Assembly (NCBI GenBank): GCA_017624115.1
Contig: JAGANQ010000032.1
Coordinates: 1 to 51,059, forward strand
Length of the DNA: 51,059 nucleotides
Direction: 5' to 3'
Origin: Lachnospiraceae bacterium
Lineage (GTDB): Bacteria; Bacillota; Clostridia; Lachnospirales; Lachnospiraceae
The notes under the pieces are model-generated. The model was not told the DNA's origin. It made no database searches and saw only the letters and a list, made by a program, of their open reading frames with translations. Positions 1-51,059 of this stretch are shown in pieces (the first letter of the stretch is position 1; each line of letters begins with the position of its first letter). The translations under genes and the position numbers were made by a program.

Positions 1-750
1 GAGTATGGTACGGTATTCAAAGTGTATGATGACCAGGATTCCGGAAACATCTGCTTCGGAACTGAAAAAGACGGTCAACGTTATTTCATCAAGTTTGCAG
101 GTGCTCCTACCGAGCAGTATACTGGAGATCCTGCAGAAGCTATTGCCAGACTGAAAGCAACCTTGCCAGTATACAGCGAACTGCAGCATGAGAATTTGAT
201 TGATTTGGTTGAAGCCAAGGATATTGGCGGCGGATTTGCTATGGTATTCAAGTGGGCTTCGGGTGATTGTATGGGAAGAATGTACCCTGCAGCACACCGT
301 CGTTTTATGCAACTGCCCGTTGATGCCAGACTGAAAGTATTCCGTGATATACTGAGTTTCTTTGAATATATCGCCTCTCAGAACTACGTGGCCATCGACT
401 TTTATGATGGAAGCATTATGTATGATTTTGAGAATGGCAAGACGACGATCTGTGACATTGACTTCTTCAGTAAGCAGCCTTGCTCCAACGATATGGGACG
501 CATGTGGGGCAGCTTTCGTTTCCAGTCTCCGGAGGAATTCCAACTTGGAGCAGTCATTGATGAAATTACGAATGTCTATACTGTCGGAGCTACAGCCTTT
601 GCCCTTTTTGGCGAGTATAACCGCACAAGGGACAAATGGCAGCTTAGCGACAAACTCTTTGAGGTGGTAACAAAAGCTGTAAGTGATAACAGAGCTGAGC
701 GACAGCAGTCTATCAGACAGTTAAGAGAAGAATGGGAGGCGTTCCTATAA
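1..750 (+). CDS. Protein-kinase-like protein, N-terminus cut by the window edge
   Basis: The frame is open from base 1, and the first visible residues (EYGTVFKVYD) look like the end of a kinase glycine-rich loop, so the true start lies upstream. A lysine in YFIKFAG fits the ATP-binding Lys. The catalytic loop is divergent: AIDFYDGSIMYD stands in for HRDxxxxN and CDIDFF for DFG. SPEEF fits the APE motif. The fold is therefore probably a Ser/Thr-kinase-like domain with atypical catalytic residues, active or pseudokinase. No membrane segment is visible in the part seen. It is followed by decayed genes, so this edge is probably accessory DNA. The substrate cannot be told. Confidence 0.6.
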   Translation, partial: EYGTVFKVYDDQDSGNICFGTEKDGQRYFIKFAGAPTEQYTGDPAEAIARLKATLPVYSELQHENLIDLVEAKDIGGGFAMVFKWASGDCMGRMYPAAHRRFMQLPVDARLKVFRDILSFFEYIASQNYVAIDFYDGSIMYDFENGKTTICDIDFFSKQPCSNDMGRMWGSFRFQSPEEFQLGAVIDEITNVYTVGATAFALFGEYNRTRDKWQLSDKLFEVVTKAVSDNRAERQQSIRQLREEWEAFL

Positions 751-782
751 ACTGTAAGCAAAAAAATAATGAATACCGGTGA

Positions 783-1034
783 AAGATATTATGCAATGAC
801 AGCGAAACCGTTATTTTCCCTTATGGTTTTCATGGAGAAAGAAAGTCGATCTATGATGAAGTAATCCGCCGATTGAGAGATGAAGGAATGATCTTTGATG
901 AACACATTGTTGTATTAAAGTGCGAGTATGAGGAAAAGACACAACGTCCATTTCTTCAGATCAAGTTTATAAAAAAATTATTGAGTTGTTTTTCTGATGA
1001 ATCATTCCTGCCCAAGGAAAGTCAGACATTCTAA
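783..1034 (+). pseudogene. Open frame without a start codon, probable gene remnant
   Basis: An 83-codon stretch follows a TGA at 780 and ends at TAA 1032-1034. It reads like real protein (for example VIFPYGFHGERKSIYDEVI) but has no ATG, GTG or TTG at its head and no ribosome site. The first ATG in frame is well inside. It lies between a kinase-like gene and a broken AraC gene, and the whole strip looks decayed. I do not recognise the family. Confidence 0.3.
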
Positions 1035-1072
1035 AAGCTCTTTTGATAAGCTATATGCGGGAGGTGAAACAG

Positions 1073-1303
1073 ATGAATATGCTAAAACAGATAAACGCAG
1101 CCATTGAGTATATCGAGGCGAATTTGTGCGCAGGGTTCGATCTTGATACGGCCGCCGGGATTGCCTGTGTTACTGCAGACAGCTTCATTCGGTTCTTCAG
1201 CTATATGACCGGTATGAAGAGGTTGCCAAGGAAGCTGCTTGCTCTAACTTCTATTTCCAAAGAATTTTGCGGGCGGCCTAATTACTATATAAAATATTTT
1301 TGA
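1073..1303 (+). pseudogene. AraC-family regulator remnant
   Basis: The ATG at 1073 follows GGAGG at a normal distance. The first 45 or so residues (MNMLKQINAAIEYIEANL onward, to FSYMTGM) match the first helix-turn-helix of AraC regulators that carry the DNA-binding domain at the N-terminus. Then the frame breaks: from about 1211 another frame reads RYEEVAKEAACSNFYFQRI, which is typical of the same domain in other AraC proteins, before stopping at a TAA near 1279. The sequence is thus a fused and frameshifted remnant that has lost the second helix-turn-helix and any effector domain. It is probably not functional. Confidence 0.55.
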
Positions 1304-1382
1304 TCAAAATTTAACCCAAGACGGTTTCGTTCCACTATATAAGTGAAATCACCGGTGATGATGAAGCAAAGGAGGTATAGAA

Positions 1383-2948
1383 TTGGATAAGCAAGAACTT
1401 GATGCGAAGGTTGAAGAGATAGCAAAGGCTCTTTTATCATACTGCAGTGTACGAACGTCAAACCATTTTGAAGCCGAGGATTTGGCTCAAGATATTATTT
1501 TGGAGATATATAAATCTTCCAATAGCATCCGAAATGTTGATGCAGTATATGGTTTTATGTGGGCTGTTGCAGGCAATGTTTATAAACAGTGGTGCAAAAA
1601 CAAAGCCAAAAGCAAAGAATACGATCTGACAGACAATTTGCCTGATGTGGTTGATCTGTTGGATGAAGATAATTCTGCATTATATCTGCTCCGGCGCGAA
1701 TTGACATTGCTCTCTGAAAAATATCGAAAAGCTGTTGTTTTGTACTACATTGAAAACAAATCTTGTTCGGAAATATCCGATTGCCTCTCAATCAGTGAAA
1801 GTATGGTTAAATACCTGCTTTTCAAATCACGACAAATTCTGAAAGAAGGTATGAGTATGGAACGAAACTATGGTCAACAGAGCTATAACCCGAAGGAACT
1901 GGCCCTTTTGTTCTGGGGGAACGGAGCGAATCGCTATTATCATTTATGCGACAGTAAAATATCACAGAATATTTTATTTGCTTGCTATAATGACAAATTA
2001 ACCGCAGAGCAAATTAGTCTGGAAATCGGTGTATCTCTCCCGTATATGGAGGATAAGCTGGCTGAACTTTGCGAATATGAACTGTTGAAAAAAGACGGCA
2101 ACAGATATTACACCAATATTGTGATCTTCACGACAGACTTTGCAAACGAGGTCAATACTAAGACCTTGGAGTTGAGAGAAAAAATTGCGGATATGCTAAC
2201 GACGGCCATTGCTAAGAACGAGAATGAGATCCGTAATATAGGCTTTGTCGGATCCAATATGGGAAGTAATGCTTTTGCTTGGCAAATGGTAAGCTTTATT
2301 TTGTATCGTGCAGTGATAGAAGTTCTCCAAAACAAAATTCAAGTAATTTATCCCAAAGATAAATTTGGAACAGAGTGCTTTGTCTGGGGCGCTGAGAACG
2401 GAGATCAGAGTTCTTGGAAATCAATGTTTGGATTCGGCATCTCTAATGTTGAAAACAACGCCGGAGACTATGTTCAGTTTATGGATTTCCCAATCAACGG
2501 AGAAATGGTGCATCATTACTGTTTCAATCGGCAGAATGTTACGAATGTGTTCCTGGACATCGCCAAGGGTAATACAGAGCATTTCAGTGACAATGACAAG
2601 GCTTTAGCGGCGGATATGGTTCGTAAGGGATATGTCATTTCAAACGATAAGGGACTTTTTGTAAATACGCCTGTGCTTACAGCAGAGCAACATAAAGCAT
2701 TAAAGGATATCTTCGCTGAAACAGCTACTAAAATTGCAGAAGAAGCTGAAACTTTGATGGAGGCAGTTACAAAAATCTTGAAGAACCATGTCCCGGTACA
2801 TTTGAAGAAACTTGCAAAGGATATGGCCTATATTCGCTTGTTTGAAGATGCAATATCTGCCCCCGTTTCGATCTTGTATGATCGCAAATATTTGCTGCCG
2901 TATAACGGGGACGGTATCCTTCCTACAACTTATGTTATTTTGAAATAA
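1383..2948 (+). CDS. Sigma-70 family RNA polymerase sigma factor with a long C-terminal extension
   Basis: TTG start with a strong AAGGAGG site nine bases upstream. Residues 1-80 resemble sigma region 2 (FEAEDLAQDIILEIY, then a YGFMWAVAGN helix). Residues 105-155 resemble region 4, with a helix-turn-helix (ENKSCSEISDCLSISESMVKYLLFKSRQIL). Residues 170 to 521 are an extra portion. It includes a possible winged-helix segment near 205-245 (LTAEQISLEIGVSLPYMEDKLAELCEYELL) and a mixed helical rest that could sense a ligand or partner. Classical ECF factors are about 160-200 residues, so this one is over twice as long. No anti-sigma gene adjoins it. The sigma-like part is well supported; the function of the extension is unknown. 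Confidence 0.7.
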   Translation: MDKQELDAKVEEIAKALLSYCSVRTSNHFEAEDLAQDIILEIYKSSNSIRNVDAVYGFMWAVAGNVYKQWCKNKAKSKEYDLTDNLPDVVDLLDEDNSALYLLRRELTLLSEKYRKAVVLYYIENKSCSEISDCLSISESMVKYLLFKSRQILKEGMSMERNYGQQSYNPKELALLFWGNGANRYYHLCDSKISQNILFACYNDKLTAEQISLEIGVSLPYMEDKLAELCEYELLKKDGNRYYTNIVIFTTDFANEVNTKTLELREKIADMLTTAIAKNENEIRNIGFVGSNMGSNAFAWQMVSFILYRAVIEVLQNKIQVIYPKDKFGTECFVWGAENGDQSSWKSMFGFGISNVENNAGDYVQFMDFPINGEMVHHYCFNRQNVTNVFLDIAKGNTEHFSDNDKALAADMVRKGYVISNDKGLFVNTPVLTAEQHKALKDIFAETATKIAEEAETLMEAVTKILKNHVPVHLKKLAKDMAYIRLFEDAISAPVSILYDRKYLLPYNGDGILPTTYVILK

Positions 2949-2963
2949 ACTGATTCATTTCCG

Positions 2964-2989
2964 ACCGCTGCAGATTATTCTGTGGCGGT
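2964..2989 (+). terminator. Weak hairpin after the sigma-like gene
   Basis: An 11-bp stem (2964-2974 with 2979-2989, two G-U pairs) and a TTAT loop lie just after the stop codon. The T-tract that follows is poor, so terminator function is uncertain. Confidence 0.35.
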
Positions 2990-3075
2990 TCGCCTTATTT
3001 GCAAACATACGTACATTCAATTGCAGAAAGCTTCACTTCAGTACTTAAGCTTTTTTTCGAACAGTGATTGGCTTA

Positions 3076-3104
3076 TTGACAAGCACATAAAAGAGTGGTA
3101 TTAT
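3076..3104 (+). promoter_or_regulatory. Sigma-A-type promoter in the accessory strip
   Basis: TTGACA (3076-3081), a 17-base spacer and TATTAT (3099-3104). It is upstream of a short ORF and a strong hairpin, so it may drive a leader or small RNA. Confidence 0.5.
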
Positions 3105-3134
3105 AAACAAAATTTTTCTGAAAGGATTACGGCA

Positions 3135-3239
3135 ATGGTAAGTTATATGTCTATGAACAATATGAACACTATTATGCAGCGCGTCGAACTCGTACAGATT
3201 TCGCCGGGCTTGTGTTGTCGTACTCTAATTTCAGTATAG
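3135..3239 (+). CDS. Possible 34-residue leader peptide or gene scrap
   Basis: ATG at 3135 preceded by AAAGGA eight bases upstream. It encodes a methionine-rich peptide beginning MVSYMSMNNMNTIMQ. It lies 30 bases behind a good promoter and 33 bases ahead of a strong hairpin, which is the order seen in attenuated leaders. Another frame over the same bases also looks protein-like (KLYVYEQYEHYYAARR), which argues for a decayed gene instead. The family is not recognised. Confidence 0.22.
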   Translation: MVSYMSMNNMNTIMQRVELVQISPGLCCRTLISV

Positions 3240-3272
3240 TCCATTACAGGAATACAAGATATTAGGATCATG

Positions 3273-3318
3273 ACGGTACAAGTCGAAGAAAATTCGATTT
3301 GTACCGTTTTTTCTTTTT
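3273..3318 (+). terminator. Strong rho-independent terminator or attenuator
   Basis: Perfect-length 15-bp stem (3273-3287 with 3293-3307, one G-U pair), a five-base loop and a run of six T then C then more T. It sits between a promoter at 3076 and the small ORF at 3341, so it could act as an attenuator for that ORF. Confidence 0.7.
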
Positions 3319-3340
3319 CCAAAGAAAGGAGGCGTATATC

Positions 3341-3466
3341 ATGCCGGAACAGACCGTTCACCACCAAGAAGAAAAATTCATATGGTATGCCATAGAAAAC
3401 GATTATGCCAAAAACGAATATTCGTTTAAGAGTATCCAAGGCCTGTTTCTTACGTCCGGATGCTGA
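3341..3466 (+). CDS. Small protein of 41 residues, possibly frameshifted
   Basis: ATG at 3341 with a strong AAAGGAGG site nine bases upstream. The peptide begins MPEQTVHHQEEKFIWYAIEN. Near 3450 another frame continues plausibly (RPDADRDEEIALIPETIEF, stop about 3513), so the native product may have been about 56 residues and this copy may have shifted frame. It follows an attenuator-like hairpin. Its style resembles small ORFs of integrative elements, but I cannot name it. Confidence 0.35.
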   Translation: MPEQTVHHQEEKFIWYAIENDYAKNEYSFKSIQGLFLTSGC

Positions 3467-3585
3467 CAGAGATGAGGAAATTGCACTAATACCGGAAACG
3501 ATAGAGTTCTGAGATTGCGTCTTTGTTAGTGGATAATGAAGCACTTTTGGTTCATGTGAAAAATGAATAAAGATAGTTTGCCATA

Positions 3586-3614
3586 TTGACTACCGAAAGG
3601 TAGTTTGATACAAT
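3586..3614 (+). promoter_or_regulatory. Promoter with embedded palindrome, likely TetR operator
   Basis: TTGACT (3586-3591), a 17-base spacer and TACAAT (3609-3614). The spacer holds the inverted repeat ACTACC-GAAA-GGTAGT (3589-3604), which overlaps the -35 box. A repressor bound there would block polymerase. The next gene is a TetR regulator, so autoregulation is the simplest reading. Confidence 0.75.
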
Positions 3615-3638
3615 AGAAAGTACGAAGGGGTTGAAAAT

Positions 3639-4262
3639 ATGGAAATGTCACTTTCAAAACGCAGAATATTAGATGAGGCACTTATATTATTTTCAACAAA
3701 CGGGTATGAAGCAACTAGCATAGGACAAATAACAAATGCAGTTGGTATTAGAAAAGCCTCTTTTTACAGCCATTTTAAATCAAAACAGGAAATACTGGAT
3801 ACGTTGATAGACGAGATAGAGGAACGATATAAGGTTTATTCCGAATGTGTTCAAAAAGATTTGGAGACAGCAAGGTCATATGGTGAAAAATCTATCCGGT
3901 TGACTGTAGAAGATGTTTTTAAATCAGTGAAACGACAGCTTGAATTTCTTATTTCTGACCCGTTCTTTAGCAGGGTAAGAAATTTTTTGACAATTGAGCA
4001 ATTTCGTCAGCCTCAATTGGCGTCCATACAAAATAAATGCGAATATATTGATGCATTGAATTATCATAGAAGACTGGTTCAACATTTTGTAGAAAATGGA
4101 ATTTTGATTGACAGGGACATAGAAATTATGGCGTATGAATTCTTTTCGCCTATTTATGTTCAATTTTATCGTATTCAAAGAGAACCAGAATGTAAAGAGG
4201 AGGCAATGCGTATAGTAGAAGCTCATATACGCCATTTTTTTACAATATATTCCAGAAGGTGA
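3639..4262 (+). CDS. TetR/AcrR family transcriptional regulator
   Basis: A 207-residue protein with the usual TetR layout. The N-terminal helix-turn-helix is at residues 7-55 ([46 protein letters not shown]); the remainder is a variable helical ligand domain. The start at 3639 has AGGGG eight bases upstream. The ATG at 3645 is a less well placed alternative. It is 16 bases ahead of a chemoreceptor gene, so the two are probably co-transcribed from the promoter at 3586. The palindrome in that promoter is the probable operator. The ligand is unknown, though it may be related to what the chemoreceptor detects. Confidence 0.85.
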
Positions 4263-4278
4263 AAGGGGAAGAACAGAT

Positions 4279-6312
4279 ATGAAGAATTGGAAGTTAAGCA
4301 GAAAATTAACACTTGGAATTACGCTGATTGTTATAGTGTGTATGAGCTTGTTGTATGTGACGGCAAACAGAACCTTGAAAGGTCTTATCAAGAAATCTGA
4401 ACATAGTCATATGGAGAGTGTGCTGGCCGCACAGACAAGCCTGATTGAAGAATATGTGACCCGACAGGAAGAGCTGCTGACTGCATATAGCAAAGCTCCC
4501 TTGATTAGAGATCTTTTAAAGGATGCAGATAATGCTCAAAAGCTCGATTATGCTCAAAAGTATACCGGAGATTATTTTGAGGGATTAGATAATTGGGAAG
4601 GTCTCTATATAGGTGAATGGAATACACATTGTATTGTACACTCCAGCCCGGGTGTAGCAGGAGTTATCTTAAGAACAGGCGATTCTCTGAAAGCTTTGCA
4701 GGATGCTATGACTTCAAGAAACGGATTATATGATGCGGGAATTATTGTATCTCCGGCATCAGGAAAGCTTATTTTATCGATGTATTGCCCTGTATTTGAT
4801 GTGGATGGGACAACTATTCTTGGTTATGTTGGAGGAGGAACGTTCGTTGAGAATCTGGAGAAAATTTTAAACAAACTGAGAAACGAAGAAGATACTGCAG
4901 GTTACTATATGATAAATGTACAAACGGGTATGTATATTTTTGCAGATGATGAAGCGCTGATAGCAACAGAGATTCAGGATGAAGTGCTGTTAAATATTGC
5001 AGAGCAAATAAAATCCGGAAAAACTAGCGGTGAAGTGAAATATAAAGATGAACATGGTAATCAGATTGCTAATTTCCAATATATTGATGAACATGGGTGG
5101 GCAGTCATTTCATCTGACAGTGAAAAGAATATTTACGGCACCGCCAATAAGAATATGCTTGTTTTGGGGGAAATCTGTATTATCTTCGTATTAGTGATTA
5201 GTATATTGGCATTTATTATGATTTTCTTCAGCATCAGACCGTTAGGCTATATAGAAGAATCAATTATTGGCCTTAGTAATTTGAAGCTTCAAAAAAATGA
5301 AAAGCTGATGCCTTGGATTGGGACAAGAAGCGAGGTTGGAAAGATTGCGACAGCCATGAATACGTTATATGATACAATGGGAGAGATTGTGAATACCCTG
5401 TCATCATGCTCTGATTCTTTGAATGATACGGCTGCTGCAATGCAGGATTCTTCCAGTGTACTGATTTCCTGCATTTCTGATAATTCCCAGGCGACGACTG
5501 CTTTTGCAGAACGTGCGGAAGAGATTGACTGTACGGTCAGCAAAGTAGATCAGGAGATTGTCGAAATGGAAAGGGTGGTTTCAGAGGTAGAAAAAAGAAT
5601 TAAGCAGGGCAATATACATAGTGGTCAATTACTGGATAAGGTGGAGCAGATGCAGCAATTAGCAAGTGCTACATTGGAGAAGACAAATATACAAATCGTA
5701 GAAAATCAAAAGGCTATTGAAAAGGCAATAGGAGAATTGCAGTCATTGATGCGGATTGATGAGATGGCATCACAGATTCTGGATATTACCAGCCAGACAA
5801 ATCTGTTGTCTCTGAATGCTTCCATTGAAGCGGCAAGAGCGGGCGAGGCTGGAAAAGGTTTTGCGGTTGTTGCCGGAGAAATTGGCAATTTAGCTGCCAG
5901 CTCATCTAAAACGGCAACACAGATTCAGGATATCTGTAATGAAACAAAGAATAACATTGCTCATGTTCAGACATGCTTTGACCAGGTGATTTTTCTACTG
6001 CAAACAGATATTCAGGCACAATTTGCGGAGTTTGCAAATGCTACTAAAGATTATGGCAGTTCCATTAGGGATATGCAGATGATTATCGTAGACATTGCAG
6101 GAGCGTCGGAAGTATTTGGTGATACCGTGCGAAATATACAGACACAGATTCGCGAGGTATCAAGTGCGCCGGATGCTCAGAGTATTAAAAGTCAGGATGT
6201 CTTGGACAAAGCCAGACAGACGGAAGAAACAGCAGAAGATATGGCTGCTGTTGTGCGTAAGAATAAGGAAAATGCAACCGCAATCAGTGGAATTGTAGAA
6301 CGTTTTTCGTAA
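4279..6312 (+). CDS. Methyl-accepting chemotaxis protein with periplasm-facing Cache sensor
   Basis: A 677-residue chemoreceptor. There is a membrane helix at residues 10-30, then a long extracytoplasmic Cache-like region to about residue 290 ([17 protein letters not shown] and [16 protein letters not shown] resemble dCache segments). A second membrane helix at about 295-318 is followed by a short HAMP-like stretch. The signalling hairpin carries the conserved tip [20 protein letters not shown] near residues 508-527, which binds CheA and CheW. The TetR gene 16 bases upstream probably controls it. Regulation of an MCP by a dedicated TetR protein is uncommon. Ligand not predictable. Confidence 0.9.
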
Positions 6313-6355
6313 ACGATATGGTAGTTTGAGTTGTACCGGATGAATTATGCGGATA

Positions 6356-6384
6356 TTGACAGATGGTTCTTATTGTGCTAAAAT
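6356..6384 (+). promoter_or_regulatory. mntP promoter
   Basis: TTGACA (6356-6361), 17 bases, TAAAAT (6379-6384): a near-consensus sigma-A promoter upstream of the riboswitch. Confidence 0.8.
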
Positions 6385-6394
6385 TATCAACAAT

Positions 6395-6527
6395 GTAGCA
6401 AGGGAGTAATCGGTACAGCAAGAATGTGCAATATTATCGACATACTGGTGCGAATCGTGCACCCGGTAATATTTGAAATGATGAGACTTGAAGACAGTAT
6501 AGTATTACGCTGTCTTTGAGTCTTTTT
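6395..6527 (+). ncRNA. yybP-ykoY-type manganese riboswitch with terminator
   Basis: The leader contains AAGGGAGTAAT (from 6400), paired inner segments with GCATACTGGTGCG-like stems, and GATGAGACTT at 6479-6489, in the order of the yybP-ykoY aptamer as in Bacillus yybP. It ends in an expression platform: stem AGACT-TG-AAGACAG (6484-6497) with CTGTCTT-TG-AGTCT (6510-6523), then a T-run to 6527. The gene behind it is mntP, a known member of this Mn2+-sensing regulon. Mn2+ binding would be expected to prevent termination. The aptamer call is by eye. Confidence 0.75.
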
Positions 6528-6575
6528 ATGTAATAGGAAATGTCGATAGATAATTTTACGCAGGAGGTCTTTAAC

Positions 6576-7136
6576 ATGAGTGTAGCAGAACTTTTTATTC
6601 TGGCAATCGGGCTGGCGATGGATGCGTTTGCCGTATCTATCTGTAAGGGATTGTCGCTGGGAAAAATCAAATGGAAGCATATGTGCATAGCAGGTGTATG
6701 GTTTGGCGGATTTCAGGCATTGATGCCGGTGATTGGGTATTGCCTTGGAAGTGTATTTGCTGACGTAATTACGAAATATGACCATTGGGCAGCATTTATT
6801 CTGCTGGCGATAATTGGTGCAAACATGATAAAGGAGTCATTTGGAAAGGAAGAGGAAATCGATGCTTCCATGACGGTAAAATCCATGCTGCTGTTGGCGA
6901 TAGCTACCAGTATCGATGCACTTGCCGTCGGTATTACTTTTGCCTTTATGAAGGTAAATATTCTGGTAGCAGTTTCATTTATTGGTGTGATTACGTTTAT
7001 CTGTTCTGCAGTTGGTGTGAAGATTGGAAGTGTATTCGGAACAAAGTATAAATCAAAGGCAGAGCTCTTTGGCGGCGTAGTGCTGATTTTGATAGGATTG
7101 AAGATTTTGCTGGAAGGAGTCGGAATCATCGGATAA
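6576..7136 (+). CDS. mntP: Manganese efflux pump MntP
   Basis: 186-residue integral membrane protein of the MntP (formerly DUF204) family, which exports Mn2+. The two internal repeats are visible: [15 protein letters not shown] near the start and [16 protein letters not shown] in the second half, each with the conserved Asp. Six hydrophobic segments are present and the length is the family norm. The start is set at ATG 6576 because AGGAGG lies just upstream; the open frame extends 36 bases further, but without a ribosome site. The riboswitch in its leader gives an independent functional clue. Confidence 0.93.
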
Positions 7137-7140
7137 AACA

Positions 7141-7191
7141 GATAGCAGGGACAGAACTGGAGATTAAGACTGTCCCTGCTATCATTATTTT
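7141..7191. terminator. Bidirectional terminator between mntP and the beta-galactosidase gene
   Basis: Perfect 14-bp stem (7141-7154 with 7170-7183) followed by ATTATTTTTT on the plus strand. It lies where two convergent genes end and overlaps the last codons of the minus-strand gene. Confidence 0.85.
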
Positions 7192-9221
7192 TTAACCAGC
7201 ACCACGGCATTATAGCCGTGAATGACGATTTTATCATTATATTCTTCACCACTTATCAAATCCTGAAAGACTGCATGGCAGCCCACTGTCACAGAATCTT
7301 CATTATAGTTTAACAGAAAGACAGCGTCACCTCTGACTGCCAGTTCAATATCCTCTGGCAGCTCCAGAACTTCGCCCAGATTTTCCGGCGGCGCCATATG
7401 CTCCAGCTCAAGGAAGGCCTTTGCGGTGTCCTCGTTAAATGCTGCACCAAAATAATATACCTTTCCATTGCCGATATGCTTCACAGATGCAGCCGGTTTG
7501 CCGCTGTAGTAATTATTTCCAAACACACCGACAGCCTCACCGTCTGTGATTTTCAGCACATCATTAAAGCATGGTGCGCTGACGGTTCTGCCTTCTAAGG
7601 CTACATACTGTTCTTCGTCATATGGCGAGAGGAACGTGAAATCCTCCACCTCTGCTCCGCACAGGTCTGCGGCATAGCCGGGCATAGGCATCATATAGCA
7701 GATACCGTTGAGGTTTTTATAGCCTGTACGGCATCCCAGAATTACTGTGCCGCCATGCTCGGCATATGCTTTTAAGAGAGCAGCCCGCTTTTCAGTGAGA
7801 ATGGTTGGGTGCGGATATACAACCAGCTTATATGCTGAAAGCTCATTAAGCTCTGTGTTATCATCTATATATACCATATCATATGGAATGTGTTTTTTCT
7901 GAAATGCACGGAACCAGCCGTCGCAGCTGATTCTGTCGACCTCAGAATGCCATACATCGGCTTCTGCATCCCATTCATTGTCATAATCCCGCAAAAGTGC
8001 TGCCTCTGCAGCATATTTTCTGCCGCAGATTTGCTGCAGCTTTTGAATGTCTTTATAGGTCTGCTCAAGCTCGGCTGTCCTTCTGTTTGGACGGTTGCAG
8101 TAATCGTGCAGACCGTGCCAGTACATTTCATTTCCAAAGGTGCAGGTGCGCCAGCGGAAATATCCCACGTAATCTGCGCCGTGGGCAATCGCCTGTAAAG
8201 TCCACAGACGCATCTGCCCCGGCTTTGGCGCAGGGTGCTCCATGCGGAAGTTCCAGCCGGAGGGACCCGACTGCTGCTCCATGATACCGAATATCGGAGA
8301 GATGGCGCGGGCTCTCATAAGGTTATAGGAGCTGTTCCTGTCACGCATACCGTTCTGGCGTGATACATCGAGAGTTCTTTCGTAGGCAAAATTCGGGTAA
8401 TTATCGTATGTAATAAAATCAAGCACCTCACCGACCAGCTTCTGATAATCGATATGTCCGAATAAACCGTTGGTTGTCACATACGCGTTTGTATATTTGC
8501 GGATAATGTCTGCCTGCAGACGGAAGAAGCTGATAACTGTCTCTGATATAAAGCGCTTTTCCAGAAGAGCCATGTGCGGATTACCCATTTTGCCGGAATT
8601 TGTGCGGCGCGGCAGATGCACCTCGTCCCATGCAGTATAAGTCTGGTTCCAGAAGGCTGCACCGATGGATTCATTCAGTGTATTGAGTGTGCCGAATTTC
8701 TGCTTCAGATATTCACGGAATGCAGCATGGTCGCTTCCTGAATAGTATACGTCACACTCGCAGTTGATTTCATTGTCAAGCTGCCATGCAACAATATTTG
8801 AATAATGGCTGTAATGCTCTGCTAGCCTTTCTGTGATACGGGAAACGAAAAAGCGGTATTTTGCGGAGTTCAGATTACAATGACGCCTTAAGCCGTGGTG
8901 GATAAGATGCCCGTCAATATCTGCATTGAGAATCTCAGGATATTTCTCACTCATCCATGCAGGCGGTGTGGCGGAAGGCGTACAGAAGATGACCTTCATA
9001 TGTTCTTCAACAGTCATATCCATGAATTCGTCAAAAAAATCAAAGGTAAATTCACCTTCCTGCGGCTCAAATTTATTCCAGGCAAATTCCGCGATGCGGA
9101 TTACTTCAATACCGTATTCCTTCATTTTTTTCAAATCATCGCGCCACAGGGATTTGTCCCAGTGCTCGGGATAATAGCATACGCCAAGTGTTAAGTGGTC
9201 GATATGAAGACTTTTTTTCAT
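7185..9221 (-). CDS. Glycoside hydrolase family 42 beta-galactosidase
   Basis: A 678-residue cytoplasmic enzyme (no signal peptide) with full GH42 architecture. The catalytic TIM barrel begins GVCYYPEHWD. The acid/base Glu is E151 in WQLDNE and the nucleophile Glu is E315 in GIMEQQSGPSGW. A trimerisation-like domain and a small C-terminal beta domain follow. It releases terminal beta-galactose from oligosaccharides such as galactan fragments. The start has AGGAGGG upstream, and a consensus-like promoter lies at 9289-9317. It is monocistronic. The pectin locus nearby suggests plant galacto-oligosaccharides as substrates, which is inference only. Confidence 0.93.
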   Translation of the reverse strand: MKKSLHIDHLTLGVCYYPEHWDKSLWRDDLKKMKEYGIEVIRIAEFAWNKFEPQEGEFTFDFFDEFMDMTVEEHMKVIFCTPSATPPAWMSEKYPEILNADIDGHLIHHGLRRHCNLNSAKYRFFVSRITERLAEHYSHYSNIVAWQLDNEINCECDVYYSGSDHAAFREYLKQKFGTLNTLNESIGAAFWNQTYTAWDEVHLPRRTNSGKMGNPHMALLEKRFISETVISFFRLQADIIRKYTNAYVTTNGLFGHIDYQKLVGEVLDFITYDNYPNFAYERTLDVSRQNGMRDRNSSYNLMRARAISPIFGIMEQQSGPSGWNFRMEHPAPKPGQMRLWTLQAIAHGADYVGYFRWRTCTFGNEMYWHGLHDYCNRPNRRTAELEQTYKDIQKLQQICGRKYAAEAALLRDYDNEWDAEADVWHSEVDRISCDGWFRAFQKKHIPYDMVYIDDNTELNELSAYKLVVYPHPTILTEKRAALLKAYAEHGGTVILGCRTGYKNLNGICYMMPMPGYAADLCGAEVEDFTFLSPYDEEQYVALEGRTVSAPCFNDVLKITDGEAVGVFGNNYYSGKPAASVKHIGNGKVYYFGAAFNEDTAKAFLELEHMAPPENLGEVLELPEDIELAVRGDAVFLLNYNEDSVTVGCHAVFQDLISGEEYNDKIVIHGYNAVVLVKK

Positions 9222-9288
9222 GCAAAAACCCTCCTGTGTTATTTGTATGCTTTTATATTCTGTCTGTTTCCAACTTGATTCTGAAATG

Positions 9289-9317
9289 ATTATAGTCTAA
9301 ATGAGAACAAAAGGCAA
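9289..9317 (-). promoter_or_regulatory. Promoter of the GH42 gene
   Basis: On the minus strand: TTGCCT (9317-9312), 17 bases, TATAAT (9294-9289). Confidence 0.75.
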
Positions 9318-9319
9318 TA

Positions 9320-10621
9320 TTAGCAGCTTTTTTTGAAATTTCGGACGATTGCAAATACCATGACGATTGCAGTGATAAGCTCTGCACACGGAACGGTGAG
9401 CCAGATTCCGTACATACCGAAAAGCCTTGACAGTATAAGTGCGCATACGATAATCGCGGCGAAGCCTCTGAGAATGGAGGTGGCAAATGCCCAGCCAGCC
9501 TGTGCTGTAGCACTTAAGTAGCCTGTGCCCACGATATTGAAGCCGGCAAACAACAGACCGGAGAAATAGATGCGCATACCGGTTACCGCGTATGCTGTCA
9601 TTTCCGGATTATTTTCCCGGTTAAAAATTGCTGTGATAGGCTCAGGTATGACATTAAAAATAAAAATCATCAATGCGGCAGCAGCAGAAGCGGTGATGAT
9701 GGAAAGCCTTAAAAGTCTGTGAGATGAGCGTATCTCATTTCTTCCAAAAGCATCGCTGAGCAGAGGCTGACCTCCCTGTGAGATGCCATTGAAGATGGAG
9801 ACAGCCACCATAGCTACATTAGCGATAACTCCGTAGGCTGCCACGCCAATATTTCCTGCAATTCCAAGAATCAGGGTATTGAATACCATCGTTGTTACAC
9901 CGCTGGAGATTTCTCCTACAAAGGCTGAGACTCCGAGTTGGCAGGAGCTAAGAAGCTTCTTAAGGGACGGCCGGCCGAATACGAGCGGTATGGTGTTTCT
10001 GCCGGAAAAGAAGTGGAGGCTGCAGATGGAAATACCGACAACCGGAGACAGGGCAGTTGCCAATGCAGCTCCTGACATTCCCATGTGGCAGGGAAATATA
10101 AGGACGTAGTCCATCACGATATTAAATATGCTGCTTGAAAAGGTGGCAACCATAGCAAGAGACGGATTATTGTCATTTCTTACAAAAGCATTGAAGATAT
10201 AGTTCAGCATAAAAAAGGGAGCAAAGAGCATGAAAATTCTTGTGTAAGAGGTACCGGTACGGATAATCTCTTCATCTCCGCCCATGAATGCCAGTATTTT
10301 ATCAGGGATAAAAATGCCTGCTAGAACAAATCCCATACTGAGCAGGATGGCAAAAAATACAGCATTCGGGAAATAAAGCTGGTAGTCTCTGGTGTTCTGT
10401 GCCCGGCATATTTTATAGCGGGTAGCAGAACCGGCGGCAATCATGGAGCCTATAGCAAAGATGAGGCTGTATATAGGCAGGACCAGATTCAGAGCGGTGA
10501 TGCCGTCTGCACCGGCTGACTGGGCAATAAAAAATGTGTCCGCAAGAACATATGCAGAGATTCCCAGCATTCCTAAAATGTTTTGAAATACATACTTTAT
10601 AAATTGCTTTTCAATATTCAA
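9320..10621 (-). CDS. MATE family multidrug/cation exporter
   Basis: About 433 residues with twelve predicted membrane helices in two MATE halves (ISAYVLADTFFIAQ near the N-terminus is a typical helix-1 motif). MATE proteins export cationic compounds by Na+ or H+ antiport. The start is set at TTG 10621 because GGAGGGA lies just upstream. The longer frame to 10732 would place that ribosome site inside the gene, and it runs past the promoter at 10673-10701. The TTG start is unusual but has the best support. Confidence 0.85.
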   Translation of the reverse strand: MNIEKQFIKYVFQNILGMLGISAYVLADTFFIAQSAGADGITALNLVLPIYSLIFAIGSMIAAGSATRYKICRAQNTRDYQLYFPNAVFFAILLSMGFVLAGIFIPDKILAFMGGDEEIIRTGTSYTRIFMLFAPFFMLNYIFNAFVRNDNNPSLAMVATFSSSIFNIVMDYVLIFPCHMGMSGAALATALSPVVGISICSLHFFSGRNTIPLVFGRPSLKKLLSSCQLGVSAFVGEISSGVTTMVFNTLILGIAGNIGVAAYGVIANVAMVAVSIFNGISQGGQPLLSDAFGRNEIRSSHRLLRLSIITASAAAALMIFIFNVIPEPITAIFNRENNPEMTAYAVTGMRIYFSGLLFAGFNIVGTGYLSATAQAGWAFATSILRGFAAIIVCALILSRLFGMYGIWLTVPCAELITAIVMVFAIVRNFKKSC

Positions 10622-10672
10622 TGTAATTCCCTCCAATATCAATGACTGCATTCCTGCTGCGGCGCAACTGCA

Positions 10673-10701
10673 ATCATAGAGTATATTAGAGATTTTGTCA
10701 A
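10673..10701 (-). promoter_or_regulatory. Promoter of the first MATE gene
   Basis: On the minus strand: TTGACA (10701-10696), 17 bases, TATGAT (10678-10673). It supports the downstream TTG start at 10621. Confidence 0.75.
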
Positions 10702-10738
10702 CCCGGTGCAGGAGAGTACATAGAAAAGGCATAATAAT

Positions 10739-10788
10739 AGTGCTGCCGCATTGACAATGGAAGAATAAATTGCCAGTGCGGCAGCACT
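10739..10788 (-). terminator. Hairpin closing the M20-DUF5058 operon
   Basis: Perfect 12-bp inverted repeat (10739-10750 with 10777-10788) around a 26-base loop, just after the operon's last stop codon on the minus strand. There is no proper T-run, so it may stabilise mRNA rather than terminate. Confidence 0.45.
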
Positions 10789-10822
10789 CAAAACTCGTAA
10801 TACAGTACTGTTGTTCTGTATG

Positions 10823-11587
10823 TTATTTTTCTGCGCTGTCTGCGTCTCTGTCTACAACCTTGATAATGCCCTTTTTCCACATAATGCGTGAGGAAATGAT
10901 AGCAATCGGGAGCATGAACAGAATCAGGAAGCCAATCATGCCAAACAGAGAGGAACCGCTTCCGATACGGGCAAGCAGAGCAATGATGGAAACGATGATG
11001 ATAACTGGAAGGACACCCATAACACCGTTTTTAACAACCTTTTTGCCAGTATTGGTGCTGCCGAACAGTCCGAGTGTCAGAGAACCGAACAGGGCAGGAA
11101 TCAGGTAATTCGAAGCTGTCTTAACGCTGGGCAGCTCGAAGATAGGGCTGATCCATGCGGTAAGTAAGGCAGCAAGCGCAAGGATGACAACTGTCATAAT
11201 AGAGCTGACAGCAACGGCAACAGAGGAAATGGCATCGCCCTCAGGTGTGTTTGGCTCCTTTTTGGCAAGCTTCATGGCATTTACGGCGCACGGAAGCTTG
11301 AGGTTCATAATGTTGCCGGTAATAAAGGTCAGGTAAGAGGAGGAGCCAAGAATCGGAGTATAGCTGATGGCCTCCGAGATACCTACAGGAATATATATCA
11401 TCAGGATGCTGATAGTGCCCAGGTTGATGACCTCCCCAAAGGAAGGAATGCAGCCGTAAACAGCAAGTACCACAAATGGGAGTGCAATCATGTATATCAA
11501 TGCAATCAGTGTACCGATTCTGCCCCATTTATGTGCCCATGCCTGAAATGGGTCTGTAATAGTTATTTTTTTAGATTCTTTACTCAT
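10823..11587 (-). CDS. Integral membrane protein, partner of the DUF5058 protein
   Basis: 254 residues with a charged cytoplasmic N-terminus (MSKESKKITITDPFQAW) and six or seven hydrophobic helices. A polar loop in the middle (KLAKKEPNTPEGDAISS) separates two helix groups. I do not recognise a named family. It is the last gene of a three-gene operon, 18 bases after the DUF5058 gene and behind an M20 amidohydrolase. The two membrane proteins have similar length and helix density, so they may form a two-subunit permease for the amidohydrolase's substrate. That role is inference. Confidence 0.65.
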   Translation of the reverse strand: MSKESKKITITDPFQAWAHKWGRIGTLIALIYMIALPFVVLAVYGCIPSFGEVINLGTISILMIYIPVGISEAISYTPILGSSSYLTFITGNIMNLKLPCAVNAMKLAKKEPNTPEGDAISSVAVAVSSIMTVVILALAALLTAWISPIFELPSVKTASNYLIPALFGSLTLGLFGSTNTGKKVVKNGVMGVLPVIIIVSIIALLARIGSGSSLFGMIGFLILFMLPIAIISSRIMWKKGIIKVVDRDADSAEK

Positions 11588-11605
11588 GGGAAATACCTCC
11601 TTGTC

Positions 11606-12325
11606 CTATAAAAATAAACTGCACCAGAAAATAGAAGAAATCATGCCGCCAATCATGGAAAATGCCATGATAAAGTCATTGAGCCATTTCAGTCCGGGCT
11701 TTCTGGCAAAAATGCCAAGTACCACTGCGATAACAAGACCGGTCAGCATAACTGCCGCCTGAACTGTGTCACCGATTAAGAGAACAGGAACGTATACAGC
11801 GAAAAGACAGAGCATGAAGGTACCACTTAACACGTATTTCCAGTTATTTGTACCCTCTGTTTTGTTGACGCTCATAGAAAGCTTTTTGCCGAATGGAAGC
11901 AGGATAAAGAAGCCGCTTAACATACCGATGCTCATCAGAATCATCACAACGCCAAACTGGCGTCCCGTTGCCTGATCAAGCATTTCTGCATTGGTGGCAA
12001 AGCCGATAGCGGATGCTACGGCACTGGAAATCAGTGATTCATAGGAAAGGGAACCGATAACGGAAAGTCTCCACCAGCTCCATACCGTACCCAGTACAGA
12101 TATCAGCGCGAAGAGTCCGACCACGATGGACAGGCTCGGCACGATGGAGAAGACAAGGCTTGACTTAATGACGGTTTTTAAATCCTCTTTGGAGATGCCA
12201 AGCTCCAGACAGCGGGCATATGCCTTTTTTAAATATACAAGAGAAAAACCCACGATATAAAGTAAACCTACGATAACAAAAATCAACAGCAGCGGACTTG
12301 AAATAATGTCTTTCATTGAAACCAT
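11606..12325 (-). CDS. DUF5058 family membrane protein
   Basis: 239 residues starting MVSMKDIISSPLL, with about seven hydrophobic helices. Helix 1 (LLLIFVIVGLLYIVGF) is followed by a conserved cytoplasmic loop rich in charged residues (KKAYARCLELGISKEDL). This matches my memory of the DUF5058 family, usually found beside M20 amidohydrolases. The start is set at 12325, behind AGAGGT. The open frame runs 83 codons further, but that part is antisense to the amidohydrolase gene. It lies between the amidohydrolase and the other membrane protein. Function unknown; a transport role is likely from context. Confidence 0.75.
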   Translation of the reverse strand: MVSMKDIISSPLLLIFVIVGLLYIVGFSLVYLKKAYARCLELGISKEDLKTVIKSSLVFSIVPSLSIVVGLFALISVLGTVWSWWRLSVIGSLSYESLISSAVASAIGFATNAEMLDQATGRQFGVVMILMSIGMLSGFFILLPFGKKLSMSVNKTEGTNNWKYVLSGTFMLCLFAVYVPVLLIGDTVQAAVMLTGLVIAVVLGIFARKPGLKWLNDFIMAFSMIGGMISSIFWCSLFL

Positions 12326-12344
12326 AAAATTACCTCTCTTTCGT

Positions 12345-13571
12345 TTATTTATGCTCCGACAGCCAGCGCATCGCTGTATAGGCATAGACGGCGCTGCCGG
12401 ATGGCAGTACAGCTTCATCGAATTTTGCCTTTGGATGGTGCTGCGGATAGCAATAGCCCTCATTAGGGTGTCCTGCCGCAAGTGCCAGCATAATAGAAGG
12501 AACTTCCTGGCTGACATAGGCAAAATCCTCTGAGCCTGTGCTCTTAGGCGCTTTTCCGGCACCTGACATGGCATTTAACTGACCTGCGGTAAATGCCTTT
12601 GTGGGACCAAGCAGTTCTTTGATATATTTTGCGGTACATATGGCAAGCTCACTATTATTTAACAGAGTTGGACAGCCGCTCCCGAAGGATACAGAGGCTG
12701 CTGCGCGAAAAGCAGAGGCAATACCGGAAGCAATGTCTGTTATTCTCTGCTTTAGGAAGCTGCGGGCAGCTTCGTCATAGGTGCGGATGGTGCCGCTCAT
12801 CTCAGCCGTGTCGGGAATGACGTTAGCCGCTTTGCCTGCTTGAATGGTGCCAATCGTCAGGACTGCTTCATCAGAAAGACCAAGCTCCCTTGCGTGAATT
12901 TCCTGCAATCCGGTGATGATGTGTGCAGCAACTGTAATCGGGTCTACGCCGTTGTTGGGCATGGAACCGTGGCAGCCCTTTCCCTGTACATGGATGCTGA
13001 AATAATCTGCGGCAGGGGCACTGACGCCGCTGTCACAGGAGATAACTGTTCCTGCAGGAACAGGAAGCCCTGCCATAACATGAATCATCAGGGCGGCATC
13101 TACATCAGGATTTTTAAGAACACCTGCCTCTATCATATCGTGGGAGCCCTCAAATATTTCTTCAGCAGGCTGGAACATCAGCTTCACTGTACCCTCGATT
13201 TCATCCTCGTGTTCCTTTAAGAGTCTGGCAGCACCAAGCAGCATTGTGGTGTGCATATCATGACCGCACGCGTGCATCTTTCCGTTGGTGGAGGGAAAAT
13301 CTACATCCGCCTCCTCTTTAATAGGCAATGCGTCCATATCGGCTCTGATTAAAAATACCTTTCCCGGTTTTTTCCCTCCTGCCAGTGCTGCAAGACCGGC
13401 TTTGCCGTATTCCTTTGGTTCATAGCCCATGCTTATCAGCTCCTGCTTTACATAAGCGACCGTCTCTGCAATATCAAAGCCCGTTCCCGGATGAGTATGC
13501 AGATAATGTCTTGTTTTAATAAGCTGTTCCTGGAAGCCGGACGCTTCCTGCAATAATCCCTCTGCTGTCAT
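12345..13571 (-). CDS. M20 family amidohydrolase (N-acyl-amino-acid or hippurate hydrolase type)
   Basis: 408 residues with the M20D layout. Metal ligands are visible: C102 and H104 in MHACGHDMHTT, E137/E138 in QPAEE, and H164 in MIHVMAG. A lid or dimerisation domain occupies about 180-295. RADMDALP near 76-83 is typical. Such enzymes hydrolyse N-acyl or N-aminoacyl amides in the cytoplasm using Mn2+ or Zn2+. AGGAGG precedes the start. It is first in an operon with two membrane proteins, which suggests the substrate is imported by them. The natural substrate cannot be read from sequence. Confidence 0.9.
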   Translation of the reverse strand: MTAEGLLQEASGFQEQLIKTRHYLHTHPGTGFDIAETVAYVKQELISMGYEPKEYGKAGLAALAGGKKPGKVFLIRADMDALPIKEEADVDFPSTNGKMHACGHDMHTTMLLGAARLLKEHEDEIEGTVKLMFQPAEEIFEGSHDMIEAGVLKNPDVDAALMIHVMAGLPVPAGTVISCDSGVSAPAADYFSIHVQGKGCHGSMPNNGVDPITVAAHIITGLQEIHARELGLSDEAVLTIGTIQAGKAANVIPDTAEMSGTIRTYDEAARSFLKQRITDIASGIASAFRAAASVSFGSGCPTLLNNSELAICTAKYIKELLGPTKAFTAGQLNAMSGAGKAPKSTGSEDFAYVSQEVPSIMLALAAGHPNEGYCYPQHHPKAKFDEAVLPSGSAVYAYTAMRWLSEHK

Positions 13572-13605
13572 GCTGTCTCCTCCTTATACTTTAATCATTT
13601 ATTGG

Positions 13606-13652
13606 TTTAATGCATTAAAATGATTTTAACACGGCATATGTTATATTGGCAA
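13606..13652 (-). promoter_or_regulatory. Promoter and palindromic site of the M20 operon
   Basis: On the minus strand: TTGCCA (13652-13647), 18 bases, TAAAAT (13628-13623). Just downstream of the -10 box is the perfect palindrome TTTAATGCATTAAA (13606-13619), in the position of a repressor operator. No regulator gene adjoins it. Confidence 0.55.
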
Positions 13653-13670
13653 GCATTTCCTGCCGGAGCG

Positions 13671-13721
13671 TTTTTTATATCAATAGGGAAGTTTAAAGAA
13701 CTTTCCTATTGATATAAAAAA
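13671..13721. repeat. Palindromic repeat, copy 1
   Basis: A long hairpin: 17-bp outer stem (13671-13687 with 13705-13721), then an inner AAGTT/AACTT stem around TAAAG. Its 27-base core (ATAGG to CCTAT) is identical, in the other orientation, to the core at 27464-27490. The flanking stem bases differ between copies but stay paired. It behaves like a small dispersed palindromic element. Confidence 0.75.
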
Positions 13722-13751
13722 GCGAGAATACCTACTAATGGCATCCTCGCT
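13716..13751 (-). terminator. Terminator on the minus strand after the rubrerythrin fragment
   Basis: 12-bp stem (13721-13732 with 13740-13751, two G-U pairs), followed on the minus strand by six T. The T-run is supplied by the A-run of palindromic repeat copy 1. It would stop transcripts coming from the GGDEF-EAL gene. Confidence 0.7.
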
Positions 13752-13800
13752 ATATATAGATAATATAGCAACTGTTTTACTGTCTGTCAACAGTTATTGT

Positions 13801-13905
13801 TTATCCAAAGCAGAAGAAAACAATACGTCCGCGGATATAGCCAGCACTGTTCCCAGCGTCGATGCTCATCTCAAGGTTCTTCTTGGTGGAGTCTGTTACT
13901 ACCGC
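13801..13905 (-). pseudogene. Fragment of a rubrerythrin gene
   Basis: The minus strand reads [20 protein letters not shown] and then an unrelated tail ending in a stop at 13801. Thirty-nine bases (13865-13903) are identical to 16080-16118 inside the intact rubrerythrin gene, in the same orientation, and similarity continues with a few changes to 13846. It lacks both ends of the gene and has no start. It is a duplicated or recombined scrap. Confidence 0.8.
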
Positions 13906-13933
13906 ATACTTTAATTATTTATTCAGGTATGCA

Positions 13934-15619
13934 TTATTTTTTGTATATTCTTCCTTCGGAAAGTCTTTTATTAAATTCATGGTGCGGAAGCGGTTTATCA
14001 AACAGATATCCTTGTACCATGGAACAGTTTACACTTTTCAGGAAAGACATTTGTGCTTCTGTTTCTACGCCTTCTGCGATAACCTTCATATCCAGCTCAT
14101 TTACCATATTTACTATGTTTTTAATAACAATTTTATCAGAGGCATCGGTATCGCCGAGAGTGTTAAGAAACGATTTGTCAAGCTTGATAATGTCCACATT
14201 CAAATCCTTTAGCAGATTTAGGGAAGAATAACCGGTGCCGAAATCATCAATAGAAGTACCGATGCCGTATTCCTTCATTCTATTTACAAACTGTGACATT
14301 TCCTCATAATTCTCATATCCGGATGTTTCTGTCAGTTCAATTTCAATGTATTTGCTGCTAATCTGGTATGTATTCATGACGGAAATAATATCTTCTGCCA
14401 AGTGTGGATTGTTGAGGTGAAGCTTGGAAAAGTTTACAGAAACCTTTACCGGTTCAATGCCTTCGTCCAGCCATTCTTTTATGTTACGGCATACAACGTC
14501 AAAAACATAGAAATCAAGCTTGCAGATGCTGCCTTCCTGCTCCAGAACAGGAATAAAGTCTGAAGGAGGTATCAGTGTGCCGTTCCTGACCCAGCGGACA
14601 AGTGCCTCGCATCCACATAATGTGTTATCAGAAAGAGATACTTTGGGCTGGTAAAATACAAGAAATTCTTTGTTTTCAATGGCTTGTGGAAAAAGCACAG
14701 AAATTTTTTTGTCATGGATAGCTGTATCCATCATGTCAGGCCGAAACCAGATATAGTCCGGTGTTCCGGCTTGTTTAGCAATATTGAGTGCAATGGAGGT
14801 TCCGGTCATTACATCCGCCATTGTATGCTCCGGACCAATGTCAAAAATGCCCATTCTTGAAATAATATCAAATTCTCTGTTTTTTCCCTGCACGTTACAG
14901 GGAATCGTAATGTGTGACACAAAGTCTAAAAAAATGTCAAAATGCTCTTTTCTAATTAGGACTAAGAAGTTATCGCCTCCAAGACGCGCAAAGAACTCAT
15001 CGTCAGAAAGCTGATCACGGATTGAGGAGCAGTAAGCTTTTAATATCTCATCACCGTGTGCAGCACCGACTCGCTGATTAATGTACTTGAAATTTTTCAG
15101 ATTCAGAAAAGCACCGTTGTAATGAGACAGCCAGTTACGTGCTTTAAGCATTCCGCCAAACTGCATCAGACCATTCATGTTGGAGGCACCAGTAAGAGCG
15201 TCAGTTGTGGATGCTTTTTTCATTAGTTCCGTAAGACGGGCTTTTGAACAGAAGACAAAGACATTTTGCGCAAGAAAGCTGCCAGCCTCCTGCTCTGCCT
15301 CTGTAAATATATGCCCTTTTACCGGGTAAAGCGCTACTTGTACAGAGCCATGATTACCTGTTTCGAAATGCTCAATCTGAACGTTATCTTCATATCCGGA
15401 AGGGGAAATATATAATTCCAGACAATTACGAATATCTGTTTCTTGATACATATCTGCAGGTAAATCAAGATATAGAGCCAATCGGCCAAGGTGGATATCA
15501 TCTGCAATGCAGGGAATGGCGGTTTTAAGCTTTTGGGCTATTTCTTCTGCGGTAAATATATTTCCTTGTAAAAGGTTAAAAAATGTTTTAAAGTTAGCAC
15601 TGCATAAAATGTATTCCAT
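13934..15619 (-). CDS. GGDEF-EAL protein, likely c-di-GMP phosphodiesterase
   Basis: 561 residues without membrane helices. An N-terminal domain of unknown type (1-130) precedes a GGDEF domain whose signature is changed to GGDNF (214-218), so cyclase activity is doubtful. The EAL domain from 310 onward keeps its key motifs: EALVRW (338-343), NFS in SVNFSKLHL, ELTETS, IDDFGTGYSS and KLDKSFL, and EGVETEAQ. It should therefore degrade c-di-GMP, possibly controlled by GTP binding at the GGDNF site. AGGGGG precedes the start. It is monocistronic and ends near the rubrerythrin fragment. Confidence 0.9.
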   Translation of the reverse strand: MEYILCSANFKTFFNLLQGNIFTAEEIAQKLKTAIPCIADDIHLGRLALYLDLPADMYQETDIRNCLELYISPSGYEDNVQIEHFETGNHGSVQVALYPVKGHIFTEAEQEAGSFLAQNVFVFCSKARLTELMKKASTTDALTGASNMNGLMQFGGMLKARNWLSHYNGAFLNLKNFKYINQRVGAAHGDEILKAYCSSIRDQLSDDEFFARLGGDNFLVLIRKEHFDIFLDFVSHITIPCNVQGKNREFDIISRMGIFDIGPEHTMADVMTGTSIALNIAKQAGTPDYIWFRPDMMDTAIHDKKISVLFPQAIENKEFLVFYQPKVSLSDNTLCGCEALVRWVRNGTLIPPSDFIPVLEQEGSICKLDFYVFDVVCRNIKEWLDEGIEPVKVSVNFSKLHLNNPHLAEDIISVMNTYQISSKYIEIELTETSGYENYEEMSQFVNRMKEYGIGTSIDDFGTGYSSLNLLKDLNVDIIKLDKSFLNTLGDTDASDKIVIKNIVNMVNELDMKVIAEGVETEAQMSFLKSVNCSMVQGYLFDKPLPHHEFNKRLSEGRIYKK

Positions 15620-15844
15620 GCGAATCCCCCTGTTGTCTGTGATATATTTTATAATTGCGTCCAGAGCGTCTAATCTCTGGCAATTCGGAAGGCATCCATT
15701 CGTTCGCGGAGGCTTCCCTCTGATGGAATTCCTGGAAACAGTATATCAAATTTTTTTATAATAGGCAATCAAGAATAGATTGGCATATAAATTTTCAAAA
15801 GAAGAAATGAGGCAAAGTTATTGCAAAGTTGTATTTAAAGCCAA

Positions 15845-15879
15845 AAAGAGGAACAAGCCCAATGTGCTCATTCCCCTTT
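15845..15879 (-). terminator. Terminator of the rubrerythrin gene
   Basis: 14-bp stem with three G-U pairs (15866-15879 with 15845-15858), ending in a short T-run on the minus strand. Confidence 0.6.
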
Positions 15880-15916
15880 GAAGCCTTATTTTATGCAGTT
15901 TTCTAAGAAGCCATAA

Positions 15917-16459
15917 TTAGCCGAAGTATCTCTTTAACAGACCCTCAAATGCCTTTCCGTGTCTAGCCTCATCACGAGCCATCTCATGCACGGTATCATG
16001 GATTGCGTCAAGGTTAGCAGCCTTTGCTCTCTTAGCTAAATCGAACTTACCTGCAGTAGCACCGTTCTCAGCGTCGACTCTCATCTCAAGGTTCTTCTTG
16101 GTGGAGTCTGTTACTACCTCGCCTAATAACTCAGCGAACTTTGCAGCATGCTCTGCTTCTTCCCATGCAGCCTTCTCCCAGTACAGACCGATTTCCGGGT
16201 AGCCTTCTCTGTGAGCAACTCTTGCCATAGCCAGATACATACCAACCTCAGAGCACTCACCTTCAAAATTAGCTCTTAAATCCTTAAGGATATCCTCACT
16301 GACACCCTGAGCTACTCCTACAACATGCTCAGCTGCCCATGTCTTCTCGCCGGACTGCTCGTTAAACTTGGAAGCCGGTGCCTTACAGATAGGGCAGGAC
16401 TCCGGTGCAGAATCTCCTTCATGAACATAACCACATACAGAACAAACAAATTTCTTCAT
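15917..16459 (-). CDS. Reverse-type rubrerythrin, peroxide reductase
   Basis: 180 residues. The rubredoxin-like iron site is N-terminal (C6/C9 and C22/C25 in CSVCG and CPICKAP), and the four-helix di-iron domain follows ([35 protein letters not shown] with the Glu/His ligands). Classical rubrerythrins have the opposite order, so this is the reverse-rubrerythrin form used by clostridia to reduce H2O2 and O2 with NADH-derived electrons. It acts in the cytoplasm. A PerR-type gene lies immediately upstream, and both promoters carry the same motif. AGGAGA precedes the start. Confidence 0.92.
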
Positions 16460-16500
16460 ACTTGTATTCTCCTTTGCCTAAGTTGATTTATTTTCTTTAA

Positions 16501-16556
16501 TTTAATAATAGTAATCATTACTGTTTTAATATATCATATAATACTTTTCATGTCAA
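16501..16556 (-). promoter_or_regulatory. Rubrerythrin promoter with PerR-type operator
   Basis: On the minus strand: TTGACA (16556-16551), 17 bases, TATATT (16533-16528), then the AT-rich site ATGATTACTATTATTAAA (16518-16501) over the likely start point. The same motif recurs upstream of the PerR gene (ATAATTACTGTTATTATAAT). Confidence 0.7.
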
Positions 16557-17002
16557 GCATTTTGAGAAAAATTTTCGTTTTCATTGGTTTGGGAAAACGA
16601 TTCCTCTTCCAGCTTCTCCCGGGTATTACATGCTTTACAGATACCATAAAAGTACAGGGTATGACCTTCTATTTTTCCACAAAACTTCCTGGAAGCGGCA
16701 AGATTAATAATGTCCATGTCGGGAAGCTCCAAATCGGATACACTCTGGCATTTCCGGCAGAAAAAGTGGTAATGTGGTGCTGTGCAGCCATCGAAATGGT
16801 CTGCATTATCTCCGCAGGAAAGCTTGAGAATTTCTCCTCGTTCTGCCAACAGAGAGAGATTGCGGTATACAGTTCCCAGGCTTATATTCGGAAAATCCTC
16901 ACGGATGTGGGAATATATTATATCTGCAGTCGGATGGTCCGTTCTGGCAGCAAGAAAGTCCTTGATAGCTTCCCGCTGACGGCTGTATTTCAACGCTTTC
17001 AT
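16553..17002 (-). CDS. perR: Fur family regulator, PerR type
   Basis: 149 residues: winged helix at 1-62 (SLGTVYRNLSLL is the recognition region), then the metal and dimer domain. The structural zinc site is C82/C85 and C122/C125. The regulatory site is H69/D71, H77, H79 and D90. D90 aligns with D104 of Bacillus PerR, where Fur has Glu, which favours peroxide sensing over iron sensing. It is upstream of and reads toward rubrerythrin, a typical PerR target. Its stop lies within the rubrerythrin -35 box. It probably represses both genes until H2O2 oxidises a metal-bound His. Confidence 0.88.
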   Translation of the reverse strand: MKALKYSRQREAIKDFLAARTDHPTADIIYSHIREDFPNISLGTVYRNLSLLAERGEILKLSCGDNADHFDGCTAPHYHFFCRKCQSVSDLELPDMDIINLAASRKFCGKIEGHTLYFYGICKACNTREKLEEESFSQTNENENFSQNA

Positions 17003-17016
17003 ATAATATCCTTTCT

Positions 17017-17056
17017 ATGCTTGTTGACAAGCATTATAATAACAGTAATTATTATC
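17017..17056 (-). promoter_or_regulatory. PerR gene leader with operator-like motif
   Basis: On the minus strand the motif ATAATTACTGTTATTATAAT (about 17051-17032) matches the rubrerythrin operator. Next to it is a perfect inverted repeat, ATGCTTGT-TG-ACAAGCAT (17017-17034). The pattern fits autoregulation. Confidence 0.6.
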
Positions 17057-17114
17057 AATTTTTATTATATATAAGATGAACACAGATGTCAAGCCGGATT
17101 ACCAAAAAACTGCT

Positions 17115-18803
17115 TTACAGCACTTTTTCTAATGATTTCAGTGAAGCCAGCGCTTCTTTTCTGGTGACGGCTTTGTCAGGCTGGCAGTTGTCCGGTATAA
17201 TACCGAGCCTGTGCGCAAGAGTGGTTGCATCTTCGGCCTGTGCAGATGCCTTGCGGCTCTTGTAGCCATTGACGGAGAAGGAGATAAGCTGTTCCCATGT
17301 CACTGGTTCCAGTGGATGGAAGGAGCCGTCCTTTGTATATTCTGGATTCACGAGAGAATTCTGATAGCTTACCTCGACCACTCCGGCGTACCATTCGTGA
17401 CCGACTACGTCCGGGTACATATCATTGTAGACATTCATCGGAACATATCCGACTGTCTTGACAAGATAATTGAGGAATTCTACACGCGTAATAATTTCCT
17501 CTGGGCGCTCCAGGTCTTTTTCGGCGGGCAGCGCAGAGACAGCTTCTGTCTCATAGCCTTCCGGCGGAAGCGGAAGCGTGATGGCCTGGGGAGGAATCCA
17601 TGCCGGCATATCCTTCTCAGGAAAATCAGCCAGTCCGTCAACTTTTAGCAAAGCGTCCGCGATATAACCGGCCATCAGATATGCACCATAGTCATTAGTG
17701 TGAGTATAATCCTTTGGATAGTAATAGCGCTTGGCACTGTCCAGACCTTCTTTTTTCACAAAGTCCATGCTGAATTGATGAAGGTCGATGACAGGCACAT
17801 TATATTCTCCGCCGACACGGAAGCATTCTGCGGCATAGTCGACTAATAAATCATTGTAAGTGCCGTCGCCCTTCCAGGTATTGCGGGCAAGCGGTGTGAC
17901 GATAACAGGAATCGCGCCAACGGCACGGATTTCTTCTATATAAGTAATCAGGCGGCTGCGGTAACCTCCCGCAGCATCCAGCTCCGGCAGTTTTTGGTCG
18001 TTGTGCGCAAACTGCATCAGATAATAATCGCCTTGATTAATAAAGCGGCGTACAATATCGTAATGGCCTTCACTGCGGAAGGATTCGGTAGTCAGACCGG
18101 AATGTGCATGATTGGATACGGCGATGCCCGGCTTTAAATAAGCGGACAGCATCTGTCCCCAGCCGCTGTAGCAGCAGCCTGGATCATATGGGTATGCACC
18201 GCTCTGGTCTGTGACGGTGGAATCCCCGGCTATGTAGATGGTACGAACGTCAGCTTCTGTGACGGTAAGTGCTGAGAGAATCACCTGACTGCCAAAGAGG
18301 GTGATATCCAGTGTGGTATCGGTATAAGCCTCCTCCTTGCCGCGAGGGATGATATCACAGATATTAACAGTGAATTCCATGGTGCGGCTTTCGTGTGGCT
18401 GAAGAGTGATGCAGCGTGCAGCCAGATGACGACGGCCGGTGAAAACAGTCAGATCATCACAGCCTCTGTCACCGCCATTTACGGTGAGGGTAATCTGATA
18501 ATTCCCCTGCTTTGGAACCTTTAGTTTAAAGGTCAGAGGAAGAGAGGAGGGCTCATAAGCAGAGCTGTCAGAGACAGTGACACCCTCCGGGGTATCTGTA
18601 AGCACGGTAAGCTCTCTGCCGTTGTCCCAGTACCAGGTGGAATAAGCTGAGTTAAGCTCAGGAAGCTGAAGAAGCTCCTGCTCATTTCTGTTGCGTTCGA
18701 TTACGAAGCCAAAGCCGGATTCCTCTGTGTACAGGGAAGAGGCGTCTGCAAGAACCGCATGCTCTGGCTGTGCCTTTGAAAAGGCAATAGATGTCTGATA
18801 CAT
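17115..18803 (-). CDS. SGNH/GDSL esterase, rhamnogalacturonan acetylesterase type (CE12-like)
   Basis: 562 residues. Residues 1-185 form a beta-rich domain typical of CE12 enzymes. The SGNH core follows: GDSTV (193-197), N268 in HND, and D365/H368 in DYTHTND as the Asp-His pair. Such enzymes remove acetyl groups from rhamnogalacturonan. The last 120 residues resemble S-layer-homology repeats (TRVEFLNYLVKTVGYVPMN, then DMYPDV), yet no signal peptide is present, so the protein is probably cytoplasmic. The start is set at ATG 18803 behind GGAG; the frame extends 13 codons upstream without a better site. It is divergent from the GH112 gene. Confidence 0.85.
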   Translation of the reverse strand: MYQTSIAFSKAQPEHAVLADASSLYTEESGFGFVIERNRNEQELLQLPELNSAYSTWYWDNGRELTVLTDTPEGVTVSDSSAYEPSSLPLTFKLKVPKQGNYQITLTVNGGDRGCDDLTVFTGRRHLAARCITLQPHESRTMEFTVNICDIIPRGKEEAYTDTTLDITLFGSQVILSALTVTEADVRTIYIAGDSTVTDQSGAYPYDPGCCYSGWGQMLSAYLKPGIAVSNHAHSGLTTESFRSEGHYDIVRRFINQGDYYLMQFAHNDQKLPELDAAGGYRSRLITYIEEIRAVGAIPVIVTPLARNTWKGDGTYNDLLVDYAAECFRVGGEYNVPVIDLHQFSMDFVKKEGLDSAKRYYYPKDYTHTNDYGAYLMAGYIADALLKVDGLADFPEKDMPAWIPPQAITLPLPPEGYETEAVSALPAEKDLERPEEIITRVEFLNYLVKTVGYVPMNVYNDMYPDVVGHEWYAGVVEVSYQNSLVNPEYTKDGSFHPLEPVTWEQLISFSVNGYKSRKASAQAEDATTLAHRLGIIPDNCQPDKAVTRKEALASLKSLEKVL

Positions 18804-18857
18804 AATAAGCTCCATTTCCGCACAATGTGCAATTTTTCTCAAATTTAGTTTAGAAAT

Positions 18858-18886
18858 ATTATATAATACATTGAAAAAAAAGCCAA
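18858..18886 (-). promoter_or_regulatory. Promoter of the CE12-like gene
   Basis: On the minus strand: TTGGCT (18886-18881), 17 bases, TATAAT (18863-18858). A plus-strand TATAAT-like box near 18908 may serve the divergent GH112 gene, but no clear -35 box was found. Confidence 0.65.
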
Positions 18887-18964
18887 TATCCTGTAGACTA
18901 AATATATAATGAACTGCAACAATGAAAATGCCGTGCGATACGGCGAAATGGAGGAAAGTAAGGA

Positions 18965-21139
18965 ATGGGAGAGGCTTTAAAAAGAGACAGCTTTACACTT
19001 CCGGGAGAATCCGGATATGAAGACCTGACGTTAAAACTTGCAAAGAAATGGGGCGCTGATGTTATCCGTGACAGTGACGGTACACAGTTATCCGATGAGA
19101 TTACAAATTCCGGTTATGGAATTTATTCTACCATCTGCCTGATTCGTTCTGACAATGCGTGGGCAAAGCAGAACATGGACAAGCTGCAGCAGAATTTCCT
19201 GATGAGCTATCCGGTAGTGGCAGAGGATACCACTGTGACGATTCAGCCATTAAAGGGATATTTTACACAGCAGTTTATGGTAAATACGAAGGATGACCCG
19301 AAGGAGTTCTGGCAGGTATTTGACCGTACCACGGACGAAGAGGTGGCTTTAGCTGACTGGGATTACAACCGGGAGACCGGCGAGGTGGTTGTCAGAAATG
19401 CGAAGAAGTGGCATAAATATACAGTAAACTTCCTGGCTGTGCGTCTGTGGGAAGAGATTTCCATGTATAACCATATCACAAATGACTGGGGTGATAAGGA
19501 ACATCTGATGGCCGTTGAGCCGAGATACCCGGAGACACAGGAGAATATTCTGAAGTGGCTGGAGGAGTGGTGTGTTGCTCATCCTGCTACTACAGTAGTA
19601 CGTTTCACTTCGATGTTCTACAACTTTGCATGGTTCTGGGGCGATGATATTGACTGCAGAAATATCTACAGTGACTGGGGTTCCTACGATTTTACGGCGA
19701 ATCCGGTGGCGCTTCGTGCATTTGAACAGGAAAAGGGCTACAAAATGACCTCTGAGGATTTTGTAAACAAAGGGCTGTACAATCAGACACATAATGCACC
19801 GTCTGAGAAATACCGTGAGTGGATGGACTTTGTAAATCGCTTTGTAGTAGAGTTTGGTAAGAAGTGCATTGACCTTGTACATAAATATGGAAAGAAAGCG
19901 TATGTGTTCTATGATGACAGCTGGATTGGTGTGGAGCCTTACGGCAAGCGTTTCCCTGAGTTTGGCTTCGATGGACTGATTAAATGTGTATTCAGCGGTT
20001 TTGAGGCAAGACTCTGTGCAGGTGCACAGGGAATTGATACCAGAGAGTTAAGACTTCATCCGTATCTGTTCCCGACAGGTCTGTCCGGTGAGCCGACATT
20101 TGCACCGGGAGGAAATCCGAAGTTGGATGCACAGAAGTTTTGGCAGAATGTGAGACGTGCGCTGCTGCGTAAGCCGGTAGACCGTATCGGCCTTGGCGGT
20201 TATCTGCATCTGGTAGAGCCGTTCCCGGATTTTTGCGATTATATGGAGAAGGTGACAGACGAGTTCCGCTTGTTAAAGAGCTTCCATCAGGCTGGTGACC
20301 CATATGTGATTCCTGGCAAGGTTATGATTCTGACCGCATGGGGCTCCTTGCGTTCCTGGACTTGCAGCGGACATCTGCATGAGCACCCGGAGGTAGATTT
20401 GATTAACGTGATTGAGTCTCTGTCCGGTCTGCCGTTTGATGTAGAATTCAAGAGCTTTGATGATATCGTGGCTGATGGTATCGGAAGTGATGTGAAGGTT
20501 ATTATCAATGCCGGTGTGCTGAACAGTGCATGGAGCGGCGGCGACAATTGGAAGAGAGCAGAGGTAGTGGAGAAGATTACGGAGTTTGTGGCAAATGGCG
20601 GCGGATTTATCGGTGTCAATGAGCCTTCTGCAGCAGAGCACAGCAGCCAGTTCTTCCAGCTTTCCCATATCCTTGGTGTGGATAAGGATCTTGGAACAAA
20701 GAAGTGTCTTGGCAAGTATGCTTATAAGGTACAGGCTGACAGCTTCATTACAGCAGAAAATAAAAACATTGACCTTCCAATCTGTGATGGTGTCTATGCA
20801 CTGGGCAAGGATACGATGGTGCTTGCAGAGAAGAACGGCACACCGATGGTGACAGCCGGCAGCTTTGACAAAGGCCGCAGTGTATACTTCTCCGGCTATC
20901 GTTTTAACCTGGAGAATACAAGACTGTTGATGCGTGCGATTCTGTATGCAGGACAGAATGAGAAGGCAATGGAGACTTATGTATGCTCCAATCCGATGAC
21001 AGAATGTGCTTATTATCCGGGCAGCGGCAAGCTGGTTATTATCAATAATACCGGAGATACACAGACGACAACGGTACGCATGGAGAACGGTAAGGAGGTT
21101 ACTGTGACACTGGCACCGTTTGATATCGAAATACAGTAA
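18965..21139 (+). CDS. GH112 phosphorylase, probably beta-1,4-galactosyl-L-rhamnose phosphorylase
   Basis: 724 residues matching the GH112 galactoside phosphorylase family along its length: TLPGESGYEDLTLKLAKKWG at the N-terminus, and DDSWIGVEPY (317-326), where D317 or D318 should be the general acid. FDGLIKCVFSGFEARLCAG and RELRLHPYLFPTGLSGEPTF follow, then a glutaminase-like domain and a C-terminal beta domain. GH112 enzymes cleave Gal-beta-1,3-HexNAc (lacto/galacto-N-biose) or Gal-beta-1,4-Rha with phosphate, giving galactose-1-phosphate. CE12, GH105 and PL11 neighbours point to the Gal-Rha type, since that unit occurs in RG-I side chains. No signal peptide; cytoplasmic. GGAGG precedes the start. 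Confidence 0.88.
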   Translation: MGEALKRDSFTLPGESGYEDLTLKLAKKWGADVIRDSDGTQLSDEITNSGYGIYSTICLIRSDNAWAKQNMDKLQQNFLMSYPVVAEDTTVTIQPLKGYFTQQFMVNTKDDPKEFWQVFDRTTDEEVALADWDYNRETGEVVVRNAKKWHKYTVNFLAVRLWEEISMYNHITNDWGDKEHLMAVEPRYPETQENILKWLEEWCVAHPATTVVRFTSMFYNFAWFWGDDIDCRNIYSDWGSYDFTANPVALRAFEQEKGYKMTSEDFVNKGLYNQTHNAPSEKYREWMDFVNRFVVEFGKKCIDLVHKYGKKAYVFYDDSWIGVEPYGKRFPEFGFDGLIKCVFSGFEARLCAGAQGIDTRELRLHPYLFPTGLSGEPTFAPGGNPKLDAQKFWQNVRRALLRKPVDRIGLGGYLHLVEPFPDFCDYMEKVTDEFRLLKSFHQAGDPYVIPGKVMILTAWGSLRSWTCSGHLHEHPEVDLINVIESLSGLPFDVEFKSFDDIVADGIGSDVKVIINAGVLNSAWSGGDNWKRAEVVEKITEFVANGGGFIGVNEPSAAEHSSQFFQLSHILGVDKDLGTKKCLGKYAYKVQADSFITAENKNIDLPICDGVYALGKDTMVLAEKNGTPMVTAGSFDKGRSVYFSGYRFNLENTRLLMRAILYAGQNEKAMETYVCSNPMTECAYYPGSGKLVIINNTGDTQTTTVRMENGKEVTVTLAPFDIEIQ

Positions 21140-21150
21140 GAAGTAATGTA

Positions 21151-21185
21151 AAAAAGCGCCGGACAATAGGCTTCCGGCGCTTTTT
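21151..21185. terminator. Bidirectional terminator after GH112
   Basis: A 13-bp perfect stem (21151-21163 with 21173-21185) with A and T tracts on both sides. It separates the convergent GH112 and AraC genes. Confidence 0.9.
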
Positions 21186-21207
21186 ATTTTATGTATTCAG
21201 CCATTGG

Positions 21208-22158
21208 CTATATCCAGCCAGGATATTTTTCCACGGCACCGCGGTCTGATTTTCCTTCTTCAAATAAGATATTCTTCTTCCAGTCGCGAGGTGAGGTTCC
21301 CATGGACTTGGCAAAACAGCGGTTAAAGGTGGAAACAGAGTTAAAACCGACTGCTTCTGATATGTAGAGTACCGATTCTTCTGTTGTCTTCAACATAATG
21401 CAGGCATGATAAATGCGGGTATTGTTGATAAATTCCAATGGCGAGGTGCCTGTTGTGGAATGGAAAATCCGACGGAAATGTGTCTCACTTAGATGGCACA
21501 TATCGGCAAGCTCTTTTACAGTAAAATTTAGCATGTAATTTTTATGAATATAGTCGAGAGCGGGGGCAATGGCAATTCTCCCATCCCCCAAATCCAGCCG
21601 AGGGGGGGTCTCTCCGGAAACTGAGACAGGCTCCTGGGAACGCTGGAATTCTATACAGAGAGCCAGCAAAAGCGCACGCACGGTTATCTGATAGTTCTCA
21701 GGCTTCTTCTCCAGTTCTTCGGCAACCGCTGTAGCAAGAGAGTAGATCTTTGGAAAACTTTCCCTACTGTAAATAAAGCGGAAATTAGGGACATTTACCA
21801 TTGATAAATCCGAAATCGGTGCAGCATTCCCCGGAAACATATTTCGAAACAGTTCATCCGGATTCAGAAAAATATAATTCCAGAGACTTGCCTCACCCGG
21901 AGAACTGTATGTAGTATGCGGAAGATTCCGGGGAACACAGGAAATATCGCCTTCTTTGAAAGCGAGAGGAGTGCCTTCAAACTCCATATAGCCGCTCTGC
22001 GACAGGCAGATGCCTATTTCGAGACAGTTATGAAAATGAAGGCGGTTACTTTTGACATCAGAAATATGCCATCTGTCGCCGGACAGAAGGATGACAGGGA
22101 AGGACATGGGTAAATCGTAGTGTCGATATTCAGTGATGGTCTTCTGCTTCTTTGGCAT
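21208..22158 (-). CDS. AraC family regulator with cupin sensor, likely RG-I locus regulator
   Basis: 316 residues. The N-terminal part (about 25-150) has cupin-like strands (HFHNCLEIGICLSQSGYME). Two helix-turn-helix units at 205-305 follow: VKELADMCHLSETHFRRIF, then VLYISEAVGFNSVSTFNRCF with the AraC-typical ending. It is divergent to the ABC transporter operon and next to GH112, so it probably activates these genes on binding an RG-I-derived sugar. Its own promoter is at 22215-22243. Ligand and target sites were not identified. Confidence 0.88.
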   Translation of the reverse strand: MPKKQKTITEYRHYDLPMSFPVILLSGDRWHISDVKSNRLHFHNCLEIGICLSQSGYMEFEGTPLAFKEGDISCVPRNLPHTTYSSPGEASLWNYIFLNPDELFRNMFPGNAAPISDLSMVNVPNFRFIYSRESFPKIYSLATAVAEELEKKPENYQITVRALLLALCIEFQRSQEPVSVSGETPPRLDLGDGRIAIAPALDYIHKNYMLNFTVKELADMCHLSETHFRRIFHSTTGTSPLEFINNTRIYHACIMLKTTEESVLYISEAVGFNSVSTFNRCFAKSMGTSPRDWKKNILFEEGKSDRGAVEKYPGWI

Positions 22159-22214
22159 AAAATTACCTTTTCCTTTATAATAACGTTTTGAATGAAACCA
22201 GTTTTAATACATTA

Positions 22215-22243
22215 AGTATACTAAAAAAAACACTGTTTTTCAA
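22215..22243 (-). promoter_or_regulatory. Promoter of the AraC gene
   Basis: On the minus strand: TTGAAA (22243-22238), 17 bases, TATACT (22220-22215). In the rest of the divergent region (22244-22472) I found no clear plus-strand sigma-A promoter, as expected of an activator-dependent operon. An imperfect repeat, AGAGCG...CGCTCT, lies near 22410-22445. Confidence 0.6.
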
Positions 22244-22472
22244 CTGTCAACCATGGACATCCTATCATCAAAACATACAAAAAACGACTGCAGATATATC
22301 TAATAAGCGGTAAAAATAGATAATAAATGGTTGAAAATGCGTTGTTTTAGTAACGAAGTGCTTAGAATCAAACGCTCGAATTGTGTAATATGTATATATC
22401 GAAAGCAAATCAGAGCGGGAAAACAAACAGATTATACAACGCTCTGGTGCTGGAACAAGAGGAGGATGAAGC

Positions 22473-23423
22473 ATGGCAAAGAAAAAAACAGCATTAGCTT
22501 CCGTGCCTAACAAGAAAGGTCTGGCTGTTTGTCTGAAGCGTGACTGGCAGTTATACTTTCTTTTGATTTTTCCGATTCTCTGTGTAATTCTATTTAATTA
22601 TGCAGCGTATCCGGGACTTCGTATGGCATTCATGAATTACAAGCCGGCAAAAGGCTATGAAGGCAGTGAATGGGTTGGCTTTGAAATCTTTCAGAAGATA
22701 TTCAGAGATAAGGACTTCATAAGAGCCTTGAGAAACTCTTTGGTATTTAATTTCCTGGATTTGATTGTGGGATTCCCAATGCCGATTATCCTGGCGATTT
22801 TACTGAATGAACTTCGTTATCCGATGTTTAAGAAGGTGACACAGACAATTCTGTATCTGCCGCATTTCTTATCATGGGTTATCATCGCCAGTGTTGCGCT
22901 TAACCTGTTTAAGCCAAGCACAGGACTTGTTAACATCTGGCTGATGAAGATGGGCTGGATAGATGAGGGTATTCCATTCCTGACAGAAAAATGGCACTGG
23001 GCAGTCACATACGAGCTGATTTATGTATGGCAGACGATGGGCTGGGGAACGATTATTTATCTCGCAGCCATTGCGGGCATCAATGGGGAACTGTATGAGG
23101 CAGCAGATATTGACGGTGCGAACCGCTGGCAGAAGATATGGAATATTACACTGCCAAGTATTAAGTGAACGATTGTTACTCTGTTGATTATGAACCTTGG
23201 ACGTGTGATGGGAAGTAACTTTGAACGACTGGATTCCTTTGATAACGTACAGGTGCGTGATTTCCAGTATCAGCTTGCTATCTATATTTATGATAAGGGT
23301 CTTTCTGGAAGCAATTTCAGTAAGGCTACAGCAGTAGGTTTGTTCCAGTCTATTACCGGTCTGATTCTGGTACTGGCTACAGATAAATTTGCCAAGATTC
23401 TTGGCGAAGACGGATTGATTTAA
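22473..23423 (+). pseudogene. Sugar ABC transporter permease (LplB type) with in-frame TGA
   Basis: The frame encodes a 316-residue LplB-type permease but is interrupted by TGA at 23166-23168 (codon 232). The upstream part has the N-terminal cytoplasmic tail, the first helices and the ABC loop (EAADIDGANRWQKIWNITLP). After the stop the same frame continues without any indel as TIVTLLIMNLGRVMGSNFERLD and ends normally at 23423. Intact relatives read straight through this point, usually with P, N, G or R there. The last two helices would be lost. Possible causes are a single-base mutation (for example CGA or GGA to TGA) or a base error; readthrough is less likely. It is the first gene of a permease-permease-binding protein operon. 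Confidence 0.85.
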
Positions 23424-23437
23424 GGAGGGAATGTAAA

Positions 23438-24352
23438 ATGGCAAAGAATATGAATGATGATGATTCCCGCTTTAATACGCCCCATGGCGTACATAAAATT
23501 AAAATCAGTGATATTATCATAATGGCAGTTATTACAATACTGTGCCTGACCTGTGTTGTGCCGTTCTTGCATCTGGCAGCAAAATCTGTCAGCAGTAATA
23601 CAGCAGTATTATCAAAGAGCGTATACTTCTGGCCGAAGGGTTTTAACTTTGACGCATATGCAGCTATTTTCCGTGATGGACAGATGACGCATGCAATGGT
23701 ATATACGGTTGAAATGACACTGATATTTACCATACTGGGTATGGTTGTATGTACCTGTGCGGCATACCCGCTTTCTAAGAAGAGATTGAAGGGAAGAAGC
23801 GTTATTTCAGTTATGCTGATGCTGACCATGTATTTTAACGCGGGTCTGATTCCTTCCTACCTGCTGATGAAGCAGCTCCATCTTTTAAATACGATGTGGG
23901 TATTGATTTTACCGTTGATTTTCTCACCGTATAACATGCTGATTATGAAGAGCTTCTTACAGTCCTCAATACCGGACAGCCTGGAGGAATCGGCATTCCT
24001 GGATGGCGCGACAAACTTCCAGATATTGTTTAAGATTGTACTTCCGCTTTCCAAGCCGATTATTGCGACGCTGAGCCTGTTCTATGCGGTAGGACGCTGG
24101 AATGCCTATGCAGATGCAAAGTATTATATTACAAAGAAGGCACTGCAGCCATTACAGTACATCTTAAGCAACATGGTGAAATCGGCAGCGGACAGTGCAG
24201 CCAGCCTTTCCGAGGCATCCCAGGTTACAAGTACTCCTGAGGTTTATCAGGCAGCAGCCGTTATGTTTGCGACGATTCCGATTATGTGTATCTATCCGTT
24301 TGTACAGAAGTACTTCGTAAAGGGCACTATGATTGGTGCGGTAAAGGGTTAA
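23438..24352 (+). CDS. Carbohydrate ABC transporter permease (YtcP/LplC type)
   Basis: 304 residues, six membrane helices. The first helix follows a short charged tail (KISDIIIMAVITILCLTCVVP). The binding-protein-dependent permease loop is visible as EESAFLDGATNFQILFKIVLPLSKP, which couples to the ATPase. It sits 14 bases after the first permease and ends 111 bases before the binding protein gene. The window holds no ATPase, so a shared MsmX-type ATPase is expected. Its substrate is probably RG-I oligosaccharide by context. It looks intact, but its partner permease is interrupted. Confidence 0.92.
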   Translation: MAKNMNDDDSRFNTPHGVHKIKISDIIIMAVITILCLTCVVPFLHLAAKSVSSNTAVLSKSVYFWPKGFNFDAYAAIFRDGQMTHAMVYTVEMTLIFTILGMVVCTCAAYPLSKKRLKGRSVISVMLMLTMYFNAGLIPSYLLMKQLHLLNTMWVLILPLIFSPYNMLIMKSFLQSSIPDSLEESAFLDGATNFQILFKIVLPLSKPIIATLSLFYAVGRWNAYADAKYYITKKALQPLQYILSNMVKSAADSAASLSEASQVTSTPEVYQAAAVMFATIPIMCIYPFVQKYFVKGTMIGAVKG

Positions 24353-24463
24353 TTGGAACAGTAGATTTATTATGGTAGTAAATCCGAGTGTCGGATTTCT
24401 ATATATACATACGGTAGAAATACTGTAACAGTATATTCTTCAATATATAAAGGAGGAAAAGAT

Positions 24464-26218
24464 ATGAAGAAAAACTTTAAAAAAGCAGTTGCCCTTGCTA
24501 TGGCAAGTGCAATGGTAATGGGCAGCCTTTCTGCATGCGGTGGCAAGACTGATACACCGGCAAGCACAACAGCAGCAACAACAAAGGCAGCAGAGAACAG
24601 CACAACAAAAGCAGCAGAAGCTGCCACAACAGCTGCAGCAGAGAACACAGCAGCAGGTATCGAAGGCTGGACACCATTCGCAGAGCGTGTACATATCACA
24701 GTTCCTGTATATGACCGTTCCAAGGAAGGCTATCCTGCAGTAGATGATAACTACTGGACACAGTGGGTACAGAAGGAATTCGGTGACAAGTATAACATCG
24801 ATGTGGAATATGTAGCAATCCCTCGTGGAGACGTTATGACAAAGTACAGCCTGTTAATCGCTTCCGATGATACTCCTACTATCCTTATGGAGTATGACTA
24901 TCCGAAGGTAGCTCAGTGGGCAAGTGAGGGTGCTATGCAGGAAATCGACCTGGATGCTTTCGCACAGGTAGCTCCTACATACTATGGCAAGATGGTTGAG
25001 AACAATCAGCTGGCATACACAGATATCGATGGAAAGACATATTTCGTATTATCTGAGAGACCATATTACAACACAACATACAGCTTTGTGACATTCGTAA
25101 GAATGGACTGGTTAAGACAGGTTGGTTATGACCATGTTCCACAGAGCTATGAGGAGCACAAGGATGCTATCAACAAGATCATCGCAGCAGGTCTGACAGA
25201 TCAGGCACCTTTAGGATTATCCCTTCCTACAACAGCTTACTGCCAGAACTTCGCATTCAGAGATTACCCGGTTGACGAGGCTGAGTGGGCTATGCATTCT
25301 TCCTTAGGTACACCTTCCCTTTCCTGGGAGCCTACCTATAGAATGTTAAAGAGACAGAACGCAGAGTATAACATGAACTGGTACTCTTCAGAGTACGAAC
25401 TGGATGCAGACGGTGCAGCAGGTAACACAAGCTCCCAGCAGCAGACAGACTTCATCAACGGTAAGTTATATCAGTACGGCGGATATATGTCTGCAAATGT
25501 AGACTGGTTAACAGCATTCTATGAGAATAACCCAGATGCTGAGTTGGCACTTGCTTCCAACTACGCAGTAGTTGAGCCGGGCGTTGTTGATTTCCCTCAG
25601 TTCCGTGCAGACAACCCATTTGGTATGATCGTTGGCTTCAGCAGCCTTGCAGATGAGAATCAGTTAAAGGCAGCATGGATGTACATGGAGTGGATGAGCC
25701 AGGAAGAGACACTGTTCACAATGGAAAATGGTATCGAAGGTGTTACCTATACACTTAACGAGGAAGGTCTTCCGGTAGTAAATGGTGATTACAGAGGAAC
25801 AGAGATGTTAAACCACAACTGTAACATCGATATGACATGTATCGTACATGCATTAAAGGTTAATGGTACAATCGAGCAGAGTATTGAGGCTATTTCTCCG
25901 AAGGGACTTCCTCAGGACTTCACTCAGGCTATGATTGATAACTACTATGAGTTAAAGAAGATTGCTGATGAGCAGCATGCATACTCTGACCCTGTATTTG
26001 CAGTTGCTATCGAGTGTGAAGCAGAGTACAGCGCAGACCTGTTAAAGGCATATCAGGAAGCAAGCGTTAAGTTGACAAAGTGTAAGCCGGAAGAGTTCGA
26101 TGCAATCTATGCAGAAGAATCTAAGAAGTTCTTAGAGGCTGGTTATCAGGAAGTTATCGATGAAAGAAAAGCAGCTTATGAGGCAGGAAGCACAACAAAG
26201 CTTCCTTGGAATAAGTAA
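24464..26218 (+). CDS. Extracellular solute-binding lipoprotein, probable RG-I oligosaccharide binder
   Basis: 584 residues with a lipoprotein signal peptide (lipobox LSAC, Cys25). A low-complexity linker rich in T, A, K and E follows (about 28-66), then a family-1-type binding domain. Large binding proteins of this size pair with LplB/YtcP permeases for complex oligosaccharides. AGGAGG precedes the start. Third in the transporter operon and followed by a terminator, it probably acts on the cell surface beside the PL11 lyase. Codon use in this gene is strongly biased (CAG, GCA, ACA, AAG), as expected for an abundant protein. Confidence 0.92.
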   Translation: MKKNFKKAVALAMASAMVMGSLSACGGKTDTPASTTAATTKAAENSTTKAAEAATTAAAENTAAGIEGWTPFAERVHITVPVYDRSKEGYPAVDDNYWTQWVQKEFGDKYNIDVEYVAIPRGDVMTKYSLLIASDDTPTILMEYDYPKVAQWASEGAMQEIDLDAFAQVAPTYYGKMVENNQLAYTDIDGKTYFVLSERPYYNTTYSFVTFVRMDWLRQVGYDHVPQSYEEHKDAINKIIAAGLTDQAPLGLSLPTTAYCQNFAFRDYPVDEAEWAMHSSLGTPSLSWEPTYRMLKRQNAEYNMNWYSSEYELDADGAAGNTSSQQQTDFINGKLYQYGGYMSANVDWLTAFYENNPDAELALASNYAVVEPGVVDFPQFRADNPFGMIVGFSSLADENQLKAAWMYMEWMSQEETLFTMENGIEGVTYTLNEEGLPVVNGDYRGTEMLNHNCNIDMTCIVHALKVNGTIEQSIEAISPKGLPQDFTQAMIDNYYELKKIADEQHAYSDPVFAVAIECEAEYSADLLKAYQEASVKLTKCKPEEFDAIYAEESKKFLEAGYQEVIDERKAAYEAGSTTKLPWNK

Positions 26219-26252
26219 AAGCTTCATCGAAATGAAAATAGTATAGTAAAGA

Positions 26253-26280
26253 GGGGCTGTCTGCGCGGCAGCTCCTTTTT
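26253..26280 (+). terminator. Terminator after the binding protein gene
   Basis: 9-bp stem with two G-U pairs (26253-26261 with 26267-26275), followed by five T. It ends the transporter operon. Confidence 0.8.
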
Positions 26281-26285
26281 CACTA

Positions 26286-26314
26286 TTGCATTTCTATCGG
26301 GCAGAGGATATAAT
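26286..26314 (+). promoter_or_regulatory. Promoter of the GH105 gene
   Basis: TTGCAT (26286-26291), 17 bases, TATAAT (26309-26314), immediately after the terminator. GH105 thus has its own promoter. Confidence 0.75.
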
Positions 26315-26340
26315 AAAAGAAAAAGCGACAGGAGGGTGTT

Positions 26341-27405
26341 ATGTTAAAGTTAACCTACGACAAGAAACAGATTTTAGATGTGATGGATAAAGTAGTAAGA
26401 AAGACCATGACGATGGACATGGTATGGGACTGGCCATGCGGAGTAGCTTATTATGGTGTCTGCAAAGCATATGAGACAACGGGAAATAAGGAATATCTGG
26501 ATATGCTGGTGAAGTGGACGGACGAATATCTGGAGATGGGACTTCCTGACTGGAATGTGAATGCCTGTGCTATGGGACATGCCATGATTTCTCTGTATGA
26601 GGCAACCGGAGACCAGAAGTACTGGGATCTCGTGATGAGCAAGGTGGATTATCTGCGCAACAGGGCACTTCGTTTTGGTGACCATGTGTTACAGCATACA
26701 GTATCTTCAAACAATGATTTCCCGGAGCAGGCATGGGCTGATACATTATTTATGGCAGCGTTTTTCTTATTAAGAGTAGGCGCAAAATTAAAGGATCAGG
26801 ATATTATCAATGATGCATTAAACCAGTATTACTGGCATATCAAGTATTTGCAGGATGAAAAGACCAGTCTCTGGTATCACGGCTATAATAATATACATAA
26901 GGATCATATGTCTGGCTTCTATTGGGGAAGAGCAAATGCGTGGGCAGCTTACACTATGTCTCAGGTTAAGAAGCAGTTAAGTGACTGGTATCTGTATCCG
27001 CCTTGCATGGATGTAGAGTGCTCGATTCGTGACCAGTTGGCAGCAATCAAGCTTCTGCAGACAGAAAATGGTTTATGGAGAACGATTCTTGATGATCCGG
27101 AATCTTATGAAGAGGTTTCCGCATCTGCAGGTATCGCAGCAGCGATGATTGATAACGGTAATCCACTTCATTCCAAGTATGTGCAGAAGGCATTGAGGGG
27201 TATTCTTGATAATATCAGCGAGGATGGAAGAGTTCTCAATGTGTCCGGCGGTACGGCTGTTATGAAGGACAGAGAAGGCTACAGAAATGTACCGAAGGCA
27301 TGGATTCAGGGCTGGGGTCAGGGTCTGGCACTGGCATTTCTGGCAGCTGTTATCAGTGTACCTTCTGCGAATGAGAAGACAACTGTGGAAAAAACAGAAG
27401 AGTAA
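26341..27405 (+). CDS. GH105 unsaturated rhamnogalacturonyl hydrolase (YteR/YesR type)
   Basis: 354 residues with the alpha6/alpha6-barrel repeats of GH105. D134 in EQAWADTLFMAA matches the catalytic Asp143 of YteR; other family motifs include WDWPCGVAYYG near 29-39 and GFYWGRANAWAAY. The enzyme adds water to the unsaturated uronic acid left by the lyase and releases it from rhamnose. It has no signal peptide and acts in the cytoplasm. AGGAGG precedes the start. Position between the importer and the PL11 lyase fits RG-I breakdown. Confidence 0.93.
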   Translation: MLKLTYDKKQILDVMDKVVRKTMTMDMVWDWPCGVAYYGVCKAYETTGNKEYLDMLVKWTDEYLEMGLPDWNVNACAMGHAMISLYEATGDQKYWDLVMSKVDYLRNRALRFGDHVLQHTVSSNNDFPEQAWADTLFMAAFFLLRVGAKLKDQDIINDALNQYYWHIKYLQDEKTSLWYHGYNNIHKDHMSGFYWGRANAWAAYTMSQVKKQLSDWYLYPPCMDVECSIRDQLAAIKLLQTENGLWRTILDDPESYEEVSASAGIAAAMIDNGNPLHSKYVQKALRGILDNISEDGRVLNVSGGTAVMKDREGYRNVPKAWIQGWGQGLALAFLAAVISVPSANEKTTVEKTEE

Positions 27406-27428
27406 ACAGAAGACGAGTGTCTGCATAT

Positions 27429-27456
27429 AAAGGGGCTGGATTGACAGTCCCTTTTA
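27429..27456 (+). terminator. Terminator after GH105
   Basis: 10-bp stem with one G-U pair (27429-27438 with 27445-27454), with a modest T-run. It abuts palindromic repeat copy 2. Confidence 0.65.
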
Positions 27457-27458
27457 TC

Positions 27459-27495
27459 ATATCATAGGAAAGTTCTTTAAACTTCCCTATGATAT
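27459..27495. repeat. Palindromic repeat, copy 2
   Basis: Outer stem ATATCATAGG/CCTATGATAT (27459-27468 with 27486-27495) with an inner stem around CTTTA. The 27-base core (27464-27490) is the exact reverse complement of the copy at 13682-13708. Outer bases differ but remain paired. Confidence 0.75.
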
Positions 27496-27637
27496 AAAAA
27501 ATGCAGGGATGAGCACTCGCACAAGATGAAAATGTCAGCTAAAGCTGACCGTGCTCCGCTTTGTTCTAATAAGGAGTAGATTTTTAGGAGAAAATCATGT
27601 ATATTGATTAGTACAGGGGTAAAGGAGGCAAGTTATC

Positions 27638-29767
27638 ATGTATTACAAAAAAATAAAAAAGATTACGGCAGTAGTCGCGGCTCTGTCGATAGCAGTATCA
27701 GCAACAGCCTGTGGTTCGGCTTCTGACGGGGCGACAACACCGGCGGCGCTGGCACAGCCTGAGACATCTGCAGAGACCACAACAGCACAGACAACGACAG
27801 CGGCAGAGACTACGACAGCCGAACCGGAAACAGAGACGAAGGAAGAGACAACGCAGTATGGTACATTGACGGATTTCGGAGTCAGGGCAGATGCTGAAAG
27901 CTATTCTGACCGTGCGCTGGTAGCAGTAAAGGAAAGTACACGCTCGCCGGAGGGCATTTTTGTGAGCTGGCGTGCATATGAGGCAGATTCTGCAGGTATA
28001 AGCTTTACACTGGAGAGAAACGGCGAGGTGGTCTATACAGGTGACAGAACCAGTTATTTTGATACGGAGGGTAAGTCCGGCGATACCTACAGGCTGACAG
28101 CCAGCGAGGGACTTTCACAGTCGGGTGAGGAGACAATCGCGTGGAGCAGAGAGTATCAGGAGTTTACCCTGCAGGCACCGGAGCCTCAGACGATGCCGGA
28201 TGGTTCTGAGACAGCGTATACGTCCAATGATATGTCCGTGGGAGATTTAGACGGAGACGGTCAGCTTGAGCTGATTGTAAAGTGGTATCCGGGCAATGCA
28301 CAGGATAATTCGAAGGATGGGTATACCGGAACCACATTTTTAGACGGTTATGATATCAATATCGCAACCGGAGAGGCAAAGCTGATGTGGCGTATTGACC
28401 TTGGATTAAATATCCGCTCCGGTGCACATTATACACAATTCCAGGTATGGGATTATGACGGAGACGGCTGCGCAGAGGTCATGTGCAAGACTGCCGATGG
28501 TACGACTGCCTATGATGCTTCTTTGAATGAGACTGGCTTTGTCGGGGCAGTGAGCATGAGCAGCCTTGATATATCTGCAAAGGGCACGCCGGAGCAGTAT
28601 GATTTCCGCCAGCATAGCGGCAGACTGGGACGAATCGTACTCGGACAGGAATATCTGACAGTATTTGATGGAAAGACTGGCAGTATCATTGATACGGTGG
28701 AATATATCCCGGAGCGTGGACCTTATGACGAGGTGAAGGGAATCTATGACACCAGATACTGGGGTCTAAAGGATGGCTATCCGGCAGAGAAAAATGACGG
28801 TTATGCAAACCGCTGCGACCGTTTCCTTGCTGCGACGGCGTATCTGGATGACGGCTCTGCCAGTGCCGTGTTCTGCCGTGGCTATTATGGAAGAACGGCG
28901 CTTACCGCATGGAAGCTGATTGATAAGAAGCTTGTCATGCAGTGGGCATTTGATGTGCCGAATGAAAGCGAATATGCAGCACAGGGAAATCATGGACTGT
29001 CGGTCAATGATGTAGACAATGACGGCTATGATGAGATTATCTACGGCTCTCTGGTAGTAGATAACACAGGAGAAGCTCTTTATGCGACTGGTCTGGGACA
29101 CGGGGATGCGATGCATGTCAGTGACTGGAATAATGACGGTAAGCTGGAGGTCTTCAGCGTGCATGAGGAGGCAAATGCAAAATACCATGTAGAGCTGCAT
29201 GATGCAGCGACAGGTGAGATTTTGTGGGGTTATGCAAATGGCAAGGATACCGGACGAGGTGTTGCAGCCGATATCGACCCACGCTACGAGGGTGCTGAGA
29301 TGTGGTGTGCTGTTACCAATGTAACCTATGACAGCCAGGGGAATATTATTTATCAGGATAAAAAGCCAAGTCAGAACTTTTCTATGTACTGGGACGGCGA
29401 TTTGCTGATGGAGCTTTTTGACTCCAACAACAGCGAGCAGCTCATACCACAGATTCAGAAGTGGGATTATGAAAACCTGAAAACAAATGTATTATTGCAG
29501 GCAGACGGGGCACAGCTCAATAACGGAACAAAGGCAAATGCAGGATTAGTTGCTGATATTTACGGTGACTGGAGAGAAGAGGTTATCGTAAGAGATGCTG
29601 AAGATAATAATAAGATTCGTATCTACAGCACGACTTATGAGACGGAGTATGTATTCCCATGTATGCTCGAGGACAGAGCTTATCGCGAGGGTGTGGCATG
29701 GCAGAATACCGCTTATAACCAGCCGGCGAATCTTCCATATCTGCTGAGTGAGGATAGGAGCAGATAA
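27638..29767 (+). CDS. PL11 rhamnogalacturonan lyase, lipid-anchored
   Basis: 709 residues. Signal peptide and lipobox ATAC (Cys25), then a T/A/E-rich linker (28-70) and a beta domain, then the PL11 eight-bladed propeller. Ca2+-binding repeats are plain: GDLDGDGQLELIVKW, DYDGDGCAEVMCKTADG, DVDNDGYDEIIYG and DWNNDGKLEVF. PL11 enzymes cleave the Rha-GalA bond of RG-I by beta-elimination and leave an unsaturated galacturonate. The lipid anchor would hold it outside the membrane beside the binding protein. AAGGAGG precedes the start. The linker resembles that of the binding protein. Confidence 0.93.
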   Translation: MYYKKIKKITAVVAALSIAVSATACGSASDGATTPAALAQPETSAETTTAQTTTAAETTTAEPETETKEETTQYGTLTDFGVRADAESYSDRALVAVKESTRSPEGIFVSWRAYEADSAGISFTLERNGEVVYTGDRTSYFDTEGKSGDTYRLTASEGLSQSGEETIAWSREYQEFTLQAPEPQTMPDGSETAYTSNDMSVGDLDGDGQLELIVKWYPGNAQDNSKDGYTGTTFLDGYDINIATGEAKLMWRIDLGLNIRSGAHYTQFQVWDYDGDGCAEVMCKTADGTTAYDASLNETGFVGAVSMSSLDISAKGTPEQYDFRQHSGRLGRIVLGQEYLTVFDGKTGSIIDTVEYIPERGPYDEVKGIYDTRYWGLKDGYPAEKNDGYANRCDRFLAATAYLDDGSASAVFCRGYYGRTALTAWKLIDKKLVMQWAFDVPNESEYAAQGNHGLSVNDVDNDGYDEIIYGSLVVDNTGEALYATGLGHGDAMHVSDWNNDGKLEVFSVHEEANAKYHVELHDAATGEILWGYANGKDTGRGVAADIDPRYEGAEMWCAVTNVTYDSQGNIIYQDKKPSQNFSMYWDGDLLMELFDSNNSEQLIPQIQKWDYENLKTNVLLQADGAQLNNGTKANAGLVADIYGDWREEVIVRDAEDNNKIRIYSTTYETEYVFPCMLEDRAYREGVAWQNTAYNQPANLPYLLSEDRSR

Positions 29768-29823
29768 GTAAGGCTGCTGCGAAGCAGCAGGAAAGCACTG
29801 CAGGCGCGGTTTTGAGAATAGTG

Positions 29824-29870
29824 CGGGCGGAACGCCCGAGGTTGACAAAATCCGGTAAGTGGCTTATAGT
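29824..29870 (+). promoter_or_regulatory. Promoter of the isomerase-asnS pair, with upstream hairpin
   Basis: TTGACA (29842-29847), 17 bases, TATAGT (29865-29870). A GC-rich palindrome, CGGGCG-GAA-CGCCCG (29824-29838), lies just upstream of the -35 box and may end the PL11 transcript or serve as an operator. Confidence 0.7.
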
Positions 29871-29918
29871 TAAAGAAGATATTGTATATACTAATGTAGA
29901 ATAGGAGAAGAGGAAGCA

Positions 29919-30560
29919 ATGAAAATCGCATTGATTAATGAGAACAGTCAGGCAGCTAAAAATGAGATGATTTACAATACATTAAAAAGTGTTGTAGAGC
30001 CGATGGGACATGAGGTAGTGAATTACGGTATGTACAGCTCAGAGGATCAGGCACAGCTTACTTATGTGCAGGTTGGTATCCTTACAGGAATTCTGTTAAA
30101 CTCCGGAGCAGCAGATTTCGTAATTACCGGCTGCGGTACAGGCGAGGGCGCTATGTTAGCATGTAACTCCTTCCCAAATGTACTCTGCGGACATATTGAG
30201 TCTCCGCTTGACGCATATCTGTTCTCTCAGGTAAACGACGGAAACGCTATCGCACTTCCATTTGCTGAGAATTTCGGATGGGGCGGTGAGCTGAATCTGC
30301 AGTATATTTTCGAAAAGCTTTTCTGCACACCGGGTGGCGGCGGATATCCGAAGGAGAGAGTCGTGCCGGAGCAGAGAAATAAGAAGATTCTTGATGAAGT
30401 AAAGAAGGTTACTCATGTGGATATGGTGACAATCCTAAAGAATATTGACCAGGAGTTATTAAAGGGCGCAGTAAGCGGTGAGAAGTTTAAGGAGTATTTC
30501 TTCAGAGACTGCAAATGCGATAAGATGGCAGAGGCAGTTAAGGGAATTATCAATGAGTAG
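29919..30560 (+). CDS. RpiB/LacAB-fold isomerase, DhuI-like (4-deoxy-5-hexosulose-uronate isomerase)
   Basis: 213 residues of the RpiB/LacA/LacB fold. It resembles my memory of streptococcal DhuI from start to end: MKIALINENSQA, GMYSSEDQAQLTYVQVG, TGCGTGEGAMLACNSFP and GGGYPKERVVPEQRN. DhuI converts 4-deoxy-L-threo-5-hexosulose-uronate to 3-deoxy-glycero-2,5-hexodiulosonate, the step done by KduI elsewhere. That keto-uronate is what the GH105 product rearranges to, so the context fits. It has its own promoter and lies 15 bases ahead of asnS. The next enzymes (dehydrogenase, KDG kinase, aldolase) are not in this window. Confidence 0.8.
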   Translation: MKIALINENSQAAKNEMIYNTLKSVVEPMGHEVVNYGMYSSEDQAQLTYVQVGILTGILLNSGAADFVITGCGTGEGAMLACNSFPNVLCGHIESPLDAYLFSQVNDGNAIALPFAENFGWGGELNLQYIFEKLFCTPGGGGYPKERVVPEQRNKKILDEVKKVTHVDMVTILKNIDQELLKGAVSGEKFKEYFFRDCKCDKMAEAVKGIINE

Positions 30561-30575
30561 AAAGGTATTTCTGAG

Positions 30576-31967
30576 ATGGAATTAGTAACAGTAAGAGAAT
30601 TATACAGAAACAGAGAAGAGTATCTTGGCAAAAAGATTACAGTGGGCGGCTGGCTTCGCAGTGTCCGTGACTCCAAGAGCTTTGGTTTTCTGGTATTAAA
30701 TGATGGAACATTTTTTGAGACATTACAGGTAGTGTACCATGATACCATGGATAATTTTGCAGAGGTATCAAAGCTTAACGTAGGTGCAGCTGTTATCGTA
30801 ACCGGTACATTGGTGGCGACACCGGAGGCAAAGCAGCCGTTCGAGATTCAGGCAGATACGGTAGAGGTAGAGGGTAATTCTTCACCGGATTATCCGCTGC
30901 AGAAAAAGAGACACAGCTTTGAATATTTAAGAACGATTTCTCATTTAAGACCTAGAACAAATACGTTCCAGGCAGTATTCAGAGTGCGCTCTCTGATTGC
31001 CTATGCGATTCACCAGTATTTCCAGGAGAGAGATTTCGTCTATGTGCATACACCGTTAATCACAGGCAGTGACTGTGAAGGTGCAGGCGAGATGTTTCAG
31101 GTAACAACGCTGGATTTAAACAATGTGCCAAAGACTGCGGACGGCAAGGTAGATTTCTCGCAGGATTTCTTCAATAAGCCGACAAATCTGACAGTAAGCG
31201 GACAGTTAAACGGCGAGACCTATGCGATGGCATTTCGCAATATATATACCTTTGGACCGACCTTCCGTGCAGAGAACTCCAATACCACCCGCCATGCGGC
31301 CGAGTTCTGGATGATTGAGCCGGAGATTGCATTTGCAGATTTGAAGGACGATATGGTGCTTGCTGAGGGTATGTTAAAATATGTTATCCGCTACGTCATG
31401 GAGCATGCACCGGAGGAAATGGCGTTCTTCAATCAGTTTGTGGACAAGGGTCTGATTGAGCGTCTGGAGGGTGTGCTGAATTCTGAATTCGGTCATATTA
31501 CCTACACGGAGGCGATTGAGCTTCTGGAGAAGCACAATGATGAATTTGATTATAAAGTATCCTGGGGCTGTGATTTGCAGACGGAGCATGAGAGGTATCT
31601 GACCGAGCAGATTTTCAAGCGTCCGGTATTCGTAACCGATTATCCAAAGGAAATCAAGGCATTCTATATGAAGCTCAATGATGACGGCAAAACAGTAGCT
31701 GCTATGGATTGTCTTGTACCGGGAATCGGCGAGATTATCGGCGGAAGCCAGAGAGAGGATGATTATGATAAGCTGCTTGCCAGAATGAACGAGCTGGGAC
31801 TTAAGCCGGAGGATTATCAGTTCTATCTGGATTTGCGTAAATATGGCTCGACAAGACATGCAGGTTTTGGACTGGGCTTTGAGAGATGCGTGATGTATCT
31901 GACGGGTATGGGCAATATCCGCGATGTAATTCCGTTCCCGAGAACAGTAAATAACTGTGAGCTTTAA
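30576..31967 (+). CDS. asnS: Asparagine-tRNA ligase
   Basis: 463 residues, the family length. N-terminal OB-fold for the anticodon ([22 protein letters not shown]), then a class II core: motif 2 in [24 protein letters not shown] and motif 3 in [21 protein letters not shown]. It charges tRNA-Asn. It follows the isomerase by 15 bases and is probably read from the same promoter. That would tie a housekeeping gene to the sugar gene's promoter, so the promoter at 29842 is likely constitutive. Confidence 0.97.
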
Positions 31968-31970
31968 AAT

Positions 31971-32019
31971 AAAAGGCTGATGACTTCTGTGATGATAATT
32001 ACAGGGTTGTCAGCCTTTT
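31971..32019 (+). terminator. Terminator after asnS
   Basis: Ten-base perfect outer stem, AAAAGGCTGA (31971-31980) with TCAGCCTTTT (32010-32019), ending in T. Confidence 0.75.
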
Positions 32020-32046
32020 AGTTTACATAAAACAGGAGGAAGAGTT

Positions 32047-33222
32047 ATGTTACTTAGTCTTGCACTGATTTTTCTATGTGGTATGCTGCTTGGAGGTATC
32101 TTTTCAAAGCTTAAGTTTCCGAGTCTGCTCGGTATGCTTCTGACGGGAATTTTATTAGGACCGTATGTGCTGAACCTGCTGGATGAATCCATATTGTCCA
32201 TATCTGCAGATTTGCGGCAGATTGCATTGATTATCATTCTGACGAGAGCAGGATTGAATCTGAACATTGAGGATTTGAAGAAGGTGGGCAGACCTGCAGT
32301 GCTGATGTGTTTTGTTCCGGCATGCTTTGAGATAACGGGTATGCTTTGTCTGGCTCCGAAGCTGCTGGGAGTGAGCGTTTTAGAGGCGGCTGTGCTTGGA
32401 ACAGTAATAGCGGCAGTATCGCCTGCGGTGATTGTGCCGAAGATGCTTAAGCTGATGGAAGAGGGCTATGGAACAGATAAGAGCATTCCGCAGCTTATCA
32501 TGGCAGGGGCGTCTGTAGATGATGTGTTTGTGATTGTGCTGTTTGCATCGGTAACAGGGCTTGCGGCAAATGGGACATTTTCAGCACTTGATTTAGTGAA
32601 GATTCCAACCTCCATTCTGCTTGGACTGGCAGGGGGTATTGTCTGCGGGGCAGCGCTTGCATGGATATTTGCGCAGTATCATCTTCGGGACAGCGTGAAA
32701 GTCATTATGATTCTGAGTATATCATTTCTGCTGGTGACACTGGAGCATTCCATTACAGGGATAATTGGATTTTCAGGACTGCTGGCGGTGATGGGGATGG
32801 GAATCACGCTGCAGAGGATGCGCTTGGAAGCAGCCCGCAGATTATCGGCAAAGTATTCGAAGCTGTGGGTAGCGGCAGAGCTGCTGCTATTTGTACTGGT
32901 AGGGGCGACTGTTGATATTCCATATGCACTGAATTGTGGTATAGCTGCAGTTATCCTGATATTCGGTGTGCTGCTATTCCGCATGGCGGGTGTTCTTGTC
33001 TGTATGCTGGGAACAGAATTGTCGCGTAAGGAGCGGCTGTTCTGTATGCTTGCTTATACCCCAAAGGCGACGGTGCAGGCGGCTATAGGCTCAGTTCCAT
33101 TATCTATGGGACTGTCGTGCGGCAATGTTGTACTGACTGTGGCAGTACTGGCTATACTGATTACAGCACCGCTTGGAGCATTTGCGGTAGATATGACATA
33201 TAAGAGGTGGCTTAAAAAATGA
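32047..33222 (+). CDS. Cation:proton antiporter (CPA family)
   Basis: 391 residues, about eleven to twelve membrane helices. Helical motifs GGIFSKLKFPSLLGMLLTGILLGPY and AVSPAVIVPKML are typical of NhaP/Kef-like antiporters, and GASVDDVFVIVLFA holds the paired Asp expected at the ion site. It probably exchanges Na+ or K+ for H+. AGGAGG precedes the start. Its stop overlaps the start of the next gene (ATGA at 33219-33222), so the two are translationally coupled. No soluble TrkA-N domain is present. Confidence 0.85.
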   Translation: MLLSLALIFLCGMLLGGIFSKLKFPSLLGMLLTGILLGPYVLNLLDESILSISADLRQIALIIILTRAGLNLNIEDLKKVGRPAVLMCFVPACFEITGMLCLAPKLLGVSVLEAAVLGTVIAAVSPAVIVPKMLKLMEEGYGTDKSIPQLIMAGASVDDVFVIVLFASVTGLAANGTFSALDLVKIPTSILLGLAGGIVCGAALAWIFAQYHLRDSVKVIMILSISFLLVTLEHSITGIIGFSGLLAVMGMGITLQRMRLEAARRLSAKYSKLWVAAELLLFVLVGATVDIPYALNCGIAAVILIFGVLLFRMAGVLVCMLGTELSRKERLFCMLAYTPKATVQAAIGSVPLSMGLSCGNVVLTVAVLAILITAPLGAFAVDMTYKRWLKK

Positions 33223-34394
33223 AAAAGGAAGGATATCATTCTTCAGGAGAATTTGCCAAAATGGCAGGTATTACGAAGAAAACACTTCGATACTATGATG
33301 AGAAAAATATATTTAAGCCGTCTCTGGTAACAGAGTCAGGCGCAAGATTTTATACAGATGCAGATTTAGGGCGGCTGCAGCAGATTCTTCTGTTAAAATA
33401 CCTGGGATTTTCGCTGAACGATATCAGAGAAATGCTGCTGGATGATTCTAATCATCATCATCTGGGAAATTTTTTACAGATACAGAGAAAGCTTGTGGAA
33501 GACAGAATAGAGCAGCTTAAGCTGGTGGCACAGACAATTCAGGATACAGCGGATGAGATAGACAATGGGCATGAAATACACTGGTCGCAGCTTCTGGAAC
33601 TGATACACATGACAGGCATGGAGAACAGCATGAGAAATCAGTATAAGAATGCCTCTAACATTTCTGCAAGAATTCAGCTCCATAGTCTGTATTCGCAGAA
33701 TAAACAGGGCTGGTTTTCATGGATATTTGAAAAATTAAACTTAGACGGTGCGGAAAAGGTGCTTGAGGTTGGATGCGGTGATGGCTCTCTCTGGAAAGAC
33801 CGCGTGCTTCCGGCAGGAGCATCCGTTATTCTCTCCGATATCTCGGATGGAATGCTGCGTGATGCCAGAAGAAAGCTGGAGGAAGAAAAAGATAATTTTT
33901 CGTTTTCTATGTGTGATTGTCAGAAGCTGCCTTTTTCTGACGGTGAATTTGATTTAGTCATTGCAAATCATGTTTTGTTTTATTGTGAGGATATCGAAAA
34001 GGCATGCAGCGAGATATCCCGTGTATTAAAGCCCGGAGGAACACTGATTGCCGGGACGTATGGCAAAAGGCACATGAGAGAAATAAGTGAATTGGTTTCG
34101 TCCTTTGATGAGAGAATTATCCTTTCTGCTGATCATCTGTATGACCGGTTTGGAAAGGAAAATGGAGAGACTATTCTGCGCCATTGGTTTTCACAGCCAG
34201 AGTGGATTGAGTATGAGGATTCTTTATGCGTAACAGAAGCAGAGCCGCTGATATCCTATGTCCTTTCCTGTCACGGCAACCAGAATCAGTATATCGTGGA
34301 CTGCTATAATGATTTTAAAAGCTTTGTGAGGAAGAAGACGAAGAAGGGCTTTCATGTCACAAAAGAGGCCGGAATATTTCTGGCAAAGAAATAA
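33219..34394 (+). CDS. MerR-type regulator fused to a SAM methyltransferase domain
   Basis: 391 residues with two domains. Residues 1-75 form a MerR winged helix (EFAKMAGITKKTLRYYDEKNI), followed by a dimer coiled coil to about 125. Residues 165-300 are a class I methyltransferase: motif I VLEVGCGDGSL near 181-191, LPFSDGEFDLVIANHVLFY as motif IV, and LKPGGTLIAGTYGK after it. No metal-binding Cys cluster is seen. The gene overlaps the antiporter gene by four bases. MerR proteins usually carry ligand-binding tails, so here the methyltransferase may serve as sensor or act on a small molecule. Whether it keeps catalytic activity is unknown. Confidence 0.85.
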   Translation: MKKEGYHSSGEFAKMAGITKKTLRYYDEKNIFKPSLVTESGARFYTDADLGRLQQILLLKYLGFSLNDIREMLLDDSNHHHLGNFLQIQRKLVEDRIEQLKLVAQTIQDTADEIDNGHEIHWSQLLELIHMTGMENSMRNQYKNASNISARIQLHSLYSQNKQGWFSWIFEKLNLDGAEKVLEVGCGDGSLWKDRVLPAGASVILSDISDGMLRDARRKLEEEKDNFSFSMCDCQKLPFSDGEFDLVIANHVLFYCEDIEKACSEISRVLKPGGTLIAGTYGKRHMREISELVSSFDERIILSADHLYDRFGKENGETILRHWFSQPEWIEYEDSLCVTEAEPLISYVLSCHGNQNQYIVDCYNDFKSFVRKKTKKGFHVTKEAGIFLAKK

Positions 34395-34411
34395 TTTTTA
34401 TGACATTTCTT

Positions 34412-35812
34412 TTACACCTTAATCATTGCCCATTTTCCAGTTGAAAATCTCCAGAAATTGAGTGCAAGCCGCATGCCCTGGTCGGCGAGCAGGGAGAACC
34501 ATGCGCCAATCAGTCCGAAGCCGAGTGGGTAGCAGAACAGCCATGCGAGGAACGGACGAAGGATAGCGATACTGATAAGAGAGCTTAAAGCAACAAATCT
34601 GGTATCCCCGGCACCGCGCAGAGAACCGGAGACAACGACCTGGGAGGTCTGCAGCCAGGTGATGCAGGCGATGAGAAGCATGATGACAGAGCCAAGCTCA
34701 ATAACCTCGGCCTCTGTTGTAAATAAGGACACAAGGAAGCTTCTGCCGAGGATAAAGCATATACACAGGATTGCTGAGATGCAGAATACAATGCGCTGTC
34801 CGGCTTTTACATAGAGAATAGCCATGTCGGAGCGTTTTGCTCCGAGGCTTTGCCCAACCAGAGAGGAAGCGGCGATACCGAAGCCGTCTGCAAAATTAAA
34901 GGACAGACTGAGGATATTCATGCAAATCAGATGTGTTGCATAGGCGGTAGTGCCGAGTGCAGCTACTAATTTAGCGTAAGTAAAGAAGCCGATACGCATA
35001 AATACCTGTTCAACCAGAGCACTGCCGCTGATGCTGACAAGCAGAAGAAGCAAAACCTTCTGGAGCTTCCAGGTTCCCTTTACATGGAAGCTTAAAAAGG
35101 CATTTTTTCTGAACAGGGTTACAACGGACATACAGCAGGCGACGAAGGCGCCAAGTGCTGTGGCGATAGCGGCTCCCTGTACGCCAAGCTTTGGAAAAAA
35201 GCCGATACCGTTTATTAACAGATAGTTGAATATTACATTAACGAGATTTCCTGTCACATTTGTGCGCATGGAAATCTTTGTATTTCCGGCACCGCGCTGG
35301 GCAGCGTTGATAGTAAGATTGACAGCCTGAAAGAAGATGCTTACCATAAGGATGCGAAAATAGGATACTGCATAATCCAGATAGTCCGGTGTTGCTCCGG
35401 CGAATGCAAGAATCTCGGAAGCAAATGAAAATCCCATAACTGCCATAAAAACAGCGATGGCGATACAAATGAGCAGACACTGTCTGAGACAACTGTTGGC
35501 GCTTTCCTGATCGTTTTCCCCTTTACGGCGTGCTACAATGGCGGTGACGCCCACATTCAGAGAGTTGATGGCAGCCAGAAGGATAAATTTTGGCTGATTG
35601 GTAATTCCTACGGCAGCGATTGCTTCGGTGCCGATGCTTCCGACCATCATCGTATCAATGGCACCAACCAGACCTACCAGTGTTGATTCAATGGCAGACG
35701 GCCAGGCAATATTAAAAAAGTTCTGATAAACGGTCCGGGAATCGGGGATGTCTCCGATTTTTTCGGAGGGCTTGAGCATACGATTAACAGAAAAGAAAGC
35801 ATCCAGTATCAT
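34412..35812 (-). CDS. MATE family multidrug exporter (second)
   Basis: 466 residues with twelve hydrophobic helices. The motif GLVGAIDTMMVGSIGTEAIAAVG near residues 48-70 and the MATE half repeat LGVQGAAIATALGAFVACCMS are clear. The 30-residue N-terminal tail (MLKPSEKIGDIPDSRTVYQ) is cytoplasmic. AAGGAGA precedes the start and a promoter lies at 35847-35875. It converges with the MerR-methyltransferase gene. Substrate unknown. Confidence 0.9.
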   Translation of the reverse strand: MILDAFFSVNRMLKPSEKIGDIPDSRTVYQNFFNIAWPSAIESTLVGLVGAIDTMMVGSIGTEAIAAVGITNQPKFILLAAINSLNVGVTAIVARRKGENDQESANSCLRQCLLICIAIAVFMAVMGFSFASEILAFAGATPDYLDYAVSYFRILMVSIFFQAVNLTINAAQRGAGNTKISMRTNVTGNLVNVIFNYLLINGIGFFPKLGVQGAAIATALGAFVACCMSVVTLFRKNAFLSFHVKGTWKLQKVLLLLLVSISGSALVEQVFMRIGFFTYAKLVAALGTTAYATHLICMNILSLSFNFADGFGIAASSLVGQSLGAKRSDMAILYVKAGQRIVFCISAILCICFILGRSFLVSLFTTEAEVIELGSVIMLLIACITWLQTSQVVVSGSLRGAGDTRFVALSSLISIAILRPFLAWLFCYPLGFGLIGAWFSLLADQGMRLALNFWRFSTGKWAMIKV

Positions 35813-35846
35813 AATAATCTCCTTCCTTGTCGCAGATTATATTTAG

Positions 35847-35875
35847 AGTATAGCATTGTACAAAAATCGATACAA
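35847..35875 (-). promoter_or_regulatory. Promoter of the second MATE gene
   Basis: On the minus strand: TTGTAT (35875-35870), 17 bases, TATACT (35852-35847). Confidence 0.65.
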
Positions 35876-36007
35876 CAGACCTTTTTGTGCTATTTTGGGG
35901 AAAGTACTGTTTTTCTGCTATTATCTGTGCAGAAGACGAAAAGGTGGCGGAAACAGGAGAGTATTGTTATAATAGGTCATAAGATGTATTTGGGAGAGTG
36001 AAAAGCT

Positions 36008-37060
36008 ATGAGAGTGATACATGCGGCAGACCTGCATCTGGGCGCGGTGCCGGAAAAGGATGCACCATGGGCGGAGAACCGCGGCAGAGAGCTGTGGGAG
36101 ACATTTGAACGGTTGATAGAATATACGGAGCAGACACAGACGGATGTGCTGCTGATAGCAGGTGATATGTTCCACAGACAGCCGCTTCTGAGGGAACTGA
36201 AGGAGGTCAATTATCTGTTTTCCGGGCTGACCAGGACAAAGGTGGTGCTTATAGCAGGAAACCATGATTATATCAAGCAGGATTCCTATTATCGCAGCTT
36301 TGAGTGGTGCAGACAGGTTACATTTCTCAAATCCACAGGAATTGAAAGAAAGGATTTCCCGGAGCTGAATCTGTCCGTATATGGCGGCAGCTATTATGCA
36401 AAGGAGGATGCAGAGTCTGTTTATAACCGGATTGCGGTGGCAGATGAGAGACGTGTGAATATCCTGCTGGGGCATGGCGGCGATGCAAAGCACCGGCCGT
36501 ATGATTTATTTAAGCTGCAGGAGAGTGCATTTGATTATATTGCGCTGGGACACATTCATAAAGGCGGGGAGCTGCTGAAAAACCGTATTGTGCAGGCAGG
36601 GTGCCTGGAACCGGCAGACCGTACGGATACCGGGCCGAAGGGCTTTTATGAAGGAGAGATTTCCAAAAGTGGTGTTCATATGGAATTTGTGCCGTTTGCC
36701 AGAAGGCTGTATCTTCCGTTGGATATAAATGTAACGCCGGAGGACACAGTACTTTCTGTCAAGGAGCAGATACGAAAGCGGCAGGAAGCGGAGGGCAGGG
36801 AAAATATGTATAGTCTGGTGCTCAAAGGGCAGCGAGACCAGGTGATACAGTTTCCTGCGGAGGAACTTATGAGAATCGGCAATATCTGCAGTCTGGAGGA
36901 CAGGACGCAGCCGGATTATGATTTAGAGGAATTATACCGGTCAAATCAGAATAATGTACTTGGATGGTATATGAAGGAATTTATGCAGAAGACAGAGCTT
37001 GGTGAGACAGAGCTGCAGGCGCTTCACTATGGTATACGTGCATTGACATATGGAGAATAG
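36008..37060 (+). CDS. DNA repair exonuclease subunit, SbcD/YhaO-like metallophosphoesterase
   Basis: 350 residues. All calcineurin-like metal motifs are present: D8-L-H10, GD in IAGDMFH (about 52-55), GNHD (about 83-86), GHGGD and LGHIH. The shape matches Bacillus YhaO, an Mre11/SbcD relative, rather than full SbcD. It would cut DNA ends together with the ATPase encoded next, 14 bases downstream. AGTGAAAAGC precedes the start, which is a weak ribosome site. Confidence 0.88.
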   Translation: MRVIHAADLHLGAVPEKDAPWAENRGRELWETFERLIEYTEQTQTDVLLIAGDMFHRQPLLRELKEVNYLFSGLTRTKVVLIAGNHDYIKQDSYYRSFEWCRQVTFLKSTGIERKDFPELNLSVYGGSYYAKEDAESVYNRIAVADERRVNILLGHGGDAKHRPYDLFKLQESAFDYIALGHIHKGGELLKNRIVQAGCLEPADRTDTGPKGFYEGEISKSGVHMEFVPFARRLYLPLDINVTPEDTVLSVKEQIRKRQEAEGRENMYSLVLKGQRDQVIQFPAEELMRIGNICSLEDRTQPDYDLEELYRSNQNNVLGWYMKEFMQKTELGETELQALHYGIRALTYGE

Positions 37061-37074
37061 ACAGGGAGGATAGA

Positions 37075-38571
37075 ATGGTAATTCTGAAGGTGTCGATAAC
37101 AAATTTTGGAAAACTGCATGATGTCAGACTTTCCTTTGATAAGGGCATGAATGTGATTTATGGAGACAATGAGGCGGGTAAGAGTACGGTGCATGCCTTT
37201 ATCCGTGCTATGCTGTTCGGACTGGACCGGCAAAGAGGGCGCGCATCGAAAACGGATGATTACAGTAAGTTTGAACCATGGGAGAATCCGGCGTCCTACG
37301 AGGGAACAATGACGTTTCAGAAGGGCGGGACAGTATATCGCATTTACCGCAGGTTCAGCCGTTATGACAGAAAAACAGAGATTATAAATGAGGCAACCGG
37401 GGAGACACTCACAGAAGATATGCTGAGAGAGCTGCTGGGAGGATTATCAGAAAGCAGCTTTGTAAACACGGTGTGTATCGGGCAGATGAAGGCTGCACCG
37501 GGACAGACGCTTTACCAGGAACTGCAGAATAAGCTGGTAAATTATCTGTCTGCGGGGGAAGCAGAATGGGATATGAAACGTGCATTTGCTTTTCTGGCAG
37601 AAGAAAAAAAGAAGCTGATGAAAAGCTATCAGCCACAGCTTGAGGAGGAGCTGAGAGCAGCGGAGGAGGATTTGCAGGCACTTGAGGAAGAGTTTATGCG
37701 GCAGACCATGAGCAAGGAGGAAGCACAGGAGGAGCTGGAGGATATGCGTGAGCAGATAAAAAAAGAGCGCCAGGCATACGAAAATTCTGCGAAGAGGAAG
37801 CGGATGATGTATCTTGAATTGAGCTTCAGCGTGATAAGCTTTCTGGTAATGGTACTCTGCTATGTGATGAATTACTGGAGAGAGGGAGTCTGGATATTTG
37901 GCATTCTGGCACTTGCTTCCGCTTTTCTGGCATGGAAGGGTCATACACTGACCTCTGTATCTATCGCATTTCAGGAAGCTGAAATGAAAGAGAAGATGCT
38001 TACAGAGCAGATACAGCGTGTGGAGTGGAAGCTGGAACAGATGCGGGAACGGGCGGCACTTTATGAAAGCGGGTTGGAGAGCTGCAGACAGCAGGTAGAA
38101 GAAAACTGCAGACTTTACAAGCAGATTTGTGCATTGAATCTGGCAGAACAGACATTGCGGGAGGTGACAGACTCCATGCAGAAGAATGTCAGCGAACAGA
38201 TGCAGGAACGTATGTCAGAGCTGCTTGCTGAGATTATGGCGGGCAGATACAGCAGGGTTTTCGTGCATGGAAAGGAAGAATTGTTTCTTTATGAGCAGGA
38301 GCGGCGAATTGCGCTGCATCAACTGAGCAGAGGAACGATAGAACAGGTATATCTGGCGCTGCGGCTGGCAGCAGCCGACTGCGTGATGGGATATGAAGCG
38401 CTGCCGTTGCTTCTGGATGAAACCTTTGTGTATTATGACGAGGAACGTCTGAGAAATACGCTGGCGTCACTTGCTGCACAGCCAAGACAGATTCTTTTGT
38501 TTACCTGCCATCGCAGGGAAAAGGAAATACTGACAGCTATCAACAGGGAGTATACGCTGGTGGAGTTATAA
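37075..38571 (+). CDS. YhaN-like AAA ATPase, Rad50/SbcC relative, short form
   Basis: 498 residues. Walker A is GDNEAGKST (30-38). The coiled-coil arms (about 160-245 and 300-380) are broken by two hydrophobic helices near 243-290 (SVISFLVMVLCYVM and VWIFGILALASAFLAW), which suggests membrane attachment. The ABC signature is SRGTIEQVYLALRLAA and Walker B is LPLLLDETF near 441-450. Bacillus YhaN is about 960 residues, so the arms here are much shorter. AGGGAGG precedes the start. It pairs with the YhaO-like nuclease as the second gene of the operon. Confidence 0.85.
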   Translation: MVILKVSITNFGKLHDVRLSFDKGMNVIYGDNEAGKSTVHAFIRAMLFGLDRQRGRASKTDDYSKFEPWENPASYEGTMTFQKGGTVYRIYRRFSRYDRKTEIINEATGETLTEDMLRELLGGLSESSFVNTVCIGQMKAAPGQTLYQELQNKLVNYLSAGEAEWDMKRAFAFLAEEKKKLMKSYQPQLEEELRAAEEDLQALEEEFMRQTMSKEEAQEELEDMREQIKKERQAYENSAKRKRMMYLELSFSVISFLVMVLCYVMNYWREGVWIFGILALASAFLAWKGHTLTSVSIAFQEAEMKEKMLTEQIQRVEWKLEQMRERAALYESGLESCRQQVEENCRLYKQICALNLAEQTLREVTDSMQKNVSEQMQERMSELLAEIMAGRYSRVFVHGKEELFLYEQERRIALHQLSRGTIEQVYLALRLAAADCVMGYEALPLLLDETFVYYDEERLRNTLASLAAQPRQILLFTCHRREKEILTAINREYTLVEL

Positions 38572-38616
38572 AAGAAAAGGGATTGCCGCATCTGGCATAG
38601 CTGTATTTTTATGCTC

Positions 38617-39429
38617 CTATTTAGCTAATGCCTTCTTGAGCTGCATATACTTTTCCTTACTGATAGGCAGCTCCGTGCCATCCAGAAGCGTGGCTTTGAA
38701 GCGGCGGATGGAGGCAACATGGGCAAGATTGACCGCATAGCTTTTGTGGATGCGCTGAAACTGTGGCGGCAGGCTCTCCATTTGCGCCGCCAGCAGACCG
38801 CTCACTTCAAGCTCTCCATTTTCCGTGCAGACGATACAGCCCTGATTCTTCGCCTTCAGATAACACACTTCTGCTGCGTTGATATAATGGAACATACCGT
38901 CCCGTCCGCGAAAGGACAGCTTTTCTTTTTCAGTGTTGATGCTGTTGATGGTGTCGAGGCGCTTCATGAAATCGAAATAGGGGGAGTTTTGTGTTATGCG
39001 CTGTTGCGGCAGGGGCGACTGCGTCAGCGGAATATCCTGAGCGTGGGAGCCATGGACATGAGTCAGTCGCAATTCACCATCGATCCGCCGCCAGACATAG
39101 GTGCCACGCACATGGGCATGGAGTACCGTGCCGTCCGTAAGCACCACAGTAGCCTTATACCTGCCATAGACCACCCATGTGTTGTGGTCGTGAAACAGCA
39201 GGTGATATTCCTCGTCCGATAGCAGGACGGGCGGCTCATCATATTCATTTTTTGTCACCCGCAAAAACTCATCTAGTCCCTCGCACCACTGGAAATCGTT
39301 GGAGCCAATCCACATAAAGTCATCCGTCATGGGCGCGATGGTATAGCCTTTGTCCCGGTTATAAAAGCTGCGGACATTCTCCATGGTCATGCGAATCAGA
39401 TCCGCCTCTTTGATAAATGGGTTTGCCAT
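38617..39429 (-). CDS. LytTR regulator with an N-terminal SnoaL-like domain
   Basis: 270 residues. Residues 1-140 look like an NTF2/SnoaL-like fold (AMTDDFMWIGSNDFQW-type strands, HVRGTYVWRRIDGELRLTHVHGS). Residues 165-270 are a LytTR DNA-binding domain (YINAAEVCYLKAKNQGCIV, then RIHKSYAVNLAHVASIRRF). The usual phosphoreceiver domain is absent, so activity is probably controlled by a small molecule bound in the SnoaL-like pocket. The start is ATG 39429 behind GAGGTGA; a GTG nine bases upstream lies inside that site. It is divergent from the BMP/chemoreceptor operon. Confidence 0.8.
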   Translation of the reverse strand: MANPFIKEADLIRMTMENVRSFYNRDKGYTIAPMTDDFMWIGSNDFQWCEGLDEFLRVTKNEYDEPPVLLSDEEYHLLFHDHNTWVVYGRYKATVVLTDGTVLHAHVRGTYVWRRIDGELRLTHVHGSHAQDIPLTQSPLPQQRITQNSPYFDFMKRLDTINSINTEKEKLSFRGRDGMFHYINAAEVCYLKAKNQGCIVCTENGELEVSGLLAAQMESLPPQFQRIHKSYAVNLAHVASIRRFKATLLDGTELPISKEKYMQLKKALAK

Positions 39430-39575
39430 TGTGTTCACCTCGTTTCTCTCAAGGAACCATTATACCGACATCTGGGCAGGATGGCAAGAAAAATATCTTG
39501 AATATCTTTAATTATATCTTAAAAAATGGCAATATACATACCATTCACTCAAAATACGACCTGTTTATTTTGGGG

Positions 39576-39604
39576 TTGCCTATACTTCGAGTGTGTATTA
39601 TAAT
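39576..39604 (+). promoter_or_regulatory. Promoter of the BMP-chemoreceptor operon
   Basis: TTGCCT (39576-39581), 17 bases, TATAAT (39599-39604). The rest of the 283-base divergent region is AT-rich and probably holds the LytTR sites, which I could not define. Confidence 0.75.
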
Positions 39605-39712
39605 ATAAAAAAGAAATTTGAGGAAAAAAGGGTTTGATTTCTGTCGATTGAAAATGGAAATTTTCTATCTGATTGGCTAATTAATGTGTTTTGGAGAAAT
39701 GGAGAGAATCTA

Positions 39713-40915
39713 ATGAAAAGAATAATTGGACTTTTAGTTACAGGAATGCTTTTGACCAGCGTTTTGACCGGCTGTGGAGACAACACAGAGCCGGATGATT
39801 ATGTGACAAACATTGGATACGAGGTAGCAGTGGATGATACAGATGCTGTGGCGAATACGTCTGGTACGGAATCAGATGCATCCAAACGTATCAGCAAAGA
39901 GGACATAAAAGTTGGAGTGTTGTATATTTCCGATCCGGCAGAGGGAAGTGGATATTCATACACCCATGACCTGGGAATACTAGGAATGCAGAGCAATCTG
40001 GGACTGACGGAAGACCAGATTGAACGCAAGATTGTAGATGATGCGGATACTGAGGGAACGAAGGCCGCCATAGAGGAATGCATTTCGGATGGCTGTAACA
40101 TTATTTTCACAACAAGCTGGGGATATATGGAGACAACTGCGGAGATGGCAGAAAAATATCCGGATGTGTATTTTTCCCATGGAACTGGATATATGTCAAA
40201 TGATTCCAATTTCAATAATTATTTCGGGCGAATTTATCAGCCGAGATATCTCAGTGGAATTGTGGCAGGTATGAATACCACAAGTAATAAAATCGGGTAT
40301 GTGGCAGCAATGGATACCACAAGTTCAGAAGTCACAGGTGGAATCGATGCTTTTGCCATGGGTGTGGCATCGGTAAATCCGGAGGCAAAGATTTATGTGG
40401 TAGTTACAAATAGTTGGTATGATCCGGAAAAGGAGGAAGCTGCGTCGAGGAAACTGCTGGATATGGGATGTGATGTGATGGCACAGCACTGTGATACCCC
40501 TTATCCGATGACATTGGCGCAGGAATATGGGGTGTATGGAATCGGATATAATTCTGATATGAGTAAGGAAGTTCCTGATGCCTGCTTGTGCAGTGTAATC
40601 TGGAATTGGAGTGCCTATTATACGGCGGCAGTAGATTCAATAATAGAAGGTACATGGAATAGCGAGAATTATTACGGAGGCATGAGCGATGGTTTGGTTG
40701 GAATAACGGATCTGGCTTCGTTTTGTGCTGAGGGAACACAGGAAAAAGTTTTAGAGGCATCAAAAGCAATTTTAGATGGAAGTAATAATGTATTTGATGG
40801 AGAACTTAAGACAAATACAGGAGAAGTAATCGGGAGTGAAGGTTCAACATTGGATGATGCAACAATTACCGGTGGGATCGATTGGTACTATGAAAATGTT
40901 GTACTTGTTGAGTAA
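39713..40915 (+). CDS. BMP family substrate-binding lipoprotein (PnrA/Med-like)
   Basis: 400 residues. Signal peptide MKRIIGLLVTGMLLTSVLTG with lipobox Cys21, then the BMP fold: KVGVLYISDPAEGSGY, IIFTTSWGYMETTAEMAEKYPDVYFSH, YFGRIYQPRYLSGIVAGM and IGYVAAM. This family binds nucleosides in known members (PnrA, BmpA). No BMP-type permease or ATPase gene adjoins it; instead a chemoreceptor follows by 18 bases. The start is set at ATG 39713, nine codons inside the longest frame, because GGAGAG lies upstream. Confidence 0.9.
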   Translation: MKRIIGLLVTGMLLTSVLTGCGDNTEPDDYVTNIGYEVAVDDTDAVANTSGTESDASKRISKEDIKVGVLYISDPAEGSGYSYTHDLGILGMQSNLGLTEDQIERKIVDDADTEGTKAAIEECISDGCNIIFTTSWGYMETTAEMAEKYPDVYFSHGTGYMSNDSNFNNYFGRIYQPRYLSGIVAGMNTTSNKIGYVAAMDTTSSEVTGGIDAFAMGVASVNPEAKIYVVVTNSWYDPEKEEAASRKLLDMGCDVMAQHCDTPYPMTLAQEYGVYGIGYNSDMSKEVPDACLCSVIWNWSAYYTAAVDSIIEGTWNSENYYGGMSDGLVGITDLASFCAEGTQEKVLEASKAILDGSNNVFDGELKTNTGEVIGSEGSTLDDATITGGIDWYYENVVLVE

Positions 40916-40933
40916 CAAAAGGAGGAAGATTTA

Positions 40934-42640
40934 ATGAAATTGACTATTCGCAAAAAAATGCTTTTATGTGCATTTCTGCCAATCAGTATTCTTGGAGTCA
41001 TCATCATTATCCTGGCAGTAACATCTCTGAAAACTTCTATTATCAATCAGGTGAAAGGTTCCTTGCGTGGCACTGCAGCAGCAACATTGGCAGCCTATGA
41101 ACAAAATTCAGGTTCTTACACGGTGTCTGCAAATGGGGATATCTGGAAAGGCGGGTATAATATTTCCCGCTCGGATAATCTGTTGGATACCATAAAGGAG
41201 AAGTCAGGAATGGAAGTCACCTTTTTTTACGGAACTCAAAGAATCATGACTTCTATTATGGATGAAAATGGCGAGCGCATTCTTGGTAGCCCTGTAGGAG
41301 CAAAAATTCATGAAGTGGTTCTTAATGACGGTCAGGAATATTTTAGTGAGAGTGTATCCGTAGATGGTGAAATGTATTATGGATACTATGTCCCCGTATT
41401 TCAGAGTGGCGGCAGTAACGAGCCAATCGGGATGGTTTTTGCAGGTGTGAATAAAAATGAAACTCTGAGCAGTGTTTTGAGTATCGTGTTTTACATGATC
41501 ATAATCGTTGTAGTGATTGCTTTAGTCGGAATGTTTAGTGCAGGTCTGGTGGCAAATTCTATATCAAAAGTACTGAATGAAGAGATTGCATGCGTAGGGG
41601 ATGTGGCTACAGGAAACCTGAATGTCTCGTTGAACCGGAAGCATATGAGCCGAAAGGATGAAGTGGGCGATCTTACAAGGGCGATTGGCAAGCTACAGTC
41701 GGATTTGCGGAATATAATTGGAGGAATCAGTGACAGTACGAATCGCTTGATTGATGCTTCTGATACGTTGGAACAGACCTCCCGTCGGACTTTTTCCAAT
41801 ATGGATCAGGTGATGCAATCGGTAGATACTATTACGACAGGGGCAATTTCACAGGCAGAAGATACAAAGAATGCGTCGGAGAATATTGCCTATATGGGAA
41901 ACCTGATTATAGAAACCGGTGGTGAGGCTGCTGCATTAAATGAAAGTGCGGATCATATGCTGGTGTCCAGCGATAAGACTACTGCTACCATTGAGGAACT
42001 GAAGAAAATCAGCGATGAAGTTAGAAGGGCGGTCAATGTGATTGCGCAGCTGACAGAGGAGACCAATGGATCTGCAAAAACCATCCGCGAGGCGGCAGGA
42101 TTGATTTCTAATATTGCAGGACAGACGAATCTTCTTTCTCTGAATGCTAGTATAGAGGCGGCAAGAGCCGGAGATGCAGGAAAAGGATTTGCCGTTGTAG
42201 CGGGTGAAATACAGAAACTAGCAGAACAGTCAAATGATGCCAGCGAAAGAATTGACCAGATTGTTAGTACGCTAATCGCAAATGCAGGACATGTGGTGGA
42301 TGCAATGCAGCAAATGCAGGAAGTGATTGATAAACAGAGCAAGTATATTGTTAGTACGGAAGAATCGGTCAGCGAGGTCATGGAAGAAATACATACGTCC
42401 ATTGAGAATATCAGATGTATTGAGAGCAAGACGCAGGAATTGGAACAGGCAAGGAAAGAGATGATTGGTATGATCGAAGGCTTATCCGGCATTGCAGAAA
42501 GCAATGTAACAAATACACAGGAGACAGGCAAAGTCATCACTGATGTGTCAGAGCGTTTTAAAGAAGTGCAGCAGTCTGCTGTCAATCTGAGAGAAACAGC
42601 GGATTCTCTGGGACAGAATATACAAAATTTTAAAATATAA
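40934..42640 (+). CDS. Methyl-accepting chemotaxis protein with single Cache-like sensor
   Basis: 568 residues. Helix 1 at about 12-34, an external domain of roughly 150 residues with a Cache-like core ([26 protein letters not shown]), and helix 2 at about 190-212. HAMP follows, then the signalling hairpin with tip [20 protein letters not shown] near 397-416. AGGAGG precedes the start. It is the second gene of an operon with a BMP-family lipoprotein, which suggests that the lipoprotein presents its ligand to this receptor. The signature residues for CheW and CheA contact are intact. Confidence 0.93.
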
Positions 42641-42659
42641 TTTATTGGACTTGTACCAA

Positions 42660-42914
42660 AGGAGACAAACTGATAATGAAATTATCTGCATGTATAGAAG
42701 AGCTGTGTCGACAGTGGAGAAGTATGTTTATGGAGCCTGACCTTATGAGTTATTGTCAGAGTGGCTAAGTAATTTCAGAAAAGACATTGAGAGAATTTTT
42801 GATTCAATTTTCGACAGTTTAGAAAAAGATAAGAACCCTACAAGCGGCATAAAGGCGCTGCTTGCAGGGTTTTCTTTTCCTGCTAACTATTTATTCGGAG
42901 AAACAGCACGGTAG
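42660..42914 (+). pseudogene. Probable decayed gene scrap after the chemoreceptor
   Basis: One frame reads a protein-like text on both sides of a TGA at 42738-42740: VSTVEKYVYGA before it and PYELLSEWLSNFRKDIERIF after it. A 30-residue ORF in another frame (42676-42768, [14 protein letters not shown]) has a ribosome site but looks like a by-product. The terminator at 42834 overlaps the second half, so only the first part could ever have been coding. Function unknown; support is weak. Confidence 0.25.
42834..42879 (+). terminator. Terminator of the BMP-chemoreceptor operon
   Basis: 12-base arms (42834-42845 with 42860-42871, one mismatch) and a T-rich tail. Confidence 0.8.
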
Positions 42915-42965
42915 ATAAAAATTATCCTGACCTGCAAATACTCAAAATGCAGCAGTCCCTGCTTT

Positions 42966-44138
42966 TTATAACTGATGATATTGCTTTAAGATATTGTGAA
43001 TACGTGCAACCGGATCCAGCAGCTCACTGATGGAAGCATCATGGTTCAGCGTATCAATAATCAAAGCGATGTACTTGCTCATATCTACGTTGATATAATA
43101 TGGCTTTGTCAATAATTCTGGCGTCTGGTAAATCAGGTTTGTGGTCAGGACGCGGTCAATCAGACCTTCTTTGTAGAACTCGTCAAACTTTTCCAGACCG
43201 TTTGTAAACAGACCGAAAGAGGAAGCGGCGAATACCTTTCTTGCTTTTCTGCGCTTTAATTCTCTGGCAACGTCGAGAATGCTTTCACCGGAGGAAATCA
43301 TATCATCGATAACGAGACAGTCTTTACCCTCTACGGAGGAACCGAGGAATTCATGTGCAACAATAGGGTTTCTGCCATTAACTACCTTTGTGTAATCACG
43401 ACGCTTGTAGAACATACCTAAATCCAGACCGAGCACGTTGGAGTAGTAAACAGCACGGGAGGTACCGCCCTCATCCGGGCTGATAATCATCATATGCTCA
43501 GCATCCATGCGGATATCCGGCTCTTCTCTGAGCAGAGCCTTTATATACTGATAAGCAGGAGTGACAGTCTCGAAGCCCTTCAACGGAATTGCATTCTGTA
43601 CACGCGGGTCATGTGCGTCAAAGGTGATAATATTTTCCACACCCATGTTGGTAAGCTCCTGCAGAGCAAGTGCACAGTCCAGAGATTCACGACCGGTGCG
43701 CTTGTGCTGACGGCTTTCATAAAGAAATGGCATGATAACAGTGATTCGTCTTGCCTTTCCGCCTACCGCAGCAATGACACGCTTCAAGTCCTGAAAATGA
43801 TCATCCGGTGACATATGATTTGTGTGTCCGCACAGGGAATAGGTCAGGCTATAGTTGGTAACGTCAGTGATAATATATAAGTCATCACCGCGGACAGACT
43901 GATTGATGATACCCTTGGCTTCACCGGAACCGAATCTTGGAACCTTTGCATCAATCAGATAAGAATCCTTTAAATAACCGTTAAAAGGAAGGGTAGAGGT
44001 GTGTTCATTTTCTCTTTCCTCTCTCCATGTGGCGATATAGGAATCAATCTTATTACCGAGCTCTTTACAGCTTGGAAGTGCAATAATTCCCAGAGGACCT
44101 ACAGGGATTGTGTTAAAATTTTTTGCTTCGCGTGTCAT
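42966..44138 (-). CDS. prs: Ribose-phosphate pyrophosphokinase, long form
   Basis: 390 residues. It makes PRPP from ribose-5-phosphate and ATP. The pyrophosphate loop is visible (YESRQHKRTGRESLDCALA), as are FDAHDPRVQNAIP and the PRPP-binding VIDDMISSGESILDVA. It is about 70 residues longer than the usual 315-residue enzyme, with extra N-terminal sequence, like other clostridial long forms. The start is set at ATG 44138 behind GGAGGA; an upstream in-frame ATG at 44183 lies ahead of this ribosome site. It lies 69 bases after dnaI, separated by a short gap. Confidence 0.92.
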   Translation of the reverse strand: MTREAKNFNTIPVGPLGIIALPSCKELGNKIDSYIATWREERENEHTSTLPFNGYLKDSYLIDAKVPRFGSGEAKGIINQSVRGDDLYIITDVTNYSLTYSLCGHTNHMSPDDHFQDLKRVIAAVGGKARRITVIMPFLYESRQHKRTGRESLDCALALQELTNMGVENIITFDAHDPRVQNAIPLKGFETVTPAYQYIKALLREEPDIRMDAEHMMIISPDEGGTSRAVYYSNVLGLDLGMFYKRRDYTKVVNGRNPIVAHEFLGSSVEGKDCLVIDDMISSGESILDVARELKRRKARKVFAASSFGLFTNGLEKFDEFYKEGLIDRVLTTNLIYQTPELLTKPYYINVDMSKYIALIIDTLNHDASISELLDPVARIHNILKQYHQL

Positions 44139-44207
44139 AGCATCTTTTCCTCCGACTTTTTGTGTAATATTGAAACATATCATTTATACCATTGCAGCCC
44201 CGTTTCG

Positions 44208-45209
44208 TCAAGGGCGTTTTGACTGCAGCTTTTTCTTCAGACGGATATCCTCTCCATAAAACTTAAGAAGAGTGAAATTGCTGGAGAGTCTTGAAAAGAT
44301 TCGCTCTGAGTATATCTGGCTGATCTTTTCGAGAGACAGATTGGTTGAAACCAGAACAGATTTTTTCCTCATAAAACGCTCATTCAGGCAATAGAAAAGC
44401 TTGGAGTTAGTAAAGGAGTTACTCAGCTCAGTGCCTAAATCATCAATAATCAGCAAATCACAGTCCAGAATAAATTGCAGCATCTCATCAGCATTGCCGT
44501 CATTTTCCTCATTTTCAAATGTGTATTGGGAAAAGAGGTCAAACAACTGGATTGCGGTGAGATAAATAACCGAGTACGAGAACTCAAGCAGCTCCCTGGC
44601 AATACAGTGGGACAGAAAAGTCTTGCCAATGCCGGTTCCGCCGTAAAACAGAAGGTTTTCACAGGAATCACCAAATCGGTTTACAAACTGTTTGCAATAG
44701 GTGTGAATTTCCCGCATATTAGCATAGGCAGTTTTGCCGGTGATAGGATTTTCATCTGTATTATTATAGTAATCAAAGGAAAAGGTATCAAAGTTTTCTT
44801 CTCTGAGAATTTCCTTTAAATTAGACTGTGTGTAGAGCATATCAATCGTTGCCTGACGGAAGCAGTGACACTTTTCATTGCCGATATAACCAGTGTCATG
44901 GCAGTCCGGGCAGTCACAGGGGAGTGTCAGATAGTCCTCCGGGTAACCGTAACGAAGAAGCAGAATCGTGCGCTCCTCAGCCAGCTCTGCAATCTGGTTT
45001 TTTAAAGCTATGAGGGCATGCTCATTTCCGCTCAGCAATTCCTTTGCCTGAGCTACAGAGGCAGAAGCAATCTCATGGTTGATTTCCTCTATACGGGGAA
45101 TCTGGGCGTAGACCTTCTGGGTACGCATATTCAGCTCATGCTTGTTTCGAAGCTGCTTCTGATTGTATGCACGGATTAAAATGTCATATTGAGAGTTCCG
45201 CAGTGCCAC
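44208..45209 (-). CDS. dnaI: DnaI/DnaC-like helicase loader ATPase
   Basis: 333 residues. A Cys-rich N-terminal segment (C98-D-C, C103, C114-H-C116) resembles the Zn-binding domain of DnaI. The AAA+ core has Walker A GGTGIGKT (190-197), Walker B DLLIIDDLGTEL and an arginine-finger region near the end. It loads the DnaB-type replicative helicase onto DNA. It is 12 bases behind the dnaD-like gene in one operon, as in Firmicutes. Confidence 0.9.
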   Translation of the reverse strand: MALRNSQYDILIRAYNQKQLRNKHELNMRTQKVYAQIPRIEEINHEIASASVAQAKELLSGNEHALIALKNQIAELAEERTILLLRYGYPEDYLTLPCDCPDCHDTGYIGNEKCHCFRQATIDMLYTQSNLKEILREENFDTFSFDYYNNTDENPITGKTAYANMREIHTYCKQFVNRFGDSCENLLFYGGTGIGKTFLSHCIARELLEFSYSVIYLTAIQLFDLFSQYTFENEENDGNADEMLQFILDCDLLIIDDLGTELSNSFTNSKLFYCLNERFMRKKSVLVSTNLSLEKISQIYSERIFSRLSSNFTLLKFYGEDIRLKKKLQSKRP

Positions 45210-45221
45210 GAAAATACCTCC

Positions 45222-46274
45222 TTAGCGGTTTAAAAGCTGTTTTTCCAAATCATCGTATAAATAGCTTCTCGGTGTCATATTATTAAATCGGTTGTTTGAA
45301 GGACGTGCGGCCGAAAGGTTCTCTGCCTTTGCTTCCTGTGCATCCTTATGTATCTGGTCAAGCTTCTGGATATCGGACAGATGCTTGACCCCATTCTTCT
45401 GCCAGCGGCTGAGAATCGTATCAGCGTACTCAAAACTTGGCTGATGAATCGCCTGGATGGTACGGCTGCACGCTTCCAGAATGATATCAAGCGAAAATCC
45501 CATTGTCTGTGTCCACTTACGAATAAAGGCAACCTCTGCGTCAGCCGGGTTGCGGTTGGACAATCCGAAGGCTTTCATCACGGCAAAGCAGCTCTTGCTG
45601 TAAAAAGAGGAAATCTCCTTGGCTTCCGCTACTGTGTGAATATTCTTTTCTGCCCAGGAAAGGGCAACCGTTTCAATATAGCGCATACTTTTCTTGCCGC
45701 GGGAAACACAGTATTCAATCAGGTACTCAATTAAATCAGCCGGGAACTTAAGAGAATCATAAAAGTACAGGACGGTGGTTGTCTCTGTAGGAGTAAGGGT
45801 TCTTCCAAGGTAGCGCTGAGCGACATAGAGAACCTGGCTGATATCATCGTTCTGCATAAAACTGTTCATCTGGGCAGGTGTGTAATGTGGCTTTTCCGGC
45901 GGTGTATAAGAAACAGGAATGTCTGCTGTGGCAGCAGTCTGCGTATCGGCAGCCGGAAGCACGATGCTCTGCTCTGACGGCTCTGCCGGGGCAGTCAGGG
46001 TAACCTCTGCCAGCTCCTGATCCGTGAAACGCAGAACCAGAAGCTGCTCCTGCTCCCAGTAACGGAGCGCGCGCATTACATCTGCTTCAGTGTACTTCAG
46101 CTTATCTGCAATCACGGAAATGCTGAGATTATCGGGTGTTTCTGACAGGCAGCGCAGAAGATATAAATATACTTTTACGAATTCTCCATTAGCTTTTGGC
46201 ATATACTTGTCCAGGAAATAGTTGGGGACAGAAGTAAAAGTATGTAATGTATGCTGTAGTGTAAATGTATTCAT
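45222..46274 (-). CDS. dnaD: DnaD-domain replication initiation protein
   Basis: 350 residues. An N-terminal winged-helix part (MNTFTLQHTLHTFTSVPNYF; VKVYLYLLRCLSETPDNLSISV) is followed by a DnaD/DnaB_2 domain near 235-320 (SRGKKSMRYIETVALSWAEKNIHTVAE) and a tail with PRSYLYDDLEKQLLNR. Such proteins remodel the origin and help load helicase. The start is ATG 46274 behind AAAGGGA; the longer frame to 46472 lies in the DnaA-box leader. It is the first gene of the dnaD-dnaI operon. Confidence 0.9.
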   Translation of the reverse strand: MNTFTLQHTLHTFTSVPNYFLDKYMPKANGEFVKVYLYLLRCLSETPDNLSISVIADKLKYTEADVMRALRYWEQEQLLVLRFTDQELAEVTLTAPAEPSEQSIVLPAADTQTAATADIPVSYTPPEKPHYTPAQMNSFMQNDDISQVLYVAQRYLGRTLTPTETTTVLYFYDSLKFPADLIEYLIEYCVSRGKKSMRYIETVALSWAEKNIHTVAEAKEISSFYSKSCFAVMKAFGLSNRNPADAEVAFIRKWTQTMGFSLDIILEACSRTIQAIHQPSFEYADTILSRWQKNGVKHLSDIQKLDQIHKDAQEAKAENLSAARPSNNRFNNMTPRSYLYDDLEKQLLNR

Positions 46275-46308
46275 AATATCATATCCCTTTAATGCGTAAT
46301 CCAATTCT

Positions 46309-46336
46309 ATGATAACACAAAAAGAAGTAAATGCAA
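46309..46336 (-). promoter_or_regulatory. Probable dnaD promoter
   Basis: On the minus strand: TTGCAT (46336-46331), 16 bases, TATCAT (46314-46309). It is the best-placed pair between the DnaA boxes and the gene. Confidence 0.5.
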
Positions 46337-46382
46337 ATAAGGATTTTGCTGTGCTTCTGTTAGAAAAATGTCGGCAGGATAA

Positions 46383-46554
46383 TGTGGATAATGTGGATAA
46401 CATGTTCATGGTTGACATTATAATTATGGCAAATTGAGAAGAAATCAGATAATCTGCCATAAACAGAAACATGGCTGCGTGATATTATGTAAATAAAAAA
46501 TCCACATATTCAGGCAACATAATATGTTGATAAATATGTGGATAATGTGGATAA
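46383..46554. promoter_or_regulatory. DnaA-box cluster upstream of dnaD
   Basis: Four perfect DnaA boxes TGTGGATAA (reverse of TTATCCACA), all in one direction, in two tandem pairs with no gap: 46383-46391 plus 46392-46400, and 46537-46545 plus 46546-46554. A fifth box with one mismatch, TGTTGATAA, is at 46525-46533, and a weaker AAATCCACA at 46498-46506 faces the other way. The DNA between the two groups is AT-rich. The last box touches the murC stop codon. Confidence 0.85.
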
Positions 46555-47937
46555 CTAGGCATCAATAAGCGCCTCTCCAACATTTACAATGTCTCCGGCA
46601 CCCATAGTTATCAACAAATCACCGTTGATACAATTTTCCAGAATAAATTTTTCTATTTCTTCAAAAGTGGAAAAATAATGTGCATTTTTTCCGATAGCGT
46701 TCAGCTCTTCTTTTAAATTGAGGGAGCTTATACCAAGTGTGTCGGTTTCCCTTGCCGGATAAATCTCGGCGAGAACGACTTCATCTGCCAGCGCCAGTGC
46801 CTGAGCGAATTCTTTGAGAAATGCTTTGGTACGGGTGTAGGTGTGCGGCTGGAAGATGCACCAGATGCGATTGTGCGGGTAATTTGCAGCAGCCTTCAGA
46901 GTGGCGCGTATTTCATCTGGATGGTGTGCATAATCGTCAATTACGGTGCAGCCGTTTACTTCACCTTTTTTCTGGAAACGCCGGTCAGTGCCCTCGTAGG
47001 CGGCAATACCGGTCAGCACAGCTTCCATAGGAACGTCCATCAGCAGAGCCGCAGCCACGGCAGCCAGGGAGTTGACCACATTGTGCTCTCCTGTAATTTT
47101 GAGCTTTACGCGGGAAACAAATTTACCCTGGATAAACAAATCATATTCCGGGCAGCCGAAATCGTCATATACAATGTTGGCGGCGGAATAGTCAAAAGCG
47201 GGATTAAGACCGAAAGTAATGACATCGCATTGCAGACCTTCTGTAAAGTAGGAAAGCTCCGGCGTGGAACCATTGATAATCAGTGTACCGTTGTCTGAAA
47301 TATTTTCGGCATATACACGGAAAGAATGACGGATATCATCGATATCCTTAAAAAAGTCCAGATGGTCAGCCATTACATTCAGAATAATGCCGATAGTAGG
47401 CTTCAGCGAAAAGAAGCTGTTGGTATATTCGCATGCCTCTGTAACAAAGTAAGGAGAGTCCCCCACATGAATATTACCGCCAATACGCTTCAGGATGCCG
47501 CCGACTGTGATGGTCGGATTCTTGCCGCAGTCCATAAGAATCTGGGACAGCATAGAGGTCGTGGTGGTTTTCCCGTGTGTGCCGGCAATACCTGCGGATA
47601 TCGGGTAGTTGGACATAATCTGTCCGAGCAGCTCGGCTCTGCTTAAAAGAGGGAGTCCCTGCTTTACTGCCTCCTGGTATTCCGGGTTATCTTTTTTTAC
47701 GGCAGCCGTATAGACAACAAATGCCGGAATTTCCTCCTGAAGATTTTCAGCGCGCTGACCGTGGTAGATTTTTGCCCCTAAACTGGCGAGATGCCGGGTA
47801 AGATCGGATTCGCTGGCATCGGAGCCGGATATGGCAAAGCCTTCTTTTAAGAGGATTTCAGCCAGTCCGCTCATGCTGATGCCGCCGATGCCAATAAAAT
47901 GTACATGTACGGGCTCTTCAAAATTTATTTTATACAT
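46555..47937 (-). CDS. murC: UDP-N-acetylmuramate-L-alanine ligase
   Basis: 460 residues. Three Mur-ligase domains: N-terminal Rossmann domain (HFIGIGGISMSGLAEIL), central ATPase with GTHGKTTTTSM near 120-130, and C-terminal domain (VIDDYAHHPDEIRATL, IFQPHTYTRTK). It adds L-alanine to UDP-MurNAc in peptidoglycan synthesis. The start is set at ATG 47937 behind GGGGAAAAG; an ATG four codons upstream is possible. It reads toward dnaD on the same strand. Confidence 0.95.
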   Translation of the reverse strand: MYKINFEEPVHVHFIGIGGISMSGLAEILLKEGFAISGSDASESDLTRHLASLGAKIYHGQRAENLQEEIPAFVVYTAAVKKDNPEYQEAVKQGLPLLSRAELLGQIMSNYPISAGIAGTHGKTTTTSMLSQILMDCGKNPTITVGGILKRIGGNIHVGDSPYFVTEACEYTNSFFSLKPTIGIILNVMADHLDFFKDIDDIRHSFRVYAENISDNGTLIINGSTPELSYFTEGLQCDVITFGLNPAFDYSAANIVYDDFGCPEYDLFIQGKFVSRVKLKITGEHNVVNSLAAVAAALLMDVPMEAVLTGIAAYEGTDRRFQKKGEVNGCTVIDDYAHHPDEIRATLKAAANYPHNRIWCIFQPHTYTRTKAFLKEFAQALALADEVVLAEIYPARETDTLGISSLNLKEELNAIGKNAHYFSTFEEIEKFILENCINGDLLITMGAGDIVNVGEALIDA

Positions 47938-47996
47938 ACTTTTCCCCATTCTTGCGCAAAATGCGCATAATTAAAAGATTCTTCAATATAGTATAA

Positions 47997-48025
47997 ATTA
48001 TACACTTCACAATAAAAAATGCCAA
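47997..48025 (-). promoter_or_regulatory. murC promoter
   Basis: On the minus strand: TTGGCA (48025-48020), 17 bases, TATAAT (48002-47997). A pair of TGCGCA sites is in the leader near 47953-47966. Confidence 0.8.
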
Positions 48026-48224
48026 TACCTTTTATGAATTTGGAGAGGCTTCTTTGTAAGGCTATAAAGGCAAATTATGGTATGAAATGTAAAAAAAGGA
48101 AGATAAATGACGAAATTTGTGCACATTAACTAAAAAACGACAGAAAATGTGTACAAACTATAGAAAATACATCAGAGATTGACCGAAAATGCAAAAAAAA
48201 CGGGAACAAAATTCAGAAAATCGG

Positions 48225-48253
48225 TTCACTAAATGACGGGATTGTGGTATAAT
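48225..48253 (+). promoter_or_regulatory. glgC promoter
   Basis: TTCACT (48225-48230), 17 bases, TATAAT (48248-48253). In the 200 bases between this and the murC promoter I see only AT-rich DNA with several ACAGAAAA-like or ACCGAAAA-like words. Confidence 0.6.
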
Positions 48254-48290
48254 GTGCATATGAAAGAAAATTACAACAAGAGGTGATAGC

Positions 48291-49565
48291 GTGATTAAGA
48301 AAGAGATGATTGCCATGCTTTTAGCAGGCGGGCAGGGCAGCCGATTAGGTGTTTTGACGGCAAAGGTTGCAAAGCCTGCAGTAGCTTTTGGCGGAAAATA
48401 TCGTATCATTGATTTCCCATTGAGCAACTGCATTAATTCAGGCGTGGATACGGTCGGCGTCCTGACACAGTATCAGCCATTGAGACTTAATACACATATA
48501 GGAATCGGTATTCCGTGGGATTTGGACAGGAATGTCGGCGGCGTAACGGTACTGCCACCATATGAAAAGAACGGGAACAGTGAGTGGTACACGGGTACAG
48601 CGAATGCGATTTACCAGAACTTAAACTATATGGAAACCTACAATCCAGACTATGTTCTTATCCTTTCAGGTGACCATATTTACAAGATGGATTATGAAGT
48701 AATGCTGGACTACCATAAGGCAAATAATGCTGATATCACGATTGCAGCGATGCCGGTGCCGATTGAGGAAGCAAGCCGTTTTGGAATCGTGGTAACAGAT
48801 GAGACAAACCGTATTACAGAGTTTGAGGAGAAGCCGGCAAATCCAAAGAGTAACCTGGCTTCCATGGGAATTTACATATTTAGCTGGAAGGTGCTTAAGG
48901 AAGCACTGATTGAACTGTCTGAGCAGCCTGCCTGTGACTTTGGCAAGCATATTATTCCGCATTGCTTTAATCAGGGAAAGCGTATCTTTGCATATGAGTA
49001 TAATGGCTATTGGAAGGATGTCGGAACACTCGGTTCCTATTGGGAAGCGAATATGGAACTGATTGATATTATTCCGGTATTTAATTTGTATGAAGAATTC
49101 TGGAGAATTTATACAAAGAGTGATACACTTCCACCTCAGTACGTGGCCTCCGAAGCAAAGATTGAGCGCAGTATTATCGGAGAAGGAACCGAGATATATG
49201 GAGAAGTTATCAACTCAGTAATCGGCAGCGGTGTAGTAATCGGTAAGGGGGCAGTGGTGCGTGATTCGATTATTATGCAGGGCAGTGTGATTGGTGCCGG
49301 TGCAAGAATCAATAAGAGCATTCTTGCAGAAAATGTGGAGATTGGCGAGGATGTAGAGACTGGCATTGGACAGTATGCAGAGAGCAAGCTTGATAAGAAG
49401 GTATATGCTTTTGATCTTGTAACAATAGGAGAGAATTCCTATATTCCGCCAAATGTTAAGATAGGAAAGAACGTAGCTATTTCGGGTGTGACAAAAGCGG
49501 AGGATTATCCGGGAGGCAGCCTGGCAAGCGGCGAATACATTATTAAGGCAGGTGACGTACGATGA
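48291..49565 (+). CDS. glgC: Glucose-1-phosphate adenylyltransferase
   Basis: 424 residues. GTG start behind AAGAGGTG. The nucleotide-binding loop is [22 protein letters not shown], with [20 protein letters not shown] and [12 protein letters not shown] typical of ADP-glucose pyrophosphorylase. A left-handed beta-helix C-terminus follows (hexapeptide repeats such as [17 protein letters not shown]). It makes ADP-glucose for glycogen. The stop overlaps the start of glgD by four bases (ATGA at 49562-49565). Confidence 0.95.
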
Positions 49566-50683
49566 GAGCTATAGGTATTATTTTAGCAGGCGGCAACAGC
49601 AACCGCATGGGAGAGCTGTCGAATAAACGTGCCATTGCAGCTATGCCGGTGGCAGGAAGCTACCGCAGTGTTGATTTCGCGTTGAGTAATATGACAAATT
49701 CGCATATTCAGAAGGTAGCGGTTTTTACACAGTATAATGCAAAATCCCTGAATGAGCATCTGAATTCTTCGAAATGGTGGAATTTCGGAAGAAAGCAGGG
49801 CGGCTTATATGTATTCACACCAACGATAACGAATGACAACAACTTCTGGTATCGTGGTACAGCGGATTCTATTTACCAGAATCTGAACTTTCTGAAAAAC
49901 AGCCATGAGCCTTATGTGGTAATTGCAGCCGGTGACGGTATATATAAGCTGGATTACAATAAGGTGCTGGAATATCATATTGAGAAGAAGGCAGATATCA
50001 CGGTTGTAACAACGAGGGTACCGGCAGGAGATGACCCGTGCCGTTTTGGTACAGTTAAAACCGATGTTGACGGAAGAATTATTGATTTTGAGGAAAAGCC
50101 GGTAATTGCAGAATATGATAAGATTTCTGCAGGCATTTATGTAATCAGAAGAAGACAGCTGATTGAGCTGATTGAGCGCTGTGCCCAGGAAGGCAGACAT
50201 GATTTTGTAAGAGATATCATTATCCGTTATAAGAGCCTGAAACGCATTTACGCGTATGAGATGAGCAGCTATTGGAGAAGCATTTCAACAGTAGATGCCT
50301 ATTATCAGACCAACATGGATTTCCTTAAGAAGGAGGTAAGAGATTACTTCTTCAAGGAATATCCGGAGGTGTATTCGAAGGTGGATGATTTACCTCCGGC
50401 AAAGTATAATCCGGGTGCGGAGGTCCGAAACAGTCTGGTATCCAGTGGCTGTATTATCAACGGTAAGGTGGAAAATTCTATCTTATTTAAGAAAACGTAT
50501 GTAGGTAATAATTGTGTGATTAAGAATTCAATTATTCTGAATGATGTGTATATTGGAGACAACACCTATATTGAGAACTGTATCGTGGAGAGCCGCGATA
50601 CAATCCGGGCAAACACGACACATATCGGAGAGGTTGGAAATCCGAAGATTGTGGTAGAGAAAAATGAGCGCTATGTGCTCTAG
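49562..50683 (+). CDS. glgD: Glucose-1-phosphate adenylyltransferase regulatory subunit GlgD
   Basis: 373 residues, homologous to GlgC but shorter and diverged: [21 protein letters not shown] at the loop, and [17 protein letters not shown]. The C-terminal beta-helix is present ([22 protein letters not shown]). In Firmicutes GlgD forms heterotetramers with GlgC and raises its activity. Translationally coupled to glgC. Confidence 0.93.
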
Positions 50684-50727
50684 AGTACCGTCTGCCTGAG
50701 AAAAATAAGGAGAAAAAAATCAGGAGT

Positions 50728-51006
50728 ATGCAGATTACAGATGTGAGAGTAAGGAAAGTAACAAAAGAAGGGAAGATGAAGGCAGTTGTATCTATTACCC
50801 TGGATGATGAATTTGTAGTTCATGATATTAAGGTGATTGAGGGGGACAAGGGGGTGTTTATCGCGATGCCGAGCAGAAAGTCCTCTGACGGGGAATATCG
50901 TGATATTGCTCATCCGCTGAATTCAGATACCAGGGACAAGATACAGGCAGTAATTCTAAAAAGCTATGAGGAAGCTTTGCTGGAAGCTGATGCAGAGGAA
51001 GAATAA
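50728..51006 (+). CDS. spoVG: Septation/RNA-binding protein SpoVG
   Basis: 92 residues, the SpoVG family with its conserved body ([51 protein letters not shown]). It is a small nucleic-acid-binding regulator of cell division, sporulation and virulence genes in Firmicutes. An AAGGAG lies 15 bases upstream and an AGGAG almost abuts the ATG at 50728, so the exact spacing is unusual. It follows glgD by 44 bases. SpoVG shows a spore-forming lineage but not that this strain sporulates. Confidence 0.95.
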
Positions 51007-51013
51007 AAATGAT

Positions 51014-51042
51014 TTGCGTCATCACAGATTAAATGCTATAAT
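51014..51042 (+). promoter_or_regulatory. Promoter for the gene beyond the window
   Basis: TTGCGT (51014-51019), 17 bases, TATAAT (51037-51042), facing out of the window. Confidence 0.6.
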
Positions 51043-51059
51043 CAAAGTGTCAGGTCAGA

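Follow-up and report, generated by a model that had tools for sequence, protein, structure and literature searches.

The gene for an LplB/YteP-type ABC sugar permease at 22473-23423 of the window (the whole stretch of 51,059 nucleotides that was analysed) is interrupted by a single in-frame TGA, which is best interpreted as a recent knock-out of an ordinary kind or as a draft base error, and not as a new reading of the genetic code. It seems somewhat probable that a very recent single-base nonsense change has turned a glycine codon into TGA in the assembled lineage or population. The window (contig C64) derives from an uncultured gut-type member of the Clostridia that is represented by one draft genome (2.0 Mb, 94 contigs, 76% complete), and the comparison set comprises one genome per species and one other genome of the genus (hereafter the congener).

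The permease frame lies on the forward strand and starts at ATG 22473, with a good Shine-Dalgarno sequence upstream (AGAGGAGGATGAAGC). The TGA at 23166-23168 is codon 232 and splits it into 231 codons (22473-23165) and a remainder of 84 codons plus TAA (23169-23423), the reading continuing unchanged in phase past the TGA up to the TAA at 23421-23423. No further stops or frameshifts were found within 22473-23423, and the base following the TGA is A. On all these points (i.e. an LplB-type permease with one TGA, the same frame continuing to 23423, and the A after the stop) the initial annotation was right. The 231-codon part gives a match to PF00528 (BPD_transp_1; 9.6e-12) and contains the EAA loop (EAADIDGANRWQKIWNITLP, residues about 209-228), which docks the ATPase, is conserved among relatives and lies 5' of the stop; of the features expected of the family, it is the uninterrupted frame that is lacking. 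The whole frame can be aligned end to end with its relatives (identities of 88% with the congener and 69-79% with most of the rest) and hence represents a single gene that carries one stop, not a pair of genes. The closest solved relative is AlgM1, the permease of an alginate ABC importer (PDB 4tqu), of which residues 8-297 align with residues 21-312 of the permease (E 4e-66; 292 residues, whole frame); AlgM1, in contrast to the stop-bearing permease, imports alginate and is intact. The codon-usage log-odds of the 84 post-stop codons is 0.28 per codon, versus 0.25 for the gene. With this gene-like usage and a residue-by-residue match to relatives over 84 codons, the open frame past the stop is far beyond chance.

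The initial annotation offered a fresh nonsense mutation as one of its explanations and proposed to compare the codon in close relatives, a comparison which shows that the stop is new to this genome. The congener's permease, with 88% protein identity, is encoded by an open frame in which GGA (Gly) stands at the site of codon 232, a single-base difference from TGA. Among 80 relatives (congener included), the site is occupied by Gly in 54, Ser in 18, Pro in 4, Ala in 2, Thr in 1 and Arg in 1, and TGA occurs in none of them. Within the family, seven genomes contain a close match, and the present genome is the only one with a stop within the permease frame. The stop is thus both missing from the relatives and one base removed from the glycine codon of the congener, as would be expected of a young nonsense change. 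The permease is intact in all of the ~80 relatives but one, where a different stop is located elsewhere in the gene: in a Clostridiaceae metagenome draft (AS10tlH2TH_408; L077:3139-4035) an in-frame TAA occupies the codon matching residue 28. Single lesions of that kind appear occasionally in such drafts.

Relative to the congener, the 84 post-stop codons contain 6.5 nonsynonymous and 30.5 synonymous differences (dN/dS about 0.04), which can be set beside ratios of 0.05 for the partner permease, 0.04 for the binding protein and 0.04 for the hydrolase of the same locus; for the part before the stop dS was saturated, and the ratio was left unused. Replacements in the lineage of the window amount to 4 in the 84 post-stop codons versus 15 in 219 pre-stop codons, an equal rate within error. 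Had the post-stop codons been unconstrained during the whole branch, about 88 replacements would be expected (half of a dS of 0.91, over 194 nonsynonymous sites), against the 4 that are seen. Purifying selection on these codons has therefore been as strong as on the rest of the gene, which means that the change is either very young or an error; judging from the replacement counts, the codons would have been free of selection for no more than about a tenth of the branch, unless the stop is not real. Recent nonsense pseudogenes and in-frame stops of bacterial genes described elsewhere (PMC7918605) are alike in having a single stop, an otherwise intact frame and a dN/dS far below 1; for the permease, the comparison covers a single strain of the species.

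The organism uses TGA as an ordinary stop codon. In a scan of ORFs of at least 100 aa, TGA terminates 33 of the 159 sampled. The gene for release factor RF2 (prfB; contig C36, L157 around 1500) is present with the classic in-frame UGA at a CTT-TGA-C frameshift site, which is the known site of RF2 autoregulation. The anticodon of tRNA-Trp is CCA, and a tRNA with a UCA anticodon was not found among the tRNAs detected in the 76%-complete genome, an absence that is weak evidence alone, since the draft may lack a quarter of the genome. No match to tRNA-Sec exceeded the model cut-off, and those of the weaker matches that were checked turned out to be ordinary Ser, Leu and other tRNAs. The site of the stop itself has no match to an RNA family in Rfam, and no stable structure is found 3' of it, the fold being weaker than that of most shuffles (z = 0.87). 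General reassignment of TGA is refuted by its use as a stop and the retained RF2, together with the UCA tRNA that was not found, and the missing Rfam match, the weak fold and the relatives that mostly have Gly or Ser at the site, not Cys or Trp, speak against a selenoprotein. That TGA encodes an amino acid here, be it through a change of the genetic code or as selenocysteine, is consequently scarcely conceivable, the one point in its favour being the open continuation of the frame.

Leaky termination, by which the TGA would be partly read (as Trp in E. coli) and the permease reduced instead of abolished, is easier to defend, yet it is still considered unlikely. In-frame stops with a dN/dS below 1 have been reported as common in bacteria and were interpreted as readthrough (PMC7918605). 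In E. coli no stop is leakier than TGA, for which readthrough reaching 80% has been reported under stress in some contexts (PMC11126739), and the constraint past the stop is intact here. A young mutation yields the same dN/dS, however, and the low-dN/dS stops of PMC7918605 fit youth as well as readthrough. In addition, neither the TGA nor a recoding signal is kept in any of the 80 relatives, which speaks against programmed readthrough, and the site lacks an RNA family and a stable structure. The initial annotation held that the A after the stop is not a leaky context. For E. coli, termination is described as weakened by a G and strengthened by a T in that position (PMC11126739); the A found here is neither of these, so that the context is middling. 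Even less probable is a related scenario in which a real TGA is tolerated and acts as a switch that a fraction of ribosomes reads as Trp, and in which, together with the frameshift in a second lyase gene (see below), the population is reversibly tuning or losing its use of rhamnogalacturonan. Restart after the stop, with the two parts assembling into a working permease, was rejected and has next to no probability. The N-terminal part does retain the EAA loop, and in-frame starts occur shortly past the stop (TTG 23184, ATG 23190), but no start codon with a Shine-Dalgarno sequence was found in 23169-23423, in contrast to the strong ones that precede the operon's real genes; moreover, no relative is split at this place, and residues 222-240, within which the break lies, are predicted to form a hydrophobic helix.

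What competes most seriously with the nonsense allele is a consensus base error in a metagenome-assembled draft, or a base taken from a minor strain, the gene being intact in the organism; we regard this as quite possible, although not as the probable explanation. With a single genome of the species, identical data are to be expected from a base error and from a nonsense allele, and the missing decay, both before and after the stop, fits an error equally well as youth. An error is further suggested by the state of the draft (94 contigs, 76% complete), by the one-base distance to the congener's codon, by the different stop in the same gene of one of the 80 relatives, likewise a metagenome draft, and by other single-site lesions in the 208 kb of stretches that were sampled (~200 ORFs, window included), where at least two genes besides the permease are broken. 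It should be added that the metagenome origin of the present draft is only deduced from its completeness and fragmentation.

The broken genes are a second rhamnogalacturonan lyase of family 11 (RGL11; contig C11, L111:8570-11019, minus strand), with a frameshift near the end of its first part, and a blaR1-like M56 peptidase gene (contig C26, L118:5220-6658, minus strand), with a frameshift near the HExxH region followed by an in-frame TGA. The lyase is cut into pieces of 428 and 387 residues that each match PF21348, in the right order, and their counterpart in the congener (85%) is a single open frame of 825 aa; the blaR1-like gene adjoins a gene of the penicillinase-repressor type, and its lesion was missed by a first scan (ORFs of at least 100 aa) and found by a second. 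Stops were also flagged inside other ABC ATPases, and the two examined (C34 and C86) are natural gene ends and not lesions. The existence of other such lesions in the genome implies that the permease stop is not special. With the permease counted in, about 3 genes in roughly 200 ORFs are broken (about 1.5%, as a lower bound). Real bacteria ordinarily have a share of pseudogenes of this size, and the lesions can be explained without noise, although a noisy consensus could produce them too. Searching the literature for pseudogenes and for errors in draft genomes yielded nothing. In all, the preference of the initial annotation for a fresh nonsense mutation or a base error is retained, readthrough being the least likely of the three explanations it had offered.

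Following the nonsense allele, for which the T at 23166 is presumed to be real, ribosomes would terminate at codon 232 and the product would be devoid of the C-terminal 85 residues, i.e. the last transmembrane part past the EAA loop, its end falling a few residues past that loop and inside the predicted helix. Such a truncated permease should not work, in which case no complete permease would be formed and the importer of the RG-I locus would be off, while the locus would be otherwise kept only because there has been too little time for decay. Provided that the base is real, the stop adds one more young allele of the loss-of-function kind, here in the pectin-use locus of a gut-type anaerobe, and its value is chiefly that of a warning: gene callers would output either a permease of 231 residues or two fragments, and the RG-I importer could be scored as absent by a pathway tool. 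Should it be an error, it serves as a reminder to check single stops in drafts against the reads first.

That the permease belongs to an otherwise well-kept RG-I locus, as annotated initially, is supported by its neighbours, all of which are intact. These are a GH112 phosphorylase of the lacto-N-biose / galactosyl-rhamnose type (18965-21139, forward; PF09508, TIGR02336), an AraC-type regulator beside the permease (21208-22158, reverse), the partner permease of the YtcP/MalG side (23438-24352, forward; PF00528), an extracellular sugar-binding lipoprotein (24464-26218, forward; PF01547), a GH88/GH105-type unsaturated glucuronyl or galacturonyl hydrolase (26341-27405, forward; PF07470) and an RGL11 with an N-terminal signal (27638-29767, forward; PF21348, PF18370). 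The regulator, both permeases, the binding protein and the hydrolase are found in identical order on a contig of the congener. Judged by gene content, the locus shares its logic with the YtcQP-YteP importer of B. subtilis, in which YteP is of the LplB type and energised by MsmX: both combine two permeases, a binding protein and an unsaturated hydrolase with the use of RG-I (PMC5730181), the YteP-like gene here differing from YteP by the stop at codon 232. The lyase is probably still made outside the cell, as had been claimed, since the gene at 27638-29767 is intact and its N-terminus reads as a lipoprotein signal. The accompanying claim that the strain cannot import RG-I products goes too far, because a second rhamnogalacturonan-type locus on contig C11 (the one with the frameshifted RGL11) has an intact predicted permease pair (LplB and YtcP-like) and binding protein. 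Additional LplB-like genes are also present in the genome, as is a UgpC/MsmX-type ATPase. B. subtilis that has lost YtcQ still grows on RG-I, with a doubling time of 496 minutes instead of 189 (PMC5730181). Elsewhere in the window, a DUF5058 gene (11606-12574) and an M20 peptidase gene (12345-13571), both on the minus strand, share 230 bases in their called extents; since the match to DUF5058 starts only at residue 93, the true start of that gene probably lies downstream.
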